This document shows positions 1-64,000 of a DNA stretch of 64,000 nucleotides, piece after piece (position 1 is the first letter of the stretch; each line of letters begins with the position of its first letter). The DNA comes from Endomicrobium sp. (GTDB taxonomy: Bacteria; Elusimicrobiota; Endomicrobiia; Endomicrobiales; Endomicrobiaceae): NCBI GenBank assembly GCA_031289585.1, contig JAITPF010000037.1, positions 62,001 through 126,000 on the forward strand. Reading direction: 5' to 3'. The notes beneath the pieces are model-generated. The model did not search any database. It saw only the letters and a list, made by a program, of their open reading frames with translations, and was not told where the DNA came from. A program made the position numbers and the translations under genes.

Positions 1-146
1 TCATCGTTGATTTTAATGTTTTTCATATCTCGAATATTTATTTCATTGAGAATACCTCTTATAACATTTAGCTTTTCCATATCTTTGGCTTTCATATAAA
101 CTGTTAAGTCAGACTTAAGTTTTTTTATCATTTCATTGTCAATCAT
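1..146 (-). CDS. GatB/YqeY domain protein, N-terminal part, runs off the window edge
   Basis: Reverse complement reads MIDNEMIKKLKSDLTVYMKAKDMEKLNVIRGILNEINIRD..., typical YqeY N-terminus (KAKDxxKLxVIRxxxxEI). Confidence 0.7.
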   Translation of the reverse strand, partial: MIDNEMIKKLKSDLTVYMKAKDMEKLNVIRGILNEINIRDMKNIKIND

Positions 147-640
147 TTTCTTTTTCCTAACGCTTTTGTCCTATTAGTGTGACCAGATTCTAATTTTATA
201 ACACTTCCTTGTTTTATATTTAATTGTTTTGCGCTACCTGCACTTATCTCTATAACTATATTAGCGTTTTGTGAAGGAGAATAAGTTTTAAGCGCATATT
301 CTGGAACACCGGGTTGAGGGGCTACATTTTCTGCAATATCAACAACTTTATTATCTGCAATCCATATAATGTCTATCGAGAAATACATATCTTTCATCCA
401 AAATGCAGCAATATAAGCTTTTTCAAAGAAAAATATCATTCCATCATGAGGAATTTGTTTTCTGTCAGAAAGTCCTTTTGCTTTCACTTTTTTGCTTTTT
501 GCGACAACTAAATTCAAACTTTTATCATTCACTCTAACAGTTATTACATCTCCATCAATATACTTTTCACCAGCAGGAGAGTAAGTAAAACAAAAAATAG
601 ATAAAATAAATAATAATATTAAGACTTTACACATATTCAT
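143..640 (-). CDS. DUF192 family secreted protein
   Basis: Signal-like N-terminus; KGLSDRKQIPHDGMIFFFEKA...FWMKDMYFSIDIIWI...VIEISAGSAKQLNIKQGSVIK pattern of DUF192. Confidence 0.85.
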   Translation of the reverse strand: MNMCKVLILLFILSIFCFTYSPAGEKYIDGDVITVRVNDKSLNLVVAKSKKVKAKGLSDRKQIPHDGMIFFFEKAYIAAFWMKDMYFSIDIIWIADNKVVDIAENVAPQPGVPEYALKTYSPSQNANIVIEISAGSAKQLNIKQGSVIKLESGHTNRTKALGKRK

Positions 641-710
641 ATTATTGATTATATCAAAATTTGAGCAAAATTGTATTATTTGAATTGTATGTGAATTGAC
701 AACGATGGCG

Positions 711-739
711 TTGTTAAAAGACTTTGGTTTTTATATAAT
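711..739 (+). promoter_or_regulatory. putative sigma70-like promoter of his operon (TTGTTA-N17-TATAAT)
   Basis: Hexamers at 711-716 and 734-739 with 17-nt spacer, 9 nt upstream of hisD ATG. Confidence 0.4.
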
Positions 740-748
740 ATTATATAA

Positions 749-1918
749 ATGGATGATAAACAGTTAAGTACTTATGTTTCAAATATAATTGAAGATATTA
801 AAAAGAGTGGTGATAAGGCTATTTTTAAATATCTTAAAGAATTTGATGGTGTTGATTTGTCTAAAAATGGGTATAAAGTTTCTCAAAGGGCAATAGATAA
901 CGCTGCTAAAAGCATTTCAAAATTGTTAAAAAATGCAATAAACTCTTCTTATTCAAATGTTTTAGCATATCATAAGTACGAATATTCCCAAATTAAAAAG
1001 AAATGGGCCTACAGTAAAAATGGCTTGAAAGTAGGACAGTTTTATACATCTATAGATTCTGTCGGTATTTATGTGCCGGGAGGTCGTTTTCCTTACCCAT
1101 CAACTGTTATTATGACTGCAGTTGCGGCTATTGCTGCAGGGGTAAAAAGAATAGTTATGGTAACTCCACCAAATAAAATGAATGATGCAGTTTTGTTTAC
1201 CGCAAGATTGTGCGGTATAAGAGAAATATATTGTATAGGCGGTATAATGGCTGTAGCAGCTCTTGCTTACGGAACAGAAACGGTAAAAAAAGTCAATATG
1301 ATTGTAGGACCGGGAAATACGTATGTAAATGAAGCTAAAAGACAGGTTTTTGGGCATGTAGGCATAGATTCACTTGCAGGACCAAGCGAAGTAGCAATAA
1401 TTGCGGATAAGGATGTTCCTGCAGATTATGCTGCTGCTGATATAATGGCGCAGATAGAGCACGATCCTATGGCAAATGCTTATTTTTTATGCGAGTCTGC
1501 AAAAAAGATATCTGAAATTAAAAAATTGCTTACAAAAGAAGCTTTTAAACAATTAAAAATAAAACTTTGTTCTTTAAATAAAGCTGTTGATATAGTAAAT
1601 GTCATAGCACCTGAACATTTAGAATTATTGGTAAAAAATTATAAAAGTCTATTAAAAGATATTAAAAATGCTGGAGCTGTTTTTGCAGGTTATCAAACGC
1701 CTACAGCTTCGGGTGATTATTGGGCTGGGCCATCTCATGTTTTGCCAACAAAGGGTTCTGCAAAGTTTTCGAGCGGTCTTTCAGTGATGACTTTCTTGAA
1801 AAGATCAACATATATAGAAATGAATAAAAATAATAAAAAGGCATATAAAACTATTGCAAATTTTGCTCAGTCTGAAGGCATGCAGTATCATAAAAAATCT
1901 GTAGAGGTAAGGATATGA
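749..1918 (+). CDS. hisD: histidinol dehydrogenase
   Basis: Full-length; [51 protein letters not shown] motifs. Confidence 0.97.
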
Positions 1919-2502
1919 AGCAAAGAAAAGCAAGAGTTATAAGAAAAACTAAAGAGACTAATGTTACTGTTGAGATTAATCTTGACAAATTTTCAGTGCC
2001 ATCAGTATCAACTACTATAGGTTTTTTAGATCACATGCTTGAATTATTTGCAATGCATTCGGGAATAGGTTTTAAAATCAAAGCTTCTGGAGATACATAT
2101 ATAGATGATCATCATTTAGTTGAAGATGTTGGAATAAGTATAGGTCAGGCTTTAAAAGAAGCTGTTGGTGATAAGAAGGGTATTGCAAGGTATGGGCATT
2201 TTCTTCTTCCTATGGATGAGGCGTTAAGTTATGTAGCTTTGGATTTGTCTGGAAGATTTTTCTTAAGCTATGAGGTTGACATAAAATTTCAAAAAACAGG
2301 GTTTAATTATGACTTAATACAAGAGTTTTTTTATGCTTTTGTAAGTAATGCAGGAATAACATTGCATATTAGAATGATAAAGGGAAGAAATAATCATCAT
2401 CTGGCAGAATCTATTTTTAAGGCTTTTGGTCGTGCCTTAGGACAGGCTGTTTTATATTCCAAAAAAAAACAGATTGTTCCTTCAACTAAAGGAGTTCTTT
2501 GA
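1915..2502 (+). CDS. hisB: imidazoleglycerol-phosphate dehydratase
   Basis: GFLDHMLELFAMHSG, DDHHLVEDVGI, GRNNHHLAESIFKAFGRAL. Confidence 0.97.
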   Translation: MKQRKARVIRKTKETNVTVEINLDKFSVPSVSTTIGFLDHMLELFAMHSGIGFKIKASGDTYIDDHHLVEDVGISIGQALKEAVGDKKGIARYGHFLLPMDEALSYVALDLSGRFFLSYEVDIKFQKTGFNYDLIQEFFYAFVSNAGITLHIRMIKGRNNHHLAESIFKAFGRALGQAVLYSKKKQIVPSTKGVL

Positions 2503-3143
2503 AAATAATGCAGACAAAAGTTGCAGTTATAGATTACGGGTGTGGTAATATTAAAAGCGTAGTAAATGCTTTGCATTATTGTAATGCGGATACTTATGTT
2601 ATCGATTCTCCCTTAAAAATTTCAAACTTTGGCGGGGCAATACTTCCTGGTGTTGGAGCGTTTGGTCCAGCGGTAGATTTTTTGAAATCAAAAGGTTTTG
2701 ATAAAGCAATACTCAATTATGTAAATTCTGGAAAAATGCTTTATGGAATATGTTTAGGATTTCAGCTTTTTTTTGCTAAGAGTTATGAAAACGGAGAATA
2801 CGAAGGGCTAAATCTCATATCTGGCGAAGTAAGAAAATTTGAGTTTAAAGATAAAGTTTTAAAAATTCCACATACGGGATGGAACAATGTAGAAAGTTCA
2901 GAAAGCGAAGATGCAAAAAAGATGTTTAGCGCAGTAGCAAATGAAGAAACTTTTTACTTTGTTCACTCTTATTATGGAATACTAAAGGATTTATCGCAGG
3001 CTTCAAGTTTTTGTGATTATGGTATAAAGTTTTGTTCTTCTGTTTCATACAAAAATGTTTGGGGAAGTCAATTTCATCCTGAAAAAAGCGGCAAAAATGG
3101 ATTAAAAATTTTAAGTAATTTTATAGATGAGGTAAATAAATGA
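2499..3143 (+). CDS. hisH: imidazole glycerol phosphate synthase subunit HisH (glutamine amidotransferase)
   Basis: [37 protein letters not shown]. Confidence 0.96.
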
Positions 3144-3877
3144 TAGTTATACCAGCCGTTGATATAAGACAAGGAAATTCAGTTAGGTTAAAGCAGGGTA
3201 AAATTGACGCAGAAACAATTTATTCGACAAATCCAGTTTTTATTGCAAAACTTTGGAGCGCTAAAGGCGCACAGCGCATACATGTTGTTGATTTGGACGG
3301 TGCTTTTAGCGGAATAAATATAAATAAAGAAATTATCAAAAATATATGCGCTTCGATTGATATTCCCGTTGAAGTTGGCGGTGGAATAAGAAATATGGAT
3401 AGAATAAAAGAAATATTTGATATGGGTGCAGCTTATGTAATTTTAGGTACAGTAGCGGTTTATAATCCTGAAATTGTGAGAAAAGCGTTAGAAAAATATG
3501 GTCCTGAAAAAATTATTGTCGCTGTTGATGCGAAAGATGGAAAGGTTGCAATAGGCGGTTGGAAAGACATAACTCCTGTTGATGTTTTAGAGCTTGTAAA
3601 TAGGCTTAAAGAAATAGGCGTTCAAGAAATTTTATATACTGATATATCAAGAGATGGAATGTTTACAGGACCAGACTTTATAGGACTTCAGAAATTGTCT
3701 GAAAGTGGTATGAGAATAATTTCTTCAGGCGGTGTGAAAACAATTGATGATTTAGTTAAACTCAAAAATTATGAAAAAGATGGAGTTTTTGCTGCAGTGG
3801 TAGGCAGTGCATTATATACTGATGATTTTAAACTTGAAGATGCAATAAAAACGTTAGAAAGTTTGGAAGGCAGATAA
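3140..3877 (+). CDS. hisA: ProFAR isomerase HisA
   Basis: [51 protein letters not shown]. Confidence 0.96.
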
Positions 3878-4639
3878 ATGTTGGCAATAAGAGTAATACC
3901 GTGTTTAGACGTTACAAATGGACGCGTTGTAAAAGGGACAAATTTTGTTGATTTAAAGGATGCGGGCGATCCTGTTGAAATTGCAAAGCAGTATAATTTA
4001 GACGGTGCAGATGAACTTGTGTTTTTAGATATTACGGCGACTCACGAAGGTCGTAATACTACAATTGATTTGGTCAGAAGAACTGCCGAAAAAGTTTTTA
4101 TTCCACTTACTGTTGGCGGAGGACTAAAAACACTTGAAGATATAAGAAATATTTTAAACGCAGGAGCTGATAAAGTTTCACTTAATTCTTCTGCCGTTAA
4201 AGATCCTGAATTTATAAAGAAAGCGAGCGATAAATTTGGAGTACAATGTATAGTTATTGCAATAGATGCAAAAAAAGTAGGGGAGAATAAATGGAATGTG
4301 TTTGTTCATGGCGGCAGGATTGACACTGGGCTTGACGTTGTTCTTTGGGCTCAAAAAGTTGTAGAACTTGGCGCTGGTGAAATTTTACTGACAAGTATGG
4401 ATAAAGATGGTACAAAAGATGGTTATGATATAGAACTTTTAAAAGCTGTATCAAGCTCTATATCTATACCAGTAATTGCCTCAGGCGGTGCAGGTAAAGT
4501 AGAACATTTTTCTCAAGCTTGTGAGTATGGTGCTTCTGCGATACTTGCAGCTTCTTTGTTTCATTACAAAAAGTTGACAATAAAAGAGGTTAAAAAATAT
4601 TTAAAGTCTAAAAATATACCTGTTAGAGCAACAACGTGA
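3878..4639 (+). CDS. hisF: imidazole glycerol phosphate synthase subunit HisF
   Basis: [53 protein letters not shown]. Confidence 0.97.
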
Positions 4640-4702
4640 AAAAAGCTTAGTTTAATAAACGACAAAATATGATAAAAATATATTAAAAATAAGGAGTAGT
4701 AT

Positions 4703-5092
4703 GTGGACAAAATTGTTGAAAATTTAAAATTTGATGATAAAGGTCTTATTCCTGCTGTGGTTCAAGATTGGAAAGATAATGCAGTTTTGATGGTTGCTTA
4801 TATGAATAAAGAAGCTCTTAAAAGAACTCTTGAAACAAAAAAAGCTACTTTCTGGAGCCGTTCAAGACAAGTTTTTTGGGTTAAAGGCGAAAGTTCTGGA
4901 AATATTCAGGAAGTAAAAGAATTATATTATGATTGTGACGGTGATTGTATTCTTTTAAAAGTCAATCAAATTGGTGGTGCTGCATGTCATAGTGGACATA
5001 GAACCTGTTTTTTTACAAAGGTAACATCAAACGGCGCTACAGAAATTATAGGCGAGAGATTGTTTGATCCTGATAAAGTTTATAAAAAATAG
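4703..5092 (+). CDS. hisI: phosphoribosyl-AMP cyclohydrolase (monofunctional, no HisE domain)
   Basis: [60 protein letters not shown]. Confidence 0.95.
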
Positions 5093-5097
5093 TAAAA

Positions 5098-5625
5098 GTT
5101 ATGTGTTGTCATTTTCTGACAATGGGTATGAACAGACTAGAAAAAGGAAAGATTGCCATGCCCTACTTTGTAGGCTCGCAATGATAACAAACGTGGATTC
5201 CTGCTTTTGCAGGAATGACACAGCAAAAGACAGGAGTTTATCCTCGAGTGTCTTTAATCGGATGCTGGAATACAACAGTTGGAAGATTGCCACAGCTCTT
5301 CGGGCTTCGCAATGACAGACAAAACATCAATGTCGTCATTGCGAGGAGGGACAAAGTCCTGACGAAGCAATCTGTGTTGTTAAAAAAGAGATTGCCACGC
5401 CTACTTCGTAGGCTCGCAATGACGACCAATATCATAAGTACCGTATCATACCCGAGTGTCTTTAATCGGGTATCCAAGTTGTCGTAAGATATTAGTTAAC
5501 ATGGATTCCCGCTTTCACTGGAATAACACGATAAGAATGGATGCTCGTAGGAATTTACCATCAAATATTTTAACCTCGCTGCTTTCGGGGTAGTGACATA
5601 TTAGTGTGAATGGACTCTAATAATA
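5098..5625. repeat. mosaic of short hairpin repeats (ATTCC(C)GC..GCGGGAATGACA; ATTGCGAGG..GACGAAGCAATCT; TTGCCACGCC..GGCTCGCAATGA), ending in a family-D end
   Basis: Same units recur at 22.6, 25, 27, 30.6, 45, 48.8 and 51.3 kb. Confidence 0.85.
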
Positions 5626-5641
5626 AAAATAGGTAGAGAAT

Positions 5642-6604
5642 ATGAAAAACTTTATAATTGCAAAAGAAACTCTTGAAATAGAAGCTCAGGCTGTGACAGA
5701 TCAAATAAGGCATTTAGATTCAAACTTTGGAAAAGCAGTTTCTTTGATGAAAGACTGTAAAGGTCACATTGTTGTTATGGGTCTTGGCAAGTCTGGCTTG
5801 GTAGGCAGAAAAATTTCTGCAACTATGTCTTCCATAGGTATTCCATCCACATTTTTACATTCAGCTGATGGGTTGCATGGCGATATAGGTATGCTTATAA
5901 AAGATGATATTGTAATGATGCTTTCATATTCCGGCGGAACAGACGAAATAAAAAAACTCCTTTCTGTTTTAAAGAAAATGAAAATTAAAGTCATAGTGAT
6001 GACTGGTAAAATTAAAGCTCAAGTGTGGCAAAACTGTGATTGCATTATTGATTGTAGCGTTGAGAAAGAAGCTTGCCCATATAATCTTGCACCTACTTCA
6101 TCAACAACTGCTATGCTTGCAATGGGTGATGCTTTGTCGCTTACTATTTCAAATTTGAAAGGTTTTACAAAAGAAAAATTAGCATTATTTCATCCTTTGG
6201 GGGCAATAGGCAAAAGACTTATTATGCAAGTAGGCGATATTATGAGAAAAGGAAAGCAAAATCCTGTTGTAAAATATACTGCAACGGTAGAAGATGCTCT
6301 TCTTGTTATGACAGGCACAAGGATTGGTGCAACAAGTATTGTTGATGACAAAGGTATAGTTATAGGTTTTTTTACAGATGGTGATTTACGCAGACATCTT
6401 CAAAGTGATAAGGAAATACTAAAAAAAAATATAATGTCTGTTATGACAAAAGAACCTAAAATTGTAACATCTGAAATGCTTGCTGTAGAAGCGGCAAAAA
6501 TTTTAAAAGAGTACAACATAGATAATATTCCAGTTGTAGATAAGTATAAAAAACCTTTAGGTGTTTTGGATCAAGGGGATTTGTTAGCAGAGGGAATTTC
6601 TTAA
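5642..6604 (+). CDS. kdsD: arabinose-5-phosphate isomerase (SIS + 2 CBS)
   Basis: VVMGLGKSGLVGRKISATMSSIGIPSTFLHSADGLHGDIGM plus C-terminal CBS pair. Confidence 0.92.
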   Translation: MKNFIIAKETLEIEAQAVTDQIRHLDSNFGKAVSLMKDCKGHIVVMGLGKSGLVGRKISATMSSIGIPSTFLHSADGLHGDIGMLIKDDIVMMLSYSGGTDEIKKLLSVLKKMKIKVIVMTGKIKAQVWQNCDCIIDCSVEKEACPYNLAPTSSTTAMLAMGDALSLTISNLKGFTKEKLALFHPLGAIGKRLIMQVGDIMRKGKQNPVVKYTATVEDALLVMTGTRIGATSIVDDKGIVIGFFTDGDLRRHLQSDKEILKKNIMSVMTKEPKIVTSEMLAVEAAKILKEYNIDNIPVVDKYKKPLGVLDQGDLLAEGIS

Positions 6605-6667
6605 AAACAGAGCTAAGAGTTATTGCTATTAGTGTCAACGGGCTCTAGTTTTGGAGGAAAAATAAAA

Positions 6668-7474
6668 ATGGAAACGATAGTTGAAAATACATCAGAAAAG
6701 AAAGGACTTCCTGCAGGAATTTGGACTAACTGTAAAAAGTGCGATCAGGTTTTTTTGCAAAAAGATTTTGAAGAAAACCTTATGGTGTGCCCTAAATGCG
6801 GATATTACACAAGACTTAGTGCATGGAAAAGAATTGAGTTTACTGTAGATGAGGGAAGTTTCAAAGAGATGAATGCGGGACTTAAATCCGTTGATTTTTT
6901 AAACTTTCCAGGATATTCTGATAAAATTGAAAAATCTGTAATAAATGACGCTGTTACTACAGGTGAGGCAAAAATAAACGGATACGATGTTATAATTGCA
7001 GTTATGGATTTTGAATTTATGGGTGGCAGTATGGGGTCTGTTGTTGGTGAGAAAATAGTAAGAGCAATAGAAAAAGCATTGAAGAAAAAATATCATGTGA
7101 TTATTATTTCTGCTTCTGGTGGGGCAAGAATGCAGGAAGGAATAATATCTCTTATGCAAATGGGAAAAACAAGTGCGGCACTTGCAAAACTTGCTGATAA
7201 AGGTCTGGCTTATATTTCAATTTTAACAGATCCTACAACAGGAGGTGTTGCTGCAAGTTATGCAATGCTTGGCGATATAAATATTGCAGAACATAAGGCT
7301 TTAATAGGTTTTGCGGGTCCTAGAGTAATTGAGCAAACCATAAGACAACAGCTTCCTGAAGGATTTCAGCTCTCAGAATTTTTGGAAAAGCATGGAATGG
7401 TTGATATTGTTGTAGAGAGAAAAAATATTAGAGACGTTCTAACTAAAGCATTGAGGTTTTTCTATAATAAATAA
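6668..7474 (+). CDS. accD: acetyl-CoA carboxylase carboxyltransferase subunit beta
   Basis: Zn-ribbon WTNCKKCDQVFLQKDFEENLMVCPKCG; SASGGARMQEGIISLMQMGKTSAAL; LTDPTTGGVAASYAMLGDI. The 6623 start reads through a repeat end; ATG at 6668 has an AGGAGG-like RBS. Confidence 0.95.
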   Translation: METIVENTSEKKGLPAGIWTNCKKCDQVFLQKDFEENLMVCPKCGYYTRLSAWKRIEFTVDEGSFKEMNAGLKSVDFLNFPGYSDKIEKSVINDAVTTGEAKINGYDVIIAVMDFEFMGGSMGSVVGEKIVRAIEKALKKKYHVIIISASGGARMQEGIISLMQMGKTSAALAKLADKGLAYISILTDPTTGGVAASYAMLGDINIAEHKALIGFAGPRVIEQTIRQQLPEGFQLSEFLEKHGMVDIVVERKNIRDVLTKALRFFYNK

Positions 7475-7505
7475 TGTTTTTAGAAATTTAAAAGAATATG
7501 AAGAT

Positions 7506-8723
7506 ATGAAACCTGGACTTTCAAGAATAAGAAATTTCCTTGAAAGTATGGGCAGTCCTCAAGATAAATTGAAAGTAATTCATATAGCAGGCACTAATGG
7601 AAAAGGATCAACTGCCGTTTTTATATCTGAAATTTTAATAGCAGGCGGATATAAAACAGCTTTATATACTTCTCCACATTTGATTGATATTACTGAAAGA
7701 ATTAAAATTAATGGTAAAAATATATCTGCAAAAATTTTTAATATCTTGTCAAAAAAATATTTGGGAAAAGCAATAAAGTATAAACTTTCATATTTTGAAT
7801 ATTTAACCGCGTTAGCTTTTATATATTTTACACAGCGGAAAGTGGATATTGCTGTAATTGAAACAGGACTTGGCGGACGATTTGACGCAACAAATATTAT
7901 AAAGAACCCGTTAGTTTGCGTTATAACATCCATTGCAAAAGAACATCAAGAAATATTAGGTAATACGATTGAAAAAATAGCTTTTGAAAAAGCTAGAATA
8001 ATAAAAAAAGGTTCTTATGTTGTTTGTGGAAAACTACCAAAAGAAGCAATAGCTGCAATAAAAAACAAGTCAACCCCATATATGTATGGGTTCGAGTTTA
8101 AATCTGTAAATAATAAAAATAGCAAATATGGTCAAGAATTTGATTATATATATAAAAATATAAAATTACAAAATATTAAAATACATCTTTTAGGCATATA
8201 TCAGATTATAAATGCATCAGTTGCTGTTTTCGTTGCTGGACTTTTGAGGAAGAAAGAATATTTTTTAACTGAAACGCATATAAGAACAGGCTTAAAAAAT
8301 GCAGTTTGGCAGGGACGTTTTGATATAAGAAAAGTTAGCTATAAGAATAAGAATATTGAACTAGTTATAGATGGCGCGCACAATGTTCAAGGACTAAGTG
8401 TATTTTTTGAAACATTTGTTCAGCTTGGTTTTTCAAAAAAGAAACGAATTTTCATTTTTGCCGTAATGAAAGAAAAAAAATATAAATGTATGATAAAAAA
8501 GATAGCTCCTTTTGCAAAAAAAGTGATATTGCCGCAGATAAATAATGACAGAGCTGTAAGCCCTAAAGTTTTAAGACAAGAATTTTCAAAATATATTGCT
8601 CAAAGCAAAATTTATACAATAGATTCAATAAAAAGTATTTTCAATATAATAGGCGATAATGAAACAATAGTAGTTGTAGGTTCTCTTTATCTTGTAGGAG
8701 AAGTTTTAAAATATAAGGAGTAA
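7506..8723 (+). CDS. folC: folylpolyglutamate/dihydrofolate synthase
   Basis: IHIAGTNGKGSTAVFISEIL, YTSPHLIDITERI, ETGLGGRFDATN, DGAHN. Confidence 0.93.
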   Translation: MKPGLSRIRNFLESMGSPQDKLKVIHIAGTNGKGSTAVFISEILIAGGYKTALYTSPHLIDITERIKINGKNISAKIFNILSKKYLGKAIKYKLSYFEYLTALAFIYFTQRKVDIAVIETGLGGRFDATNIIKNPLVCVITSIAKEHQEILGNTIEKIAFEKARIIKKGSYVVCGKLPKEAIAAIKNKSTPYMYGFEFKSVNNKNSKYGQEFDYIYKNIKLQNIKIHLLGIYQIINASVAVFVAGLLRKKEYFLTETHIRTGLKNAVWQGRFDIRKVSYKNKNIELVIDGAHNVQGLSVFFETFVQLGFSKKKRIFIFAVMKEKKYKCMIKKIAPFAKKVILPQINNDRAVSPKVLRQEFSKYIAQSKIYTIDSIKSIFNIIGDNETIVVVGSLYLVGEVLKYKE

Positions 8724-8727
8724 AACA

Positions 8728-9672
8728 ATGTCAAAGGAATTGTACTTAGGAATAGATATAGGTGGAACTAAGATAAAGATGGCTGTTGTTACTTCTAAAG
8801 GTTCTATAAAAGAAGAGATGGTTAGTGATACTGATATAAATGCAAAACCTTTGAATATTGTAAAATCAGTAATTAAAACGGTTTCAAAATTTAAAAATTA
8901 TTCTAAGATAAAAAATATAGGTGTGGAGATAGCAGGCGATGTCAGCTATGATACGGGAATTGTGCGTTTTTCACCGAATTTGCATAAATGGAAAAAAGTT
9001 CCGCTTAAAGAAATGTTTGAGAAAATTACAGGCAAAAAAACTTATATTGGCAATGATGCAAATACTGCTTCAATGGGTGCTTTTTGGCTTGACACTAAAG
9101 AAAAGGCTTCTAACTTGATATGTATTACGCTTGGTACGGGATTAGGCGGAGGACTTATTTTTAATAAAAAGCTTTATAGAGGCGCAAGTGGAACAGCGGG
9201 TGAAATAGGACATATTAGTATTGATCCTTATGGGCAAAAATGTAAATGTGGAAATAACGGTTGTATAGAGACATTTATAGGTGCAAAATATTTGTCAAAA
9301 CACGCCATAGAATATTTGAAAGAAAGTAAATCGTCGGTAATTGATGAACTTACAGGTAAAAATCATTCATTAATAACGCCCCAACTATTATTTGAAGCAG
9401 CTGTAGCTGGAGATGAAGTTGCAAAGGATATATGGAAAATTATGGGGGAAAAACTTGGTATTTTTCTTTCAAATATTATAAATTTCGCAAATCCTGATAC
9501 TATTGTTATTTGTGGCGGAATAATTCAAGCGGGCAAATATTTTATGGGTGCTGCATCAAATGAAATTAAAAAAAGGGCGTTTGAATTAGCAACAAAATCT
9601 TGCAAAATTCTAATTTCAAAATATACACATAAGCTTGGTGTTGTTGGTGCGGCAATGCTTCTCAAACGATAG
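8728..9672 (+). CDS. ROK family sugar kinase (glucokinase-like)
   Basis: YLGIDIGGTKIKMAVV, LGTGLGGGLIFNKKLYRGASGTAGEIGH, CKCGNNGCIETFIG. Confidence 0.92.
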   Translation: MSKELYLGIDIGGTKIKMAVVTSKGSIKEEMVSDTDINAKPLNIVKSVIKTVSKFKNYSKIKNIGVEIAGDVSYDTGIVRFSPNLHKWKKVPLKEMFEKITGKKTYIGNDANTASMGAFWLDTKEKASNLICITLGTGLGGGLIFNKKLYRGASGTAGEIGHISIDPYGQKCKCGNNGCIETFIGAKYLSKHAIEYLKESKSSVIDELTGKNHSLITPQLLFEAAVAGDEVAKDIWKIMGEKLGIFLSNIINFANPDTIVICGGIIQAGKYFMGAASNEIKKRAFELATKSCKILISKYTHKLGVVGAAMLLKR

Positions 9673-9680
9673 TTTTTTCA

Positions 9681-11783
9681 ATGAACAAATCTTTATTTAA
9701 AAAAATCATTGCTTATGTTGTTGTGTTATTATCAACTCTAAATGCTTTTGCTTATGAGGTTGATATAGCTTCAGATAATCTTGAATATGATGAAAAAAGT
9801 GGCAAGATTAATGCAAAGGGTAATGTTATTCTTGATTGGCAAGAAAAAAAAGTATATGCTGATTATGTAGATTTTATTATTGGCGAAAAAAATATGCATG
9901 CTTATGGTAACGTTAAAGTTGAAGAATCTGGGAATGCAATTTATGCAGATAGCGTTACATATAATTATGATAAAGAAAGTGGCAGCATAAAAGAAACTTT
10001 TGGCTATTCTTCTTTTGTATTTATGCGTGCAAAGTCTATGGAAAAACAAGGTAAAGATACGTATGCGTTAAATAGTATAAAGCTTTCATCCTGTGATTTG
10101 GACAAACCGCATACACATTTTAGAGCAAAACGTGGAAAACTTATATTGAATAAAAGAATAACCCTTTATTTTCCATTTTTTTATGTTGGAAAGATACCTA
10201 TATTCCCTCTTCCTTTTGTTACTAAATCACTTGAAGGAGGCAGATCTTTTTTTTCTGATACTCAGATTGAAATTGAACCTGGTTGGATAAATGATGGAGA
10301 TATAAAGATATTCGATTATCATCTACATATAAGCCCAATATTAAAAACAAAAATTTCGTTCCCATTAAGTAAATCTTCAACAGCTAAATTAAAGTATGAT
10401 TATTTAGGTCCTAGAGGCAATGGTTATGGTGGAGAATTTGATTATGTAACACGAAATGCAAGAGGAAGTATTTATGCTTATACTATAAACGATTTAATTG
10501 ATAAAAAAGAGAAATGGAGTATAATGCCTAATTATTGGCAAAGAATAAATAATAAATGGACTATACGATCTAAGGCAGAGTTAATGAATGATAATAAATT
10601 CAATGATCGTTTTTCCCATGGTGATTGGGATAGAGTTAAGAATACTTTAGAATCTTATGCTTCTATATCTAGGCAGGGGCGCAACATAAATTTAGAAATG
10701 TTGGTACGGGATCAGAAGCAATATGTGAATGTGAATGAGAAGTATGAAATATCATCTTTAACGCTTCCTCAAGTGACGCTTACATCTTATTCCAAAAATA
10801 TTTTTTTTGGAATAACGCATAATTTTGTTTTTACTTATAGTGATGATTATAAAAAATATAGTCAGGATAAATTTTATAAAAATACAAGTCAATTTGATTA
10901 CAATCTTCAAAGACGTTTTAGATTAGGTAGAAAATTTACATTAAAACCTGCTTTAACATTAACAGAAAACTGGCAAGATAAGGATAATGCAGGAAAAGCA
11001 GATAGTAGTTTTGTTACAAGGTGTACAAGTTCTTTAAATTCAAGATTTATGGTTACAAGCTGGATGAACTGGAACGTTAATTATTCTCTAAAGTTAAGAT
11101 CAAAAGCAAATTGTTTATCCATTGAAGATTCTGCAAAAGATTATGGTTATGAAACAAATCAAACCACTTTTGCTAGCAATATGTATGTTGGAGATAGAAC
11201 TCAGATTACAAACCGTTTTTTGTACAGTTGTAAAAAGGAAAGGAGTGAAAAATCTGAAAATAATAAAAAAAGATGGTCGCCATTTTATACCGAAATAACG
11301 TGGTCTCCAAAATATTATATTACTGTATATATACAACAATCACAACTTTTAGATCCATTTAGATTTAATTCTTGTCAGATTGATTTAAGAATAGGAGAAC
11401 CTCGTAGCAAAATCTATTTCAACTTTGGTGCCTTTTACCAAAGGTATAATGATACTAAGATGTCTTACAAAAATGATGAAATTAATAATGTTTTCGGATT
11501 TGGGATGTGGATTACTCCTAAATGGAGATTTGATTACGATATAAAAACTATGATATCACGTGATTTGTCGCATAGTAGAATGAATGAACACGAGTTTAAG
11601 TTATATAGAGATTTACATTGTTATAATTTAGGTATGATATGGAAAATAAGAAATCCCAATGAGAGTGAAGTTTATTTTAAGTTTGATATGAAAACAAATA
11701 TGCCTTTTGATAGAAAGAAAGAAAATATAGATTATGAAGATCCTGAGGTTGTTTTCTACCCTTGGAGAGATGATTTTCTATGA
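9681..11783 (+). CDS. lptD: LPS-assembly protein LptD/OstA-like outer-membrane protein
   Basis: Signal peptide; OstA-type repeat DNLEYDEKSGKINAKGNVILDWQEKKVYADYVDF...; long beta-barrel-like C-terminal half. Confidence 0.75.
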   Translation: MNKSLFKKIIAYVVVLLSTLNAFAYEVDIASDNLEYDEKSGKINAKGNVILDWQEKKVYADYVDFIIGEKNMHAYGNVKVEESGNAIYADSVTYNYDKESGSIKETFGYSSFVFMRAKSMEKQGKDTYALNSIKLSSCDLDKPHTHFRAKRGKLILNKRITLYFPFFYVGKIPIFPLPFVTKSLEGGRSFFSDTQIEIEPGWINDGDIKIFDYHLHISPILKTKISFPLSKSSTAKLKYDYLGPRGNGYGGEFDYVTRNARGSIYAYTINDLIDKKEKWSIMPNYWQRINNKWTIRSKAELMNDNKFNDRFSHGDWDRVKNTLESYASISRQGRNINLEMLVRDQKQYVNVNEKYEISSLTLPQVTLTSYSKNIFFGITHNFVFTYSDDYKKYSQDKFYKNTSQFDYNLQRRFRLGRKFTLKPALTLTENWQDKDNAGKADSSFVTRCTSSLNSRFMVTSWMNWNVNYSLKLRSKANCLSIEDSAKDYGYETNQTTFASNMYVGDRTQITNRFLYSCKKERSEKSENNKKRWSPFYTEITWSPKYYITVYIQQSQLLDPFRFNSCQIDLRIGEPRSKIYFNFGAFYQRYNDTKMSYKNDEINNVFGFGMWITPKWRFDYDIKTMISRDLSHSRMNEHEFKLYRDLHCYNLGMIWKIRNPNESEVYFKFDMKTNMPFDRKKENIDYEDPEVVFYPWRDDFL

Positions 11784-11844
11784 AATTCGTAATTATTTGC
11801 AAAGCATATTATATTTAAGAGTATATTCTTATACATGAATAGAT

Positions 11845-11935
11845 GGAGAGGTGGCCGAGTTGGTTTAAGGCGTTAGTCTCGAAAACTAATATACGGGAAA
11901 CCGTATCGTGGGTTCGAATCCCCCCCTCTCCGCCA
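11845..11935 (+). tRNA. tRNA-Ser (anticodon CGA), CCA encoded
   Basis: Acceptor ggagagg/cctctcc; anticodon stem-loop ttagt-ctcgaaa-actaa; long variable arm; T-loop ggttcgaatcc; gCCA. Confidence 0.95.
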
Positions 11936-11997
11936 GGTTCTTTTACAACTTCGGATGAATTTTAGAAGTCAGATATTTTTCTATAAATATTCTATTA

Positions 11998-12135
11998 ATA
12001 GGAAACATAAATTCATATAACAAAATAAAAGGTAGAGATAATCAAATAATTAATAATTCTGTAGAAATAGATTTGCTTAAAAAAGATATGGAATTATTGA
12101 AAATGGAAAATAGAAAATCTCAAATTAAAAATTGA
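11998..12135 (+). pseudogene. small 45-aa ORF without ATG (ATA in expected place), N-terminus resembles that of the next gene
   Basis: IGNINSYNKIKGRDNQIINNSVEIDLLKKDMELLKMENRKSQIKN* aligns ungapped to MNDKNSHNKINGNNNTVEDKSI (8/22 identical). Confidence 0.4.
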
Positions 12136-12164
12136 ATTAAATATTAAAAATAGAGGGTTTAGTT

Positions 12165-13448
12165 ATGAATGATAAAAATTCACATAATAAAATAAATGGA
12201 AATAATAATACTGTAGAAGATAAATCTATAAATATAAATAATACTAAGAGCAAAAAAGAAGATAAAGAAAGTATCACAGATCCACCGGAGTCATCTAAAA
12301 AGGAAAAAATCAAATGTCCTATTTGTGATTATACAGAAGTGGAATTAATCTCAGAATCAGTGCAAGGAGGTTTTGTACCTATTCCTATTCGTGAAATTGA
12401 CTGTCCTATATGCGGTGTATATAAAATACCGCTTAATTTGTATGGCATGGAAGAAAAAACTGTTGAAGATTTACTTCCTTGTTCAGATGAAAAAGATTGT
12501 TATAGTAAGAGAAGAGCATTGTTAAAATATTATGTTAGATTGGCTGCAACTGGAAATAAGAATCTTACTATTACAGATGAACTGTGTAAAGACATTTTCA
12601 ATAGAGCTTTCCCAACGCCCATGGAACAGATAGATTATTTAATAAGATTTTTAGGAAATAGTACGTGGTTTGGAAAAGGGTTTGTTGTTCGTGAAGAAAA
12701 ACCAGAATGGAATGATGAGGGACCTGATTTTTGGTTAGGTAAAAGGAGTATAAAGGAGATTTGTGAAGACAAAGAACCACCCTCCTCTAGAGGGGGAGAA
12801 GCGTACGAATTTTTTCACTATTTAAAAAATGGCATTGAAACATCAATGCGTACTTTAATATCTGCAACAGCAAGTTTATACAAAGACAATTTATTTGAAA
12901 TCTTAAAAAATGCAAAAGAACTTAAGCTGATAGAAATACGTCACCGAGTAGAAAATTGTTATAAAATAGTGCTTACGTTAGGAGGTTGGCAAAAATACGA
13001 AGAGCTTAAAAGATGTGAGAGTGATTCTAAAATTGCTTTTATGGCTATGCAGTTTAATAATGAAAAAACTAAAGATCTTCGGGACAATCATTTAAAACCT
13101 TTCATTGAAAGCTTAGGTTTTAAGCTGTCCATATTACCAGAAATAGTTAGTAAAGAAAATCTTATTGACAACAAACTTAGGGTTGCTATAAGAGACAGCA
13201 GGTTTTCGATTTACGATTTAACTGATAGAAATAATGGCGCATACTGGGAAGCTGGATATGCGGAAGGACTAGGCAAAGCTGTTATCTATGTGTGTGAAAA
13301 GGATTCCTTTGAAGATAAAAAAACCAAACCTCTTCATTTTGATGTTAGCCATCAAGAAATATATACGTGGAAAAGTGGCGATGAGGAAAGTATAGAAAAG
13401 TTTAAATCAGACATATTGGCAAAAATTAAAATTTCATTAAATGTTTAA
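12165..13448 (+). CDS. Zn-ribbon protein with C-terminal TIR-like/nucleoside 2-deoxyribosyltransferase-like domain; candidate defence effector
   Basis: CPIC...CPIC; C-terminus KIAFMAMQF...RVAIRDSRFSIYDLTDRNNGAYWEAGYAEGLGKAVIYVCE...LHFDVSHQEIYTW. Confidence 0.7.
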   Translation: MNDKNSHNKINGNNNTVEDKSININNTKSKKEDKESITDPPESSKKEKIKCPICDYTEVELISESVQGGFVPIPIREIDCPICGVYKIPLNLYGMEEKTVEDLLPCSDEKDCYSKRRALLKYYVRLAATGNKNLTITDELCKDIFNRAFPTPMEQIDYLIRFLGNSTWFGKGFVVREEKPEWNDEGPDFWLGKRSIKEICEDKEPPSSRGGEAYEFFHYLKNGIETSMRTLISATASLYKDNLFEILKNAKELKLIEIRHRVENCYKIVLTLGGWQKYEELKRCESDSKIAFMAMQFNNEKTKDLRDNHLKPFIESLGFKLSILPEIVSKENLIDNKLRVAIRDSRFSIYDLTDRNNGAYWEAGYAEGLGKAVIYVCEKDSFEDKKTKPLHFDVSHQEIYTWKSGDEESIEKFKSDILAKIKISLNV

Positions 13449-13550
13449 GAATAACCTGTAAAATGGAATAAGTAGTGAGTTATATGAAAGGAACAGGATA
13501 CGAAGTCAACTGCTACGGGCTTACGCCTGTGGTTTCCAATAAGGTTTTTA

Positions 13551-13676
13551 ATGAAAAAGCTAATACCTCTAATTATAGCGTCAGTATTGTTGTCATCTCC
13601 ACTGTTTACCTCTACCCTTGAATATATCGGAAATGGTTTTGACAGAATGTTGAATATATGCCACAATGCAACTTAA
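13551..13676 (+). CDS. small putative exported protein (41 aa), possibly truncated
   Basis: MKKLIPLIIASVLLSSPLFTSTLEYIGNGFDRMLNICHNAT; clear signal-peptide-like N-terminus. Confidence 0.3.
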   Translation: MKKLIPLIIASVLLSSPLFTSTLEYIGNGFDRMLNICHNAT

Positions 13677-13682
13677 GGGAAC

Positions 13683-14015
13683 GTGGAAATGGGACAATTA
13701 AAAAGAGATCAAACAAAGATTTTTCAAAAATGGTTTAGTAAATTATCCTCAAATATACAAGATAAGATAGCTGAATATATTGATAGAGTTTTAGATGGAA
13801 ACATTTTAAATTGCAAAACATTAAGAAAAGGAATTAGCGAAATTGTTATAAACTATCAAAGAGGATATAGGGTTTATTATACGATATTGCAAAATAAAAC
13901 TATTTTATTACTGCTATCAGGTGGCAACAAGGGCGGAAATCAAAGAGAACAGCAGAGAGATATTGAAAAAGCAGCAATAATAAGAGATTATCTAAAAGAA
14001 AAGGAGGAAATATGA
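13683..14015 (+). CDS. type II toxin, RelE/HigB-like (addiction module killer protein)
   Basis: FQKWFSKLSS...IAEYIDRVLDGN...LRKGISEIVINYQRGYRVYYTILQNKTILLLLSGGNKGGNQREQQRDIEKA. Confidence 0.9.
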   Translation: MEMGQLKRDQTKIFQKWFSKLSSNIQDKIAEYIDRVLDGNILNCKTLRKGISEIVINYQRGYRVYYTILQNKTILLLLSGGNKGGNQREQQRDIEKAAIIRDYLKEKEEI

Positions 14016-14350
14016 AAAATGAATTTATACCGACAAAAGATTGGAATATTGAAGAAGAAACTTTTAGCGTACACTTTGCAAAACTTTTAAGCAAAAATCC
14101 AAAAAGAATAAGTTCGTTTAAAAAGCGTGTTATCAAAGAATATAACGAAACAAGAGATTCAGCGACTTTTCTTGAGCATTTAAAAGTTGTCGCGATAGCT
14201 GAACGCAAGACTGCAATAATTGCAGAGAAAACAAAAATGAAAAGACCGAATATTTACAGGATATTATCAAAAGACAGCAACCCTTCATTTGACAATATCA
14301 AAAACATTGCGCATAATTTGGGTTTTGATTTTGTTCTAAAAAGTGCATAA
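14012..14350 (+). CDS. HTH antitoxin, HigA-like (addiction module antidote)
   Basis: Overlaps toxin by 4 nt; AIIAEKTKMKRPNIYRILSKDSNPSFDNIKNIAHNLGFDF helix-turn-helix. Confidence 0.88.
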   Translation: MKNEFIPTKDWNIEEETFSVHFAKLLSKNPKRISSFKKRVIKEYNETRDSATFLEHLKVVAIAERKTAIIAEKTKMKRPNIYRILSKDSNPSFDNIKNIAHNLGFDFVLKSA

Positions 14351-14846
14351 AAGCGTATTACTTGTGCCGTTATATTAGAAAAAGGAGTTGCGATTTTTAT
14401 TGCAGTCTTTACTATTATTCTTTGGAGTATTTACTATGTAGGCAATAGGATTACTAAAAAGTTAATATAAAGCGGGTACTTATGTCCAGTAAGTTGACAA
14501 AGTAATATTTCTATATGTTTTAATGAACATAAAAAGAATACTAATATATATAGTCAGAAAAAGGTTCTTATCAAAGATAGTTTATCACCTGACTTCAACC
14601 TTTTAGTTCCACCGACTAATTTCTCTCATTACAGAAAATAATTAAAGAGCAATCTAACCATAGAAAGCATGACATCCAACAATCGCGAAGCCGGACAAAT
14701 AATTATACAGTGGGTGTTGTATATATCAATCATTGCACCCAAGGAATTAAAAGAAGAAATGTTGTTATTATTAAAAAGAAGTATTAATAATATATAAGAA
14801 TTCTATTTGTTATAAGCTTGTGTATTTTTGAGTAAGGAGAATATCT

Positions 14847-17734
14847 ATGACTAACAATTCTGAAATAGGCTCTGAATGGAAAAAATGGGATTTGCATGTG
14901 CATACTCCAAAGACATTTTTAAATAATCAGTTTAATACAGTTGAAGTTGATGGTTTTATAAAAAAGATATTAGAATCTAATCTTTCTGTTATAGGTTTGA
15001 CAAATTATTTTAGATTTGAAGGTGCTGAATTAACTGAAATAAAACCTGCTTTAGAGAATAAGGGTATTGTTGTTTTTCCAAATGTTGAATTTAGAATTAA
15101 ACCAGAAAATAAAGAAAACGAAGATATGCATATACATTTGATATTTTCAAATGAAATTAAAGATATGGAAAACACAATTAAAAATTTTCTTGCTAGGGTT
15201 AAAACATTTGATGATAAATATTGTAGTGAGTTGACACCGGAGCATATAAAAAAACAAGTGTGTCATTTGATACCATATATAACGCTCTAGACGTTGATAA
15301 ATCTATAGCAAAGGATAGAGATTATTTCATTATAGCTTGCTCTCGAGGACAAGGAAGCTTTCGTCCTGGAACAGGAAAGGGAAGAGGAGAAAATGCTGCA
15401 ATTACTATGGATCGAAAAAGTGATATTTTATTTGGTAATTCAAAGGATACAGACCATTTTTTAAACCCATATAGATATGATAAAGCCATCCCTAAACCTG
15501 TTTTTGCTTGCTCCGATGCACATAAATTAGACGATATTGGTATAAAATATACATGGGTAAAAGCAGATACTACTTTCATGGGATTACAACAGGCTGTTTA
15601 CCATCCTTCAGAAAGAGTGTACATTGGTGCTATTCCACCTAAACTTGATAAAGTGAATCAAAATAAAAGTGCTTATATCAAATCTATATTTATTCGTACA
15701 GACAATAAATCTGTGAAACATATATGGTTTGATTGCGAAATTTTTTTAAACCCAGGACTAATAGCAATAATAGGTAATAAGGGAAGTGGAAAAAGTGCAT
15801 TATCTGACATTATAGGACATTTATGTCAATGTAAAACAATAAATGACTATGCTTCGTTTTTAAATTGTAATCGCTTTAGAAAATCTCCGGAAAAATTAGC
15901 AAATGAATATAATGGATCATTAAAATGGACTGATGACAAAAGTCAGTCGCAAACCTTGGCGGAAGTGAATTATGACACTACAATCGAAGGCGCACAATAC
16001 TTACCTCAAAAATATATAGAAAAAGTTTGTAATGATCTTAACGATGAATTTCAGCAAGAGATTGATAATGTTATATTTTCTTATATTGATGTAACAGAGA
16101 AAGATGGGGCAAAAAATCTCAAAGAATTAATTTCAAGGAAATCTAAAGTTTTTGAAAGTAAAATTTTAGAAATCAAAGAAGAACTACGCGAAATAAATAG
16201 AAGTATTGTAGAATGCGAAAGTAGATTGATACCTTCATATAAAAAAACTATTGATGAGGATTTAAAGAAGAGGAAGAGTGATTTAGAACGTCATCTAACA
16301 AATAAGCCAAAAGAAGTTATAAAACCCAAAGAAACCGAAGATGTAGAATACACAAAAAAGCTTGAAGGAGTGAATTCTAATATTTTAAAACTCCAAAAGT
16401 CTATTGACACAAATAGAGCTTTGCTAAAAGATATAAATGAAAAAATGCAAAAAGCAAAAGACTTAAAAGAAAAGGCAATTAACATCATTGATAGCATCGA
16501 TAAATTTAACATGTTTTTAGATTTTGTAATCAAAGATCTGGCACTTGAAAAGGAAACATTTAACATCAAATGCTTTTTCTCAACTGAAACAATAACTTCC
16601 ATTATTGATCCTTTGGAAAAGAAGAAGCAAGATCTTTTAGTGTTACTAAGATCAGTAGATCAAGATATTGAAAAAAAATCATTATGTTCCCAAAAAAAAG
16701 AGTTTGAGAAAAAGAGAACAGATCTCATCTCTACAGCGGATATCAAGGAAAAAGAATATCAAAAATATTTACAAGATTTAGAGAAATGGGAACTACTTAA
16801 AAAAAATATTCTAGGAGATGATAAAACTCTAAATACTATATCGTATTTAGAATCAGAAATTAAAAATGTTGCTGAAATATATCCATCTGAATATGAAGAA
16901 CTAAAAGCTTCAAGAATAAAGAAAATCAAAGAAATATATAATCAAAAAAGAAAGAAGGCTGATGTATATGTTGAACTTTACAAACCCATTGAAACCACTA
17001 TTGAAAAAATATTAGGGAAATCTAAAGAAAACATAAGATTTGAAATTAATTTTTTATTCAAAGATAAAAATATTATTACTAAGATTATGGATAGTACCAA
17101 TCTTAGAATTTCCGGTAAGTTTCAAGGCAAAGAAAAAGCATCTAATACATTAACAGCCTTAATTAAACAAACTGATTGTAATGATGTAGTAAGTGTGGAA
17201 AAATTTTTTAATGAAATACTTTCAGATATCTATGATGATTTAGAAAATTCATCAAAAAAAATTTCTAACAAAGAAGACTACTATAACCTTTTAAGTTCAT
17301 TAGATTATATAGACATAGAGTATAATTTAAGGATGGGTGCTACAACACTAGAAGAATTATCACCTGGAGAAAAAGGAATGCTTCTTCTAGTATTTTATCT
17401 AGCACTTAATAAAGGTGAAAGTCCCCTAATTATTGATCAACCAGAAGACAATTTAGATAACCAATCAATATTTCGTACACTTGTTCCTGTTATTTGTGAG
17501 GCAAAAAAACGAAGGCAAGTAATAATTGTAACACATAACCCTAACATTGCCATAGCTTGTGATGCAGAACAAATAATTTATTCTCACATGGATAAAATTA
17601 ATAATAAAATAACTTGTGAATCTGGCAGTATTGAGAATCCAAAAATGTTAGAGCATATAATGGATGTCTTGGAAGGAACTGTTCCAGCATTCGATTTGAG
17701 AACTTTAAAATATTTATTAAGAAATAGGGTATAG
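14847..17734 (+). pseudogene. PHP-domain + SMC/AAA-like ATPase (TrlF-like family), split by a frameshift at an A7 tract (15248-15254)
   Basis: ORF1 (14847-15290) SEWKKWDLHVHTPKTF PHP N-terminus; ORF2 (15260-17734) IIGNKGSGKSALSDIIG Walker A, coiled coil, LSPGEKGMLLLVFYLALNKGESPLIIDQPEDNLDN signature/Walker B. One extra A restores ...EHIKKTSVSFDTIYNALDVDKS... Confidence 0.85.
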
Positions 17735-17756
17735 ATGATTTGTATAAAATTATACA

Positions 17757-18056
17757 TTACTTATTCTTACGTCTTATTTCGTTATATATAATTCTTTCGC
17801 AATAAGTTATTGCTAAATCATCTGTAGATAATGTTTTTAACTTTTCATAATCAGAAAATGTTTTCATAAAATCTAATAGCTTTGTTCTGTCTGTATTTTT
17901 ATACATGCTATGGAATGCGTCAGATAATTCAATAGACTCATCGCATTTCTTACCATGAGAAAGTTGTATTCCAAAAAAAGTTTCTTTATAACCTGTGCTG
18001 GCAATCCCAGTCTTAAAAGGCTGGGAATGAATGGGCACGCCTCTCTTGCAAGGCAT
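17757..18056 (-). CDS. hypothetical ORF; C-terminal part may be a gene fragment
   Basis: ORF track only; hairpin cccagtc..ggctggg within its N-terminal region argues against coding there. Confidence 0.2.
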   Translation of the reverse strand: MPCKRGVPIHSQPFKTGIASTGYKETFFGIQLSHGKKCDESIELSDAFHSMYKNTDRTKLLDFMKTFSDYEKLKTLSTDDLAITYCERIIYNEIRRKNK

Positions 18057-18116
18057 TGTTCTGTGATATTGGATGATAAAATAAGTCCATAGATATAAAG
18101 AGGAGGGAATAAGACT

Positions 18117-18400
18117 ATGGTAGGAAAGTGTCGGAGATGTTTAAGTCAGAAATATGTGAAGAGGGGATTGTTTAACGGGAATCAGAGGTAGAAGTGTAAA
18201 GCCTGACGAGATAGAATATGTTAAAAAAAACTTCAAAGAGCGATCGTAAGAACTGCTTATAGCCGAAAGCAAGCGATTGTTATTACAATGAAATAAGCAA
18301 TGAAGGATTAAGTGGTTGTTTGAGGATATATAGGAAGGTAAAAGAAGTAAGAATTTTTATAGAGATGCAAACAGTTGTTGAGAACAGACATTTATTAGGC
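18117..18400 (+). pseudogene. degenerate IS1-like transposase (InsA zinc-finger region) remnant
   Basis: MVGKCRRCLSQKYVKRGLFNGNQR*KCKA*RDRIC*KKLQRAI...: C-x2-C...G.QR(Y)KCKxC pattern with in-frame stops. Confidence 0.5.
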
Positions 18401-18656
18401 AATTTAAATAGAATCGTTATAAGTTATATATATCCAAAATCAGAACAATGCCTATACCGGGTGGATTTTATACATTATTTGCATCCCTTTTTGCTTCCTT
18501 TAATTTCTTCACACTTTACTTTAACTTTGTCCCATTTCTGTTTTAACTTGGTTGGCATTTATAAAGATACAGTTTCCTGCAGATTGCGGGAATAACAGCG
18601 AAAATTGCTATAATCTTTAAAAATCGCAGAGAAAATATTGCTGTTGATACTACTTG

Positions 18657-18674
18657 CTCCGCCAGGCTTTTTTT
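18657..18674 (+). repeat. CTCCGCCAGG direct repeat of tRNA-Ser 3' end, followed by T-tract; candidate att remnant
   Basis: Identical to 11928-11937 (tRNA-Ser 3' end plus 2 nt); following 12 nt about 8/12 identical. Confidence 0.4.
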
Positions 18675-18748
18675 CAGCATAGGATAATTTAGAAATCAAT
18701 TATTTCTCTCTCTATTGTCTCTTAAGCACATCTCAATATGCTGTAAAA

Positions 18749-18776
18749 TTGACTTACAAATTCAAAAAATTATAAA
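18749..18776 (+). promoter_or_regulatory. putative promoter TTGACT-N16-TATAAA upstream of DUF4912/GH57 genes
   Basis: Hexamers at 18749-18754 and 18771-18776. Confidence 0.45.
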
Positions 18777-18816
18777 ATTCAGTTAATTTTAATATGTTTT
18801 TGAAAGGGAACTTTAA

Positions 18817-19395
18817 ATGACTACTGCGAATGCGAGCGAATACTTGGACTATAAAACATCGGGGAAAAATAAGTTCGTCGCAGTTAATAAGTCTGGATTA
18901 CCTGAAACATATAACGAGACAAAAGTTGTTATACTTCCAAGAGATCCTGTTTGGATATATGCTTATTGGGAGATTTCAAGCGAGACAACCAAAAAACTTT
19001 TAAAACAATACAATGAAAATCTTGATACTTTACCTGTGATTGTAAGAGTTTATGATATTACCGATATAAATTTTAATGGTAGGAATGCACACAGATATTT
19101 TGATATAAAAGTAAACCGAAATGCTTTAAGCTGGTATATAAATGTAGGCGAATATAATCGTTCTTGGTGTATAGATATAGGATATATTCTTAAAAGTGGC
19201 GATTATATAATTGTTGCGAGATCAAATTCAATGATAATGCCCAAATATGGTGTGTCTGACATTATAGATGAAAATTGGGCTTTAATGAAGTTGGAATTTG
19301 AAAAATTTCTTAAAATATCTAATACAGGGCAAACAGGCAAGAGTTCTTACGATATAGCAAGGTTTATAATAAAGCAAGAAGAAATTTTTAAGTAG
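18817..19395 (+). CDS. DUF4912 domain protein
   Basis: KVVILPRDPVWIYAYWEISSETTKKLL...VRVYDIT...WYINVG...WCIDIGYI. Confidence 0.85.
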   Translation: MTTANASEYLDYKTSGKNKFVAVNKSGLPETYNETKVVILPRDPVWIYAYWEISSETTKKLLKQYNENLDTLPVIVRVYDITDINFNGRNAHRYFDIKVNRNALSWYINVGEYNRSWCIDIGYILKSGDYIIVARSNSMIMPKYGVSDIIDENWALMKLEFEKFLKISNTGQTGKSSYDIARFIIKQEEIFK

Positions 19396-19540
19396 TTCAA
19401 ACATATTTTTAAAAACAAGTACTCATAAATATTCTATTTTTTCTTGACGTAGAAGAATATCTTTCATTTGTTTACCACAACAACAATGTCTAAACTTTGG
19501 AATAACAAAATAAAGTAAAAATAATTTTTTGAGGTTACTA

Positions 19541-21124
19541 ATGGATCCTACAGGTTACTGGTGTTTGCAGCTGCATGCTCATTTACCGTATGTAAGACAT
19601 CCTAAATATCCTGACTTTTTAGAAGAAGATTGGCTCTATGAAGCTATTTCTGAAACATATCTTCCTCTGTTATTGGTGTTTGAGAAATTTGTGGAAGATG
19701 GTGTTGATTTTAAAATTACAATGACTATAAGTCCTTCACTTGCAAATATGCTTGCGGATCCTCTTTTGCAGTCAAGATATTACAAAAAATTAAACAAACA
19801 TATAGAATTTGCGCAAAAAGAAATTTACAGAACAAAAAATGTTCCGGAGTTTGAACCTATTGCACAAATGTACTACAAACGTTTTCAAGAATGCAAGAAA
19901 TTGTGGAAAAAATATAACGGTAATATTCTAACAGGTTTTAAAAATTTGCAGGATGTAGGAAAACTTGAAATTATTACTTGCTGCGCGACACACGGATTTT
20001 TACCTTTGATGAATAATGAAAAAGCACAAAGAGCTCAGATAAAAGTTGCTTGTGACGATTATAAAAGACATTTCGGTGTAAGCCCTCGTGGTATATGGAT
20101 TGCAGAGTGCGCTTATTATCCTGGAATAGATAAAATTTTAAAAGGAGAAAATTTAAAGTTTTTCTTTGTCGAAGCGCATAGCCTTTTGTATGGGATACCG
20201 CGTCCAAAATATGGTGTTTTTGCGCCAATTTATTGTCCAAATGGTATTGCCGCTTTTGCAAGAGATATGGAAACTGCTCATCAGGTTTGGAGTGCAGAAA
20301 CTGGGTACCCAGGAGATCCTAATTACAGAGAATTTTACAGAGATTTAGGTTACGATTTAGAATATGAGTATGTAAAACCATATCTGCATTCTGATGGAAT
20401 AAGAAGAAATGTTGGAGTAAAGTATCATAGAATAACCGGCAAGGTACCTTTAGGCTATAAGCAGCCTTATGTGCCGCAATGTGCGCAAAATAAAGCAGCA
20501 GAACACGCTGGAAATTTTTTGTTTAACAGAACAACGCAGGTTGAATATTTATCTGAAGCTTTAAGCAAGCCACCTCTTGTGGTATCGATGTATGACGCTG
20601 AACTTTTTGGGCATTGGTGGTTTGAAGGACCAGACTTTATAAATTATCTGTTTAGGAAGATGCATTATGATCAAAATATCATCAAACCTATAACACCTAT
20701 AGAATATCTTAATAAATTCCCAGTTAATCAGATTGTAGAGCCAGCTGCTTCGTCTTGGGGTAACAAAGGTTATTATGAGGTTTGGCTTAATCAATCAAAC
20801 GATTATATTTATAGACATCTACATAAAGCTGCAGAGAGAATGATTGAACTTGCAAATAAATTCCCAAACGCTGATGGGGTTTTAGAAAGAGCGTTGAATC
20901 AATCTGCAAGAGAACTTTTACTTGCGCAGTCGTCAGATTGGGCTTTTATTATGACGACTGATACAATGGTAGAGTACGCTGAAAAACGTACAAAAGATCA
21001 TTTGGTTAATTTCACAAATCTTTATTCTCAAATAAATGATAATTCGATAGATGAACCTTATTTAAGTTGTTTAGAAACTAAAAATAATATTTTTCAAGGA
21101 ATAAATTATAAGGCATACTTGTAA
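19541..21124 (+). CDS. GH57 family 1,4-alpha-glucan branching enzyme-like (DUF1957)
   Basis: GYWCLQLHAHLPYVRHPKYPDFLEEDWLYEAISETYLPLL; ITCCATHGFLPL; MYDAELFGHWWFEGPDF; SSWGNKGYYEVWLN. Confidence 0.93.
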   Translation: MDPTGYWCLQLHAHLPYVRHPKYPDFLEEDWLYEAISETYLPLLLVFEKFVEDGVDFKITMTISPSLANMLADPLLQSRYYKKLNKHIEFAQKEIYRTKNVPEFEPIAQMYYKRFQECKKLWKKYNGNILTGFKNLQDVGKLEIITCCATHGFLPLMNNEKAQRAQIKVACDDYKRHFGVSPRGIWIAECAYYPGIDKILKGENLKFFFVEAHSLLYGIPRPKYGVFAPIYCPNGIAAFARDMETAHQVWSAETGYPGDPNYREFYRDLGYDLEYEYVKPYLHSDGIRRNVGVKYHRITGKVPLGYKQPYVPQCAQNKAAEHAGNFLFNRTTQVEYLSEALSKPPLVVSMYDAELFGHWWFEGPDFINYLFRKMHYDQNIIKPITPIEYLNKFPVNQIVEPAASSWGNKGYYEVWLNQSNDYIYRHLHKAAERMIELANKFPNADGVLERALNQSARELLLAQSSDWAFIMTTDTMVEYAEKRTKDHLVNFTNLYSQINDNSIDEPYLSCLETKNNIFQGINYKAYL

Positions 21125-21877
21125 ATGATACATTACAGTATCTACATTATTTTAGCAGCAGTTGTTTCGGTGCTTATTTTATTGGTACTTGTAGTGTGGC
21201 ATAAAAAACAATTGCTTCAAAAAGAAATTGAAAATTTTGAAAAAAAAGATTTAAAATTTCTTATGATTTTTGCAGATAGATCTGCAATAACTCTTGAAAA
21301 TATAGAACTCTATCACAATCTTCACGATTTTTATTTTGAAATTGTACAGACTTTGGCAAGAGTTATAGATGCAAAAGATTCTTACATTTCAAGTCATGCT
21401 GGAAGAGCAAGGCGTTATGCAAAACTTATAGCCAAAAAAATGGGGCTTGCAGCTGAAATAGTAAAACAAATAGAATATGCGGCTTTGATGCACGATATAG
21501 GTAAGATAGGTATAGCAGAACATATTTTGAAAAAAGCTAGTAAGCTAACTGAACAAGAAATGGATGTAATGAAAATGCATACTATAATGGGATATAATAT
21601 AATTGCTCCGATAACTTTTTTATCTTGTGTGGCACCAATGGTGTTATATCATCAAGAATGGTACAATGGGGATGGCTATCCTGAAGGTTTGTCAGGTGAA
21701 GAAATACCTTTAGGTGCAAGAATAGTCGCAGTTATTGACTCTTACGATGCTATGACTTCGGATAGACCGTATAGAAAAGCACTGAGTAAAGAAATTGCTG
21801 TTTCAGAGCTTATGCGTGGTGCCGGAACACAATTTGATCCAAATGTTGTAGATGTTTTCACACGGATATTAGAATGA
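21125..21877 (+). CDS. membrane-anchored HD-GYP domain phosphohydrolase
   Basis: HDIGKIGI..., HHQEWYNGDGYPEGLSGEEIPLGARIVAVIDSYDAMTSDRPYRKAL (HD-GYP motif, H-to-Y at YHQE); N-terminal TM. Confidence 0.92.
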   Translation: MIHYSIYIILAAVVSVLILLVLVVWHKKQLLQKEIENFEKKDLKFLMIFADRSAITLENIELYHNLHDFYFEIVQTLARVIDAKDSYISSHAGRARRYAKLIAKKMGLAAEIVKQIEYAALMHDIGKIGIAEHILKKASKLTEQEMDVMKMHTIMGYNIIAPITFLSCVAPMVLYHQEWYNGDGYPEGLSGEEIPLGARIVAVIDSYDAMTSDRPYRKALSKEIAVSELMRGAGTQFDPNVVDVFTRILE

Positions 21878-22548
21878 GTGGTATTTTATATGTAGTCCCG
21901 ACTCCGATAGGAAATCTTGAAGATATAACTTTAAGAGCTTTAAGAACGCTCAAAGAGTGTGATTTAATTGTCTGTGAAGATACAAGACAGAGCTTAAAAC
22001 TTTTATCACATTTTGAGATTTCAAAACCTTTGATAAGTTTTTATTCTTATAACGAACATTATAGACTTGGGTACATACTCGATAAGTTGTTAGATGGAAA
22101 AAAAGTTTCTCTTATTTCAGATGCAGGAATGCCGGGTATTTCAGATCCAGGATATATTTTAATTAAAGAAGTAATAGAAAAGGGTATAAACATTGAAGTT
22201 TTACCTGGAGCAAGTGCAGTAATTACTGCACTAGTAGGTTCTGGTTTGCCGACGGACGGTTTTATTTTCTGTGGTTTTTTAAAAAGAAAATCTGGTAAAA
22301 TAAAAAAAGAACTTTCTGAGTTTTTGAATTTAAAAAAGACAATTGTTTTTTATGAGTCTCCACATAGAATATTAAAAACTATAGAAATATGTATAGAAGT
22401 GTTTGGTGAAAATGCCAAAGTTTGTCTTGCAAGAGAGATTACAAAAAAGTTTGAAGAGTTTATAAGAGGATCAAGCAGAGAAGTTTTAGAAAATATCAAA
22501 AACAGACAAAGTTTGCGTGGTGAATTTGTGGTTTTGATACACCCTTAG
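21874..22548 (+). CDS. rsmI: 16S rRNA (cytidine1402-2'-O)-methyltransferase
   Basis: LYVVPTPIGNLEDITLRAL, CEDTRQSLKLL, SDAGMPGISDPGYIL, LPGASAVITALVGSGLPTDGFIFCGFL. Confidence 0.96.
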   Translation: MSGILYVVPTPIGNLEDITLRALRTLKECDLIVCEDTRQSLKLLSHFEISKPLISFYSYNEHYRLGYILDKLLDGKKVSLISDAGMPGISDPGYILIKEVIEKGINIEVLPGASAVITALVGSGLPTDGFIFCGFLKRKSGKIKKELSEFLNLKKTIVFYESPHRILKTIEICIEVFGENAKVCLAREITKKFEEFIRGSSREVLENIKNRQSLRGEFVVLIHP

Positions 22549-22980
22549 ATCGTCTCGCAATCAATCAGGATTTTATGACTTTGTCATTCTCGCCATCAAT
22601 TAAGACATTTGAGGATAAACTTCAGCGGGAGTTCAAGTTGTTATTTTTCTAAAACAACGTGGTAATCTATTCTTATGGTTTCATCTGTTAATTTATTTGC
22701 AATTGTTACTTAAAAAAGAGATATAATTATAGTATAAAAAGAAAGTTAAAGGAAGAATGTCTTGCAATATGGAGAAAAGCCCGAGGTCATAAAGGAGTCC
22801 AATAACAAAAGAATCGTAAGCTTAATGTGTTGAAGATACCTAACAGAAGGGTTAGGGAATGGAAACAATAGTTCGCGATGACAGACAAGATCAAAAGAAG
22901 AAAGATTGCCACGAAAAAAATCGTTAAAAGAAAAGATTGTTACGTTGCTTTTGCCTTGCAATGGCGGACAAGACAAAAAT
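22549..22980. repeat. intergenic mosaic repeat region
   Basis: Units shared with other repeat blocks (GATGACAGACAAGA.CAAAAG, AGATTGCCACGAAAAAAATCGTTAAAA, TTGAGGATAAACTTC). Confidence 0.65.
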
Positions 22981-23042
22981 AGAGATAGTAAGTAAGAACG
23001 ACAGATGATATATGGTAATTACGAAAATAGAAAGAGGTTTTT

Positions 23043-24809
23043 ATGAAGAGAAGTAGTTATTGCGGTGATGTTAGAGAAAACTGTATATGCAAAGAGATTG
23101 TTGTATGTGGTTGGGTTCATTCACGCAGAGATCATGGCGGCGTAATTTTTATTGATTTAAGAGATAGAGAAGGCATTTTGCAGATTGTTTTTCAACCTGA
23201 AAACAAAGAAATATTTAAAATAGCAGAAAATTTGCGCAGTGAATACGTAATTGCTGTTAAAGGTTTGGTTAGAAGCAGACCAGAAGGAACAATAAATCCT
23301 AATATGCTTACAGGTACTGTTGAACTTGTAGTTGCGGAACTTAAAGTATTGAATACTTCACCCGGACTTCCTTTTGAAATTTCAGATTATGTTGAAACTT
23401 CAGAAGAATTAAGATTGAGATATAGATATTTGGATTTGCGTCGTCCAAATTTCCAAAAGAATTTTATAATGCGTCACAAAATTTCAAGAGAGATAAGAAA
23501 TTTTTTAAATGAAGAGGGATTTTTGGAAATTGAAACTCCATTTTTAACGAAATCTACTCCAGAGGGAGCTAGAGACTTTTTAGTGCCGTCAAGACTTCAT
23601 CATGGAAGTTTTTTTGCGTTGCCCCAGTCTCCACAGCTTTTTAAGCAGATTCTGATGGTTGCAGGTTTTGATAAATATTATCAAGTTGCAAGATGTTTTA
23701 GAGATGAAGATCTACGTGCAGATAGACAGCTTGAATTTACACAGGTTGATATTGAGATGTCGTTTATAGAAGAAGAAGACGTAATGGATGTTGTTGAAAG
23801 AATGCTTGCAAGAGTTTTCAAAGCGGTGTTGGATATTAATATTAAAACGCCTTTTGAAAGAATTTCTTATGAAAATACAATGTTGAAATATGGCTCAGAT
23901 AAACCTGATACAAGGTTTGAAATGGAAATAAAAGATTTTTCTCAGGAACTTAAAAACAGCGGATTTGGCGTATTTTCATCAGTACTATCAAAAGGTGGAA
24001 TTATAAGAGGTTTATGTATCCCAAAAGGTGCAAGTTTTACCCGTTCTGAAATTGATGGGCTTACTAAGTTTGTTGGTGAATATGGAGCTAAAGGTTTAGC
24101 ATGGATAAAAATTACAGATACCGGTGCGGAATCTAATATAGTAAAGTATTTTAAGGAAGAAGAAATAGAGATAATTCTTTCTAAACTTAATGCTAAATCT
24201 GGGGACTTGGTTGTTTTTCTTGCAGATGAAGAGAAAATAGTTGTTCAAGGGTTAGGTGCATTAAGACTTAAAATTGGCAAAGACTTTGGACTTATAGATA
24301 AAAATAAATTTAATTTTTTGTGGGTTGTTGATTTTCCTCTTATGGAATGGAATAAAGAAGAGCAGAGATGGCAAGCATTGCATCATCCTTTTACTTCGCC
24401 TCAAGACGAAAAAATTCTTACTAAAGAAAATGCATATACTGCAAAAGCAAAAGCGTATGACGTTGTTTTAAACGGTATAGAGCTTGGCGGTGGTTCCATA
24501 AGAATACACAGCAGTGATGTTCAGAAAAAGATTTTTGATATCTTAAATATTTCCGATGAGTCTGCAAAAGAAAAATTTGGATTTTTGCTTGATGCTCTGT
24601 CTTATGGTGCTCCTCCACATGGTGGTATAGCATTGGGTTTTGATAGGCTGTGTGCCTTACTTGCAGGAGAGGATTCAATAAGAGAAGTCATAGCTTTTCC
24701 AAAAACACAGAAGACTGTTGATCCACTTTCAAACGCCCCCGCTCCAGTGAGCGATAAGCAACTAAAAGAGCTGGGTGTACGTATAGCAATTAAGCAGGCT
24801 AAAGACTAG
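23043..24809 (+). CDS. aspS: aspartyl-tRNA synthetase
   Basis: VCGWVHSRRDHGGVIFIDLRDREG; RYRYLDLRRP; FRDEDLRADRQLEFTQVDIEMSF; GGIALGFDRL. Confidence 0.98.
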   Translation: MKRSSYCGDVRENCICKEIVVCGWVHSRRDHGGVIFIDLRDREGILQIVFQPENKEIFKIAENLRSEYVIAVKGLVRSRPEGTINPNMLTGTVELVVAELKVLNTSPGLPFEISDYVETSEELRLRYRYLDLRRPNFQKNFIMRHKISREIRNFLNEEGFLEIETPFLTKSTPEGARDFLVPSRLHHGSFFALPQSPQLFKQILMVAGFDKYYQVARCFRDEDLRADRQLEFTQVDIEMSFIEEEDVMDVVERMLARVFKAVLDINIKTPFERISYENTMLKYGSDKPDTRFEMEIKDFSQELKNSGFGVFSSVLSKGGIIRGLCIPKGASFTRSEIDGLTKFVGEYGAKGLAWIKITDTGAESNIVKYFKEEEIEIILSKLNAKSGDLVVFLADEEKIVVQGLGALRLKIGKDFGLIDKNKFNFLWVVDFPLMEWNKEEQRWQALHHPFTSPQDEKILTKENAYTAKAKAYDVVLNGIELGGGSIRIHSSDVQKKIFDILNISDESAKEKFGFLLDALSYGAPPHGGIALGFDRLCALLAGEDSIREVIAFPKTQKTVDPLSNAPAPVSDKQLKELGVRIAIKQAKD

Positions 24810-24845
24810 AGTCTGTTTATCCTATTAGTGTAAATAGATTCTATT
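24808..24845. repeat. family-D palindromic inverted-repeat end (TAGAGTCTG...AGATTCTA)
   Basis: tagagtctgtttatcctattagtgtaaatagattcta. Confidence 0.6.
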
Positions 24846-25440
24846 TTTAGTTGTTGTTTTATAAGTGTCGTCATTTGCGAGTATGCTGGAGTCCACGTTT
24901 TTCGTTGTCATTGTGCAGTGCCGAAGGCAGCGAGAGTAAGGATAAAGTCTCGACGAAGTAATCTGTTTTGTTAATTTTCGTTGTCATTGCAAACCGGCAA
25001 AGTCATCGAAACAATTATTTTTCGTCGTTATTGCGGAGCCCGAAGGGCTGGGGTAATCTTTTTTTAACGACGTAAATGCTTCGGTCTTTCAGAGCTTGTA
25101 AACAAACATGATCAAAAACATATCGTGTCATACTCGTGACAACGGGAATCCAAGTTGTCGTAAAATATTAGTTAATGTGGATTCCCGCTTTCGCGGGAAT
25201 GACACAGCAAAAAGTCTTAAAATGGATTCCCGCTGGAGTTTACCCTCGAGTGTCTTTTATCGGGGCGGGAATGACACCTTTGGTAAAGCTTGCAACTTTG
25301 TTGCCAATTTTGTTGATGATAGACAAGGCAAAAACATCAGTGTCGTCATTGCAAGGAGGGACAAAGTCCCAACGAAGCAATCTATGTAGTTAAAGAACAG
25401 ATTGCCACGTTAAACTGTGTTAATCCGCGGCGGTAGATTC
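24846..25440. repeat. intergenic mosaic hairpin repeat block
   Basis: GGATTCCCGCTTTCGCGGGAATGACACAGCAAAA at about 25180; GTCGTCATTGCAAGGAGGGACAAAGTCCCAACGAAGCAATCT at about 25342. Confidence 0.85.
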
Positions 25441-25485
25441 AAATATTTGATTTGGCATCTGTAGTGTTTTTTAAAGAGTGTAAAA

Positions 25486-26949
25486 ATGAATAAATTTCTC
25501 GTAAAATTAAGATTTTGGGTAAGAGGCATTCTTCTTGGAATTGCAAGGAAACTTAAAGAAGAACGTCTTCAAGGACCTATTATAAGAGAATCCAAAAGTT
25601 TGTTTTCAAAAGAAATTAAAATCCCTGTTCCTGTTTCATTAATCTTTACCGTTATTATAACCTATTGGATGTTTGTTATAGGTCTTGGAGTAAATTATAA
25701 AACTATGCTTGCTACCGCTATTTTTACAGGGGCAAGTTTAGTTTTCTTTATTACCCAGACGCAAAGCAAAGAAAAAGCAATATTAAAAGATAATGATGCA
25801 GTTGTTTTAATGTGTTTACTTTTTATAATTGCAATGCTAATGTTTCAGATTTCAAAAGAATATATTTCAGCTTTTGTATCTCCTGTTCCTGCATTTGCTC
25901 TTATGGCAGCAATGCTTTTATCTTTGAGAATTGGGATTCTGTATACGGTAATCTTGAGCTTGTTTACAGCTTTTTTAAATGATATGAGGCTTGATATTTT
26001 TCTTGTAATGTTTTGCGGTGGTGTTGTAGCTGTAACAAATGTGCAAAACATACTAAGAAGAGCAGATTTTATAAACACAGGTATTAAAATTGCAGTTACA
26101 AATGTAGCAATAATATTGATGTTTTATTTTTTTAATAGTTATGATATTTCGCAATTTAAATATAATCTTTTTTATGGATTACTAAATGGCGCATTTGCAG
26201 TTATTATTATTCTTGTTTTTATACCTTTATTTGAGAAGGTATTTTCTAGGACAACAAATATCAAATTGATTGAACTATCTGATTTTAATAATCCTTTACT
26301 TAAAAGGCTTATGCTTGAGGCTCCTGGTACATATCATCATTCAATTATGGCGGCAGACATTGCTGAACAAGCAGCTAACATTATAAAAGATAATTCTCTT
26401 CTTGCGAGAGTGGGCGCTTATTATCACGATATAGGTAAACTCAATAATCCTAGATATTTTATAGAAAATCAGGTTTCTGGATGTAATCCGCACGATGAGT
26501 TAACTCCTGCAATGTCGAAGTTGATTTTAGTTTCGCACGTTAAGGATGGCATTGCTTTGGCAAAAGAATGTAATCTCGATAACGAAATTATTAGTATTAT
26601 TGAACAGCATCATGGAACAACAACTATGCATGCTTTTTATCACAAGGCTTTGCAAGCAGGATATGACATAGATATGGAAAATTTCAGATATCCGGGAACA
26701 AAACCTACTACAAAAATTGCTGCAATAATAATGTTGGCAGATTCTTCTGAAGCTGCATGCCGCAGTATTGAAGAACCGACTGCGGTGAGGATAAAAGATA
26801 CAGTTGAAAAGGTTATAAATAATAAATTTATTGATGGGCAGTTTTCAGACTGTCCTCTTACTTTGAAAGATTTAGAAGCTATAAGAGACAGCATAATTTC
26901 AACTTTAGTAGGGATTTATCATGCAAGGATTGAATATAAGGAAACATAA
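25486..26949 (+). CDS. 7TM-HD family membrane phosphohydrolase (PgpH/7TMR-HD-like)
   Basis: Multiple TM helices then LMLEAPGTYHHSIMAADIAEQAANII...GAYYHDIGKLNNPRYFIENQ. Confidence 0.9.
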   Translation: MNKFLVKLRFWVRGILLGIARKLKEERLQGPIIRESKSLFSKEIKIPVPVSLIFTVIITYWMFVIGLGVNYKTMLATAIFTGASLVFFITQTQSKEKAILKDNDAVVLMCLLFIIAMLMFQISKEYISAFVSPVPAFALMAAMLLSLRIGILYTVILSLFTAFLNDMRLDIFLVMFCGGVVAVTNVQNILRRADFINTGIKIAVTNVAIILMFYFFNSYDISQFKYNLFYGLLNGAFAVIIILVFIPLFEKVFSRTTNIKLIELSDFNNPLLKRLMLEAPGTYHHSIMAADIAEQAANIIKDNSLLARVGAYYHDIGKLNNPRYFIENQVSGCNPHDELTPAMSKLILVSHVKDGIALAKECNLDNEIISIIEQHHGTTTMHAFYHKALQAGYDIDMENFRYPGTKPTTKIAAIIMLADSSEAACRSIEEPTAVRIKDTVEKVINNKFIDGQFSDCPLTLKDLEAIRDSIISTLVGIYHARIEYKET

Positions 26950-27538
26950 AAATAGCGAAAATTTACAGAGAATCTATAGTTGTAAAACATCAGGATTGAT
27001 ACGAAAGTCACGAAAAAACTGTAATTTTTTCTCGCTACCTTCGGCAGTGCGCAATGACGGACAAGACCAAAAGAATGGATTATCACATAAGAAAAAAAAG
27101 TACTTAACAGATAATTGTTATGGTACACTAAACATAAATTTTGTCAATTTCCCAAAACAATATATAGTGTTGCTTAAGGAAGCTGTTGCAACTACTTTAA
27201 AATCTGAAAGAGTAAAAAAGTGCCAAATAAATTTTATAATGATAAGTGACGAAGAAATAAAGAAGTTAAACATAAAGTACAGAAAAGTAAGACGCATAAC
27301 TGACGTTATATCTTTTTTGATAGTTCCAGAATTTTTTATGGGTGACATTTACATTTCAGAAAAACGTTCACAAAAACAAGCAAAAAAATATGGCAACACT
27401 TGGCAGCAAGAGCTTGCATATTTGGTAATTCACGGAGTACTCCATCTTTGCGGATATATTGACTATGATGCCGTAAATAAAGCAAAAATGTTTGCCAAAC
27501 AGGATAAGATATTTCAATGTTTGTTTTCTCAGGATTAA
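26921..27538 (+). CDS. ybeY: endoribonuclease YbeY with repeat-derived N-terminal extension
   Basis: INFIMISDEEIKKLNIKYRKVRRITDVISF...GDIYIS...ELAYLVIHGVLHLCGYID; no in-frame ATG between 26921 and the conserved domain. Confidence 0.85.
   Translation: MQGLNIRKHKNSENLQRIYSCKTSGLIRKSRKNCNFFSLPSAVRNDGQDQKNGLSHKKKKYLTDNCYGTLNINFVNFPKQYIVLLKEAVATTLKSERVKKCQINFIMISDEEIKKLNIKYRKVRRITDVISFLIVPEFFMGDIYISEKRSQKQAKKYGNTWQQELAYLVIHGVLHLCGYIDYDAVNKAKMFAKQDKIFQCLFSQD
26993..27078. repeat. dispersed hairpin repeat unit inside the ybeY ORF
   Basis: gaaaaaactgtaattttttctcgctaccttcggcagtgcgcaatgacgg; reverse complement matches the 30660-30725 repeat. Confidence 0.7.
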
Positions 27539-28509
27539 CTATTTTGTTTTTACTTTTACTTTTGTCGGCTTGGATTTCTGCTGCTGAAATAGGAATTACA
27601 AGTTTGTCGAAGTATAGGGTAAAGAAGCTTATAGTTCAAACTCCAAAGCTGTCAAAATCTTTGCTATTATGGCTTGAACATCCGTATTATCTTCTCACAA
27701 TTATTTTAACTATCAATGTTATTGCTGATATGCTTATGAGTTTTTTGTCAACTTTTTTTATGACATCTATTTTCTATATGGTTAACAGACATATTGTAGA
27801 AGTGTTTGTGTGGATTATAACGTCGTTTACTCTTTTGATTTTTGGGGAAATCGTACCTAAATTTTATGCAAGAGCAAATTCTGAAAAAATTACTGTTATA
27901 TCGGTGCCAATCCTGTCAAAAATGGAAAAAATCTTAAACCCTTTTTTGTATCCTGTTGTAAAACTTATTGAATTTTTATCACCAAGAACTTCAAGCAGCA
28001 ATTCTTATGAATTAAGTAAAGAAGAAGTTGAAAACTTACTTTCTGAGGGAGGTTACAGCGGTGAAATAGATAAAGAGACAAGCATTATGCTTGAACACAC
28101 ACTTCAATTTGGCGAATTGTCGATAAAAAGGATAATGATACCTTTTAAAGACATTGAATCTGTAGATTTGTCTTTAGAAGAAGAAGACTTTTTAGATAGA
28201 ATTGTTGAAACTTCAAAAAGCAGAATACCAGTGTATATTAAATCTAAAAGTAATATTATTGGCTATGTACATATAAAAGATATATTAATATTATGGCAGG
28301 AAAAACAAGGACATTTCATATGTTCTCTTGTAAAACCTCCTTATTATGTTAGTGAAGATAAAAAAATAAATGACTTGTTAAAAGAATTTCAAAGTGGAAA
28401 GACTCATATCGCATTTGTGAAAGATAAAAATAATAATATAGTTGGAATGGTTACGCTTGAGAACATACTTGAAGAAATTGTTGGAGAAATTCTTGATGAA
28501 TATGACTAA
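27517..28509 (+). CDS. DUF21/CBS membrane protein (HlyC/CorC family), paralog 1
   Basis: SAAEIGITSLSKYRVKKL; CBS SRIPVYIKSKSNIIGYVHIKD; FVKDKNNNIVGMVTLENILEEIVGEILDEYD. Confidence 0.88.
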   Translation: MFVFSGLTILFLLLLLSAWISAAEIGITSLSKYRVKKLIVQTPKLSKSLLLWLEHPYYLLTIILTINVIADMLMSFLSTFFMTSIFYMVNRHIVEVFVWIITSFTLLIFGEIVPKFYARANSEKITVISVPILSKMEKILNPFLYPVVKLIEFLSPRTSSSNSYELSKEEVENLLSEGGYSGEIDKETSIMLEHTLQFGELSIKRIMIPFKDIESVDLSLEEEDFLDRIVETSKSRIPVYIKSKSNIIGYVHIKDILILWQEKQGHFICSLVKPPYYVSEDKKINDLLKEFQSGKTHIAFVKDKNNNIVGMVTLENILEEIVGEILDEYD

Positions 28510-28519
28510 GGTGTAAAAA

Positions 28520-29776
28520 ATGATAATTTTAATTATAGGTAAGATTATTTTATTTATATTGCTTTTATGCATCTTATGTTTTTTTTGTGGCGCTGAAACA
28601 GCTATTACAAGTTTATCAAATAGTTATTTGCGTAGGGTAAAAGAAAATCAAATAAAATATTCAAAAAGCATAACTTACTGGGAATCGCATACGCAAGAGC
28701 TTATGATTGCTATGATTATGGGTATGAGTTTATCTCTTGTCGGTATGGGTGTTGTTTTATCTTCGCTTTCTGCAGATATTTCTGAATATTGTAATTTAAA
28801 ATCAGATATTTTAAATGTAGTTTTTCCTGCTTTTTCAATAGTTCTTACTCTCGTAATCGGGAATATTTTTCCTAAAACTCTAGCAAGATATAATGCTGAG
28901 AAAATGGGTATAGCTGTAATTCCGATGATAATAAAATTCGCAACTATTTTTAAAGTTATCATTGAATTTTTGCTTTGGGTTTCAAACAAAATTATTAAAT
29001 TGTTTGGAATATGCAAAGAAAGTCAACATATTAAATCTAACGAAATAGATTTTTTACTTTCAAATGAAAATACTTCGCCTCTTCCAGACGATTCGAGAGA
29101 GCTTGTAAGCAATATAATGGATTTTGCTGAAATGAGAATATCTCGGGTAATGGTACCGCTTTCTGAAATTTTTGCAGTAGATATTGATTTACCTAAAGAA
29201 GGAATAATAAAACATATTATTGAAACTCAATATTCAAGAGTTCCAGTTTATAGAGGAAATATCAATAATATTGTAGGGATAATATATACAAAAGATCTTG
29301 CTGTTGCGTGGCGCAGCTACGGAGCGATAGTATTTGAAGATTTAATACGTCCTGCATATTACGCCCCTGAAAATGCAAAGGTAAATAAAATTCTCAAAGA
29401 ATTTAAAACAGGTCACCAGCATATTACTATAGTAGTTGACGAGTATGGTTCTACGATAGGGATAGCATCGATAGAAGATTTGCTCGAAGAAATAGTGGGG
29501 GATGTTTGGGATGAATATGATTTAAAAGGAAAAACTATAATGTCTATAGGAGTTAATTCTTATCTTATACAGGCTTATGAATCAATATCAAATGTGAACG
29601 ATGAGTTAAATATTGAAATACCAGAGGGAAATTATACCACAGTTAATGGCTGGATTTTAGAATTGTTTGGCAGAATCCCTGAAGATGGTGAAAAAATAGA
29701 CTGGCAAGACTATTCTATAGAAGTACAAGATGCAGATGTAAAGAAAGTAAATAGAATTGTATTAAAGAAAAAATAA
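28520..29776 (+). CDS. DUF21/CBS/CorC_HlyC membrane protein, paralog 2
   Basis: CGAETAITSLS; RVMVPLSEIFAVD; SRVPVYRGNINNIVGIIYTKDL; VVDEYGSTIGIASIEDLLEEIVGDVWDEYD. Confidence 0.9.
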   Translation: MIILIIGKIILFILLLCILCFFCGAETAITSLSNSYLRRVKENQIKYSKSITYWESHTQELMIAMIMGMSLSLVGMGVVLSSLSADISEYCNLKSDILNVVFPAFSIVLTLVIGNIFPKTLARYNAEKMGIAVIPMIIKFATIFKVIIEFLLWVSNKIIKLFGICKESQHIKSNEIDFLLSNENTSPLPDDSRELVSNIMDFAEMRISRVMVPLSEIFAVDIDLPKEGIIKHIIETQYSRVPVYRGNINNIVGIIYTKDLAVAWRSYGAIVFEDLIRPAYYAPENAKVNKILKEFKTGHQHITIVVDEYGSTIGIASIEDLLEEIVGDVWDEYDLKGKTIMSIGVNSYLIQAYESISNVNDELNIEIPEGNYTTVNGWILELFGRIPEDGEKIDWQDYSIEVQDADVKKVNRIVLKKK

Positions 29777-30427
29777 ATGTATTACACAATAAAAGGATTA
29801 GTTCTCAACACAAGAATACAATGTGAGCATGATAAACTCATAACTGTTTATTCTTATGAATGGGGGAAAGTTCAGGCAGTTGTTCCGAGTGCAAAAAAAA
29901 TTGCAGCCAAACTTGCCTGTGCAACTGAACCTTTAACAGAAAGCGAATTTATAGTTTTTAATAGTCATCCTGCTATAAGGATTAAAATTACTGGGGCAAG
30001 TATAATTCAAAACAATACAAAAATAAAAATGGATTTTAAAAGAAATTTATATGCTCTGTATGCTGTGGAAATAATCGATAAACTTGTTCCTTTTAACCTT
30101 GAAAATATGGAAAAATACGATTTAATAGTAAGAATTTTGGAAATATTAAGTGCTTGTAAATATCCGAAACGTGCGCTTACTGCATTTATTTTACGTTTTT
30201 TAAAACTTTCGGGATATGCTTTTTCAGATTATTTAAAACACAATAATTCTTTTGTTAGTAAAGATATTGAAAAAGCTGTAAGAAAACTCTCAACTTGTTC
30301 TGGTAATGATGTTGATCTACTTGAAAAGATAGAAGATGAAAAAGTATGGAACTATGTTGAATCTTACCTAACAAATTACGTACATCGCCCCGCATTAAGT
30401 ATTTTCTTAAAAAAAATCGCTATGTAA
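29777..30427 (+). CDS. recO: DNA repair protein RecO
   Basis: IKGLVLNTRIQCEHDKLITVYSYEWGKVQAVVPSAKK... OB fold and helical C-terminus. Confidence 0.8.
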   Translation: MYYTIKGLVLNTRIQCEHDKLITVYSYEWGKVQAVVPSAKKIAAKLACATEPLTESEFIVFNSHPAIRIKITGASIIQNNTKIKMDFKRNLYALYAVEIIDKLVPFNLENMEKYDLIVRILEILSACKYPKRALTAFILRFLKLSGYAFSDYLKHNNSFVSKDIEKAVRKLSTCSGNDVDLLEKIEDEKVWNYVESYLTNYVHRPALSIFLKKIAM

Positions 30428-30439
30428 ACATATTGTAAA

Positions 30440-30980
30440 TTTTACAGATTAATCCAGTTGAAAAGGTCTGTCATCAATCCACTGCTGCAGGCAGTGAGGT
30501 TAAGATATTTGAAGGTAAATTCCTACGATCATTCGTTCTTTTGCTGTGTCATCCTCGCCCTCAATAAGGACATTCGAGGGTAAACTCCGTCATGAATCCA
30601 TGTTTTTTGCCATCATCTTGCCGTGTCATTCCCGTGAAGACGGGCATCCACGTTGTTCGTTATTGCGCACTGCCAAAAACAGCTCTGTCATTGCGAGAAA
30701 AATACAACTTTTCGTATTTTTCGTGGCAATCTTTCTCTTTCAACAACACAGATGTTTCATCAGGACTTTGGCTGCCTTTGGCAGTGCACAATGACAGCAA
30801 AATATGGTGTCATTCGCCCCCAATTAAGGCACTTGAGGATAAACTCCTGCAGGAATCCACGTTAACTAATAATACCTTATGACAACTTGGATACCCGTTA
30901 CGGATATGACATGATATTCTTTTGGTCATATTTGGTGTTTTTGCGAGCTCTGAAAAGGTGAAGCAATCTGTGTCGTTAAA
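30440..30980. repeat. intergenic mosaic hairpin repeat block
   Basis: TCATTCCCGTGAAGACGGGCATCCACG; TCATTGCGAGAAAAATACAACTTTTCGTATTTTTCGTGGCAATC; TTTGGCAGTGCACAATGACAG. Confidence 0.85.
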
Positions 30981-31082
30981 GATGTTAAGAGATACTACAA
31001 TAAATAAATTGACAGAATAGTTGTTATTTAATAAAGTTTTATCTGTATCGAATGATTAAACCATAAATGTAATAGAGTTAAA

Positions 31083-31619
31083 ATGAGATGTGAAGAGGAA
31101 AAAATTATGTTCCAAAATTCTAAGAAAGCACGTGTATATCGGTCTTTTATAGTGGTCTTTTTTGCAGTTTTTTTTATGATGGTAGTTGTATTTGCGCAAA
31201 AAGCGCCTGTTTTTTTACTTAAGGATATAGACGGAAATATCTTTAATTTGTCCGATTATAAAGGCAAGGTGGTTTTTTTGGATTTTTGGACGACTTGGTG
31301 TCCACCATGCAGAGCTGCAATTCCTGCCGTGAAAGAATTACATAAAACCAAAACTGCAAATTACAGTAATGTGGTTATCTTGGGTATTAATATTGGCGAG
31401 AAACAATCAATAGTAGAACAATTTGTAAAAAGCAATGGAATAACTTATAACATCTTGCTTGGTGACGATAAAATATGCGGCGATTATAGAGTAACTGGTT
31501 TTCCGTCGTTTTTCATAATAGATGTGACAGGAGAAATAGTCAAACGTTATGTGGGTTATTATCCTGGTCTTGAAGAAGAGTGGAACAGCGTTATAGACGA
31601 GTTAGTAAAAATAAAATAG
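31083..31619 (+). CDS. TlpA/ResA-like thioredoxin-fold protein
   Basis: GKVVFLDFWTTWCPPCRAAIPAVKEL. Confidence 0.93.
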   Translation: MRCEEEKIMFQNSKKARVYRSFIVVFFAVFFMMVVVFAQKAPVFLLKDIDGNIFNLSDYKGKVVFLDFWTTWCPPCRAAIPAVKELHKTKTANYSNVVILGINIGEKQSIVEQFVKSNGITYNILLGDDKICGDYRVTGFPSFFIIDVTGEIVKRYVGYYPGLEEEWNSVIDELVKIK

Positions 31620-31746
31620 AATATAAACATTTGTGGTGTTTGGCTATTTTTGTCATAACTCACTCTTTGGGTTGTAGCAGATTTTTAGTAAATTTTAGTA
31701 TTTTTTTGCTTTTAAGTAGACATGACGACAATTACAAGGAATACAA

Positions 31747-32457
31747 ATGGATATCAACGTTCCCACATTTTTTGTAAGTTCAATTGCTGGCTTAGCGAGT
31801 TTTATAAGTCCTTGTGTTCTTCCTTTAATATTACCTTTTATTTCTCTTATAACTGGAATATCCGTTGACAATTTAAAAACATCAAAGGAATTATCGAAAA
31901 ATGTAGTCATAAAAACTTTATTTTTTATTTTGGGTTTTTCTTTTATTTTTATTGTTCTTGGAATGTCTGCAAGCCAACTTGGAAGCTTATTTGGTAAATA
32001 TAAGACAATATTAAGATATATCGGTGGTTGTATTGTTGTATTGTTTGGACTAAATATTTGCACAATACTAAAAATCAAATTTCTAAACAAACAATTTTCT
32101 TATGCAGGCAAAAGTTCAACAGGGGCATTAACAAACACAGGAATATTTTTTATGGGTATTGCGTTTGCTTTAGGTTGGACGCCATGCGTTGGTCCGATTT
32201 TAACATCAATTTTAATTGTTGCTTCAACTCAAGGAACAGTTTTAAGTGGTTTTTGGTTGCTGGTATTTTTCTCTTTAGGCTTTGGAATTCCATTTATACT
32301 TACTGCGCTTTTTGTAAACAGATTTTTAAGTGCATTTAAAATTATAAAAAAATATTACAGAACAATAGAAATTATATCAGGTTTGTTGTTGATTTTCACT
32401 GGTATATTACTTATTACAAATGTTTTTTTAAAAATCACATCGTTTATGCTCTCTTAA
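31747..32457 (+). CDS. ccdA: cytochrome c biogenesis/thiol transport protein CcdA
   Basis: AGLASFISPCVLPLILPFISLITG; GIAFALGWTPCVGPILTSIL. Confidence 0.93.
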   Translation: MDINVPTFFVSSIAGLASFISPCVLPLILPFISLITGISVDNLKTSKELSKNVVIKTLFFILGFSFIFIVLGMSASQLGSLFGKYKTILRYIGGCIVVLFGLNICTILKIKFLNKQFSYAGKSSTGALTNTGIFFMGIAFALGWTPCVGPILTSILIVASTQGTVLSGFWLLVFFSLGFGIPFILTALFVNRFLSAFKIIKKYYRTIEIISGLLLIFTGILLITNVFLKITSFMLS

Positions 32458-32554
32458 AGTCCAATATTGTTACGAGATCTTACAATCAATTGACTAATAA
32501 CCGCTTTTTATTATAAAATGACGACTCAATTTACATAATTTAGAGTTCTTTAAA

Positions 32555-32640
32555 GCCGAGGTGGTGGAATTGGCAGACACGTGAGACTCAAAATCTCAAG
32601 TTGCTTAGGCGGCGTGCGGGTTCAAGTCCCGCCCTCGGTA
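32555..32640 (+). tRNA. tRNA-Leu (anticodon CAA), CCA not encoded
   Basis: Acceptor gccgagg/cctcggt; anticodon stem-loop tgaga-ctcaaaa-tctca; variable arm; T-loop gggttcaagtccc. Confidence 0.95.
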
Positions 32641-32907
32641 TTTCAAGTTGTACTATAAATCCACGAGTAAAAGTTAAAAACATTATTTCCCGCCGATAAA
32701 AGATAGTTTAGCTAAGGAAAATAGACACCTATCAAGACATATGAACAAATACGTAATAACAAATTAATAATAAAATTTAACCACAGAAAACCGTCAACAG
32801 TAACTAGTGTTTATTATATCTTGTTTGTGCAAAAAAACAAAAATACAAGTTGAAATTTATTTCAAGATTGCGTGATACTGCGCTATTGACATTAATATTA
32901 CATTTAA

Positions 32908-32936
32908 TTGACAGTTAAAATCATCTTTATTATAAT
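32908..32936 (+). promoter_or_regulatory. consensus sigma70-type promoter TTGACA-N17-TATAAT upstream of hldD
   Basis: TTGACA 32908-32913, TATAAT 32931-32936, RBS ataaggag near 32950. Confidence 0.7.
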
Positions 32937-32966
32937 ATAGCTTCGGAGATATAAGGAGTTTAGAAT

Positions 32967-33929
32967 ATGATAATATTGACAGGAGGGGCAGGCTTTATAG
33001 GTAGTTGTTTCCTATGGAAATTAAATCAGGAAGGCATAAAAGATATTTTGGTTGTTGATCATCTTGATGAAAGCGAAAAATGGAAAAATTTAATTGGTAA
33101 GAGTTACTACGATTACATACAAAAAGGTGATTTCTTTAATGCCGTAATAAACAGAAAAGTCCAAAAACCTCAAGCCATTGTACATCTTGGAGCTTGCAGT
33201 TCGACAACTCTTCACGATGCAAATTATTATATAAAAAATAATTATGAATATTCTAAAACTCTTGCTTTATGGGCTTTTGAGATAGGGATTCCTTTCATTT
33301 ACGCTTCATCTGCTGCAACATATGGGAATGGTGAGTACGATTATGATGATGACATAGTAAAAATAAGAAGTTTGTCACCGTTAAATGTGTATGGTTTTTC
33401 AAAACATATGTTTGATTTATGGCTTTTAAATAATAATTATCTTAATAAAGCTGTTGGTATAAAGTTTTTCAATGTTTTTGGTCCCAATGAATATCACAAA
33501 TGTGATATGCGCAGCGTAATTTGTAAGAGTTATGATGATGTTGTCAATAGGGGATTAATAAAACTGTTTAAGTCTTATAATGAGAATTATGCAGATGGCG
33601 GACAATGTAGAGATTTTGTATATATAAAAGATGTTATTGATGCAATGTATTTTTTATTTAAAAATCCGTCAAAAACAGGAATATTTAATCTTGGTACCGG
33701 AAAATCAAGAACATGGAATGATATAGCAAAATCTATGTTTGTTGCTGTAGGTAAAAAAGAAAGTATAGAATATATCGAAATGCCTGATAATTTAAAATTA
33801 AAGTATCAATATTTTACACAGGCAAAAATGGATAGTCTCAAGAAAGCAGGTTATAATAAATCTTTTATGGAATTAGAAGATTCTGTTAAAGATTACTATT
33901 CTTATTTGAAAAATAAATCTTACTTATAA
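32967..33929 (+). CDS. hldD: ADP-L-glycero-D-manno-heptose-6-epimerase
   Basis: LTGGAGFIGSCFLWKLN; VHLGACSSTT; YASSAATYGNGEYDYDDD; FFNVFGPNEYHK.DMRSV. Confidence 0.95.
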   Translation: MIILTGGAGFIGSCFLWKLNQEGIKDILVVDHLDESEKWKNLIGKSYYDYIQKGDFFNAVINRKVQKPQAIVHLGACSSTTLHDANYYIKNNYEYSKTLALWAFEIGIPFIYASSAATYGNGEYDYDDDIVKIRSLSPLNVYGFSKHMFDLWLLNNNYLNKAVGIKFFNVFGPNEYHKCDMRSVICKSYDDVVNRGLIKLFKSYNENYADGGQCRDFVYIKDVIDAMYFLFKNPSKTGIFNLGTGKSRTWNDIAKSMFVAVGKKESIEYIEMPDNLKLKYQYFTQAKMDSLKKAGYNKSFMELEDSVKDYYSYLKNKSYL

Positions 33930-33955
33930 CTGCTTGCTTAAGTTAACTGCAAAAA

Positions 33956-34243
33956 CTAGAGTCTGTTCAGACTAGACTAATAGGCTGAAAGTGTTGCTTG
34001 GATTTTTGATGGAAGTTTAGCTGTTTTGTGATAGGGCAATTTGAACATATTGACAGAACAAAACAGTCAAAATTTACATAAAAACTATCTAAGTTCGAAG
34101 AGGAGTTATGGCAAAAACCAACTGCCGTGTGTTGCTCAAGATGTGTCAATAGTCTTGCTATTATCACACTTTTGCACCTTGCAGTTGCCTATTTTTGCTC
34201 CTAACACTTTTGTTCTGTTAGTGAGAATAGTCTCTAAAAACTT
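33956..34243. mobile_element. MITE-like family D element, longest copy
   Basis: Ends ctagagtctgttcag...ctgttagtgagaatagtctct are inverted repeats; core gctgttttgtgata..tattgacagaacaaaac shared with 57006-57156 copy. Confidence 0.65.
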
Positions 34244-34271
34244 GAAGTTGTATATAAATTTTGGGGTGAGC

Positions 34272-35270
34272 ATGAATCTCTTAAAATTAATTTCCTCGTT
34301 TAAAAAACAAACTGTTTTAATTGTTGGTGATGTAATGATTGACAAGTTTATATGGGGAAAAGTAAAGAGAATTTCTCCAGAGGCTCCTGTTCCTATTGTA
34401 GAGGTTACAAAAGAAACTGAAGTTCTTGGTGGAGCGGCAAATGTTGCAAACAATATAATAACATTGGGCAGTAAAGCATTTATTGTAAGTGCAATTGGCG
34501 AAGACATTACTGGAAAATCTTTAATTACGATGCTTTTAGAAAAAGGAATAAATTCAGATTATTTAGTTTGTGATCCTTATAGACCGACAATTCTAAAAAC
34601 GAGAATTATTGCTGCAAGTCAGCAAGTTGTTAGAGTAGATAAAGAAATAAAAGGGCATTTTGAGTATCACACTGAATTGAAGATTATAAAAAATATAGAA
34701 GAACTAATACCTAAAGTAAATGCTGTGGTAATTTCTGATTATGGTAAAGGAGTTATAATTCCTAAAGTTCTTAAAAGAGTAATTTCTCTTGCAAGAAAAT
34801 ATAAAATTCCTGTCACAGTAGATCCTAAAATAGAACATTTCAAAAAATATAAAAAAGTTACAACGATAACCCCAAATGAAAAAGAAGCGATTGAAGGAAT
34901 GGGTGCAAAAAATATAAAAACAGATGAAGCAATAGCAATACTTGGCAAAAAAATTCTTAAAACTTTAAATTCCGACTCTGTGCTCATTACGCGTGGCGAA
35001 AAAGGAATGACTCTTATTCAGTCTAATAATAAAATTACAAATATTCCTACAAGAGCAAAAGAAGTTTATGATGTTACTGGTGCAGGAGATACCGTTATTT
35101 CTATAATGACTTTAGCATTAGCTGCAAAGGCGGATTTGGTAAGTGCTGCAGAAGTTGCGAATTTTGCTGCAGGTATAGTTGTTGGTAAACTTGGAACTGC
35201 AACAACAAACCAGCAGGAGCTTAAAAAAATAATAATGGAGTTCTATAGTATTTGCCGTACAAAAAAATGA
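34272..35270 (+). CDS. hldE: D-glycero-beta-D-manno-heptose-7-phosphate kinase (PfkB family)
   Basis: VLIVGDVMIDKFIWGKVKRISPEAPVPIVEVTKETEVLGGAANVANNI; DVTGAGDTVISIM. Kinase domain only; upstream ORF extension is repeat-derived. Confidence 0.92.
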   Translation: MNLLKLISSFKKQTVLIVGDVMIDKFIWGKVKRISPEAPVPIVEVTKETEVLGGAANVANNIITLGSKAFIVSAIGEDITGKSLITMLLEKGINSDYLVCDPYRPTILKTRIIAASQQVVRVDKEIKGHFEYHTELKIIKNIEELIPKVNAVVISDYGKGVIIPKVLKRVISLARKYKIPVTVDPKIEHFKKYKKVTTITPNEKEAIEGMGAKNIKTDEAIAILGKKILKTLNSDSVLITRGEKGMTLIQSNNKITNIPTRAKEVYDVTGAGDTVISIMTLALAAKADLVSAAEVANFAAGIVVGKLGTATTNQQELKKIIMEFYSICRTKK

Positions 35271-35989
35271 GAACAGCTGTAATTATACCATCAAGATATG
35301 GCTCAAGCCGGTTTCCAGGTAAGCCTTTAGCATTAATAAAAGGGAAACCTCTTATACAACGTGTCGTAGAAAGAGTTAAGAACTGTAAAAATGTTGATTT
35401 TATAGCAGTTGCGACTGACGATAAACGTATTTATGATGCGGTAAAAAGTTTAGGTTTTAATGTTTTTATGACGCCAAAAACTTGTAAAAGTGGTACGGAT
35501 AGAGTTGCTTTTACGGCGTCAAAATTTTTGAAAAATTGCGAAATTTTTATTAATACACAGGGCGATGAACCTTTAATAGACCCAAAACTCATAGATACGT
35601 TAGTAGTTTTACTTAAAAAAGATGAGTTTCTAAAATATGTGACTGCCGCTTTTCCAATAACCGAAGAAGAGATTGTGAAAAATCCGAATGTTGTTAAAGT
35701 TGTTTTTGATAAAGATGGATATGCTTTGTATTTTTCGAGATTTGCAATACCATATAATAGAGATAATACAAAAGTTAAATATTATAAACATATGGGGATA
35801 TATGGGTATAAAAGAGATTTTTTGTTGAAATTTGCAAAAGATAGAATGTCGTCTTTGGAGAAAGCTGAAAGCCTTGATCAGCTAAGAGCTTTGGAAAACG
35901 GCAAAAAAATAAAAGTTGTTGTTGCAAAAAAAGATTCTATAGGCGTAGATACACTCGAAGATATTTCAAAAGTTGAAAGATATTTATAG
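35267..35989 (+). CDS. kdsB: 3-deoxy-manno-octulosonate cytidylyltransferase
   Basis: VIIPSRYGSSRFPGKPLALIKGKPLIQRVVERV; NTQGDEPLIDP; HMGIYGYKRDFL. Confidence 0.96.
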   Translation: MRTAVIIPSRYGSSRFPGKPLALIKGKPLIQRVVERVKNCKNVDFIAVATDDKRIYDAVKSLGFNVFMTPKTCKSGTDRVAFTASKFLKNCEIFINTQGDEPLIDPKLIDTLVVLLKKDEFLKYVTAAFPITEEEIVKNPNVVKVVFDKDGYALYFSRFAIPYNRDNTKVKYYKHMGIYGYKRDFLLKFAKDRMSSLEKAESLDQLRALENGKKIKVVVAKKDSIGVDTLEDISKVERYL

Positions 35990-35998
35990 GGATTATTA

Positions 35999-36823
35999 AT
36001 GGAAAATAAACGTATAAAAATAGGTAAAAATATTGTTCTTTCTAATGATAGACCATTTGTTATTATAGCAGGACCATGTGTTATTGAAAGCGAAAAACAT
36101 GTTTTAACTTTAGCTGCAAGTTTAAAAAAAATAACTTCTGAGCTAAAAATTCCTTTTATTTTTAAAACTTCTTACGACAAAGCAAATCGTTCATCAAACT
36201 ATTCTTACAGAGGACCTGGAGTTGAAGAGGGTCTTAAAATTCTTGCCAAAGTAAAAAAAAAATTGAATTTGACTATTATTACAGACGTTCATACTGAAAC
36301 CCAGGTATTGAAAGCTGCGCAAGTTGTAGATTTTTTACAAGTTCCTGCGTTTTTATCACGTCAGACAGACTTAATAAAAGCATGCGCTATGACAGGGAAA
36401 CCTGTAAATATTAAGAAAGGACAATTTTTAGCTCCTGAAGATATGTTTAACGTTGTTGAAAAAGCCGAAAATTTTGGTAACAAAAACTTATCGCTTACAG
36501 AGAGAGGAGCTTCTTTTGGATATCATAATCTTGTTGTAGATTTTAGAGGTTTGGAAATAATGAAACATACAGGATATCCTATTATTTTTGATGCAACGCA
36601 CAGTGTTCAGCTTCCTGGTGGTCGCGGAGTATGTAGCGGTGGTAATAGAGAATTTGTTTTACCTCTTTCCAGAGCTGCAGCAGCGGTAGGAATTGCAGCA
36701 TTATTTTTAGAAGTTCATGAAAATCCCGATAAAGCTCTTTCTGATGGGGCAAACAGTGTTAATTTAGAATATTTTAAACAAATACTTAAATATATAAAAG
36801 TTATAGATAAGGCGGTAAAATGA
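35999..36823 (+). CDS. kdsA: 3-deoxy-8-phosphooctulonate synthase
   Basis: FVIIAGPCVIES; FKTSYDKANRSS; DFLQVPAFLSRQTDL; DATHSVQLPGG. Confidence 0.97.
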   Translation: MENKRIKIGKNIVLSNDRPFVIIAGPCVIESEKHVLTLAASLKKITSELKIPFIFKTSYDKANRSSNYSYRGPGVEEGLKILAKVKKKLNLTIITDVHTETQVLKAAQVVDFLQVPAFLSRQTDLIKACAMTGKPVNIKKGQFLAPEDMFNVVEKAENFGNKNLSLTERGASFGYHNLVVDFRGLEIMKHTGYPIIFDATHSVQLPGGRGVCSGGNREFVLPLSRAAAAVGIAALFLEVHENPDKALSDGANSVNLEYFKQILKYIKVIDKAVK

Positions 36824-37077
36824 AGTTTAAAAGCTCGAAAAAAGACAACATTAGAAAGATTGAGACTCAGTTTAAACAAATAAATGAACAAACAGTATAT
36901 AAAACTGAAAAAGATGGAAATGATATTTTATGGAAACCTACATATAAATGGTATGTAAAGAGTATAGGAATAGTTCTTGGTATATTGATTATTACGTTTT
37001 TTGTATTAAATATTGTTTTAAAACCATATATGAGAAATATTAACCATGAGATTACTCCATGGCTTGGTCAAAGATGA
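36820..37077 (+). CDS. small single-TM protein of unknown function within the kds operon
   Basis: Overlapping start/stop with kdsA and kdsC; KWYVKSIGIVLGILIITFFVLNIVLKPYM TM helix. Confidence 0.75.
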   Translation: MKFKSSKKDNIRKIETQFKQINEQTVYKTEKDGNDILWKPTYKWYVKSIGIVLGILIITFFVLNIVLKPYMRNINHEITPWLGQR

Positions 37078-37616
37078 TGAAAAAAGATAAAAAAGATATT
37101 ATAAAAAAGGCAAAAAAAGTTAAATTGTTAGCCTCTGATGTCGATGGAGTTTTAACGCGCGGTGAAATAATAATATTTAATGATGGTGAAGAGATCAAAG
37201 TATGGAATGTTAAAGATGGAATGGGGTATGGTATACTTTCAAGAATATCTCCGAAAATTAAAACCGCGTGGATAACTGGCAGAAAGTCTCTTCAGGTTGA
37301 AAGACGCGCAAAAGATATGAATATTAATTATCTTGTCCAAAGCTGTATGAGTAAAAAAGAGGCTTTGGAAAAAATATTAATGGAAAATAGTTTTAAAGCA
37401 TCTGAAACGGCATATATTGGTGATGATATAGTAGATATACCGATATTAAAAGTAGTAGGGCTTTCATTGTGTCCTGCTGATGCCTGTGAAGAAGTAAAAC
37501 AATGTGTTGATTATGTTTCAATTTTTAAAGGTGGTGAAGGTGTTGTAAGAGATGTAATAGAACTTGTTATGAAGGCAAAAAACGATTGGAAAAAGTCTTT
37601 GGAAACATATAAATGA
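37074..37616 (+). CDS. kdsC: KDO-8-phosphate phosphatase (HAD)
   Basis: LLASDVDGVLTRGEIII; WNVKDGMGYGIL; WITGRKS; YIGDDIVDIPIL. Confidence 0.93.
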   Translation: MMKKDKKDIIKKAKKVKLLASDVDGVLTRGEIIIFNDGEEIKVWNVKDGMGYGILSRISPKIKTAWITGRKSLQVERRAKDMNINYLVQSCMSKKEALEKILMENSFKASETAYIGDDIVDIPILKVVGLSLCPADACEEVKQCVDYVSIFKGGEGVVRDVIELVMKAKNDWKKSLETYK

Positions 37617-37868
37617 GGATAATTTTACTAGAATTTGCAGAAGAGTTTACTATTACAGCGCGTTTGTTTTAGTAGGACTTGCTCAGAAGATAATGAGTAC
37701 AGACATAAAACTATAAAATCATCTGGTAATTTTGATAAAGATGTTGAGACTCTTGTTCAAAAAGTTTCTCTTGTTTTAGTTTTAGAGGAACATATAAAAC
37801 AATATCCTCGACGGTGGGTATGGTTCTATGAGAGATGGAAGACGAGTTCTAAAGGTAATGTGGCAAAT
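37613..37868 (+). pseudogene. remnant of LpxL/HtrB-type lipid A acyltransferase (N- and C-terminal stubs, centre deleted)
   Basis: N-stub MRIILLEFAEEF / RRVYYYSAFVLVGLAQKI in shifted frames; C-stub FDKDVETLVQKVSLVLVLEEHIKQYPRRWVWFYERWKT matches LpxL C-terminal signature. Confidence 0.65.
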
Positions 37869-38402
37869 ATGAGAAATAAGCTGAAAGTAAAAATAATAAT
37901 TCGGTTTATTGTAATTTTTGTGAGTTTTGCTTTTTTTATTGGTTGCAAAGCTGAAAAAACTATTGTTGAAGAAGCTCCACCTGTGTTTGAACAAGCTATA
38001 GAAAGATTTACGATAACGGAAACACACAAAGGAGAATTAAAAATGATTTTGGAAGCAGAGTCTGCTGTTATTAACGAAAGCAAAAATATTGCTCATTTAA
38101 AACTTCCGATAATAAAATTTTATAATGAAGGTAGTTATGTTTCAACGCTTGTTACCGAAAGTGCTGATATAAATACGGAGACTTATGATATCAAAGGCAA
38201 TGGCAAATGTACTGTCGATAGTGCAAATAACGAGCATTTGCAGACTACAGATTTAATGTATAATGCGAAAAAAGAATTAGTTTATAGTAATAATAATGTC
38301 AAAATTACAAAACCAGGTGAAACGGTATATGGCACAAGTTTTGAGGCTGATACCAAACTTGAGAAAATAGTCATTAAAAACCAAAGGATTATAGTTGATT
38401 AA
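37869..38402 (+). CDS. lptC: LPS export periplasmic protein LptC-like
   Basis: Lipoprotein-like FFIGCKAEK; OstA/LptC repeats NSESADINTETYDIKGNGKCTVDSAN...; position before lptA/lptB. Confidence 0.7.
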   Translation: MRNKLKVKIIIRFIVIFVSFAFFIGCKAEKTIVEEAPPVFEQAIERFTITETHKGELKMILEAESAVINESKNIAHLKLPIIKFYNEGSYVSTLVTESADINTETYDIKGNGKCTVDSANNEHLQTTDLMYNAKKELVYSNNNVKITKPGETVYGTSFEADTKLEKIVIKNQRIIVD

Positions 38403-39072
38403 AATAGGCAGTTTGTTATTTATGATTTTTACGTTTGTCGAAATTTCTTTTGCTAATGCTATTTCAGGAAAAACTATTGTAACTGGTAATAAATTGGAAG
38501 TAAGAAATGGTGGTAATGTTATAATTTCAAAAGGTAATTCAAAAGCTATTGATGATGTAAATGTTATAACAGCTGACAAGATGACTTACAATAAAAAAAG
38601 TTCTAATCTTTCAGCATCAAGCAATGTTAAATTATTATCAAAAACACAAGATAATGAACCACTTGAAGCGTATGGGGAATTTGCGCAGTATTGTATAAAT
38701 GACGAAAAAGGAAAGATTTGGGGATATAATACTGTAGTTAAGTATTTTATGCAAACTTCTACGTTGCCGCTTATTTTAAATGCGCAGGAAATTTATGTTG
38801 ATAGAAAACAGACAGCTCTGAGTGCTTATAGTAATGTTGAAGTTATAACTTCATCCGGAACAATTTACTCAGATAATGCTGTTTTTGATAAAAAAACGCT
38901 AAGTGTAGTTTTCAGAAAAGATAAGAAAAGACCTATCGCTGATGTTTTATATGAAAGTAGAAAAGGTCTTTATGAGGCGGATGAAATTGTTTTTTACAAT
39001 TCTGATGACAATAAAAAGATAGTTATGAATGGTTCAGTTAAAGGGAAAATTGAGATGGAAGATAAAAAATGA
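38395..39072 (+). CDS. lptA: LptA/OstA-family periplasmic LPS transport protein
   Basis: Signal peptide; repeated TADKMTYNKKSSNLSASSNVKL, NAQEIYVDRKQTALSAYSNVEV. Confidence 0.75.
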   Translation: MIKIGSLLFMIFTFVEISFANAISGKTIVTGNKLEVRNGGNVIISKGNSKAIDDVNVITADKMTYNKKSSNLSASSNVKLLSKTQDNEPLEAYGEFAQYCINDEKGKIWGYNTVVKYFMQTSTLPLILNAQEIYVDRKQTALSAYSNVEVITSSGTIYSDNAVFDKKTLSVVFRKDKKRPIADVLYESRKGLYEADEIVFYNSDDNKKIVMNGSVKGKIEMEDKK

Positions 39073-39788
39073 TACTTAGAACCGAAAATTTATTTAAAAA
39101 GTATAAATATAGAATGGTTGTAAATGGCATAAGCATAAATGTAAGACAGGGTGAGATTGTTGGTTTGCTGGGACCTAACGGAGCGGGAAAAACTACAACT
39201 TTTTATATGACGGTCGGGCTTGTAAAACCTTACGATGGTAGTGTTTATCTTGATGATAAAGAAATAACGGATTATCCTATGTACCAAAAGGCAAGAGCCG
39301 GAATTGGATATCTTGCACAGGAATCGTCGATATTTAGAGGGCTTACTGTTGAAGATAATCTTATGTCTATAGCTCAAATGCTTCCCATTTCTAAGCTTGA
39401 GCAAAAAGAAAAAGTTGATTTGTTTCTTGCAGATTTTGGTCTTACAAAATTACGCAAACAGTTAAGTGTTACGTTATCAGGTGGTGAGAAAAGAAGACTT
39501 GAAATTGCAAGAGTGCTTATAACAGATCCAAAATTTTTACTCTTAGATGAACCTTTTGTTGGGATTGATCCGATAACAGTTGATGATGTACAGAAAATTA
39601 TTAAAAAGTTAAAAGAGAGAGGTTTGGGCATTCTTATAACAGATCACAATGTCAGAGAAACTCTCGAGATCATTGATAGAGCATACATAATTTATGAGGG
39701 AAAAATTCTGCTTGAGGATGGTGCAAAGAAACTGCTTGAAAACCCTAAAGCCAGAAAAGTATATTTAGGAGATAATTTCAAAATGTAG
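39069..39788 (+). CDS. lptB: LPS export ABC transporter ATP-binding protein
   Basis: GLLGPNGAGKTTTFYMTVGLV; YLAQESSIFRGLTVEDNL; LSGGEKRRLEIARVL; LLLDEPFVGIDPITV. Confidence 0.97.
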   Translation: MILRTENLFKKYKYRMVVNGISINVRQGEIVGLLGPNGAGKTTTFYMTVGLVKPYDGSVYLDDKEITDYPMYQKARAGIGYLAQESSIFRGLTVEDNLMSIAQMLPISKLEQKEKVDLFLADFGLTKLRKQLSVTLSGGEKRRLEIARVLITDPKFLLLDEPFVGIDPITVDDVQKIIKKLKERGLGILITDHNVRETLEIIDRAYIIYEGKILLEDGAKKLLENPKARKVYLGDNFKM

Positions 39789-39896
39789 CAGATGTTGTTG
39801 TAAGCCTCTAACTTGGAGTATATTAGAGACTATAAATTTTGGAACAAATTTTGTATATTTTTAATGGTAGTGTTCTGTACGGTAAAGGAGGAATAA

Positions 39897-40451
39897 ATGC
39901 AGATTAACATTACGGCAAGACATTTAAAATTGACTGATTCTATTAATTCTTATGTCCGCAAAAAAATTGCAAAAACTAGTAAGTTTTATGATGGTGATGA
40001 CGTGTGGGCACATGTTATTTTATCGGTTGAAAAAAACAGACAGATAACTGAAATTGTTTTCCATGTAGGGAAACTTTTCTTTAGAGCAAAAGAGCAATCC
40101 ACCGATTTATACACTTCAATAGATTTAACCGTAGATAAACTCGAAAAACAACTCAAAAAACAAAAAGAAATCTCAAAAGTACACAGAAAAGATAATTTAA
40201 AAGTTTCAAAAGATAAAAAACATAATATTGAAGAGGTGTTTTCTTATGATGTTATGGAAGATTCAAGAACGAAAATATCAGAAATAAAGCGTTTTGATTT
40301 AAAACCGGTAATTATAGAAGAAGCTATTAATGAAATGGATAATCTTGGATATAGAGTTTATATGTTTAAAAATAGTGTGAATGATAAAGTTAGTGTTCTT
40401 TATCGCAATGATACTGGGTCAATAGTTCTTTTGGAACCTGATGAAACTTGA
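39897..40451 (+). CDS. hpf: ribosome hibernation-promoting factor (long form)
   Basis: MQINITARHLKLTDSINSYVRKKI...; C-terminal AINEMDNLGYRVYMFKNSVNDKVSVLYRNDTGSIVLLEP. Confidence 0.92.
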   Translation: MQINITARHLKLTDSINSYVRKKIAKTSKFYDGDDVWAHVILSVEKNRQITEIVFHVGKLFFRAKEQSTDLYTSIDLTVDKLEKQLKKQKEISKVHRKDNLKVSKDKKHNIEEVFSYDVMEDSRTKISEIKRFDLKPVIIEEAINEMDNLGYRVYMFKNSVNDKVSVLYRNDTGSIVLLEPDET

Positions 40452-40471
40452 AATAACAGGAGAGGTAAAAA

Positions 40472-40930
40472 ATGAAGATTATGGATTTTTTAAGTCAAGA
40501 TGCAATTGTTGTAGATTTAAAGTCGACAGATAAAAAATCGGCGATTATTGAGCTTGTAGAGGTTTTGAAAGATATAAAAAAAATCAAAAAACCTGACGAG
40601 ATTATTGATGTCGTTTTGGAACGAGAAAAGCTTGGTTCTACAGGAATTGGACAGGGTGTTGCAATACCTCATGGAAAAACTGATATTTTGCAGGAACAAA
40701 TAGGAGTTCTTGGAATTTCACGTAAAGGTATAGAATTTAATTCTCTTGATGGTGAACCGGTTAACATAATTTTTCTTTTGGTTGGTCCTATCGAAGTGGC
40801 GGGTCAACATTTAAAGGCGTTGTCAAAAATTTCTAGACTCTTTAAAGATAAATTTTTAAGACAAGCTATAAAAGATGCAACTACAAAAGAAGACGTTGCA
40901 AAAATAATACAACAAGAGGACGCTTATTAA
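40472..40930 (+). CDS. ptsN: PTS IIA-like nitrogen regulatory/fructose-type protein
   Basis: VLEREKLGSTGIGQGVAIPHGKTDI; IIFLLVGPIEVAGQHLKALSKISRLFKD. Confidence 0.92.
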   Translation: MKIMDFLSQDAIVVDLKSTDKKSAIIELVEVLKDIKKIKKPDEIIDVVLEREKLGSTGIGQGVAIPHGKTDILQEQIGVLGISRKGIEFNSLDGEPVNIIFLLVGPIEVAGQHLKALSKISRLFKDKFLRQAIKDATTKEDVAKIIQQEDAY

Positions 40931-40936
40931 GTATAT

Positions 40937-41105
40937 ATGGATATAAATACGCTTCTTAAAGAAAAAGGCGAAGATTTTAAATTCGAACTTATAAACAAGG
41001 ATGTGGCAGAAAATTACAATTCTAGGAGTATATGGTAAAGTCTTGCTGTGATTGTTGAAACGGCAAGCTTAACCAGAGAGATTTACACGATAGGTTACAT
41101 AATAT
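40937..41105 (+). pseudogene. hprK: HPr kinase/phosphorylase remnant (N- and C-terminal stubs)
   Basis: MDINTLLKEKGEDFKFELINKDVAENYNSRSIW* then, same frame after stop, SLAVIVETASLTREIYTIGY resembling HprK C-terminus; sits between ptsN and rapZ. Confidence 0.65.
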
Positions 41106-41969
41106 ATGATAAAATTATACATAATTTCAGGCATGTCAGGTGCAGGAAAAAGTCAAGCTTTAAAAATATTTGAAGATTTTGGCTTTGTCTGCGTTGATAA
41201 TATGCCTGTTCAAATGATAGCTGATTTTGTTGATATATGTCTTAAAAATCCATGCAAATATAGAAATGTGGCAATAAGTATAGATTCACGTGCTGGAGAA
41301 GCACTTACGTCTTTTAAAGATTTGCTTGCTACATTTATATTAAAAGAGAAAAAAGTAAACTATAAAATTATTTTTTTTAATGCGATTGATTCAGTTTTAC
41401 TCAGGCGCTATTCGGAGACTCGTCACCATCATCCTTTGGGAAAATCATTGCTTGAGGGAATAAGACTTGAAAGAAAAATTATAGACAGGATTTTTACGAT
41501 TGCGGACGAAGTTATAGATACTTCAGACCTTACTATTGGGGAACTAAAAAAAGTAATATCAATACTCACAGGCATTCAACATTCCGGAAAACGGTATCTA
41601 AATATTTCTGTTCTTTCTTTTGGATATAAATATGGATTACCAAATGACGCTGACATAGTTTATGATGTACGTTTTATAACAAATCCAAATTATGTTCACG
41701 AATTAAAGTTTAAAACGGGTAAGGATAAAGCTGTTAAAAGGTATATAGAAAAACAAAAAGAATTCAAGACTTTCTTTAATATGTTCTCAAGAATTATAGA
41801 AACGACGCTTCCGAGATATATTAAAGAAGGCAAAAGCTATCTGACTATAGCAATAGGATGTACAGGCGGACGGCACAGATCAGTTTTTGCTGCCGAAAAA
41901 CTTGCCAAATTTTTAAAAGGTAAAAAGTATAATGTAAAACTTAACCACAGAGATATTTTGCATTTATAA
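41106..41969 (+). CDS. rapZ: RNase adapter RapZ / YvcJ P-loop protein
   Basis: IISGMSGAGKSQALKIFEDFGFVCVDNMP; ETRHHHPL; DVRFITNPNYV; IAIGCTGGRHRSVFAAEKLA. Confidence 0.96.
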   Translation: MIKLYIISGMSGAGKSQALKIFEDFGFVCVDNMPVQMIADFVDICLKNPCKYRNVAISIDSRAGEALTSFKDLLATFILKEKKVNYKIIFFNAIDSVLLRRYSETRHHHPLGKSLLEGIRLERKIIDRIFTIADEVIDTSDLTIGELKKVISILTGIQHSGKRYLNISVLSFGYKYGLPNDADIVYDVRFITNPNYVHELKFKTGKDKAVKRYIEKQKEFKTFFNMFSRIIETTLPRYIKEGKSYLTIAIGCTGGRHRSVFAAEKLAKFLKGKKYNVKLNHRDILHL

Positions 41970-42004
41970 GGAGATTTTATCCTTTGTATTAGGAGAATCT
42001 AAAG

Positions 42005-42415
42005 ATGATTAAGATTATTGTTATAGCGCATGGTGAATTAGCGCAGGAATTGGTCAATTCTGCAGAAACTATTGCCGGAAAACAACCTAATCTCTATGCT
42101 GTTAAAAGAGATAACAGTGATAGTTTAATTCATATGCAGGAAAAGGTGGGCGATCTTTTGAAAAATATAAATGATGAATATGGAACGTTGATACTTGCTG
42201 ATATGATTGGAGGAACTCCATGCAATGCATCCGTTCCAATGTGTAGATCTTTTAACATAGAAATTCTTTCTGGAGTCAATCTTCCGATGGTGTTATCTGC
42301 AGTATTTTCAAGCAAGAATGCGATAAGTGCTTTAGATTTAGTAGAAAAGATACTGCTTGATGGACAAAAAAGCATAATAAACGTAAAAAAAGCGATATTC
42401 AATAAAATAAAATGA
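42005..42415 (+). CDS. PTS mannose-family IIA component
   Basis: IIVIAHGELAQELVNSAETIAGKQ; TLILADMIGGTPCNAS. Confidence 0.9.
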   Translation: MIKIIVIAHGELAQELVNSAETIAGKQPNLYAVKRDNSDSLIHMQEKVGDLLKNINDEYGTLILADMIGGTPCNASVPMCRSFNIEILSGVNLPMVLSAVFSSKNAISALDLVEKILLDGQKSIINVKKAIFNKIK

Positions 42416-42433
42416 AATTGAAGGATAAAAAAA

Positions 42434-42943
42434 ATGCCTATAGTTTTAGTAAGAATAGATGACAGATTATTACATGGACAAATAGTGCAAGGATGGCTGA
42501 AAACGATAGATATTGATGCTTTATTGGTTGTTTCAGATATGGCAGTAAAGGATATAATACAACAGACGCTTATGACTATGGCTGCTCCCAGCAATATAAG
42601 ACTTGAAATCAAAGGTCTTAAAGATGCAACAAATGCAGTTGTAAGTGAACAATACGACAAAGAAAAAGTAATGATTTTAGCATTAAATCCATCTGATATA
42701 TTCTATATGATAGAAAATGGAGCTGTTTTTAAATCTGTAAATGTTGGTGGAATGCATTTTACAAGTGGAAAAAGACAGCTTTTATACAATCTTTGTGTAG
42801 ATGATGGCGATGTAGAAAGTCTATACAGAATATACTGTAAAGGTATTGAATTAGAGGGTCGCGTTCTCCCTAAAGATGAGAGAATAAATATTATACCTGT
42901 AATAGAAAAAGAATATTGGGCAATGTGTAAGGTGGGGAAATGA
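42434..42943 (+). CDS. PTS mannose/sorbose-family IIB component
   Basis: VLVRIDDRLLHGQIVQGWLK; VNVGGMHFTSGKRQL. Confidence 0.93.
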   Translation: MPIVLVRIDDRLLHGQIVQGWLKTIDIDALLVVSDMAVKDIIQQTLMTMAAPSNIRLEIKGLKDATNAVVSEQYDKEKVMILALNPSDIFYMIENGAVFKSVNVGGMHFTSGKRQLLYNLCVDDGDVESLYRIYCKGIELEGRVLPKDERINIIPVIEKEYWAMCKVGK

Positions 42944-45003
42944 GTAAAGTTAAGTTTGTTTTTTGTACACATAATCACCAACCTGTAGGAAATTTCGATT
43001 GGGTTTTTGAAAGGGCTTATCAGGTTTCGTATAGACCTTTTATGAACGTTATGTTAAATCATCCAAAAATAAAATGGAGTATGCACGCAAGTGGAATGTT
43101 ATGGGAATATTTTGCAAGAGAACATCTTGATTATATTAAAAATATAAAGAGTCTAGTTGCAAGTGGTAATCTTGAACTATTGTCTGGTGGTTATTATGAA
43201 CCATTGATGTCCTCGATTCCTGATAGAGATAAAATAGGACAAATAAATAAAATGACCTGCTATATAAAGGATAAATTTGGTTGTGAAGAAGCTAATGGAG
43301 TCTGGCTTGCTGAAAGAGTATGGGAGCCAGGTATGGCTAAAATTCTTGCCGAAAGAGGAATAAATTACACTGTATTAGATGATTCTCATTTTGCATCAGC
43401 AGGTATGGATATAGAAAGATTGAATGGTTACTATACTACTGAAGAGCAAGGATATAGCCTTAATATTTTTCCAATAAGTCAGAAAATGAGATATCTTGTT
43501 CCTTTTGCTGATGTTGAAAACACAATAGAATATTTTAAGTACCTTGTAAAAGAGAGTCCAAATTCAGATCCAGTTGTTGTTATGGCAGATGACGGTGAAA
43601 AGTTTGGTATGTGGCCAAGTACTTATAAACACGTTTACGAAAATAAATGGCTTGAACGCTTTTTAACGTCTTTAGAAGAGAATTCCGATATAGTTGAAAC
43701 AGTGAACTTTTCTGAAGTTTTAAAAATCAAAAAATCATCAGGCAGGGTTTATCTATCGTGTTCTTCTTATTTTGAAATGTCGCAATGGGCTTTGCCAACG
43801 TCTACACAGCAATCTTTTGAAAATGTTATAAATAGATGCAGAGAGGACAGTGAAGTAAAAAGATTTTTACGAGGAGGGTTTTGGAGAAACTTTTTGACTA
43901 AATACGAAGAAGCAAATAATATGCATAAAAGAATGATTTACGTAAGCGAAAAAATAAAAAAGTATATTGACAATAAAAAGCCACATATTGAAAAAGCTTT
44001 AGATAGTTTATATGCAGCGCAATGTAACTGTGCTTATTGGCATGGAATTTTCGGTGGACTTTATTTACCTCATTTAAGGAATGCAGTTTACAATATGCTT
44101 TTAAAAGCGGAAAATCTGTACAATAAATCAATGCTTAAAAGACCTACTTGGAATATTTTTGATTTTAACTGTGATTCTGTTGATGAGTATTTATTTGAAA
44201 GCAAAATGCAAAATATTTATGTGTCTCCGGCGGTAGGGGGGTCAATATTTGAGTGGGATATTTTTCAAATTAATCACAATCTTCTTAATGTATTAACAAG
44301 AAGATATGAGTCGTACCATAAAAAACTCAGGGACAATATAAATAATACTGTAATTGTAAGTGACAATGAATCTGAAGTACAGACTATACACGTTAATGCG
44401 GTAAAAGTAAAAGAGATAAATCTCGATAAGTTTTTGGTTTATGATGCTTATAAAAGAGCATCTCTGATAGATCATTTCTTAGCAAACGATATAAAGCATG
44501 ATGAGTGTATGTTTGGTTATTATGAAGAAAAAGGTGATTTTGTATCTGGTATATATAATGCTTGTGTAAAAGGAGCTAAAATTATTCTTAAAAGGTACGG
44601 TAAAGTCAATGGAAAAAATGTTGAGATTGTAAAAGAAATATCGCCGCTTTCAAACGGTTATGCAGTTGCGTATGAAATTAAAAATGATTCATCTGAAATT
44701 CTTGATGTTTGTTTTGCTCCAGAGCAGGTTTTTGCTTTTTCGTCAAAAGCAGAAGATGATTTTGGAGATTTAAAATCAATTGATATATGGAAAAGATATG
44801 ATGATTATTTTAAAATAGAAGTTGAATTAAAGATCTCATGCAAAAGTGACTTGTTTATTTATCCTGTGGAAACAATTTCAAATTCGGACAATGGATATGA
44901 AAAAACTTATCAAGGGACGGTTGCTGTATTTCTTGTAAAATGTGTCATTAAGCCCAAAGAAGTTAGGAAAATTTCTTTTGAAACAATTGTAAATTTTAAA
45001 TGA
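42940..45003 (+). CDS. GH57 alpha-amylase/4-alpha-glucanotransferase-like (DUF1925/1926-type)
   Basis: FVFCTHNHQPVGNFDWVFERAYQ; GVWLAERVWEPGMAKILAERGI; ADDGEKFGMWPSTYKHVYE. Confidence 0.92.
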   Translation: MSKVKFVFCTHNHQPVGNFDWVFERAYQVSYRPFMNVMLNHPKIKWSMHASGMLWEYFAREHLDYIKNIKSLVASGNLELLSGGYYEPLMSSIPDRDKIGQINKMTCYIKDKFGCEEANGVWLAERVWEPGMAKILAERGINYTVLDDSHFASAGMDIERLNGYYTTEEQGYSLNIFPISQKMRYLVPFADVENTIEYFKYLVKESPNSDPVVVMADDGEKFGMWPSTYKHVYENKWLERFLTSLEENSDIVETVNFSEVLKIKKSSGRVYLSCSSYFEMSQWALPTSTQQSFENVINRCREDSEVKRFLRGGFWRNFLTKYEEANNMHKRMIYVSEKIKKYIDNKKPHIEKALDSLYAAQCNCAYWHGIFGGLYLPHLRNAVYNMLLKAENLYNKSMLKRPTWNIFDFNCDSVDEYLFESKMQNIYVSPAVGGSIFEWDIFQINHNLLNVLTRRYESYHKKLRDNINNTVIVSDNESEVQTIHVNAVKVKEINLDKFLVYDAYKRASLIDHFLANDIKHDECMFGYYEEKGDFVSGIYNACVKGAKIILKRYGKVNGKNVEIVKEISPLSNGYAVAYEIKNDSSEILDVCFAPEQVFAFSSKAEDDFGDLKSIDIWKRYDDYFKIEVELKISCKSDLFIYPVETISNSDNGYEKTYQGTVAVFLVKCVIKPKEVRKISFETIVNFK

Positions 45004-45039
45004 TATTATCGAGATCCCCATTGTGATAAAATTGGCAAG

Positions 45040-45130
45040 TGTCATCCATCAACCTAGTTGAAAATGGTTGCTATTACGAAGCCCGAGTGGCTGTGGCAAT
45101 TTATATCGTTAAAAAAGAAAAGATTACTCC
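45040..45130. repeat. short mosaic repeat between GH57 and PTS IIC
   Basis: TCATCCATCAACCTAGTTGAAAATGG...ATTACGAAGCCCGAGTGGCTGTGGCAAT; cf. 30450 and 51045. Confidence 0.55.
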
Positions 45131-45170
45131 TCAAAATTTGTAAATAGATTAATGGATTAGAGTATAAATT

Positions 45171-45809
45171 ATGACAGAGAGTATAGTTCTTCTTGCATTT
45201 ATTGCAGCTTTATGTAGCACTGATATGACTGCGTTTGGGCAGTTTATGATTTGCCGTCCAATATTTTGCGCTCCTCTTATAGGCTTTTTAATGGGTGATA
45301 TAGGCACAAGTCTTTGGATAGGTATGATAAGCGAAATGATTTGGGTAAATGAAATTCCGATGGGTGTAGCCGTGAGTGTTGATGTTTCTGCAATAAGTAT
45401 TTTATCTACCTTTTGGGTTTGTAAATATTTTAAGGATTCTCAAGAGGCTGCAATATGGGGGTTAATTTTAGCTGTGCCGTTTACATATTTTTACAGAGAA
45501 ATAGATGTTGCTGGAAGAAATTTCAATATTAAACTAATGCACTGGGTTGAAAAAGGAATACAAAATGGAAAATATGGACGTATAAATACAGGTATAGTTG
45601 CAAGTTTATTCTTTTTTGTCTTAAGAGCATTTTTGTTTTATATGTTTGCAATGATTGTTGGCGGATGGATATATGAAGGTATTTATTTGCAATTTTCAGC
45701 GTTTATTCTTGAAGGTTTTAGAAAAGCATGGTATTTGTTGCCTGTAGTTGGCTTTGGAATGGTGATATATAATTTTAGGAATATAAAAATTCAGTTTATG
45801 AGAAAATAA
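45171..45809 (+). CDS. PTS mannose/sorbose-family IIC component
   Basis: Polytopic; RPIFCAPLIGFLMGDIGTSLWIGMISEMIWVNEIPMG. Confidence 0.88.
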   Translation: MTESIVLLAFIAALCSTDMTAFGQFMICRPIFCAPLIGFLMGDIGTSLWIGMISEMIWVNEIPMGVAVSVDVSAISILSTFWVCKYFKDSQEAAIWGLILAVPFTYFYREIDVAGRNFNIKLMHWVEKGIQNGKYGRINTGIVASLFFFVLRAFLFYMFAMIVGGWIYEGIYLQFSAFILEGFRKAWYLLPVVGFGMVIYNFRNIKIQFMRK

Positions 45810-45810
45810 T

Positions 45811-46602
45811 ATGCTTAAGAGATATTCCCAAATGTTTATAAGGGCTTTTTTTATACAGGCGTTATGGAATTTTGAAAGAATGCAAAATATCGGATTTTTG
45901 TTTATATTGAAACCTTTTTTGTATAAAATTTATTTAAATAAAGATAAAAGAAAGGAAGCTTTTTTAAGACATGCAGTATTTTTTAATACGCATCCTTATT
46001 TGGCTAATATTATAATTGCAATTGTTGTAAATATGGAGAAGAAAATAGCTGAGAGTGGGCTTGATGAAAAAGTTTTAGATATAAATATAATTAAGAATAC
46101 TATGACAGGACCTTTAGCTGCAATAGGCGATTCATTGTTTTGGGGAACACTAAGACCTTTAGCATCATTTGTAAGCATATTTATGGTAGTACTTTTTGCA
46201 AAAGCTTTAAACAATAGGTTTGAATCGTATAGTATCTTAATTCCATTAGTTTTTATTGTTTTTTACAATATTGTACATCTTCCAGTAAGATATTGGTTTA
46301 TGTTTATGGGTTTTAAACTTGATAAGGAAAGTATTGTAATGTTGTCAAAACTTGAATTTAAGATTCTATTGGAAATGGTACGTTATAGCGGAGTTGTAAT
46401 TATAGTTGCCACATTGTTTTTATATCTTAAAATTTTTGGATTTGGATCTAATGGTATATTTTTCGGGACTAATATATACGATATATTTGTGTATAGTACT
46501 GTGCTTATTCTTTCGGTTTTTGCATCTGGAAAATTTGGGGCAGTCTTTTTATTTTACGGCATAATATTAATTTGCATTATAATGTCATATTTAGGGATAT
46601 AA
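45811..46602 (+). CDS. PTS mannose-family IID component
   Basis: RAFFIQALWNFERMQNIGFLFILKP; FFNTHPYLANIIIAIVVNMEKK; TGPLAAIGDSLFWGTLRP. Confidence 0.92.
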   Translation: MLKRYSQMFIRAFFIQALWNFERMQNIGFLFILKPFLYKIYLNKDKRKEAFLRHAVFFNTHPYLANIIIAIVVNMEKKIAESGLDEKVLDINIIKNTMTGPLAAIGDSLFWGTLRPLASFVSIFMVVLFAKALNNRFESYSILIPLVFIVFYNIVHLPVRYWFMFMGFKLDKESIVMLSKLEFKILLEMVRYSGVVIIVATLFLYLKIFGFGSNGIFFGTNIYDIFVYSTVLILSVFASGKFGAVFLFYGIILICIIMSYLGI

Positions 46603-46604
46603 AA

Positions 46605-46868
46605 ATGAAGGAAAAAGTTATTGTTGTTTCAAATAAAATGGGATTACACGCAAGACCTGCAGCTATGCTTGTGCAGACTATGACGAGGTATCAGTCCACG
46701 GTTAAAATTTTAAAAGATGATTTTGAGGTGGATGCAAAAAACATTATGGGTGTGATGACTTTAGCTGCTGGGCACGGAAGCGAATTAAAATTCATTATTA
46801 ATGGTCCTGATGAAAACGAAACTTTGTTTGCAATTGAAGGTTTGTTTAAATCTAATTTCAGTGAATAG
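46605..46868 (+). CDS. ptsH: phosphocarrier protein HPr (His15 present; position 46 is Asn)
   Basis: VSNKMGLHARPAAMLVQ; VDAKNIMGVMTLAAGHGSEL. Confidence 0.95.
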   Translation: MKEKVIVVSNKMGLHARPAAMLVQTMTRYQSTVKILKDDFEVDAKNIMGVMTLAAGHGSELKFIINGPDENETLFAIEGLFKSNFSE

Positions 46869-46876
46869 GAGTAAAA

Positions 46877-48616
46877 ATGTTTAACAGAAGAAACATCGTA
46901 TTTAAAGGTATTGCTGCATCACCGGGAATTGCAGTTGGCAATGTTTTTCTCCTTGAGGTTGATGATTTTTGTTTGATTCATAAAGAAATACCTATAAATA
47001 TAAGAGAAGCTGAAAAAAAGCGTTTAAATGATGCTATTGAAAAAACAAAAGCTGAACTTAAAATAACTTATGATAAAATTAATGAAGTTCTTGATAAAAA
47101 TTATGCTCAAATAGTCAATGTTCATCTTTTGATTTTAGCTGACTCGTCGATGAGAAAAGACATTGATAAACTTATAGAAAGCGGAGTTAATGCAGAATAT
47201 GCTCTTTTTAAAGTTATAGATAAAATTATTCGTTCCTTTGAAGCCATAGAAGATGATTATTTTAGAGAAAGGAAACTTGACGTACAAGATGTAGGAAAAA
47301 AAATTCTTAGTAATCTTGTCGGAAAACAAAAAAAAACTATCGCAAGCTTGGATAAAGATTCAATAGTAATTGCTCATAATTTAACTCCTACGGATACTGT
47401 TTCTATAAGAGAAAAATTAGTTAAAGGTTTTGCAACAGATATTGGTGGAAAAACTTCGCATACAGCTATTATTGCGCAAGGGCTTGAAATTCCATCTGTT
47501 GTTGGGTTAAAAGTAATATCTTCGCAGGCAAGAACCGGCGATGTTATAATTATCAATGGAGATAAAGGTGAGATTATCTTAAATCCTACGCCAGAAGTAA
47601 TAGCAGAATATAAAAGAGAATACGATATACAGTTTGCAAAAAAGAAAGAACTTGAAAAATTAAAAAATTTACCAGCTGAAACAATTGATAATCACAAAGT
47701 TTTAATTTATGCAAATGTTGATAATCCCGATGAAGTACAGTCTATCTTAAAAAATGGTGCAACTGGTATAGGTCTTTATAGAACAGAATATATATTTTTT
47801 ACTCGCAAAGCTATTCCATCAGAAAAAGATCATCTTGAAAAATATTTACAAGTTGTGAAAAAAATGTCACCGTATCCGACTGTTATAAGAACTGTAGATT
47901 TAGGTGGCGATAAGTTAGCAAAAATGGGTCTTTTAAATATAGAGCATGAAGAAAACCCTTTTTTAGGTTTGAGAGCTATAAGACTTTGCCTTAAATATCC
48001 TAAAATTTTTATCGATCAATTGAGAGGAATTTTAAAAGCGTCAGCTTATGGAAAAATAAGGCTTATGTATCCTATGATATCTGGGCTTGGAGAACTTCGT
48101 GACGCTAATAAAATCCTTGAGAAAGTGAAGCAGGATTTAAGAAAAGAGCATGTAGAATTCGATGAAGATATGGAAATAGGTACGATGATAGAAGTGCCGT
48201 CTGCTGCGATGATAATAGATGCTATTGCTAAAGAGGTTGATTTCGTTTCAATAGGAACTAATGATTTGATACAATATGTACTTGCTATTGATAGAGTCAA
48301 TGAGAATGTTGCAAATTTATATGACCCTTTACATCCTGCAATTTTAAGATATATTAAAAAGATTATAGATGAAAGTCATAATGCAGGAATAAGTGTAAGT
48401 ATGTGTGGTGAAATGGCGGGAGATCCTTATTATACACCTATACTTATAGGATTTGGACTTGACGAGTTCAGTGTATCATCAATACAGATTTCTAAAGTTA
48501 AAAAAGTTATAAGAAGTATCTATTTCGCAGATGTCAAGAGAGCTGCAGAAGAAATGTTAAAATGTAGCGATAGAAATGAAATTTTAAAAATTATGACTAC
48601 TATTCAAATACATTAA
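46877..48616 (+). CDS. ptsI: PTS enzyme I
   Basis: GKTSHTAIIAQGLEIPSVVG; GIGLYRTEYIFF; IGTNDLIQYVLAIDRVNENVANLYDPLHPAIL; VSMCGEMAGDP. Confidence 0.97.
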   Translation: MFNRRNIVFKGIAASPGIAVGNVFLLEVDDFCLIHKEIPINIREAEKKRLNDAIEKTKAELKITYDKINEVLDKNYAQIVNVHLLILADSSMRKDIDKLIESGVNAEYALFKVIDKIIRSFEAIEDDYFRERKLDVQDVGKKILSNLVGKQKKTIASLDKDSIVIAHNLTPTDTVSIREKLVKGFATDIGGKTSHTAIIAQGLEIPSVVGLKVISSQARTGDVIIINGDKGEIILNPTPEVIAEYKREYDIQFAKKKELEKLKNLPAETIDNHKVLIYANVDNPDEVQSILKNGATGIGLYRTEYIFFTRKAIPSEKDHLEKYLQVVKKMSPYPTVIRTVDLGGDKLAKMGLLNIEHEENPFLGLRAIRLCLKYPKIFIDQLRGILKASAYGKIRLMYPMISGLGELRDANKILEKVKQDLRKEHVEFDEDMEIGTMIEVPSAAMIIDAIAKEVDFVSIGTNDLIQYVLAIDRVNENVANLYDPLHPAILRYIKKIIDESHNAGISVSMCGEMAGDPYYTPILIGFGLDEFSVSSIQISKVKKVIRSIYFADVKRAAEEMLKCSDRNEILKIMTTIQIH

Positions 48617-48619
48617 TTT

Positions 48620-49150
48620 GTGTCGTTGGATATTTGTTAATTGCAACTCCCGAAAAGTTTTGGCAATCTGCGTCGTTTTTTATCGTCATTATGTACTGCC
48701 GAAGACAGCGAGGTTTGCAAAGCAACGTGGCAATCTCTTCTTAACAATTCAGCTTGGCTTTGCCGTCTTTGTCGGTTCGCAACGAAAAACATAGGACAAG
48801 ATTAAATCAAGTACTATGTGTCGTATCAGTGCCTCCAATTAAGATATTTGAGGGTAAATTCCGACGGGTATCCAAGTTGTTGTAAGATATTAGTTAACAT
48901 GGATTCCCGCTTTTGCGAGGATTACATGGCAAAAGACATGAATGACAGACAAAAGTGTTGTGTCGTGCTCGCGGAGACGAAGTCTCAAGCGGGGGCAGCC
49001 CACGTTAAGAATTTTTAAAACATAGATACCCGATTAAAGACATTTGAGTATGGCACAGAAAAATATGTTTTTGTCATCCCCGCCCCCGATAAAGACGTTC
49101 GAGGGTAAATTCCAATGGGTATCCAAGTTGTCGTTTTTTTAAAACAACAT
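48620..49150. repeat. intergenic mosaic hairpin repeat block
   Basis: GTCATTATGTACTGCCGAAGACAGCGAGG; TTGAGGGTAAATTCCGACGGGTATCCAAGTTGTTGTAAGATATTAGTTAACATGGATTCCCGC. Confidence 0.8.
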
Positions 49151-49247
49151 AGATTGTCACAGCTTTAGATTTAGTAATTGACAAGTGGCAATATATAATG
49201 TGCCGTCATTTGTAAAACAATAAAGATCACATTAAGGGAAATCAATA

Positions 49248-51035
49248 ATGTCCAACGTAAGAAACTTCTGCATAATAGCTCATATAGATCATGGTAAAAG
49301 TACTCTTGCCGATAGACTCCTTGAATACACCGGAACAATTTCTCACAGGGAGATGAAAGACCAGATTCTTGATGGTATGGAGCTTGAAAGAGAAAGAGGT
49401 ATAACTATAAAAGCAAAAGCTGTAAGAATGAACTATACAGATAAAAATGGTGAGAAATATATATTTAATTTAATTGATACGCCTGGACATGTGGATTTTA
49501 CGTATGAAGTTTCAAGATCTCTTGCAGCTTGTGAAGGTGCAATTTTAGTAATTGATGCTACTCAAGGTGTAGAAGCCCAGACACTTGCAAATACTATGCT
49601 TGCAAAAAATGCAAAACTTAAAATTGTTCCAGTAATAAATAAAATAGATCTTCCTACTGCCGATGTTGACAATGCTTACGCGCAAATGAAAGAAGGACTC
49701 GAAATTGATGTAGAACCAATACTTGCAAGTGCAAAAGAGGGCATAGGTATAGGTGAAATAATTGATTCTTTAATCGCAAATATTCCTCCTGCAAAGGTCG
49801 TAAAAGAGGAGCCGTTATCAGCTTTAATTTTTGATTCATTTTACGATTCTTATCGTGGGGTTATAGTAATTATAAGAGTTTTTGATGGAAAAATTCAGAA
49901 AGGTACGAAAGTAAGATTTATGGCTTCCAATGTAGAGTATGAAGTTCTTGAAGTTGGATATATGAAAATAAAAATGGTTGAATCGGATGAACTTTCATCA
50001 GGTGAGGTAGGGTATGTAGTTGCAGGAATAAAAGCTATAGATGACATAAAAATTGGTGATACAATTACTGAGAGTATAAATCCGACAAAGCACCCACATG
50101 AAGGGTACAAAGAGATCAATCCTTTTGTTTTTGCAGGGCTTTATCCTAACAGTACATCTGAATATGATGGTTTAAAAATGGCTTTGGAAAAGTTAAAACT
50201 TTCGGATTCTTCGCTTGTTTATTTTCCTGAGACTTCAGTAGCTTTAGGCTTTGGATTTAGATGTGGTTTTTTAGGTTCCTTACATTTAGAAATAGTTAAA
50301 GAAAGACTTGAAAGAGAGTTTGGTTTAAATCTTTTAGTTACAGCACCGAACGTTATATATAAAGTAAAATCTAAAAGTAATTTTATTACAATAGATAATC
50401 CTGCAAAATTCATGAACAATGCAGATATTGATGAAATTTGGGAACCTTATGTTGAAGCTACTATAATATGTCCTGTGGATTATTTTGGATCTATACTTGA
50501 ATTGTGTCAGAAAAGAAGAGGCAAGCAGGTATTGATGAAATATATGAATACTAAAATTGTGGTATTAAAATATAATATGCCTCTTGCAGAAATTATTGTT
50601 GGTTTTTATGACGTTTTAAAATCAACTTCAAAGGGGTATGCATCTTTTGACTATGAACATATTGATCCACAAATTGGCGATTTAGTAAAACTTGAGGTTA
50701 TGATAGACGGAGAAGTTATAGATGCTTTTACTATTATAGTGCATAAAGATAAAGCACAAACAGCCGCACATTATCTTACTGAAAAATTAAGAGGCATTAT
50801 TCCAAGACATATGTTTGAAATTCCTATACAGGCAAGAGTAAATAATAAAATAGTTTCGAGAGAAACTATATCTGCAATGCGTAAAGATGTTCTTGCAAAA
50901 TGTTACGGCGGGGATATAACACGAAAACGTAAACTCCTTGAGAAACAAAAAGAAGGTAAACGCAAAATGAGACAATTTGGTAAGGTAGAAATTCCTCCAG
51001 AAGCTTTTGTTGCTGTTCTAAAAGTGGAAGACTAG
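49248..51035 (+). CDS. lepA: elongation factor 4
   Basis: NFCIIAHIDHGKSTLADRLLEYTG; ERERGITIKAKAV; DTPGHVDFTYEVSRSL; CYGGDITRKRKLLEKQKEGKRKMR. Confidence 0.98.
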   Translation: MSNVRNFCIIAHIDHGKSTLADRLLEYTGTISHREMKDQILDGMELERERGITIKAKAVRMNYTDKNGEKYIFNLIDTPGHVDFTYEVSRSLAACEGAILVIDATQGVEAQTLANTMLAKNAKLKIVPVINKIDLPTADVDNAYAQMKEGLEIDVEPILASAKEGIGIGEIIDSLIANIPPAKVVKEEPLSALIFDSFYDSYRGVIVIIRVFDGKIQKGTKVRFMASNVEYEVLEVGYMKIKMVESDELSSGEVGYVVAGIKAIDDIKIGDTITESINPTKHPHEGYKEINPFVFAGLYPNSTSEYDGLKMALEKLKLSDSSLVYFPETSVALGFGFRCGFLGSLHLEIVKERLEREFGLNLLVTAPNVIYKVKSKSNFITIDNPAKFMNNADIDEIWEPYVEATIICPVDYFGSILELCQKRRGKQVLMKYMNTKIVVLKYNMPLAEIIVGFYDVLKSTSKGYASFDYEHIDPQIGDLVKLEVMIDGEVIDAFTIIVHKDKAQTAAHYLTEKLRGIIPRHMFEIPIQARVNNKIVSRETISAMRKDVLAKCYGGDITRKRKLLEKQKEGKRKMRQFGKVEIPPEAFVAVLKVED

Positions 51036-51039
51036 GTTT

Positions 51040-51420
51040 TTTGTTGGTCATCAATACAGTTGAAAAGAGAGTCGTCGTTATGCGATGCAGAAGGTAGTGT
51101 GATAATGATAACAGAACATTAGCGTCGTCATTTAAAAGCCTTATTGAAAACTAGGTACGTAAGCCCATAGAGGAAACAGATCCTAAATTTTTTGATGAAA
51201 TGAAAAAATTTTAGGACAAGCTGAGTTTGCAATCTAATTACAAGCTACGAACTTCAGTCCGTAGTAGTTGACTGCGAATCGTCACAAACAGTGTTGTCAT
51301 TGCGATGAGAGACAAAGTCCCGACGAAGCAATCTGCGTCGTTAAGTCTCGCCTCTGTGTCATTCCCGCGCACACGGGAATCCACGTTTGTCGTTGCTATC
51401 GCCATTGCCTGCGTCATCCC
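51040..51420. repeat. mosaic hairpin repeat block after lepA
   Basis: GTTGTCATTGCGATGAGAGACAAAGTCCCGACGAAGCAATCT; TCATTCCCGCGCACACGGGAATCCACG. Confidence 0.8.
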
Positions 51421-51658
51421 TTTTGGTATTCGATATTTAAATAAAAATATTTGTTTAAGAGTTAGTACAGTAAATAATTCTAATTTTAATAGAGATAAAA
51501 TTAATTATACTTATGAGTTTGCAGTAAGTATAAGAAAATATCAATTCTCTTTTGCTTTGGAAGAAAATAAAACATTCGGTGAAAAATTCTTGAAATATAT
51601 TATTTCTTTGTGTGTCTATATAACTTACTATAAGTAATCTTGAGAAACGGTGGGTTTG

Positions 51659-51850
51659 TTATATTGCTTTTTTCACTTTATTTGATTTAATACAAGATGT
51701 ACATACATATTCACGGATTTTTTTACCGTTAAGCAAAATATTTAAATTTTGCAAGTTGGGTCTGAAAAGTCTCTTTGAAGCTTTATTTGAATGGCTAATT
51801 GTATTTCCCGATGATGAACCTTTACCACAAACTACGCATTTGTAAGACAT
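51659..51850 (-). CDS. rpmB: 50S ribosomal protein L28
   Basis: [34 protein letters not shown]. Confidence 0.96.
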
Positions 51851-51941
51851 TTTTTACATACCTCCAATAATCCTTATACCTAAGTGTTAGAATTATATAT
51901 TATTAACAATTTGTAGTCAAATTTTTTAGTATAATACCGAT

Positions 51942-54044
51942 ATGTTAAAATTGGATAGCGAAATACAATTTTTAAAGGGAGTCGGATCTAAACGTGCTCA
52001 GGCGCTTGCAAAGCTTGGAATAAAAACTGCTGGCGATGTACTTACTTTTTTTCCCGTCCAATATCAGGATAGAACAAAGATTATTTCTATAAGAGATGCT
52101 TATAAATGTCCGCAAAGTTGTATCTTTGGAAAAATAGGAAAAACATACGAGAGAAGATTATCAAAAGGACTTTGCCTTTTAGACATAGAAGTGTTTGATG
52201 ATACTTCTATGGCGTATGCCCGTTTTTTCAGAAAGAAAAATCCATATTTCAATATAGATGTTTTTGCGATTATAAAAAAAACTTTTGAACTAGGAGCGTT
52301 TGCTTATATTTATGGTGATGTGAAAATGGAAACCGGTGAAACATTAATAATCGTAAATGACTATGAAGTTGTTAAAAATAGAAATGATAAGCCCTTATTA
52401 TTTAACAAAATTATATCTGTATATCCCGCAACCAAAGGATTAAATCAGAAATTTATAAGAGAAACAGTTAAAACGGTTTTAGAGTCGTTTTGCGAAGTAT
52501 ATCCTGACATCTCAAGTTTAATACCGAATTTTAACAGTATCCCTAAACTAAATTCTTCGCTTGCAATTCAAAAAATTCATTATCCCAACACTTTAGAAGA
52601 CGCTGAAAACGCAAGAAGAGCTTTTGCTTTACAGGAATTTTTTGTTTTAGAATCTGCTATTTTATTGTCGCGAAATAGTGTTAAAAAGAATCCTAAAATA
52701 CAAAAATATGAAATACAAAAAACATTGCTTACAGCTTTTAAAAATAATTTAGAATTTGAATTTACAAAAGATCAGAAAAAAGCAATAAACGATATTTTTT
52801 CTGATATGCAAAGCATATATCCTATGAATAGAATGCTTATGGGAGACGTAGGTTCTGGTAAAACTGTTGTAGCCTTAAGTGCAGTTTTACTTGTAATAGA
52901 AAACGGTTATCAGGCAATGATTGTTGCTCCGACTGAAATTTTAGCGGAGCAACATTATCTTACAATATCAAATATTCTTGCAGGTCTTAACGTAGAAGTT
53001 GTTTTGGCAACTTCTACTACATTAAAGAAGAAGAATGAAAGAGAAAAGATATTGGCAGGATTTGAAAGCGGAGATATAAAACTTGCAATTGGTACGCATT
53101 CATTAATAGAAAACAGGATAAAATTCAAAAATTTGTCACTAATAGTAGTGGATGAGCAGCATAGATTTGGTGTTATGCAAAAGTTTGCTGCTTTGGATAA
53201 GGCGCAGTCACCAGATATTTTAATGATGACGGCAACACCTATCCCAAGAGCTCTTGCGATGACTGTGTATGGCGAAATGGATATGACTACAATTACACAT
53301 CTCCCACCCGGAAGAACTTCAGTAAAAACTTATTCTTCAAGCGAACCACTCGCTTATACAAGTACGATAGAGGAACTAAAAAAAGGCAATCAAGCTTATA
53401 TTGTATATCCTCTTATAGATGAATCGGACAAACTTACTTTAAAGTCTGCTGTGCAGGAATCAGAAAAATTGTCACAAACATGGTTCAAAGAATTTAAAGT
53501 CGGGTTGCTGCATGGTAAAATGAAACCATTAGAAAAAAATGAAATAATGCAGAAATTTAAAAATAAAGAGTTTAATGTTTTAATATCTACAACTGTTATT
53601 GAAGTAGGGATAGATGTTCCTGATGCCACAGTTATGATAATACAACATGCGGAAAGATTTGGTTTGCCTGCGCTTCATCAGCTAAGAGGAAGAGTGGGGA
53701 GAAGTTCTAAGCAGTCTTACGTATATCTTATAGCTAATTCAAAAAGTGAAAATGCTTGTAAAAGACTTTCAATTATAGCCTCTACGAACGATGGGTTTAA
53801 AATTGCAGAAGAAGACTTAAAAATGAGAGGTCCGGGAGAATTGATGGGAACAGTACAACACGGCTTCCCTGAATTTAAAGCAGGCGATTTAATAAAAGAT
53901 ACCGATATCATTGAATTTACCAAGAGTTATGCTGCCAAAATTATAGAAGAAGACCCTACTCTTTCAAAAAATGAAAATGTTGTATTAAAAAGACTAATAC
54001 ATAAACATTTCTCAAACAAAACAAAACTTGTTAATGTAGGTTAG
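51942..54044 (+). CDS. recG: ATP-dependent DNA helicase RecG
   Basis: FLKGVGSKRAQALAKLGI; MGDVGSGKTVVALSAVLL; DEQHRFGVMQK; ATPIPRALAMTVYGEMDM; HQLRGRVGRS. Confidence 0.98.
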   Translation: MLKLDSEIQFLKGVGSKRAQALAKLGIKTAGDVLTFFPVQYQDRTKIISIRDAYKCPQSCIFGKIGKTYERRLSKGLCLLDIEVFDDTSMAYARFFRKKNPYFNIDVFAIIKKTFELGAFAYIYGDVKMETGETLIIVNDYEVVKNRNDKPLLFNKIISVYPATKGLNQKFIRETVKTVLESFCEVYPDISSLIPNFNSIPKLNSSLAIQKIHYPNTLEDAENARRAFALQEFFVLESAILLSRNSVKKNPKIQKYEIQKTLLTAFKNNLEFEFTKDQKKAINDIFSDMQSIYPMNRMLMGDVGSGKTVVALSAVLLVIENGYQAMIVAPTEILAEQHYLTISNILAGLNVEVVLATSTTLKKKNEREKILAGFESGDIKLAIGTHSLIENRIKFKNLSLIVVDEQHRFGVMQKFAALDKAQSPDILMMTATPIPRALAMTVYGEMDMTTITHLPPGRTSVKTYSSSEPLAYTSTIEELKKGNQAYIVYPLIDESDKLTLKSAVQESEKLSQTWFKEFKVGLLHGKMKPLEKNEIMQKFKNKEFNVLISTTVIEVGIDVPDATVMIIQHAERFGLPALHQLRGRVGRSSKQSYVYLIANSKSENACKRLSIIASTNDGFKIAEEDLKMRGPGELMGTVQHGFPEFKAGDLIKDTDIIEFTKSYAAKIIEEDPTLSKNENVVLKRLIHKHFSNKTKLVNVG

Positions 54045-54141
54045 AGTCTGTTCACAAACAAATCTACACAGTTTGACTAATGAACCGTAAATTTGTAAAA
54101 TTTTTTGAAACATGATGTACAAACAAAAAGGAGATGCTTAT

Positions 54142-54999
54142 ATGAAGAGATTGTTGTTATTAGTTGTTACAGTAGGAGTTGGATTTGGTTTAAGTTCTTG
54201 TAAAAAAGATAGTCAAGTTGTTGCAAAAGTAGGTGGAGAAGAGATTACTGCAGCTGTTTTAAATGAAAAATTAGCGACAACTCCTCCTGAATATCAAAAT
54301 TATGCAAATACTCCTTTAGGAAGAAAACAGTTCATTGATGCTGTTGTTAGAGAAGCTATTGTTGTAGAGTCTGCAAAGAAAGCAGGTGTTAATAAAAGAG
54401 CTGAATATAAAAAATCTTTAAAAGATTTTAAGTCTGAGCAAGCCAAACAATTTGTCGAATATAAAAATAATTTACTTATAGAAACGTACATAAAGAAGGT
54501 TCACGAAAGCGTTCTCCCTACAGATGCAGATATTCAGGCATACTACGATACAAATAAAGCTTTATTTGAAAACCCTGTAGAATATACTGTAAGACATATT
54601 CTTGTTTCTGATTTACAAACTGCTCAAAACGCTTATGAAAGACTTCAGAATGGTGAAAGTTTCGAAAAAGTTGCCAAAGAAGTTTCACGAGATAATGGAT
54701 CTGCAGTAAATGGAGGACTATTATCATTTAAAAGAGGCGAGCTTGTTCCTGAATTTGAACAAGTTGTCTTAAACCTTAAAAACAATGAAATGTCAGGTAT
54801 TGTTGAGACCCCTTACGGATATCACGTAATATTTAAAGTTTCAGAGAAAAAACTTTCGCCTATACCTTTTGATAAAGCAAAAGAAAGAATAAAAAAGACT
54901 TTAGAAAAAGAAAGATTTGATGCATGGTTCACACAGGAAAGACAAAAACTTGGAGTCAAAGTAAACTATGAGATTTCAGTTACCAATATTGAGAAATAA
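54142..54999 (+). CDS. PpiC-type peptidyl-prolyl isomerase lipoprotein
   Basis: Lipobox LSSCKKD; YTVRHILVSDLQTAQNAYERLQNGESFEKVAKEVSRDNGSAVNGGLLSFKRGELVPEFEQ. Confidence 0.92.
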   Translation: MKRLLLLVVTVGVGFGLSSCKKDSQVVAKVGGEEITAAVLNEKLATTPPEYQNYANTPLGRKQFIDAVVREAIVVESAKKAGVNKRAEYKKSLKDFKSEQAKQFVEYKNNLLIETYIKKVHESVLPTDADIQAYYDTNKALFENPVEYTVRHILVSDLQTAQNAYERLQNGESFEKVAKEVSRDNGSAVNGGLLSFKRGELVPEFEQVVLNLKNNEMSGIVETPYGYHVIFKVSEKKLSPIPFDKAKERIKKTLEKERFDAWFTQERQKLGVKVNYEISVTNIEK

Positions 55000-55036
55000 A
55001 AATAATAGCTGAATCTAGAAAATAGGGAGTGGGAAG

Positions 55037-56080
55037 ATGAAAAGATTTTTTATGATTTTGATAACAGGAATCTTTGTTGTAGGAAGTAGTGTCGCGGTAT
55101 CAGTAGATCAGACTTTAGCTGTAGTAAATGGAGAACCTATTTTTGCATCAGAATTTAATAGTATTTTTCTACCCATACTTGAACGATATAAGCAAAACGT
55201 ACTTGTTTCAGAACAAAGCGAACAAAAAATAAACCAACTAAAGGATGAAGTTTTAAGTCAAAAAATCAATGATATTCTTTTGAAACAGGAAGTAAAAAAA
55301 CAAAAAATTAAAATTGTAAAAAAAGAAATTCAAGATGCTGTTAACGAAGTAAAAAGAAAATTTGCAAATGAATCTGAATTTAATGCAGGACTAAAAAGAG
55401 AAAATATCACAATCTCGGAACTTGAAAAAGCACTTGGCGACCAGCTTGCAATTATAAAGCTTTTTAGACAATCATTAGAAAACAAAATAAAAATGCCTAC
55501 GGAAATTGAGGTAAAAGCTTTGTATGATAAAATTATTATAAATATGAAAGGTGGCAAAACTGGTATATCATCTGAAGATGATGAAATAGTTGCAAATATT
55601 ACCAATGAATTGAAAAGAATGTTTGGAGAGCAGATAAGACTCAGACAAATTTTTATTAGCTGTCCTAAAGATGCGACAGTTGCACAAATAAAAGCGGCGC
55701 AAACAAAAGTAGCAACAGTAAAAAGAGAACTTCATGGACAGACTTTTGCAGATGTTGCTAGTCAATATTCTGAAGATCCTGTTTCTAAGCCAAGAAACGG
55801 CGATCTTGGAATAGTTGCAAAAGGCGACTTGCCTCTTACTATAGATAAAACTGTTTTTGCTATGAAAGTTGGTGATTACACAAAAGAACCTATAAAAACA
55901 GATGCAGGATATTATTTCATAAAAGTTGAAGAAAAACGGGCAAAAAGAGATATAACTTTTGACGGTATAAAAAATGATTTAACTGAAATTTTATACAAGA
56001 ATAATGTAATGGATGCTCAGAATGAATATGTTAATGGTTTGAAATCAAAAACGAATATTAAAATAAATAAGAATTGGTGA
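55037..56080 (+). CDS. SurA-like periplasmic peptidyl-prolyl isomerase
   Basis: Signal peptide; SurA_N-like VDQTLAVVNGEPIFASEF; IRLRQIFISCPK...FADVASQYSEDPVSKPRNGDLGIVAKGDLP. Confidence 0.9.
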   Translation: MKRFFMILITGIFVVGSSVAVSVDQTLAVVNGEPIFASEFNSIFLPILERYKQNVLVSEQSEQKINQLKDEVLSQKINDILLKQEVKKQKIKIVKKEIQDAVNEVKRKFANESEFNAGLKRENITISELEKALGDQLAIIKLFRQSLENKIKMPTEIEVKALYDKIIINMKGGKTGISSEDDEIVANITNELKRMFGEQIRLRQIFISCPKDATVAQIKAAQTKVATVKRELHGQTFADVASQYSEDPVSKPRNGDLGIVAKGDLPLTIDKTVFAMKVGDYTKEPIKTDAGYYFIKVEEKRAKRDITFDGIKNDLTEILYKNNVMDAQNEYVNGLKSKTNIKINKNW

Positions 56081-56088
56081 AATAGATA

Positions 56089-57009
56089 ATGACTAAACCC
56101 CGTTTAGCGATTACTTTAGGCGATCCTGCGGGTATAGGTTGTGAAATAGTACACAGGGCTGTAAATTCTTTATCTGTAAAAAGAGTTTGCAGCCCTGTTG
56201 TATTTGGAGATGCCAGCTTTGCCAGTAATTTTAAAAACATAGAATTTATAGCTTCTTCTAATATCAATAGTTCTATAAAAATAGGCATCCCGTCAAAAAA
56301 AGCAGGGATAGTTGCAACATCTGCAATTTATGAAGCTGTAAAATTTTGCACGAGTAACAAAACTCTTGCACTTGTTACGGCACCGATTTCAAAACAATCG
56401 TTAAAAATGGCAAGTGTAAAATATACGGGACATACAGAGTTGCTAGCTGCTCTTACAAAAAGCCGTAAAGTTGCAATGATGATGGTTTGTGGTAATATAC
56501 ACAGTGTTATGGTCTCAAGACATATTCCTGTTTCCCAAATATCTGAAAACATAAAAACAAAAAATATAATTGAAACTGTAAATTTAAGTATAAACTTTTT
56601 AAAAAAAATAGGCAAAAAAAATATAAAAACAGTTTTATGTGGACTAAATCCGCATGCTGGCGACAATTCAATTTTAGGATTTGAAGAAAAAATTTTTTTA
56701 TTGCCAGCATATAAAATATTGAAGAAATCAGGTATTGATATAACAAAACCACTTCCTGCAGATTCTGCTTGGTTAAAAACAAAAAATGGACAATACGATT
56801 TGATATGTGCAATGTACCATGATCAGGTGATGATAGCTCTAAAATGTATTGATGCTGCAAAGATAGTAAATGTTACTGTAGGACTTCCTTTTATAAGAAC
56901 ATCTCCGGGGCATGGAACAGCATTTGACATTGCAGGAAAAAATAAGGCAGATGCAAGCGCAATGATAGAAGCTATATTATATGCCTCATCATCTGTAACT
57001 GCAAGTTAA
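56089..57009 (+). CDS. pdxA: 4-hydroxythreonine-4-phosphate dehydrogenase
   Basis: RLAITLGDPAGIGCEIV; VTAPISKQSLKMA..YTGHTELLA; GLNPHAGDN; MYHDQVMIALK; IRTSPGHGTAFDIAGKNKAD. Confidence 0.96.
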   Translation: MTKPRLAITLGDPAGIGCEIVHRAVNSLSVKRVCSPVVFGDASFASNFKNIEFIASSNINSSIKIGIPSKKAGIVATSAIYEAVKFCTSNKTLALVTAPISKQSLKMASVKYTGHTELLAALTKSRKVAMMMVCGNIHSVMVSRHIPVSQISENIKTKNIIETVNLSINFLKKIGKKNIKTVLCGLNPHAGDNSILGFEEKIFLLPAYKILKKSGIDITKPLPADSAWLKTKNGQYDLICAMYHDQVMIALKCIDAAKIVNVTVGLPFIRTSPGHGTAFDIAGKNKADASAMIEAILYASSSVTAS

Positions 57010-57156
57010 AATCTGTTCATACTTCGGACTGTGACAGCTTTTTTGTAAATTTTGTCAGTTTTGTTCTGTCAATATTGCCATCACAAAACAGTCAAGATTT
57101 CCTCAAAAGTCCAAGCAGTACATTCGTCTTATTAATTAATATGAACAGATTCTAGT
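57006..57156. mobile_element. MITE-like family D element, about 150 bp copy
   Basis: Terminal inverted repeats aaaatctgttcata...tatgaacagattctag; core shared (inverted) with 33956-34243. Confidence 0.7.
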
Positions 57157-57197
57157 AAATATCATTTGAGAATTCACATTTAAGTAAATACAAAAAA

Positions 57198-57626
57198 ATG
57201 GAAATAGTAAATTTTTCTGAAAAATTTTTAGATGATATAGTAAAAATTGAAAAACAGTCTTTTCTAAATCCTTGGACCAAAGAGATGCTTTTAGGGTCAG
57301 CAAATAATAGTGTTGTAAAGTTTAAGGTTTTAAATGAAAACGAAATAGTTGCAGGGTATTATATAATAAGTATAGTTGCAGATGAAACTGAAATACTTGA
57401 TATAGCTGTTAATCCATCGTTTAGAAGACGAACTTTTGGACGGATTATGCTTACAGATATAAAAAAAGAGTCTATTTATGAACAATCTAAAGTTATTTTC
57501 CTTGAAGTTTATCAAAATAATACTGCTGCCTTAAATTTGTATAAATCTTTTGGATTTGAAGAAATAGCCATAAGAAAAAAATATTATAAAAGTGAAGATG
57601 CTTTCATATTAAGGTATACCTTATGA
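57198..57626 (+). CDS. rimI: ribosomal-protein-alanine N-acetyltransferase (GNAT)
   Basis: EKQSFLNPWTKEMLLG; ILDIAVNPSFRRRTFGRIML; LEVYQNNTAALNLYKSFGFEEIAIRKKYY. Confidence 0.9.
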   Translation: MEIVNFSEKFLDDIVKIEKQSFLNPWTKEMLLGSANNSVVKFKVLNENEIVAGYYIISIVADETEILDIAVNPSFRRRTFGRIMLTDIKKESIYEQSKVIFLEVYQNNTAALNLYKSFGFEEIAIRKKYYKSEDAFILRYTL

Positions 57627-58657
57627 AAATAAAAATAATTACTTTTTTTTTAGGTTGTATGCTTCTACGACAAACGGAAAGTGTATCTGCTGTAAATTAT
57701 GAAGCTTATAAAACTTTTTTACAAGGTATTTTTGATTTAAAAGATGGACATATAGATGCTGAAATAAAAAAATATGAAGAAGTCATTGCTTTGGACAAAA
57801 ATGCTTTTGCTATATATAAAGACTTAGTTTATCTTTATTGGCAACTCGGCAATGCAGAAAAATTGCTGTTTTCGGTAGCAAATCTTACTAGGGATCCACT
57901 TATTTATGACCATCTAGGCGATACTTATGTTGCACTTGGAAAAATAAACGAAGCATGGATAGCTTACGCATTATCTTACGATTTCAAACAAGATAAAAAT
58001 GTTAAAAAGAAATTGAATCTTACTCAGGTAAAAATTTCACAGGAAGAATTATATAAACAAATGCTTTTAAGAAGTGAAAGCAATTATCTTAGAATGTCTG
58101 CTTTTAAAACAGGTTTTAAAGTAAAATTAAATTCGAGTTTCTTAAGTAAAAGTATTTATGTTCTTTTTTCCTATACAGCAAAATACAATAGTATAAAAAT
58201 AGGCTTTTCTACTGTACTTGTACCAGGTGGAGCATCAATTTCTATAAAAAACGGGCAAGCTGAAATATCGCCGAAAGCTGTTGAGAAAGAAATTCCACAG
58301 GTTCTTGCAGATGTTATTTTACAAATATGTAAAATTTTTAACGGCAGTTTTTATAAACAGTTTGCAGATGCCAAAGTGATAAGAAACGGAAAAAGACTTA
58401 CTTATTACAAAGATGGCATAGACCTTACCATAAATATGGATACTGCATTAATAGAAAATTTTTCACAGCAGAATATAAACGTCAAGATTTTAAAATATGA
58501 TAATTTATTTATCTCAAAGATTCCGTCAAAAATTAAATTTAATTTTTCAGATTTGAAAATCAAAGGAGCATTGGAAGCAACAAAAATTTCTTTTATAAAT
58601 GAGTCCACTTTTGTTGAAAAAAATGAAAATACATCTAAAAGCACCAGCAAAAATTAA
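57623..58657 (+). CDS. hypothetical exported protein with TPR-like segment
   Basis: Signal-like N-terminus; YKTFLQGIFDLKDGHIDAEIKKYEEVIALDKNAFAIYKDLVYLYWQLGNAEKLL. Confidence 0.7.
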   Translation: MKIKIITFFLGCMLLRQTESVSAVNYEAYKTFLQGIFDLKDGHIDAEIKKYEEVIALDKNAFAIYKDLVYLYWQLGNAEKLLFSVANLTRDPLIYDHLGDTYVALGKINEAWIAYALSYDFKQDKNVKKKLNLTQVKISQEELYKQMLLRSESNYLRMSAFKTGFKVKLNSSFLSKSIYVLFSYTAKYNSIKIGFSTVLVPGGASISIKNGQAEISPKAVEKEIPQVLADVILQICKIFNGSFYKQFADAKVIRNGKRLTYYKDGIDLTINMDTALIENFSQQNINVKILKYDNLFISKIPSKIKFNFSDLKIKGALEATKISFINESTFVEKNENTSKSTSKN

Positions 58658-59492
58658 TCTTTTTCTCGAAATTAAAAATAAAAGAGCTGATGGATATCAT
58701 AACATAGAAAGTATTATGCAAACTGTCAGTCTATATGATGAACTTTCATTTGAGCTTATGGAAAATGAAATTTTTCTTGAGTGCAACGACAAATCTTTAC
58801 CTAACGACGAAACAAATATTGTTTATAAAGCAGCGCAAGCGATTAAAAAACATTACAATATAGACAAAGGTGTAAAAATATACTTAAAAAAAGGAATTCC
58901 TATGGGAGCTGGTCTAGGAGGTGGCTCCTCTGATGCGGCTTCAACGCTTGAGGCTTTAGTTAAACTATGGAACATAAAAGCAACAAAGAATGAATTAGAA
59001 CAAATTGCTATGAAACTTGGCGCAGATGTTCCTTTTTTTTTAACAAAAGGAACAGCTCTATGCGAGGGTATAGGAGAAATTGTAACTGCGTTAAAAAGTG
59101 TTGGTAAATTGAACATAGTTCTTGTAAACCCTGAATATGGTGTTAATACGGCAAACATGTATAAAAAAATTAAATTCCCGTTGACAAATCCTATAAAAAT
59201 TCATACAATCAAAGCTCTTATTTGTAACAACTCTTTTAATACAAAAGAAGCTTTTAATAGTTGTTTTAATAGATTTGAAGAGTTTGTTTTTCCGGACAAT
59301 CCTAAAATAGTAGAGATTAAAAGGTTTTTAAGTGAATTAGGATGCATAAGTCTTATGTCAGGCTCTGGCGCAACAGTTTTTGGAATTTTGAATACTAAGA
59401 CTAAAATTGAAAAACTTAAATCCGAATTGAGCAGATACAGCTGGAAAACTTGGTTTGTTAATACAACAGAAAGTCATCAATTATATCTTTAA
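58623..59492 (+). CDS. ispE: 4-diphosphocytidyl-2-C-methyl-D-erythritol kinase
   Basis: LKAPAKINLFLEIKNKRADGYHNIESIMQTVSLYDEL; GIPMGAGLGGGSSDAASTL; SLMSGSGATVFGI. Confidence 0.95.
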   Translation: MKIHLKAPAKINLFLEIKNKRADGYHNIESIMQTVSLYDELSFELMENEIFLECNDKSLPNDETNIVYKAAQAIKKHYNIDKGVKIYLKKGIPMGAGLGGGSSDAASTLEALVKLWNIKATKNELEQIAMKLGADVPFFLTKGTALCEGIGEIVTALKSVGKLNIVLVNPEYGVNTANMYKKIKFPLTNPIKIHTIKALICNNSFNTKEAFNSCFNRFEEFVFPDNPKIVEIKRFLSELGCISLMSGSGATVFGILNTKTKIEKLKSELSRYSWKTWFVNTTESHQLYL

Positions 59493-59522
59493 ATTCCTAT
59501 CTGTAGTCTATTTACATAGAGT

Positions 59523-59593
59523 TCCGGGATTGTGTAATGGTAGCACAAGGGATTTTGGATCCCTTTGTCTAGGTTCGAATCCTAGTCCCGGAG
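59523..59593 (+). tRNA. tRNA-Gln (anticodon TTG)
   Basis: Acceptor tccggga/tcccgga; anticodon stem-loop aggga-ttttgga-tccct; T-arm ctaggttcgaatcctag. Confidence 0.93.
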
Positions 59594-59861
59594 TTTTATT
59601 TTTATGTCGGCTTTTGAATTTTTACTTCCTTACACTTCGCCTCATTTGCGTTAAATATTGCCTGCAACAAAACAGCCAAATTTTCCTAAAAAATTTCAGC
59701 GGCAAAATGCGTTTAAAAATGCTCACTTGACCATAAACTTACCAAATTTAAAATTTATCTTTTTTTCTCCAAGTGCAAACTTTCTATTGCTATAAAATCT
59801 TATAGTATTTAAATACTAATAAGTTGTATTTTTTTATGTAAATTATGCTATAATCCAAGAT

Positions 59862-60450
59862 ATGAAAACATTAAAATTAAAAGATATTTGCTCGGATATT
59901 TTTACCGGCGCGGCTTTATTTACTAATGACGCTCTTTCCCATGAATATAAACCAAACGGATTTAGAGTTATAAGACTTGCAGATATTCAAAATAATGAAC
60001 TTTCATTTGAGGATTGCTTGTTTTTTAATAAACAAGATTATAGCAAAAACAGGTATCTTTTACAGGACAACGATATTTTAATTTCTTCTCGTGGAACAAT
60101 TTTCAAAGTGGCAATTTTCCAAAAACAAGACAACTACAAAACAATCCCGTCAGATTTTTTTAAGTTGCATACGACTAAACCCCGATTTGAATATTTCCGT
60201 TCACTATGTAGCCGCCTATTTAAGACATAAAGAAAGTAGTATAATATCAGCAAGCAATAGCGTTAAGAAATCAAATAATCAAAAGCCCAAAATCCAACTA
60301 AAACTTTCAGACATTTATAACATAGAAATCCCAATAGTTTCAGCCAAAGTTCAAAAAGAAATAGACAAATTGTCGCAAGAAGTAACTGAGTTATTGAAAA
60401 AGAGTATTGAGAAGACAAAGGAAATTGAAGAAGTTATGGAAGGATATTAA
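59862..60450 (+). pseudogene. type I restriction specificity (HsdS-like) half-subunit, frameshifted near 60180
   Basis: KTLKLKDICSDIFTGA..FRVIRLADIQNNELSF...YLLQDNDILISSRGTIFKVAIF, continuing in another frame as NPDLNISVHYVAAYLRHKES...IQLKLSDIYNIEIPIVSAKVQKEIDKL. Confidence 0.75.
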
Positions 60451-60950
60451 ATGAATATTTCAGAATTTCAAAACAAATTCAAAGAAATTAAAGATATAGG
60501 GTTTGTTCGCTCAAAGCGCTCCGGCGCGACAGGCATAGGTTATACATTAGAAACACTTTTAGGAATTTCAGAAAATAACAATGCCAAGCCTGATATTGAA
60601 GGCGCTTAATTAAAAGCGCATAGGACAAATGTTAACGGATTAATTACATTATTCACATTCAATAATAAAGTTTGGAAAATGCCGCCTTTTGAAGCCGTTA
60701 AAAAATACGGCAGCAAAGATAAAGATAGAAGGCAAGGCTTATACTATACAATGTCTTTAAGCCAAATAGCGCAGGGCTTTTTCTTGAGGTTGGTAAAACA
60801 GAAATATCTGTTAGACATATATCGGGTGAAGTAGTTGCGGTTTGGCAATTAAAAAATTTAGCAGATAGATTTATACAAAAAATTCCGTTGCTTATTACAA
60901 AAATTTTTATTTGCCAAAATTAGAATATAATACAGTTGTTGATGTCCATT
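60451..60950 (+). pseudogene. MvaI/BcnI-type restriction endonuclease, inactivated by nonsense and frameshift
   Basis: NISEFQNKFKEIKDIGFVRSKRSGATGIGYTLETLLGISENNNAKPDIEGA*LKAHRTNVNGLITLFTFNNKVWKMPPFEAVKKYG...GLYYTMSL then, in a second frame, LEVGKTEISVRHISGEVVAVWQLKNLADRF. Confidence 0.75.
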
Positions 60951-61493
60951 ATTCTAAATTTGACATGCAAGATAAAAAATTTGACATTGTTTTAACAAGT
61001 CCTCCTTATGGGAGACAGCCGCACAACTGTTGCTTATGGGCAATTTTCCACTCTTTCTAACGAATGGTTGGGCATAGATTATGCTCGCAAAATAGACACT
61101 ATGCTAATGGGCTGGCAAAAGCCCAAAGAAAATATAAAAAAAGGCATTATTGCAGAGTTCATATCCCAAATTGCCAGAGTTGATAAAAAAAGGGTATTAG
61201 AAGTTTCAGCATTCTATAATGATTTAGAAAGTTCTATCAAAACAGTGGCTAAAAGCGTCAAAGAGAGAGGCAAGGCAATTTATGTCGTCGGCAATAGAAC
61301 TGTCAAAAACATTAAATTTCCAACAGATCAATTTATTGCTGAAAAGTTTGAAGAAAATGGATTTAAGCATTTGCTAACTTATGAACGTGCATTAAGTAAT
61401 AAATCAATGCCAAGAAGGAACTCTCCGACAAATGAAAAAGGCAAAACGGTTAACACTATGTTATCGGAATATATTGTGGTTTGCGAGAAATAA
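60910..61493 (+). pseudogene. DNA (cytosine-N4/adenine-N6) methyltransferase C-terminal part, frameshifted at SPPYG motif
   Basis: KFDIVLTSPPYG then in next frame GDSRTTVAYGQFSTLSNEWLGIDYARKID...GKAIYVVGNRTVKNIKFPTDQFIAEKFEENGF. Confidence 0.8.
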
Positions 61494-61515
61494 TAAATAT
61501 AAACAAGGAGCGGTT

Positions 61516-63603
61516 ATGAAGATAGAAATCAAAAATTGTAATAATATTGATAGAGCAATGGTTGAAATAACTGAAAATCGTCTAAATATAAAATATGCGA
61601 TGAATGGCACGGGGAAAAGCACAATTGGAAAAGCTATTGCTTTGGCTGGAAAACAGGAATTAAATCAATTAAAACCTTTTAAATATATAGACTCTGAAGA
61701 AGCAGATAAACAACCTTCTGTTACTCTAACCGATATTCAATCAGTTGCAATCTTTAATGAAGAATATATTAATTCATTCGTTTTTACCGCTGATGAAATC
61801 GTTAAAAATAGTTTTGATATCTTTGTGAAAAACCCACAATATGATATGCAAATAAAAGAAATAGAATCTTTGCTTGAAGAGATAAAAAATACTTTTCGTA
61901 ATTCTCCAGAATTGTTGAAGGTTATAGAGGATTTTAAAAAATTAAGCGAAAGTTTTGGTAAGCCGACAAAATCTGGTGGTTTTGCAAAGAATTCTCAATT
62001 TGCAAAAGGTTTTAGTAATGGGAACAAGCTAACAAACATCCCAGAAGAGTTAGAAATATATGCTGAATTTTTACAGAATAAACCTGTCCCTTGGTTGCAA
62101 TGGCAATTGTCCGGGAAGGAATTTATTGAAATCTCTAATAAATGCCCATATTGCGCACAAGATATTGCTGAAAAGAAAGCAACTGTATTGCAAGTGGGAG
62201 ATGTATATGAACCAAAATCAATAAATTTTCTTAATACAATAATAACGGTATTAAAAGATTTAGAAAAATATTTTAGCGATGATACAAAGAATAAACTTAA
62301 AGAAATAACTAATAGTGCGGAAGGCTTATCTAAAGAAGAAGACGAATACCTTATGAGCATAAGAAGACAAATTGATATTTTACTGAATGATAAGTTAATA
62401 CAATTGCAAAATTTGAACTTCTATAAATTAAAGGATTCTAATATTGACGAATTGGAAGGAGTTATTAAAAATCTTTCTATTAAATTGGATATGTTAGGAC
62501 ATTTAAATTCAACAGAAACGCAAGCTATAGTTTTAAAAATAAACACTTCTATAAGTAAAATTGTTGAAAAAATAAGTTCTTTAAAAAGTGCTGTTGCAAG
62601 GCAAAAAAGTCTTATACAGACTAATATTCTAAAGTATAAAAATGAAATTAATAAATTCCTATCTCAAGCTGGATATAAATATAGAGTTGATATTGAGTTT
62701 GAAAATGAACAATATAAAATGAAATTGAAACATGCTGACTTGAACAGTAAATCAATTAACGTGGGTACTCAACATTTAAGTTATGGAGAAAAAAATGCTT
62801 TTGCATTAGTTTTATTTATGTATCAATCGATTAAAACCAATGAGTCTTTTATTATCCTTGATGACCCTATATCTTCTTTTGATAGAAACAAAAAATATGC
62901 AATTATAGATATGTTGTTTCGTGGTAAAGATTCTTTTGCTGAGAAAACAGTCCTTATGCTAACACACGATTTTGAACCAATAATAGATATGTTCACAATA
63001 TCAAATAAATTTAACCATCTTCCTGAAGTAGCATTTTTAGAAGTAAATAACGGGATATTGGAAGAAAAGAAAATAAAAAAAGAAGATGTTAAAACATTTG
63101 GAGAAGTGTGCAAAAATAATATACAAAATTCACAATGTAATATTATTAAAATCATTTATTTGCGTAGGTATTATGAAATAACAAATAATAAGGGTATGGT
63201 GTATCAACTTTTATCTAATTTATTACATAGAAGGACAACTCCAAAGTTAAATAATCCTGAAAGAGATATGATGCCTAAAGAAATTGATAATGCAAATGTG
63301 GAAATTAAAAAAGATATCTCGGATTTTTGTTATAAAAGTATATTAAATGATTTGAACGATTCTGTTAAAATGAAAGAGTTTTATACTAACGCTCAATGCA
63401 ACTATGAAAAATTACAGATTTTTAGAATAATGATAGATGAAGAATCTATGAGAGATAAAAATGATATTTTACAAAAATTTACAAATGAAACTTTCCATAT
63501 TGAAAATGAATATATTATGCAATTAAATCCTCGTGAAAATGAATTGATTCCTCAATTTATAATAGATAGTTGTAATAACGACATAAATGGACAAGGTAAA
63601 TAG
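61516..63603 (+). CDS. AAA_13/RloC-like ATPase, candidate defence nuclease
   Basis: NIKYAMNGTGKSTIGKAIAL; CPYCAQDI zinc-hook-like motif in coiled coil; LSYGEKNAFALVLFMYQSIKTNESFIILDDPISSFDRNKKYAIIDML; LTHDFEPI. Confidence 0.7.
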   Translation: MKIEIKNCNNIDRAMVEITENRLNIKYAMNGTGKSTIGKAIALAGKQELNQLKPFKYIDSEEADKQPSVTLTDIQSVAIFNEEYINSFVFTADEIVKNSFDIFVKNPQYDMQIKEIESLLEEIKNTFRNSPELLKVIEDFKKLSESFGKPTKSGGFAKNSQFAKGFSNGNKLTNIPEELEIYAEFLQNKPVPWLQWQLSGKEFIEISNKCPYCAQDIAEKKATVLQVGDVYEPKSINFLNTIITVLKDLEKYFSDDTKNKLKEITNSAEGLSKEEDEYLMSIRRQIDILLNDKLIQLQNLNFYKLKDSNIDELEGVIKNLSIKLDMLGHLNSTETQAIVLKINTSISKIVEKISSLKSAVARQKSLIQTNILKYKNEINKFLSQAGYKYRVDIEFENEQYKMKLKHADLNSKSINVGTQHLSYGEKNAFALVLFMYQSIKTNESFIILDDPISSFDRNKKYAIIDMLFRGKDSFAEKTVLMLTHDFEPIIDMFTISNKFNHLPEVAFLEVNNGILEEKKIKKEDVKTFGEVCKNNIQNSQCNIIKIIYLRRYYEITNNKGMVYQLLSNLLHRRTTPKLNNPERDMMPKEIDNANVEIKKDISDFCYKSILNDLNDSVKMKEFYTNAQCNYEKLQIFRIMIDEESMRDKNDILQKFTNETFHIENEYIMQLNPRENELIPQFIIDSCNNDINGQGK

Positions 63604-63609
63604 GTGTTT

Positions 63610-63750
63610 ATGAACCTTTGGATATTGATGGAAGAAAGACCTAAAATAACGGTGTTGAAACAGATACTAAACAAATTTGCAAGCAACAGAAATTATTTCG
63701 CTTTTGTTGATAATCTGCGGGTTTTACCTGTGTTGGAAAATGGTAAATAA
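63610..63750 (+). CDS. short ORF or N-terminal fragment of unknown protein
   Basis: MNLWILMEERPKITVLKQILNKFASNRNYFAFVDNLRVLPVLENGK*. Confidence 0.3.
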   Translation: MNLWILMEERPKITVLKQILNKFASNRNYFAFVDNLRVLPVLENGK

Positions 63751-63758
63751 CAAATTAA

Positions 63759-64000
63759 ATGTCTTTTAAAAAACACAGTTCTATCTTAAATAAAAACAAA
63801 ACTTCTCTTTTACAATTTCAAGAAGAGTTGTCGTCCATTTTGCAAAAATACAAAATCACTAATAAAAACATTAAATATTCTCACAACAGTAATGGCGATA
63901 TTCAATGTTTTTGTTGTGAAATCCAAGGAACACTTTTTGATTTATATAGTCAAAAACACAATTCAGATTTATCGTATGAGAAAATATATGAAGATTATAA
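63759..64000 (+). CDS. hypothetical protein, incomplete at window end
   Basis: Open frame MSFKKHSSILNKNKTSLLQFQEELSSILQKYKITNKNIKYSHNSNGDIQCFCCEIQGTLFDLYSQKHNSDLSYEKIYEDY. Confidence 0.5.
   Translation, partial: MSFKKHSSILNKNKTSLLQFQEELSSILQKYKITNKNIKYSHNSNGDIQCFCCEIQGTLFDLYSQKHNSDLSYEKIYEDY

Follow-up and report, generated by a model that had tools for sequence, protein, structure and literature searches.

HprK, the HPr kinase/phosphorylase, phosphorylates Ser46 of HPr and is of major importance for the catabolite repression of Firmicutes (PMC2405797). There are also bacteria that naturally lack this enzyme, such as the enterobacteria and the Actinobacteria, and these operate a sugar PTS without a Ser46 kinase (in part after PMC2405797). 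The genus Candidatus Endomicrobiellum comprises all flagellate endosymbionts characterised to date, and both its progressive genome erosion and the retention of a mannose-type PTS in most of its lineages have been published (PMC11257099). From its relatives, we infer that the genome studied here belongs to the same genus and to an endosymbiont-type bacterium. The bacterium is a relative of those that live within protists of the termite gut, and HPr kinase is normally a brake on sugar uptake. Our collection includes 43 genomes of the genus, among them this one (G000), which is a draft, metagenome-like assembly of 1.28 Mb in 49 contigs that is 86% complete. Within the library of papers searched, none names both Endomicrobium and HPr kinase.

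The closest counterparts of the locus are the intact hprK genes of 27 congeneric genomes, in which a full-length hprK is located between ptsN and rapZ in an interval of 932-1209 nucleotides. In the 64,000-nucleotide stretch of DNA analysed here (the window), which covers positions 62001-126000 of contig C47, the same interval spans 175 nucleotides, or 178 if the ptsN stop codon is included. The hprK remnants, ptsN, rapZ and the PTS genes are all on the forward strand. An earlier reading of the window, made from the sequence only, had placed the relics of an HPr kinase gene at positions 40937-41105, between ptsN and rapZ. The sequence and translations that it quoted for this region are correct, and the location is syntenic with the 27 congeneric genomes. 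The open reading frame at 40937-41038 begins with ATG, has 33 codons and is translated as MDINTLLKEKGEDFKFELINKDVAENYNSRSIW, which ends at a stop codon and is followed by SLAVIVETASLTREIYTIGY.

A DNA profile was built from the 27 intact congeneric hprK genes and used to search the 175 nucleotides with nhmmer. There are two matches: profile positions 1-57 align at 40937-40993 (26.4 bits, E 2e-8) and positions 785-855 align at 41011-41079 (19.0 bits, E 3.5e-6), whereas the best score among 1000 dinucleotide-preserving shuffles is -2.4 bits. Thus, the proposed resemblance of the two stubs to the termini of HprK holds, and alignment to the congeneric genes gives the same result, with remnants matching both ends. 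The 5' remnant corresponds to codons 1-19. Between the remnants, at 40994..41010, lies a deletion junction whose exact breakpoint is not resolvable and at which approximately 727 nucleotides of hprK are lost. The missing part (profile 58-784) includes the entire P-loop kinase domain, as had been claimed. Compared with an intact congeneric hprK, the remnant is some 765 nucleotides shorter and has neither a kinase domain nor an open frame.

The sequence-only reading attributed this arrangement to one internal deletion, and that part of it does not stand. The last approximately 75 nucleotides of hprK, past 41079, are missing or unrecognisable, and therefore more than one deletion has affected the gene. 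In addition, the 3' remnant carries single-base indels, because of which the segment NYNSRSIW and its stop codon represent HprK sequence in a different frame; in the alignment, AATTACAATTCTAGGAGTATATGGTAAAGTCTT stands opposite EITIPVxPGRNL of the relatives. The C-terminal stub does lie in the same frame after the stop, but no meaning can be attached to this since the frame is incidental owing to the indels. The history of this hprK is a central loss of approximately 727 nucleotides, a 3' loss and single-base indels, and not one clean deletion. The features that define a pseudogene are all present, namely homology above chance, a syntenic position, and a coding sequence disabled by an internal deletion, indels, a stop codon and the loss of its 3' end. 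Those expected of a functional HprK system are lacking, specifically the PF07475 kinase domain with its P-loop, the PF02603 N-terminal domain and an HPr with a phosphorylatable Ser46.

A second hprK would have undermined the proposed loss of HPr kinase. There is no match to Hpr_kinase_C (PF07475) in the 86%-complete assembly at E<=1, and likewise none to Hpr_kinase_N (PF02603) at the same threshold. The case against another hprK is strong, though not absolute because the assembly is incomplete and a further copy could lie in the missing part.

The neighbouring genes and the remainder of the PTS are full length, in agreement with the sequence-only reading. Immediately upstream is ptsN (EIIA-Ntr type; 40472..40930; PF00359, E 5.8e-36) with its IPHG active-site motif, and immediately downstream is rapZ (41106..41969; PF03668 and PF22740) with its Walker A motif. 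The mannose-family gene set is complete and open, and each full-length frame has Pfam matches: EIIA of the mannose type (42005..42415; PF03610, E 4.3e-19), EIIB of the mannose/sorbose type (42434..42943; PF03830, E 1.8e-42), EIIC of the mannose/sorbose type (45171..45809; PF03609, E 2.6e-26), which is full length relative to its relatives, EIID of the mannose type (45811..46602; PF03613, E 7.3e-43), ptsH encoding HPr (46605..46868; PF00381, E 3.8e-27) with the His15 motif GLHARP, and ptsI encoding EI (46877..48616; PF02896, PF05524 and PF00391) with the active-site motif GGKTSHTAI. Active-site motifs were tested for, and are present in, PtsN, RapZ, EIIA, EIIB, HPr and EI. The pN/pS values of the PTS proteins range from 0.14 to 0.46 for the pair G000-G025, which is a pairwise comparison and does not isolate the G000 branch. 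In their conservation, the PTS proteins resemble those of relatives that have hprK. The operon also includes, between EIIB and EIIC, a gene of the GH57-family 4-alpha-glucanotransferase/amylase type (42940-45003). Several relatives have this gene at full length, whereas others lack it or carry a broken copy.

The HPr sequence bears directly on the loss of hprK. Codon 46 of ptsH (46740..46742) is AAC, encoding asparagine, whereas relatives have AGC or AGT, encoding serine. Ser46 is present in the HPr of all 27 congeneric genomes that carry hprK, and also in the eight other congeneric HPr proteins, all from genomes in which hprK is broken, absent or unseen. There are 24 HPr columns that are invariant among the 27 hprK-carrying genomes, and position 46 is the only one of these that is changed here. 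The replacement fits what is expected of a site that is no longer used, and would be consistent with a PTS freed from Ser46 control. Asn46 may have arisen either before or after the hprK deletion. A literature search for S46N and HPr returned nothing on the subject, as judged by titles and abstracts.

A wider contrast at HPr residues 45-48 between genomes with and without hprK (K45R and M48I in G013, M48I in G011, M48T in G019) was dropped because G016, the sister of G011, carries hprK and also has M48I, and because the other cases come from PTS loci that are in decay. In the class, the HPr proteins of three members that lack hprK (L175, L176 and L177, from G048, G055 and G053) retain Ser46 and are altered in the residues just after it, reading RSILE, KSVMD and KSVLD, respectively, in place of KSIMG.

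A tree was built from LptB, PtsN, RapZ and LepA to place the state of hprK across the genus. The gene is decayed or missing on several branches: G000; G066, whose sister G064 has an intact hprK (support 100); G013/G010/G033 (support 100); G011, whose sister G016 has an intact hprK (support 91); G019/G008 (support 100); G007; and the much reduced G018/G032/G022. The gene has decayed repeatedly within the genus, and the breakpoints mostly differ between the genomes concerned, although the weak support of the deep nodes leaves the exact number of losses uncertain. The pseudogenes of G066, G013/G010/G033, G011 and G008 resemble the one described here in that they have decayed at the same locus with ptsN and rapZ kept. 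However, their breakpoints are different, most of these genomes have lost EII genes, and none of the HPr proteins found there has lost Ser46. More generally, in most genomes with a decayed hprK the EII genes are lost or broken as well, at times along with HPr and EI, and G000 is the one genome in which hprK is in scraps and the PTS is complete and open. G066 comes near to this state, keeping its EII genes but with one stop in the EIID match. The hprK of G019 (L125) is full length with one frameshift, and in the same genome EI is frameshifted and most of EIIC is missing; this PTS could represent early or recent decay or a sequencing error.

We are highly confident that positions 40937-41079 hold an hprK pseudogene remnant that arose through ordinary genome erosion while the PTS, ptsN and rapZ were kept. 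The data directly establish the remnant and where it lies, that the assembly as available has no further hprK, that the PTS genes are intact, and Asn46. Erosion is also in line with the decays of hprK at other breakpoints in the genus, with the probable erosion of another gene nearby and with the published erosion of genomes in the genus. An assembler that skipped the middle of an intact hprK could produce a shortened interval, and the draft, metagenome-like nature of the 49-contig assembly leaves some room for such an error. Nevertheless, a simple mis-join would not be expected to leave remnants with single-base indels, a stop codon and no 3' end, all of which suit a pseudogene of some age. 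The genes on either side are intact, comparable but different decays occur in related genomes, and an artefact is very improbable. It is equally hard to credit that the remnant has taken on a new function between ptsN and rapZ, whether as an RNA element or as a peptide of 33 residues. The ATG-started frame does remain, but the peptide has no Pfam match, the second half of the frame is out-of-frame HprK sequence, no Rfam family reaches its gathering score, and the predicted RNA folding is no better than that of shuffled sequences (z -0.89).

How Asn46 relates to the pseudogene is a separate matter. The residue may be unrelated to the loss of hprK and reflect a G-to-A transition that arose by chance in the AT-rich genome of an endosymbiont. 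AGC and AAC differ by this one transition, the change is seen in one draft genome, and a single substitution among 24 invariant columns would strike Ser46 about once in 24 times. In addition, members of the class that lack hprK keep the serine, and therefore Ser46 is not lost simply as a result of the kinase being absent. Against chance, it is exactly the target of HprK that is hit, in a genome with hprK in scraps and the PTS whole, and none of the 27 relatives with hprK has a change at this position. On balance, coincidence is a serious contender that falls somewhat short of probable. More tentatively still, HPr might have become fixed in a permanently unbraked form after HprK was lost. Asparagine, to judge from helix N-cap preferences, should still be able to cap the helix, could not be phosphorylated, and would leave the PTS running on host sugar without this control.

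In this reading, hprK eroded as follows. Deletions removed the kinase/phosphorylase domain and small indels came later, but the mannose-type PTS was retained in full, as were ptsN and rapZ. Residue 46 of HPr would then no longer be phosphorylated, and phosphate would therefore pass from EI via HPr to EIIA/B with no brake by HprK, giving unthrottled uptake. Residue 46 would since have become asparagine, or already have been so, and this may be tolerated because the kinase is gone. A CcpA-type read-out of HPr phosphorylation was rejected: a LacI-family regulator was not found in this genome, hence no CcpA was found either, and the effect lost along with HprK was therefore probably a direct throttling of phosphotransfer.

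The loss of hprK here is endosymbiont genome erosion of a known kind and essentially ordinary gene loss; the added interest is that the target serine in HPr is lost too. Enterobacteria and Actinobacteria are without HprK as whole groups, whereas here the loss is specific to one lineage, which still carries the relic at the locus and has Ser46 replaced. The locus shows clearly how a regulator was lost ahead of its pathway, with a matching change at the target site, and if HPr is indeed fixed in an unbraked form, regulator and site of action would have been lost together in nature. Because the genus has lost hprK more than once, it allows the order of losses to be compared.

Several other features of this genome may be mentioned. 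Another gene, 3 kb upstream of hprK, has probably eroded as well: positions 37635-37860, between a kdsC-like gene (37059-37616) and an lptC-like gene, hold a putative lipid A acyltransferase remnant with a match of 72 residues to PF03279 at the C-terminal end of the family (E 0.00085, which does not reach the curated cut-off). A ROK-family gene at 8743-9669 (PF00480, E 3.3e-65) is a candidate glucokinase, and the genome holds two ROK-family sugar-kinase candidates, together with a candidate organophosphate antiporter whose score falls short of the family cut-off. Finally, a 110-codon frame at 51305-51637, beginning MRDKVPTKQSASLSLASVSFPRTREST, has no Pfam match and includes a SFPRTRES stretch that may be a translated repeat element.

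Follow-up and report, generated by a model that had tools for sequence, protein, structure and literature searches.

Along with a remnant of the kinase gene hprK, the window (the whole 64,000-nt stretch of DNA analysed here; the hprK remnant, its two neighbours and the PTS genes named below lie on the + strand) contains a ptsH gene at 46605–46868 that encodes an 87-amino-acid HPr with Asn at position 46. How did a symbiont come to lose both HprK and its target serine, and does the sugar phosphotransferase system (PTS) around them still work? A preliminary description had proposed a coordinated loss of serine-phosphorylation control of sugar uptake, with phosphoenolpyruvate (PEP)-dependent transfer retained. 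Its reading of the protein proved accurate: the PF00381 profile matched the window HPr with 94.6 bits (cut-off 23) over profile positions 2–80 of 81, the active-site His15 is retained inside the motif GLHARPA, and residue 46 is Asn, encoded by AAC at 46740–46742 in the context DAK-N-IMGVM. In a phmmer comparison with HPr structure chains, Asn46 aligned without gaps to Ser46 of Bacillus subtilis HPr, whose residue-46 region reads NLKSIMGVM in the wild type (2FEP) and NLKDIMGVM in 1SPH. The window protein thus resembles B. subtilis HPr (2FEP, 1KKL) in family, length, His15 motif and the region around residue 46, but carries Asn in place of the Ser46 that marks an HprK-regulated HPr and that HprK phosphorylates in B. 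subtilis.

The window HPr belongs to Endomicrobiellum, a genus of flagellate endosymbionts represented here by 42 genomes and 33 HPr genes. In the other 32 HPr rows of the genus, 15 columns do not vary, and position 46 is the one column among them at which the window HPr departs. General decay of the protein was rejected, as it has four private residues, one of them at an invariant column, and a dN/dS of 0.17 to 0.22 against two relatives (G015 and G034); the departure at position 46 is therefore a specific change. The Asn46 call depends on one base in a single metagenome-assembled genome (1.28 Mb, 86% complete; the window is part of a contig of 130 kb), and AAC is one base away from AGC inside an A-rich stretch (GCAAAAAACATT), both of which would fit a consensus or assembly error in an organism that truly has Ser46. 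Such an error is nevertheless most improbable, given that the frame is intact, the remainder of HPr looks normal, as do the PTS genes, and the error would have had to fall by coincidence on the one invariant site in a genome from which hprK has been deleted.

The site of hprK lies between a ptsN-like EIIA gene (PTS_EIIA_2, 152 amino acids, 40472–40930; PF00359, 124 bits) on its left and rapZ (287 amino acids, 41106–41969; PF03668 and PF22740) on its right. The same two genes enclose an intact 921-nt hprK in G015, G034, G049 and G052; here, only a 175-nt gap separates the end of the IIA-Ntr-type gene at 40930 from the start of rapZ at 41106. Within this gap, an N-terminal remnant (40938–41036) opens with MDINTLLKEKGEDFKFELI, equivalent to HprK residues 1–19, followed by non-homologous codons and a stop, and a C-terminal remnant (41037–41105) contains SLAVIVETASL, similar to NLAVLVETASL near the HprK C terminus. 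What survives amounts to about 19 codons of the N-terminal end and 20 of the C-terminal end, and approximately 750 nt are missing between the two pieces. The N-terminal piece was detected by tblastn with the HprK of relatives as query (E = 7e-6) and scored 87, where 500 shuffles reached 43 at most; the C-terminal piece also exceeded all 500 shuffles, by a narrow margin (47 against a maximum of 41). The upstream hprK remnant noticed in the preliminary description is thus real, and it arose by a deletion in place.

A second hprK elsewhere in the genome was considered and rejected, since neither an alignment of the HprK of relatives, which matched the remnant alone across the whole genome, nor the Pfam C-terminal domain (PF07475) found one in the 86%-complete assembly. 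The PF07475 search missed the B. subtilis control and its negatives are weak alone, so the in-place remnant carries the argument; in place of the functional hprK that an HprK-regulated HPr requires, the assembly, at that completeness, yielded only this remnant. As an observation on the enzyme itself, most Endomicrobiellum have GKSAIGKSE as the P-loop of HprK (for example, L079, L068 and L080), and most outgroups have GKSGIGKSE or similar.

The PTS genes have fared differently from hprK. Their order in the window is ptsN-like IIA, hprK remnant, rapZ, mannose-type IIA, IIB, GH57 glucanotransferase, IIC, IID, HPr and Enzyme I (EI), and the components of a complete mannose-type PTS are all present as intact, Pfam-matched open frames: besides HPr, these are mannose-type IIA (42005–42415; PF03610; dN/dS 0.19 against both G015 and G034), mannose/sorbose-type IIB (42434–42943; PF03830; dN/dS 0.18 to 0.27), IIC (EII-Sor, 45171–45809; PF03609; equal in length to that in relatives), IID (45811–46602; PF03613, 147 bits) and the 579-amino-acid EI encoded by ptsI (46877–48616; PF05524, PF00391 and PF02896; dN/dS 0.14 against G015). 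In comparisons with G015 the sugar-PTS proteins gave dN/dS values of 0.14 to 0.36, and in those with G034 values of 0.17 to 0.31; EI, HPr and IIA/B/C/D are under purifying selection. Because all components are intact, PEP-dependent transfer through this PTS should work, with the phosphoryl group predicted to pass from PEP through EI and His15 of HPr to IIA, IIB, IIC and IID. The PTS of Escherichia coli and other hprK-free enteric bacteria likewise works without HprK, but their HPr still has Ser46, so this serine can be kept where HprK is absent. Across the genus, IID was found in 26 of 42 genomes. The GH57 alpha-amylase/4-alpha-glucanotransferase gene (42940–45003), which lies within the PTS operon, flanked by IIB and IIC, is represented by decayed pieces in G051, in the corresponding position, and in G041, close to it (loci L085 and L144), and it is missing from the IIB–IIC interval in G015, G034 and G054.

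HPr matches were obtained in 85 of the 96 genomes of the class, and the relatives matched by the window HPr are Endomicrobium/Candidatus Endomicrobiellum metagenome-assembled genomes and termite-gut genomes, from a group whose flagellate endosymbionts have been described (PMC11257099). Asn46 occurs in one of the 33 HPr genes of the genus, that of the window; the other 32 all have Ser46, always encoded by AGC or AGT, one transition away from AAC or AAT. Canonical HPr proteins of the other genera of the class also have Ser46, and the exceptions outside the genus are Lys46 paralogues in four genomes. Because Ser46 is carried by all 32 other members and by canonical HPr throughout the class, an ancestral Asn46, which the preliminary description had left open pending phylogeny, is rejected, and Asn46 is derived on the terminal branch and private to the window genome. 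The Lys46 paralogues (G013, G012, G064 and G067; loci L122, L124, L117 and L123) are second HPr-family proteins with His15 and the motif ADAKKLF, and in three of the four genomes they adjoin a miaB-like gene. Two further divergent HPr-like paralogues, L119 and L120 (in G011 and G090), have the motif GLHLR and Ser46 and adjoin a gene for a Cys/Met-metabolism PLP enzyme-like protein; a role as an HPr-like partner in sulfur metabolism is possible.

Loss of hprK is not peculiar to the window genome. On a lepA+rapZ+IIA tree, its absences in the genus require at least six changes, and several hprK-less lineages adjoin strongly supported sisters with an intact gene; the backbone of this tree is moderately supported, and G054 (sister to G034, hprK intact) and G041 (sister to G044, hprK intact) are firmly placed. 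The lesions differ as well: the window genome has an internal deletion of approximately 750 nt, G051 one frameshift, G054 several breaks, and G041 and G031/G032 other deletions. A loss shared by descent with these relatives was rejected on both grounds, the differing lesions and the intervening sisters with intact hprK.

These repeated losses bear directly on whether the loss of kinase and serine was coordinated. Seven hprK-less genomes keep HPr, and Asn46 is found in that of the window only; the other six (G032, G041, G051, G054, and the very reduced G035 and G038) all keep Ser46. The 26 members of the genus that have both HPr and an intact hprK also have Ser46 without exception, so that no close relative combining intact hprK with Asn46 was found. 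At the genus level, the association of Asn46 with hprK loss (1 of 7 against 0 of 26) is not significant alone (Fisher P = 0.21). The closest comparison is G054, a near-complete 1.1-Mb Endomicrobiellum genome in which deletions and frame breaks have likewise disrupted hprK in place and IIA/IIB/IIC/IID, HPr and EI are retained; it differs from the window genome in its hprK lesions, in having a sister (G034) with hprK intact and in having kept Ser46 (AGC). The proposal of coordinated loss is not supported. Because other independent losers of hprK keep Ser46, hprK loss does not drive the loss of the serine; it allows that loss without enforcing it.

We therefore consider it likely that hprK was deleted, that the constraint on Ser46 was thereby relaxed and that Asn46 followed, in an HPr whose PEP-dependent function remains ordinary and working. 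The internal deletion would have removed approximately 750 nt of hprK at the ptsN–hprK–rapZ locus; with no kinase/phosphorylase left, Ser46 would no longer have been maintained, and in this AT-rich endosymbiont genome (32% GC) one G-to-A transition would then have turned the AGC codon into AAC, giving Asn46. The evidence against relaxed constraint alone is that Ser46 has been kept in six hprK-less genomes with HPr, including G054 with its complete mannose PTS. Asn can stand in for Ser at the N terminus of a helix, and for this reason Asn46 is expected to be neutral for transfer through His15; literature searches found neither a source for Ser46 as a helix N-cap nor a report on an S46N HPr mutant.

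Both events fall on the same terminal branch, where the tree cannot order them, and this leaves room for the reverse sequence, in which Asn46 arose first by chance, uncoupled HPr from HprK and rendered hprK useless and open to deletion. We regard that sequence as unlikely: at least five other lineages have lost hprK and, where they still have HPr, have kept its Ser46, so that kinase-first is the route observed, and none of the 26 genomes with intact hprK has Asn46. Loss of the kinase first and of the serine second is also the parsimonious order. An adaptive origin of Asn46, by which losing both kinase and target permanently locked the PTS into an uninhibited state, to the advantage of a symbiont whose host cytoplasm supplies sugar steadily, seems very unlikely. 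Purifying selection on the PTS genes while the switch is gone would be in keeping with it, as would the fact that the regulatory column is the sole invariant HPr column to have changed; however, without hprK, Ser46 is no longer phosphorylated by HprK and nothing is gained by replacing it, Ser46 persists in lineages that have lost hprK to the same extent, and the substitution is not replicated. On the relaxed-constraint account, then, the switch would have been lost through neglect and not by a concerted or selected change. As an HprK-type kinase cannot phosphorylate Asn, the result would be a PTS without an HPr-Ser-P switch, and the ATP-dependent Ser46 switch cannot operate in the window genome.

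What this switch once controlled is a separate matter. A LacI-family (CcpA-type) regulator, the partner expected for an HprK-regulated HPr, was detected in none of the 42 genomes of the genus by a search that found it in B. subtilis and eight other control genomes. Without a LacI-family regulator, the genus also lacks CcpA. Of the preliminary claim, the retained His15, the Asn at position 46, the deletion of hprK in place and the retention of EI and IIABCD stand; that the lost function was control of sugar uptake would, in the absence of a LacI-family regulator, be an extrapolation from Gram-positive bacteria. Many Gram-negative bacteria have HprK homologues, apparently without CcpA, and the role of HprK there is less studied (PMC6916182). 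In G049 (L145), G044 and G048, hprK, HPr and EI are kept and no IID was found; at the G049 locus, no IIA, IIB, IIC or IID was found and hprK is retained. This suggests that HprK–HPr in these three genomes serves something besides sugar uptake.

Outside the class, a distant precedent is an HPr-like protein of Marinobacter lutaoensis (L199), 47% identical to the window HPr, which likewise combines His15 with Asn46 (DAKNIMQVM) and has no hprK between ptsN and rapZ. It differs in belonging to a gammaproteobacterial Ntr-type ptsN–rapZ–ptsO-type cluster, outside a mannose PTS operon. Hpr_kinase_C had no match in the M. lutaoensis genome, in an imperfect search that missed its own B. subtilis control.

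PTS retention is covered by previous work on genome reduction in Endomicrobia, the text of which has no match for the HPr phosphocarrier (PMC11257099). On balance, we lean towards the view that in this endosymbiont the HPr-Ser-P switch has been given up altogether and a working sugar PTS kept, and that its genus, with at least six hprK losses, amounts to a replicated natural experiment, in which the repeated loss of hprK is of greater use than one residue. If this is true, the genus would show how PTS regulation fares within the cell of a eukaryotic host, and the window genome would be an example, in a termite-gut flagellate symbiont, of a control site decaying after the loss of its enzyme. 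Because the relatives have reached differing degrees of genome erosion, they serve to order the loss of a kinase against that of its target site in regulatory phosphorylation, and the contrast between genomes that lost hprK and kept the PTS (the window genome and G054) and one that kept hprK and lost IIABCD (G049) bears on the role of HprK in Gram-negative bacteria that lack CcpA.
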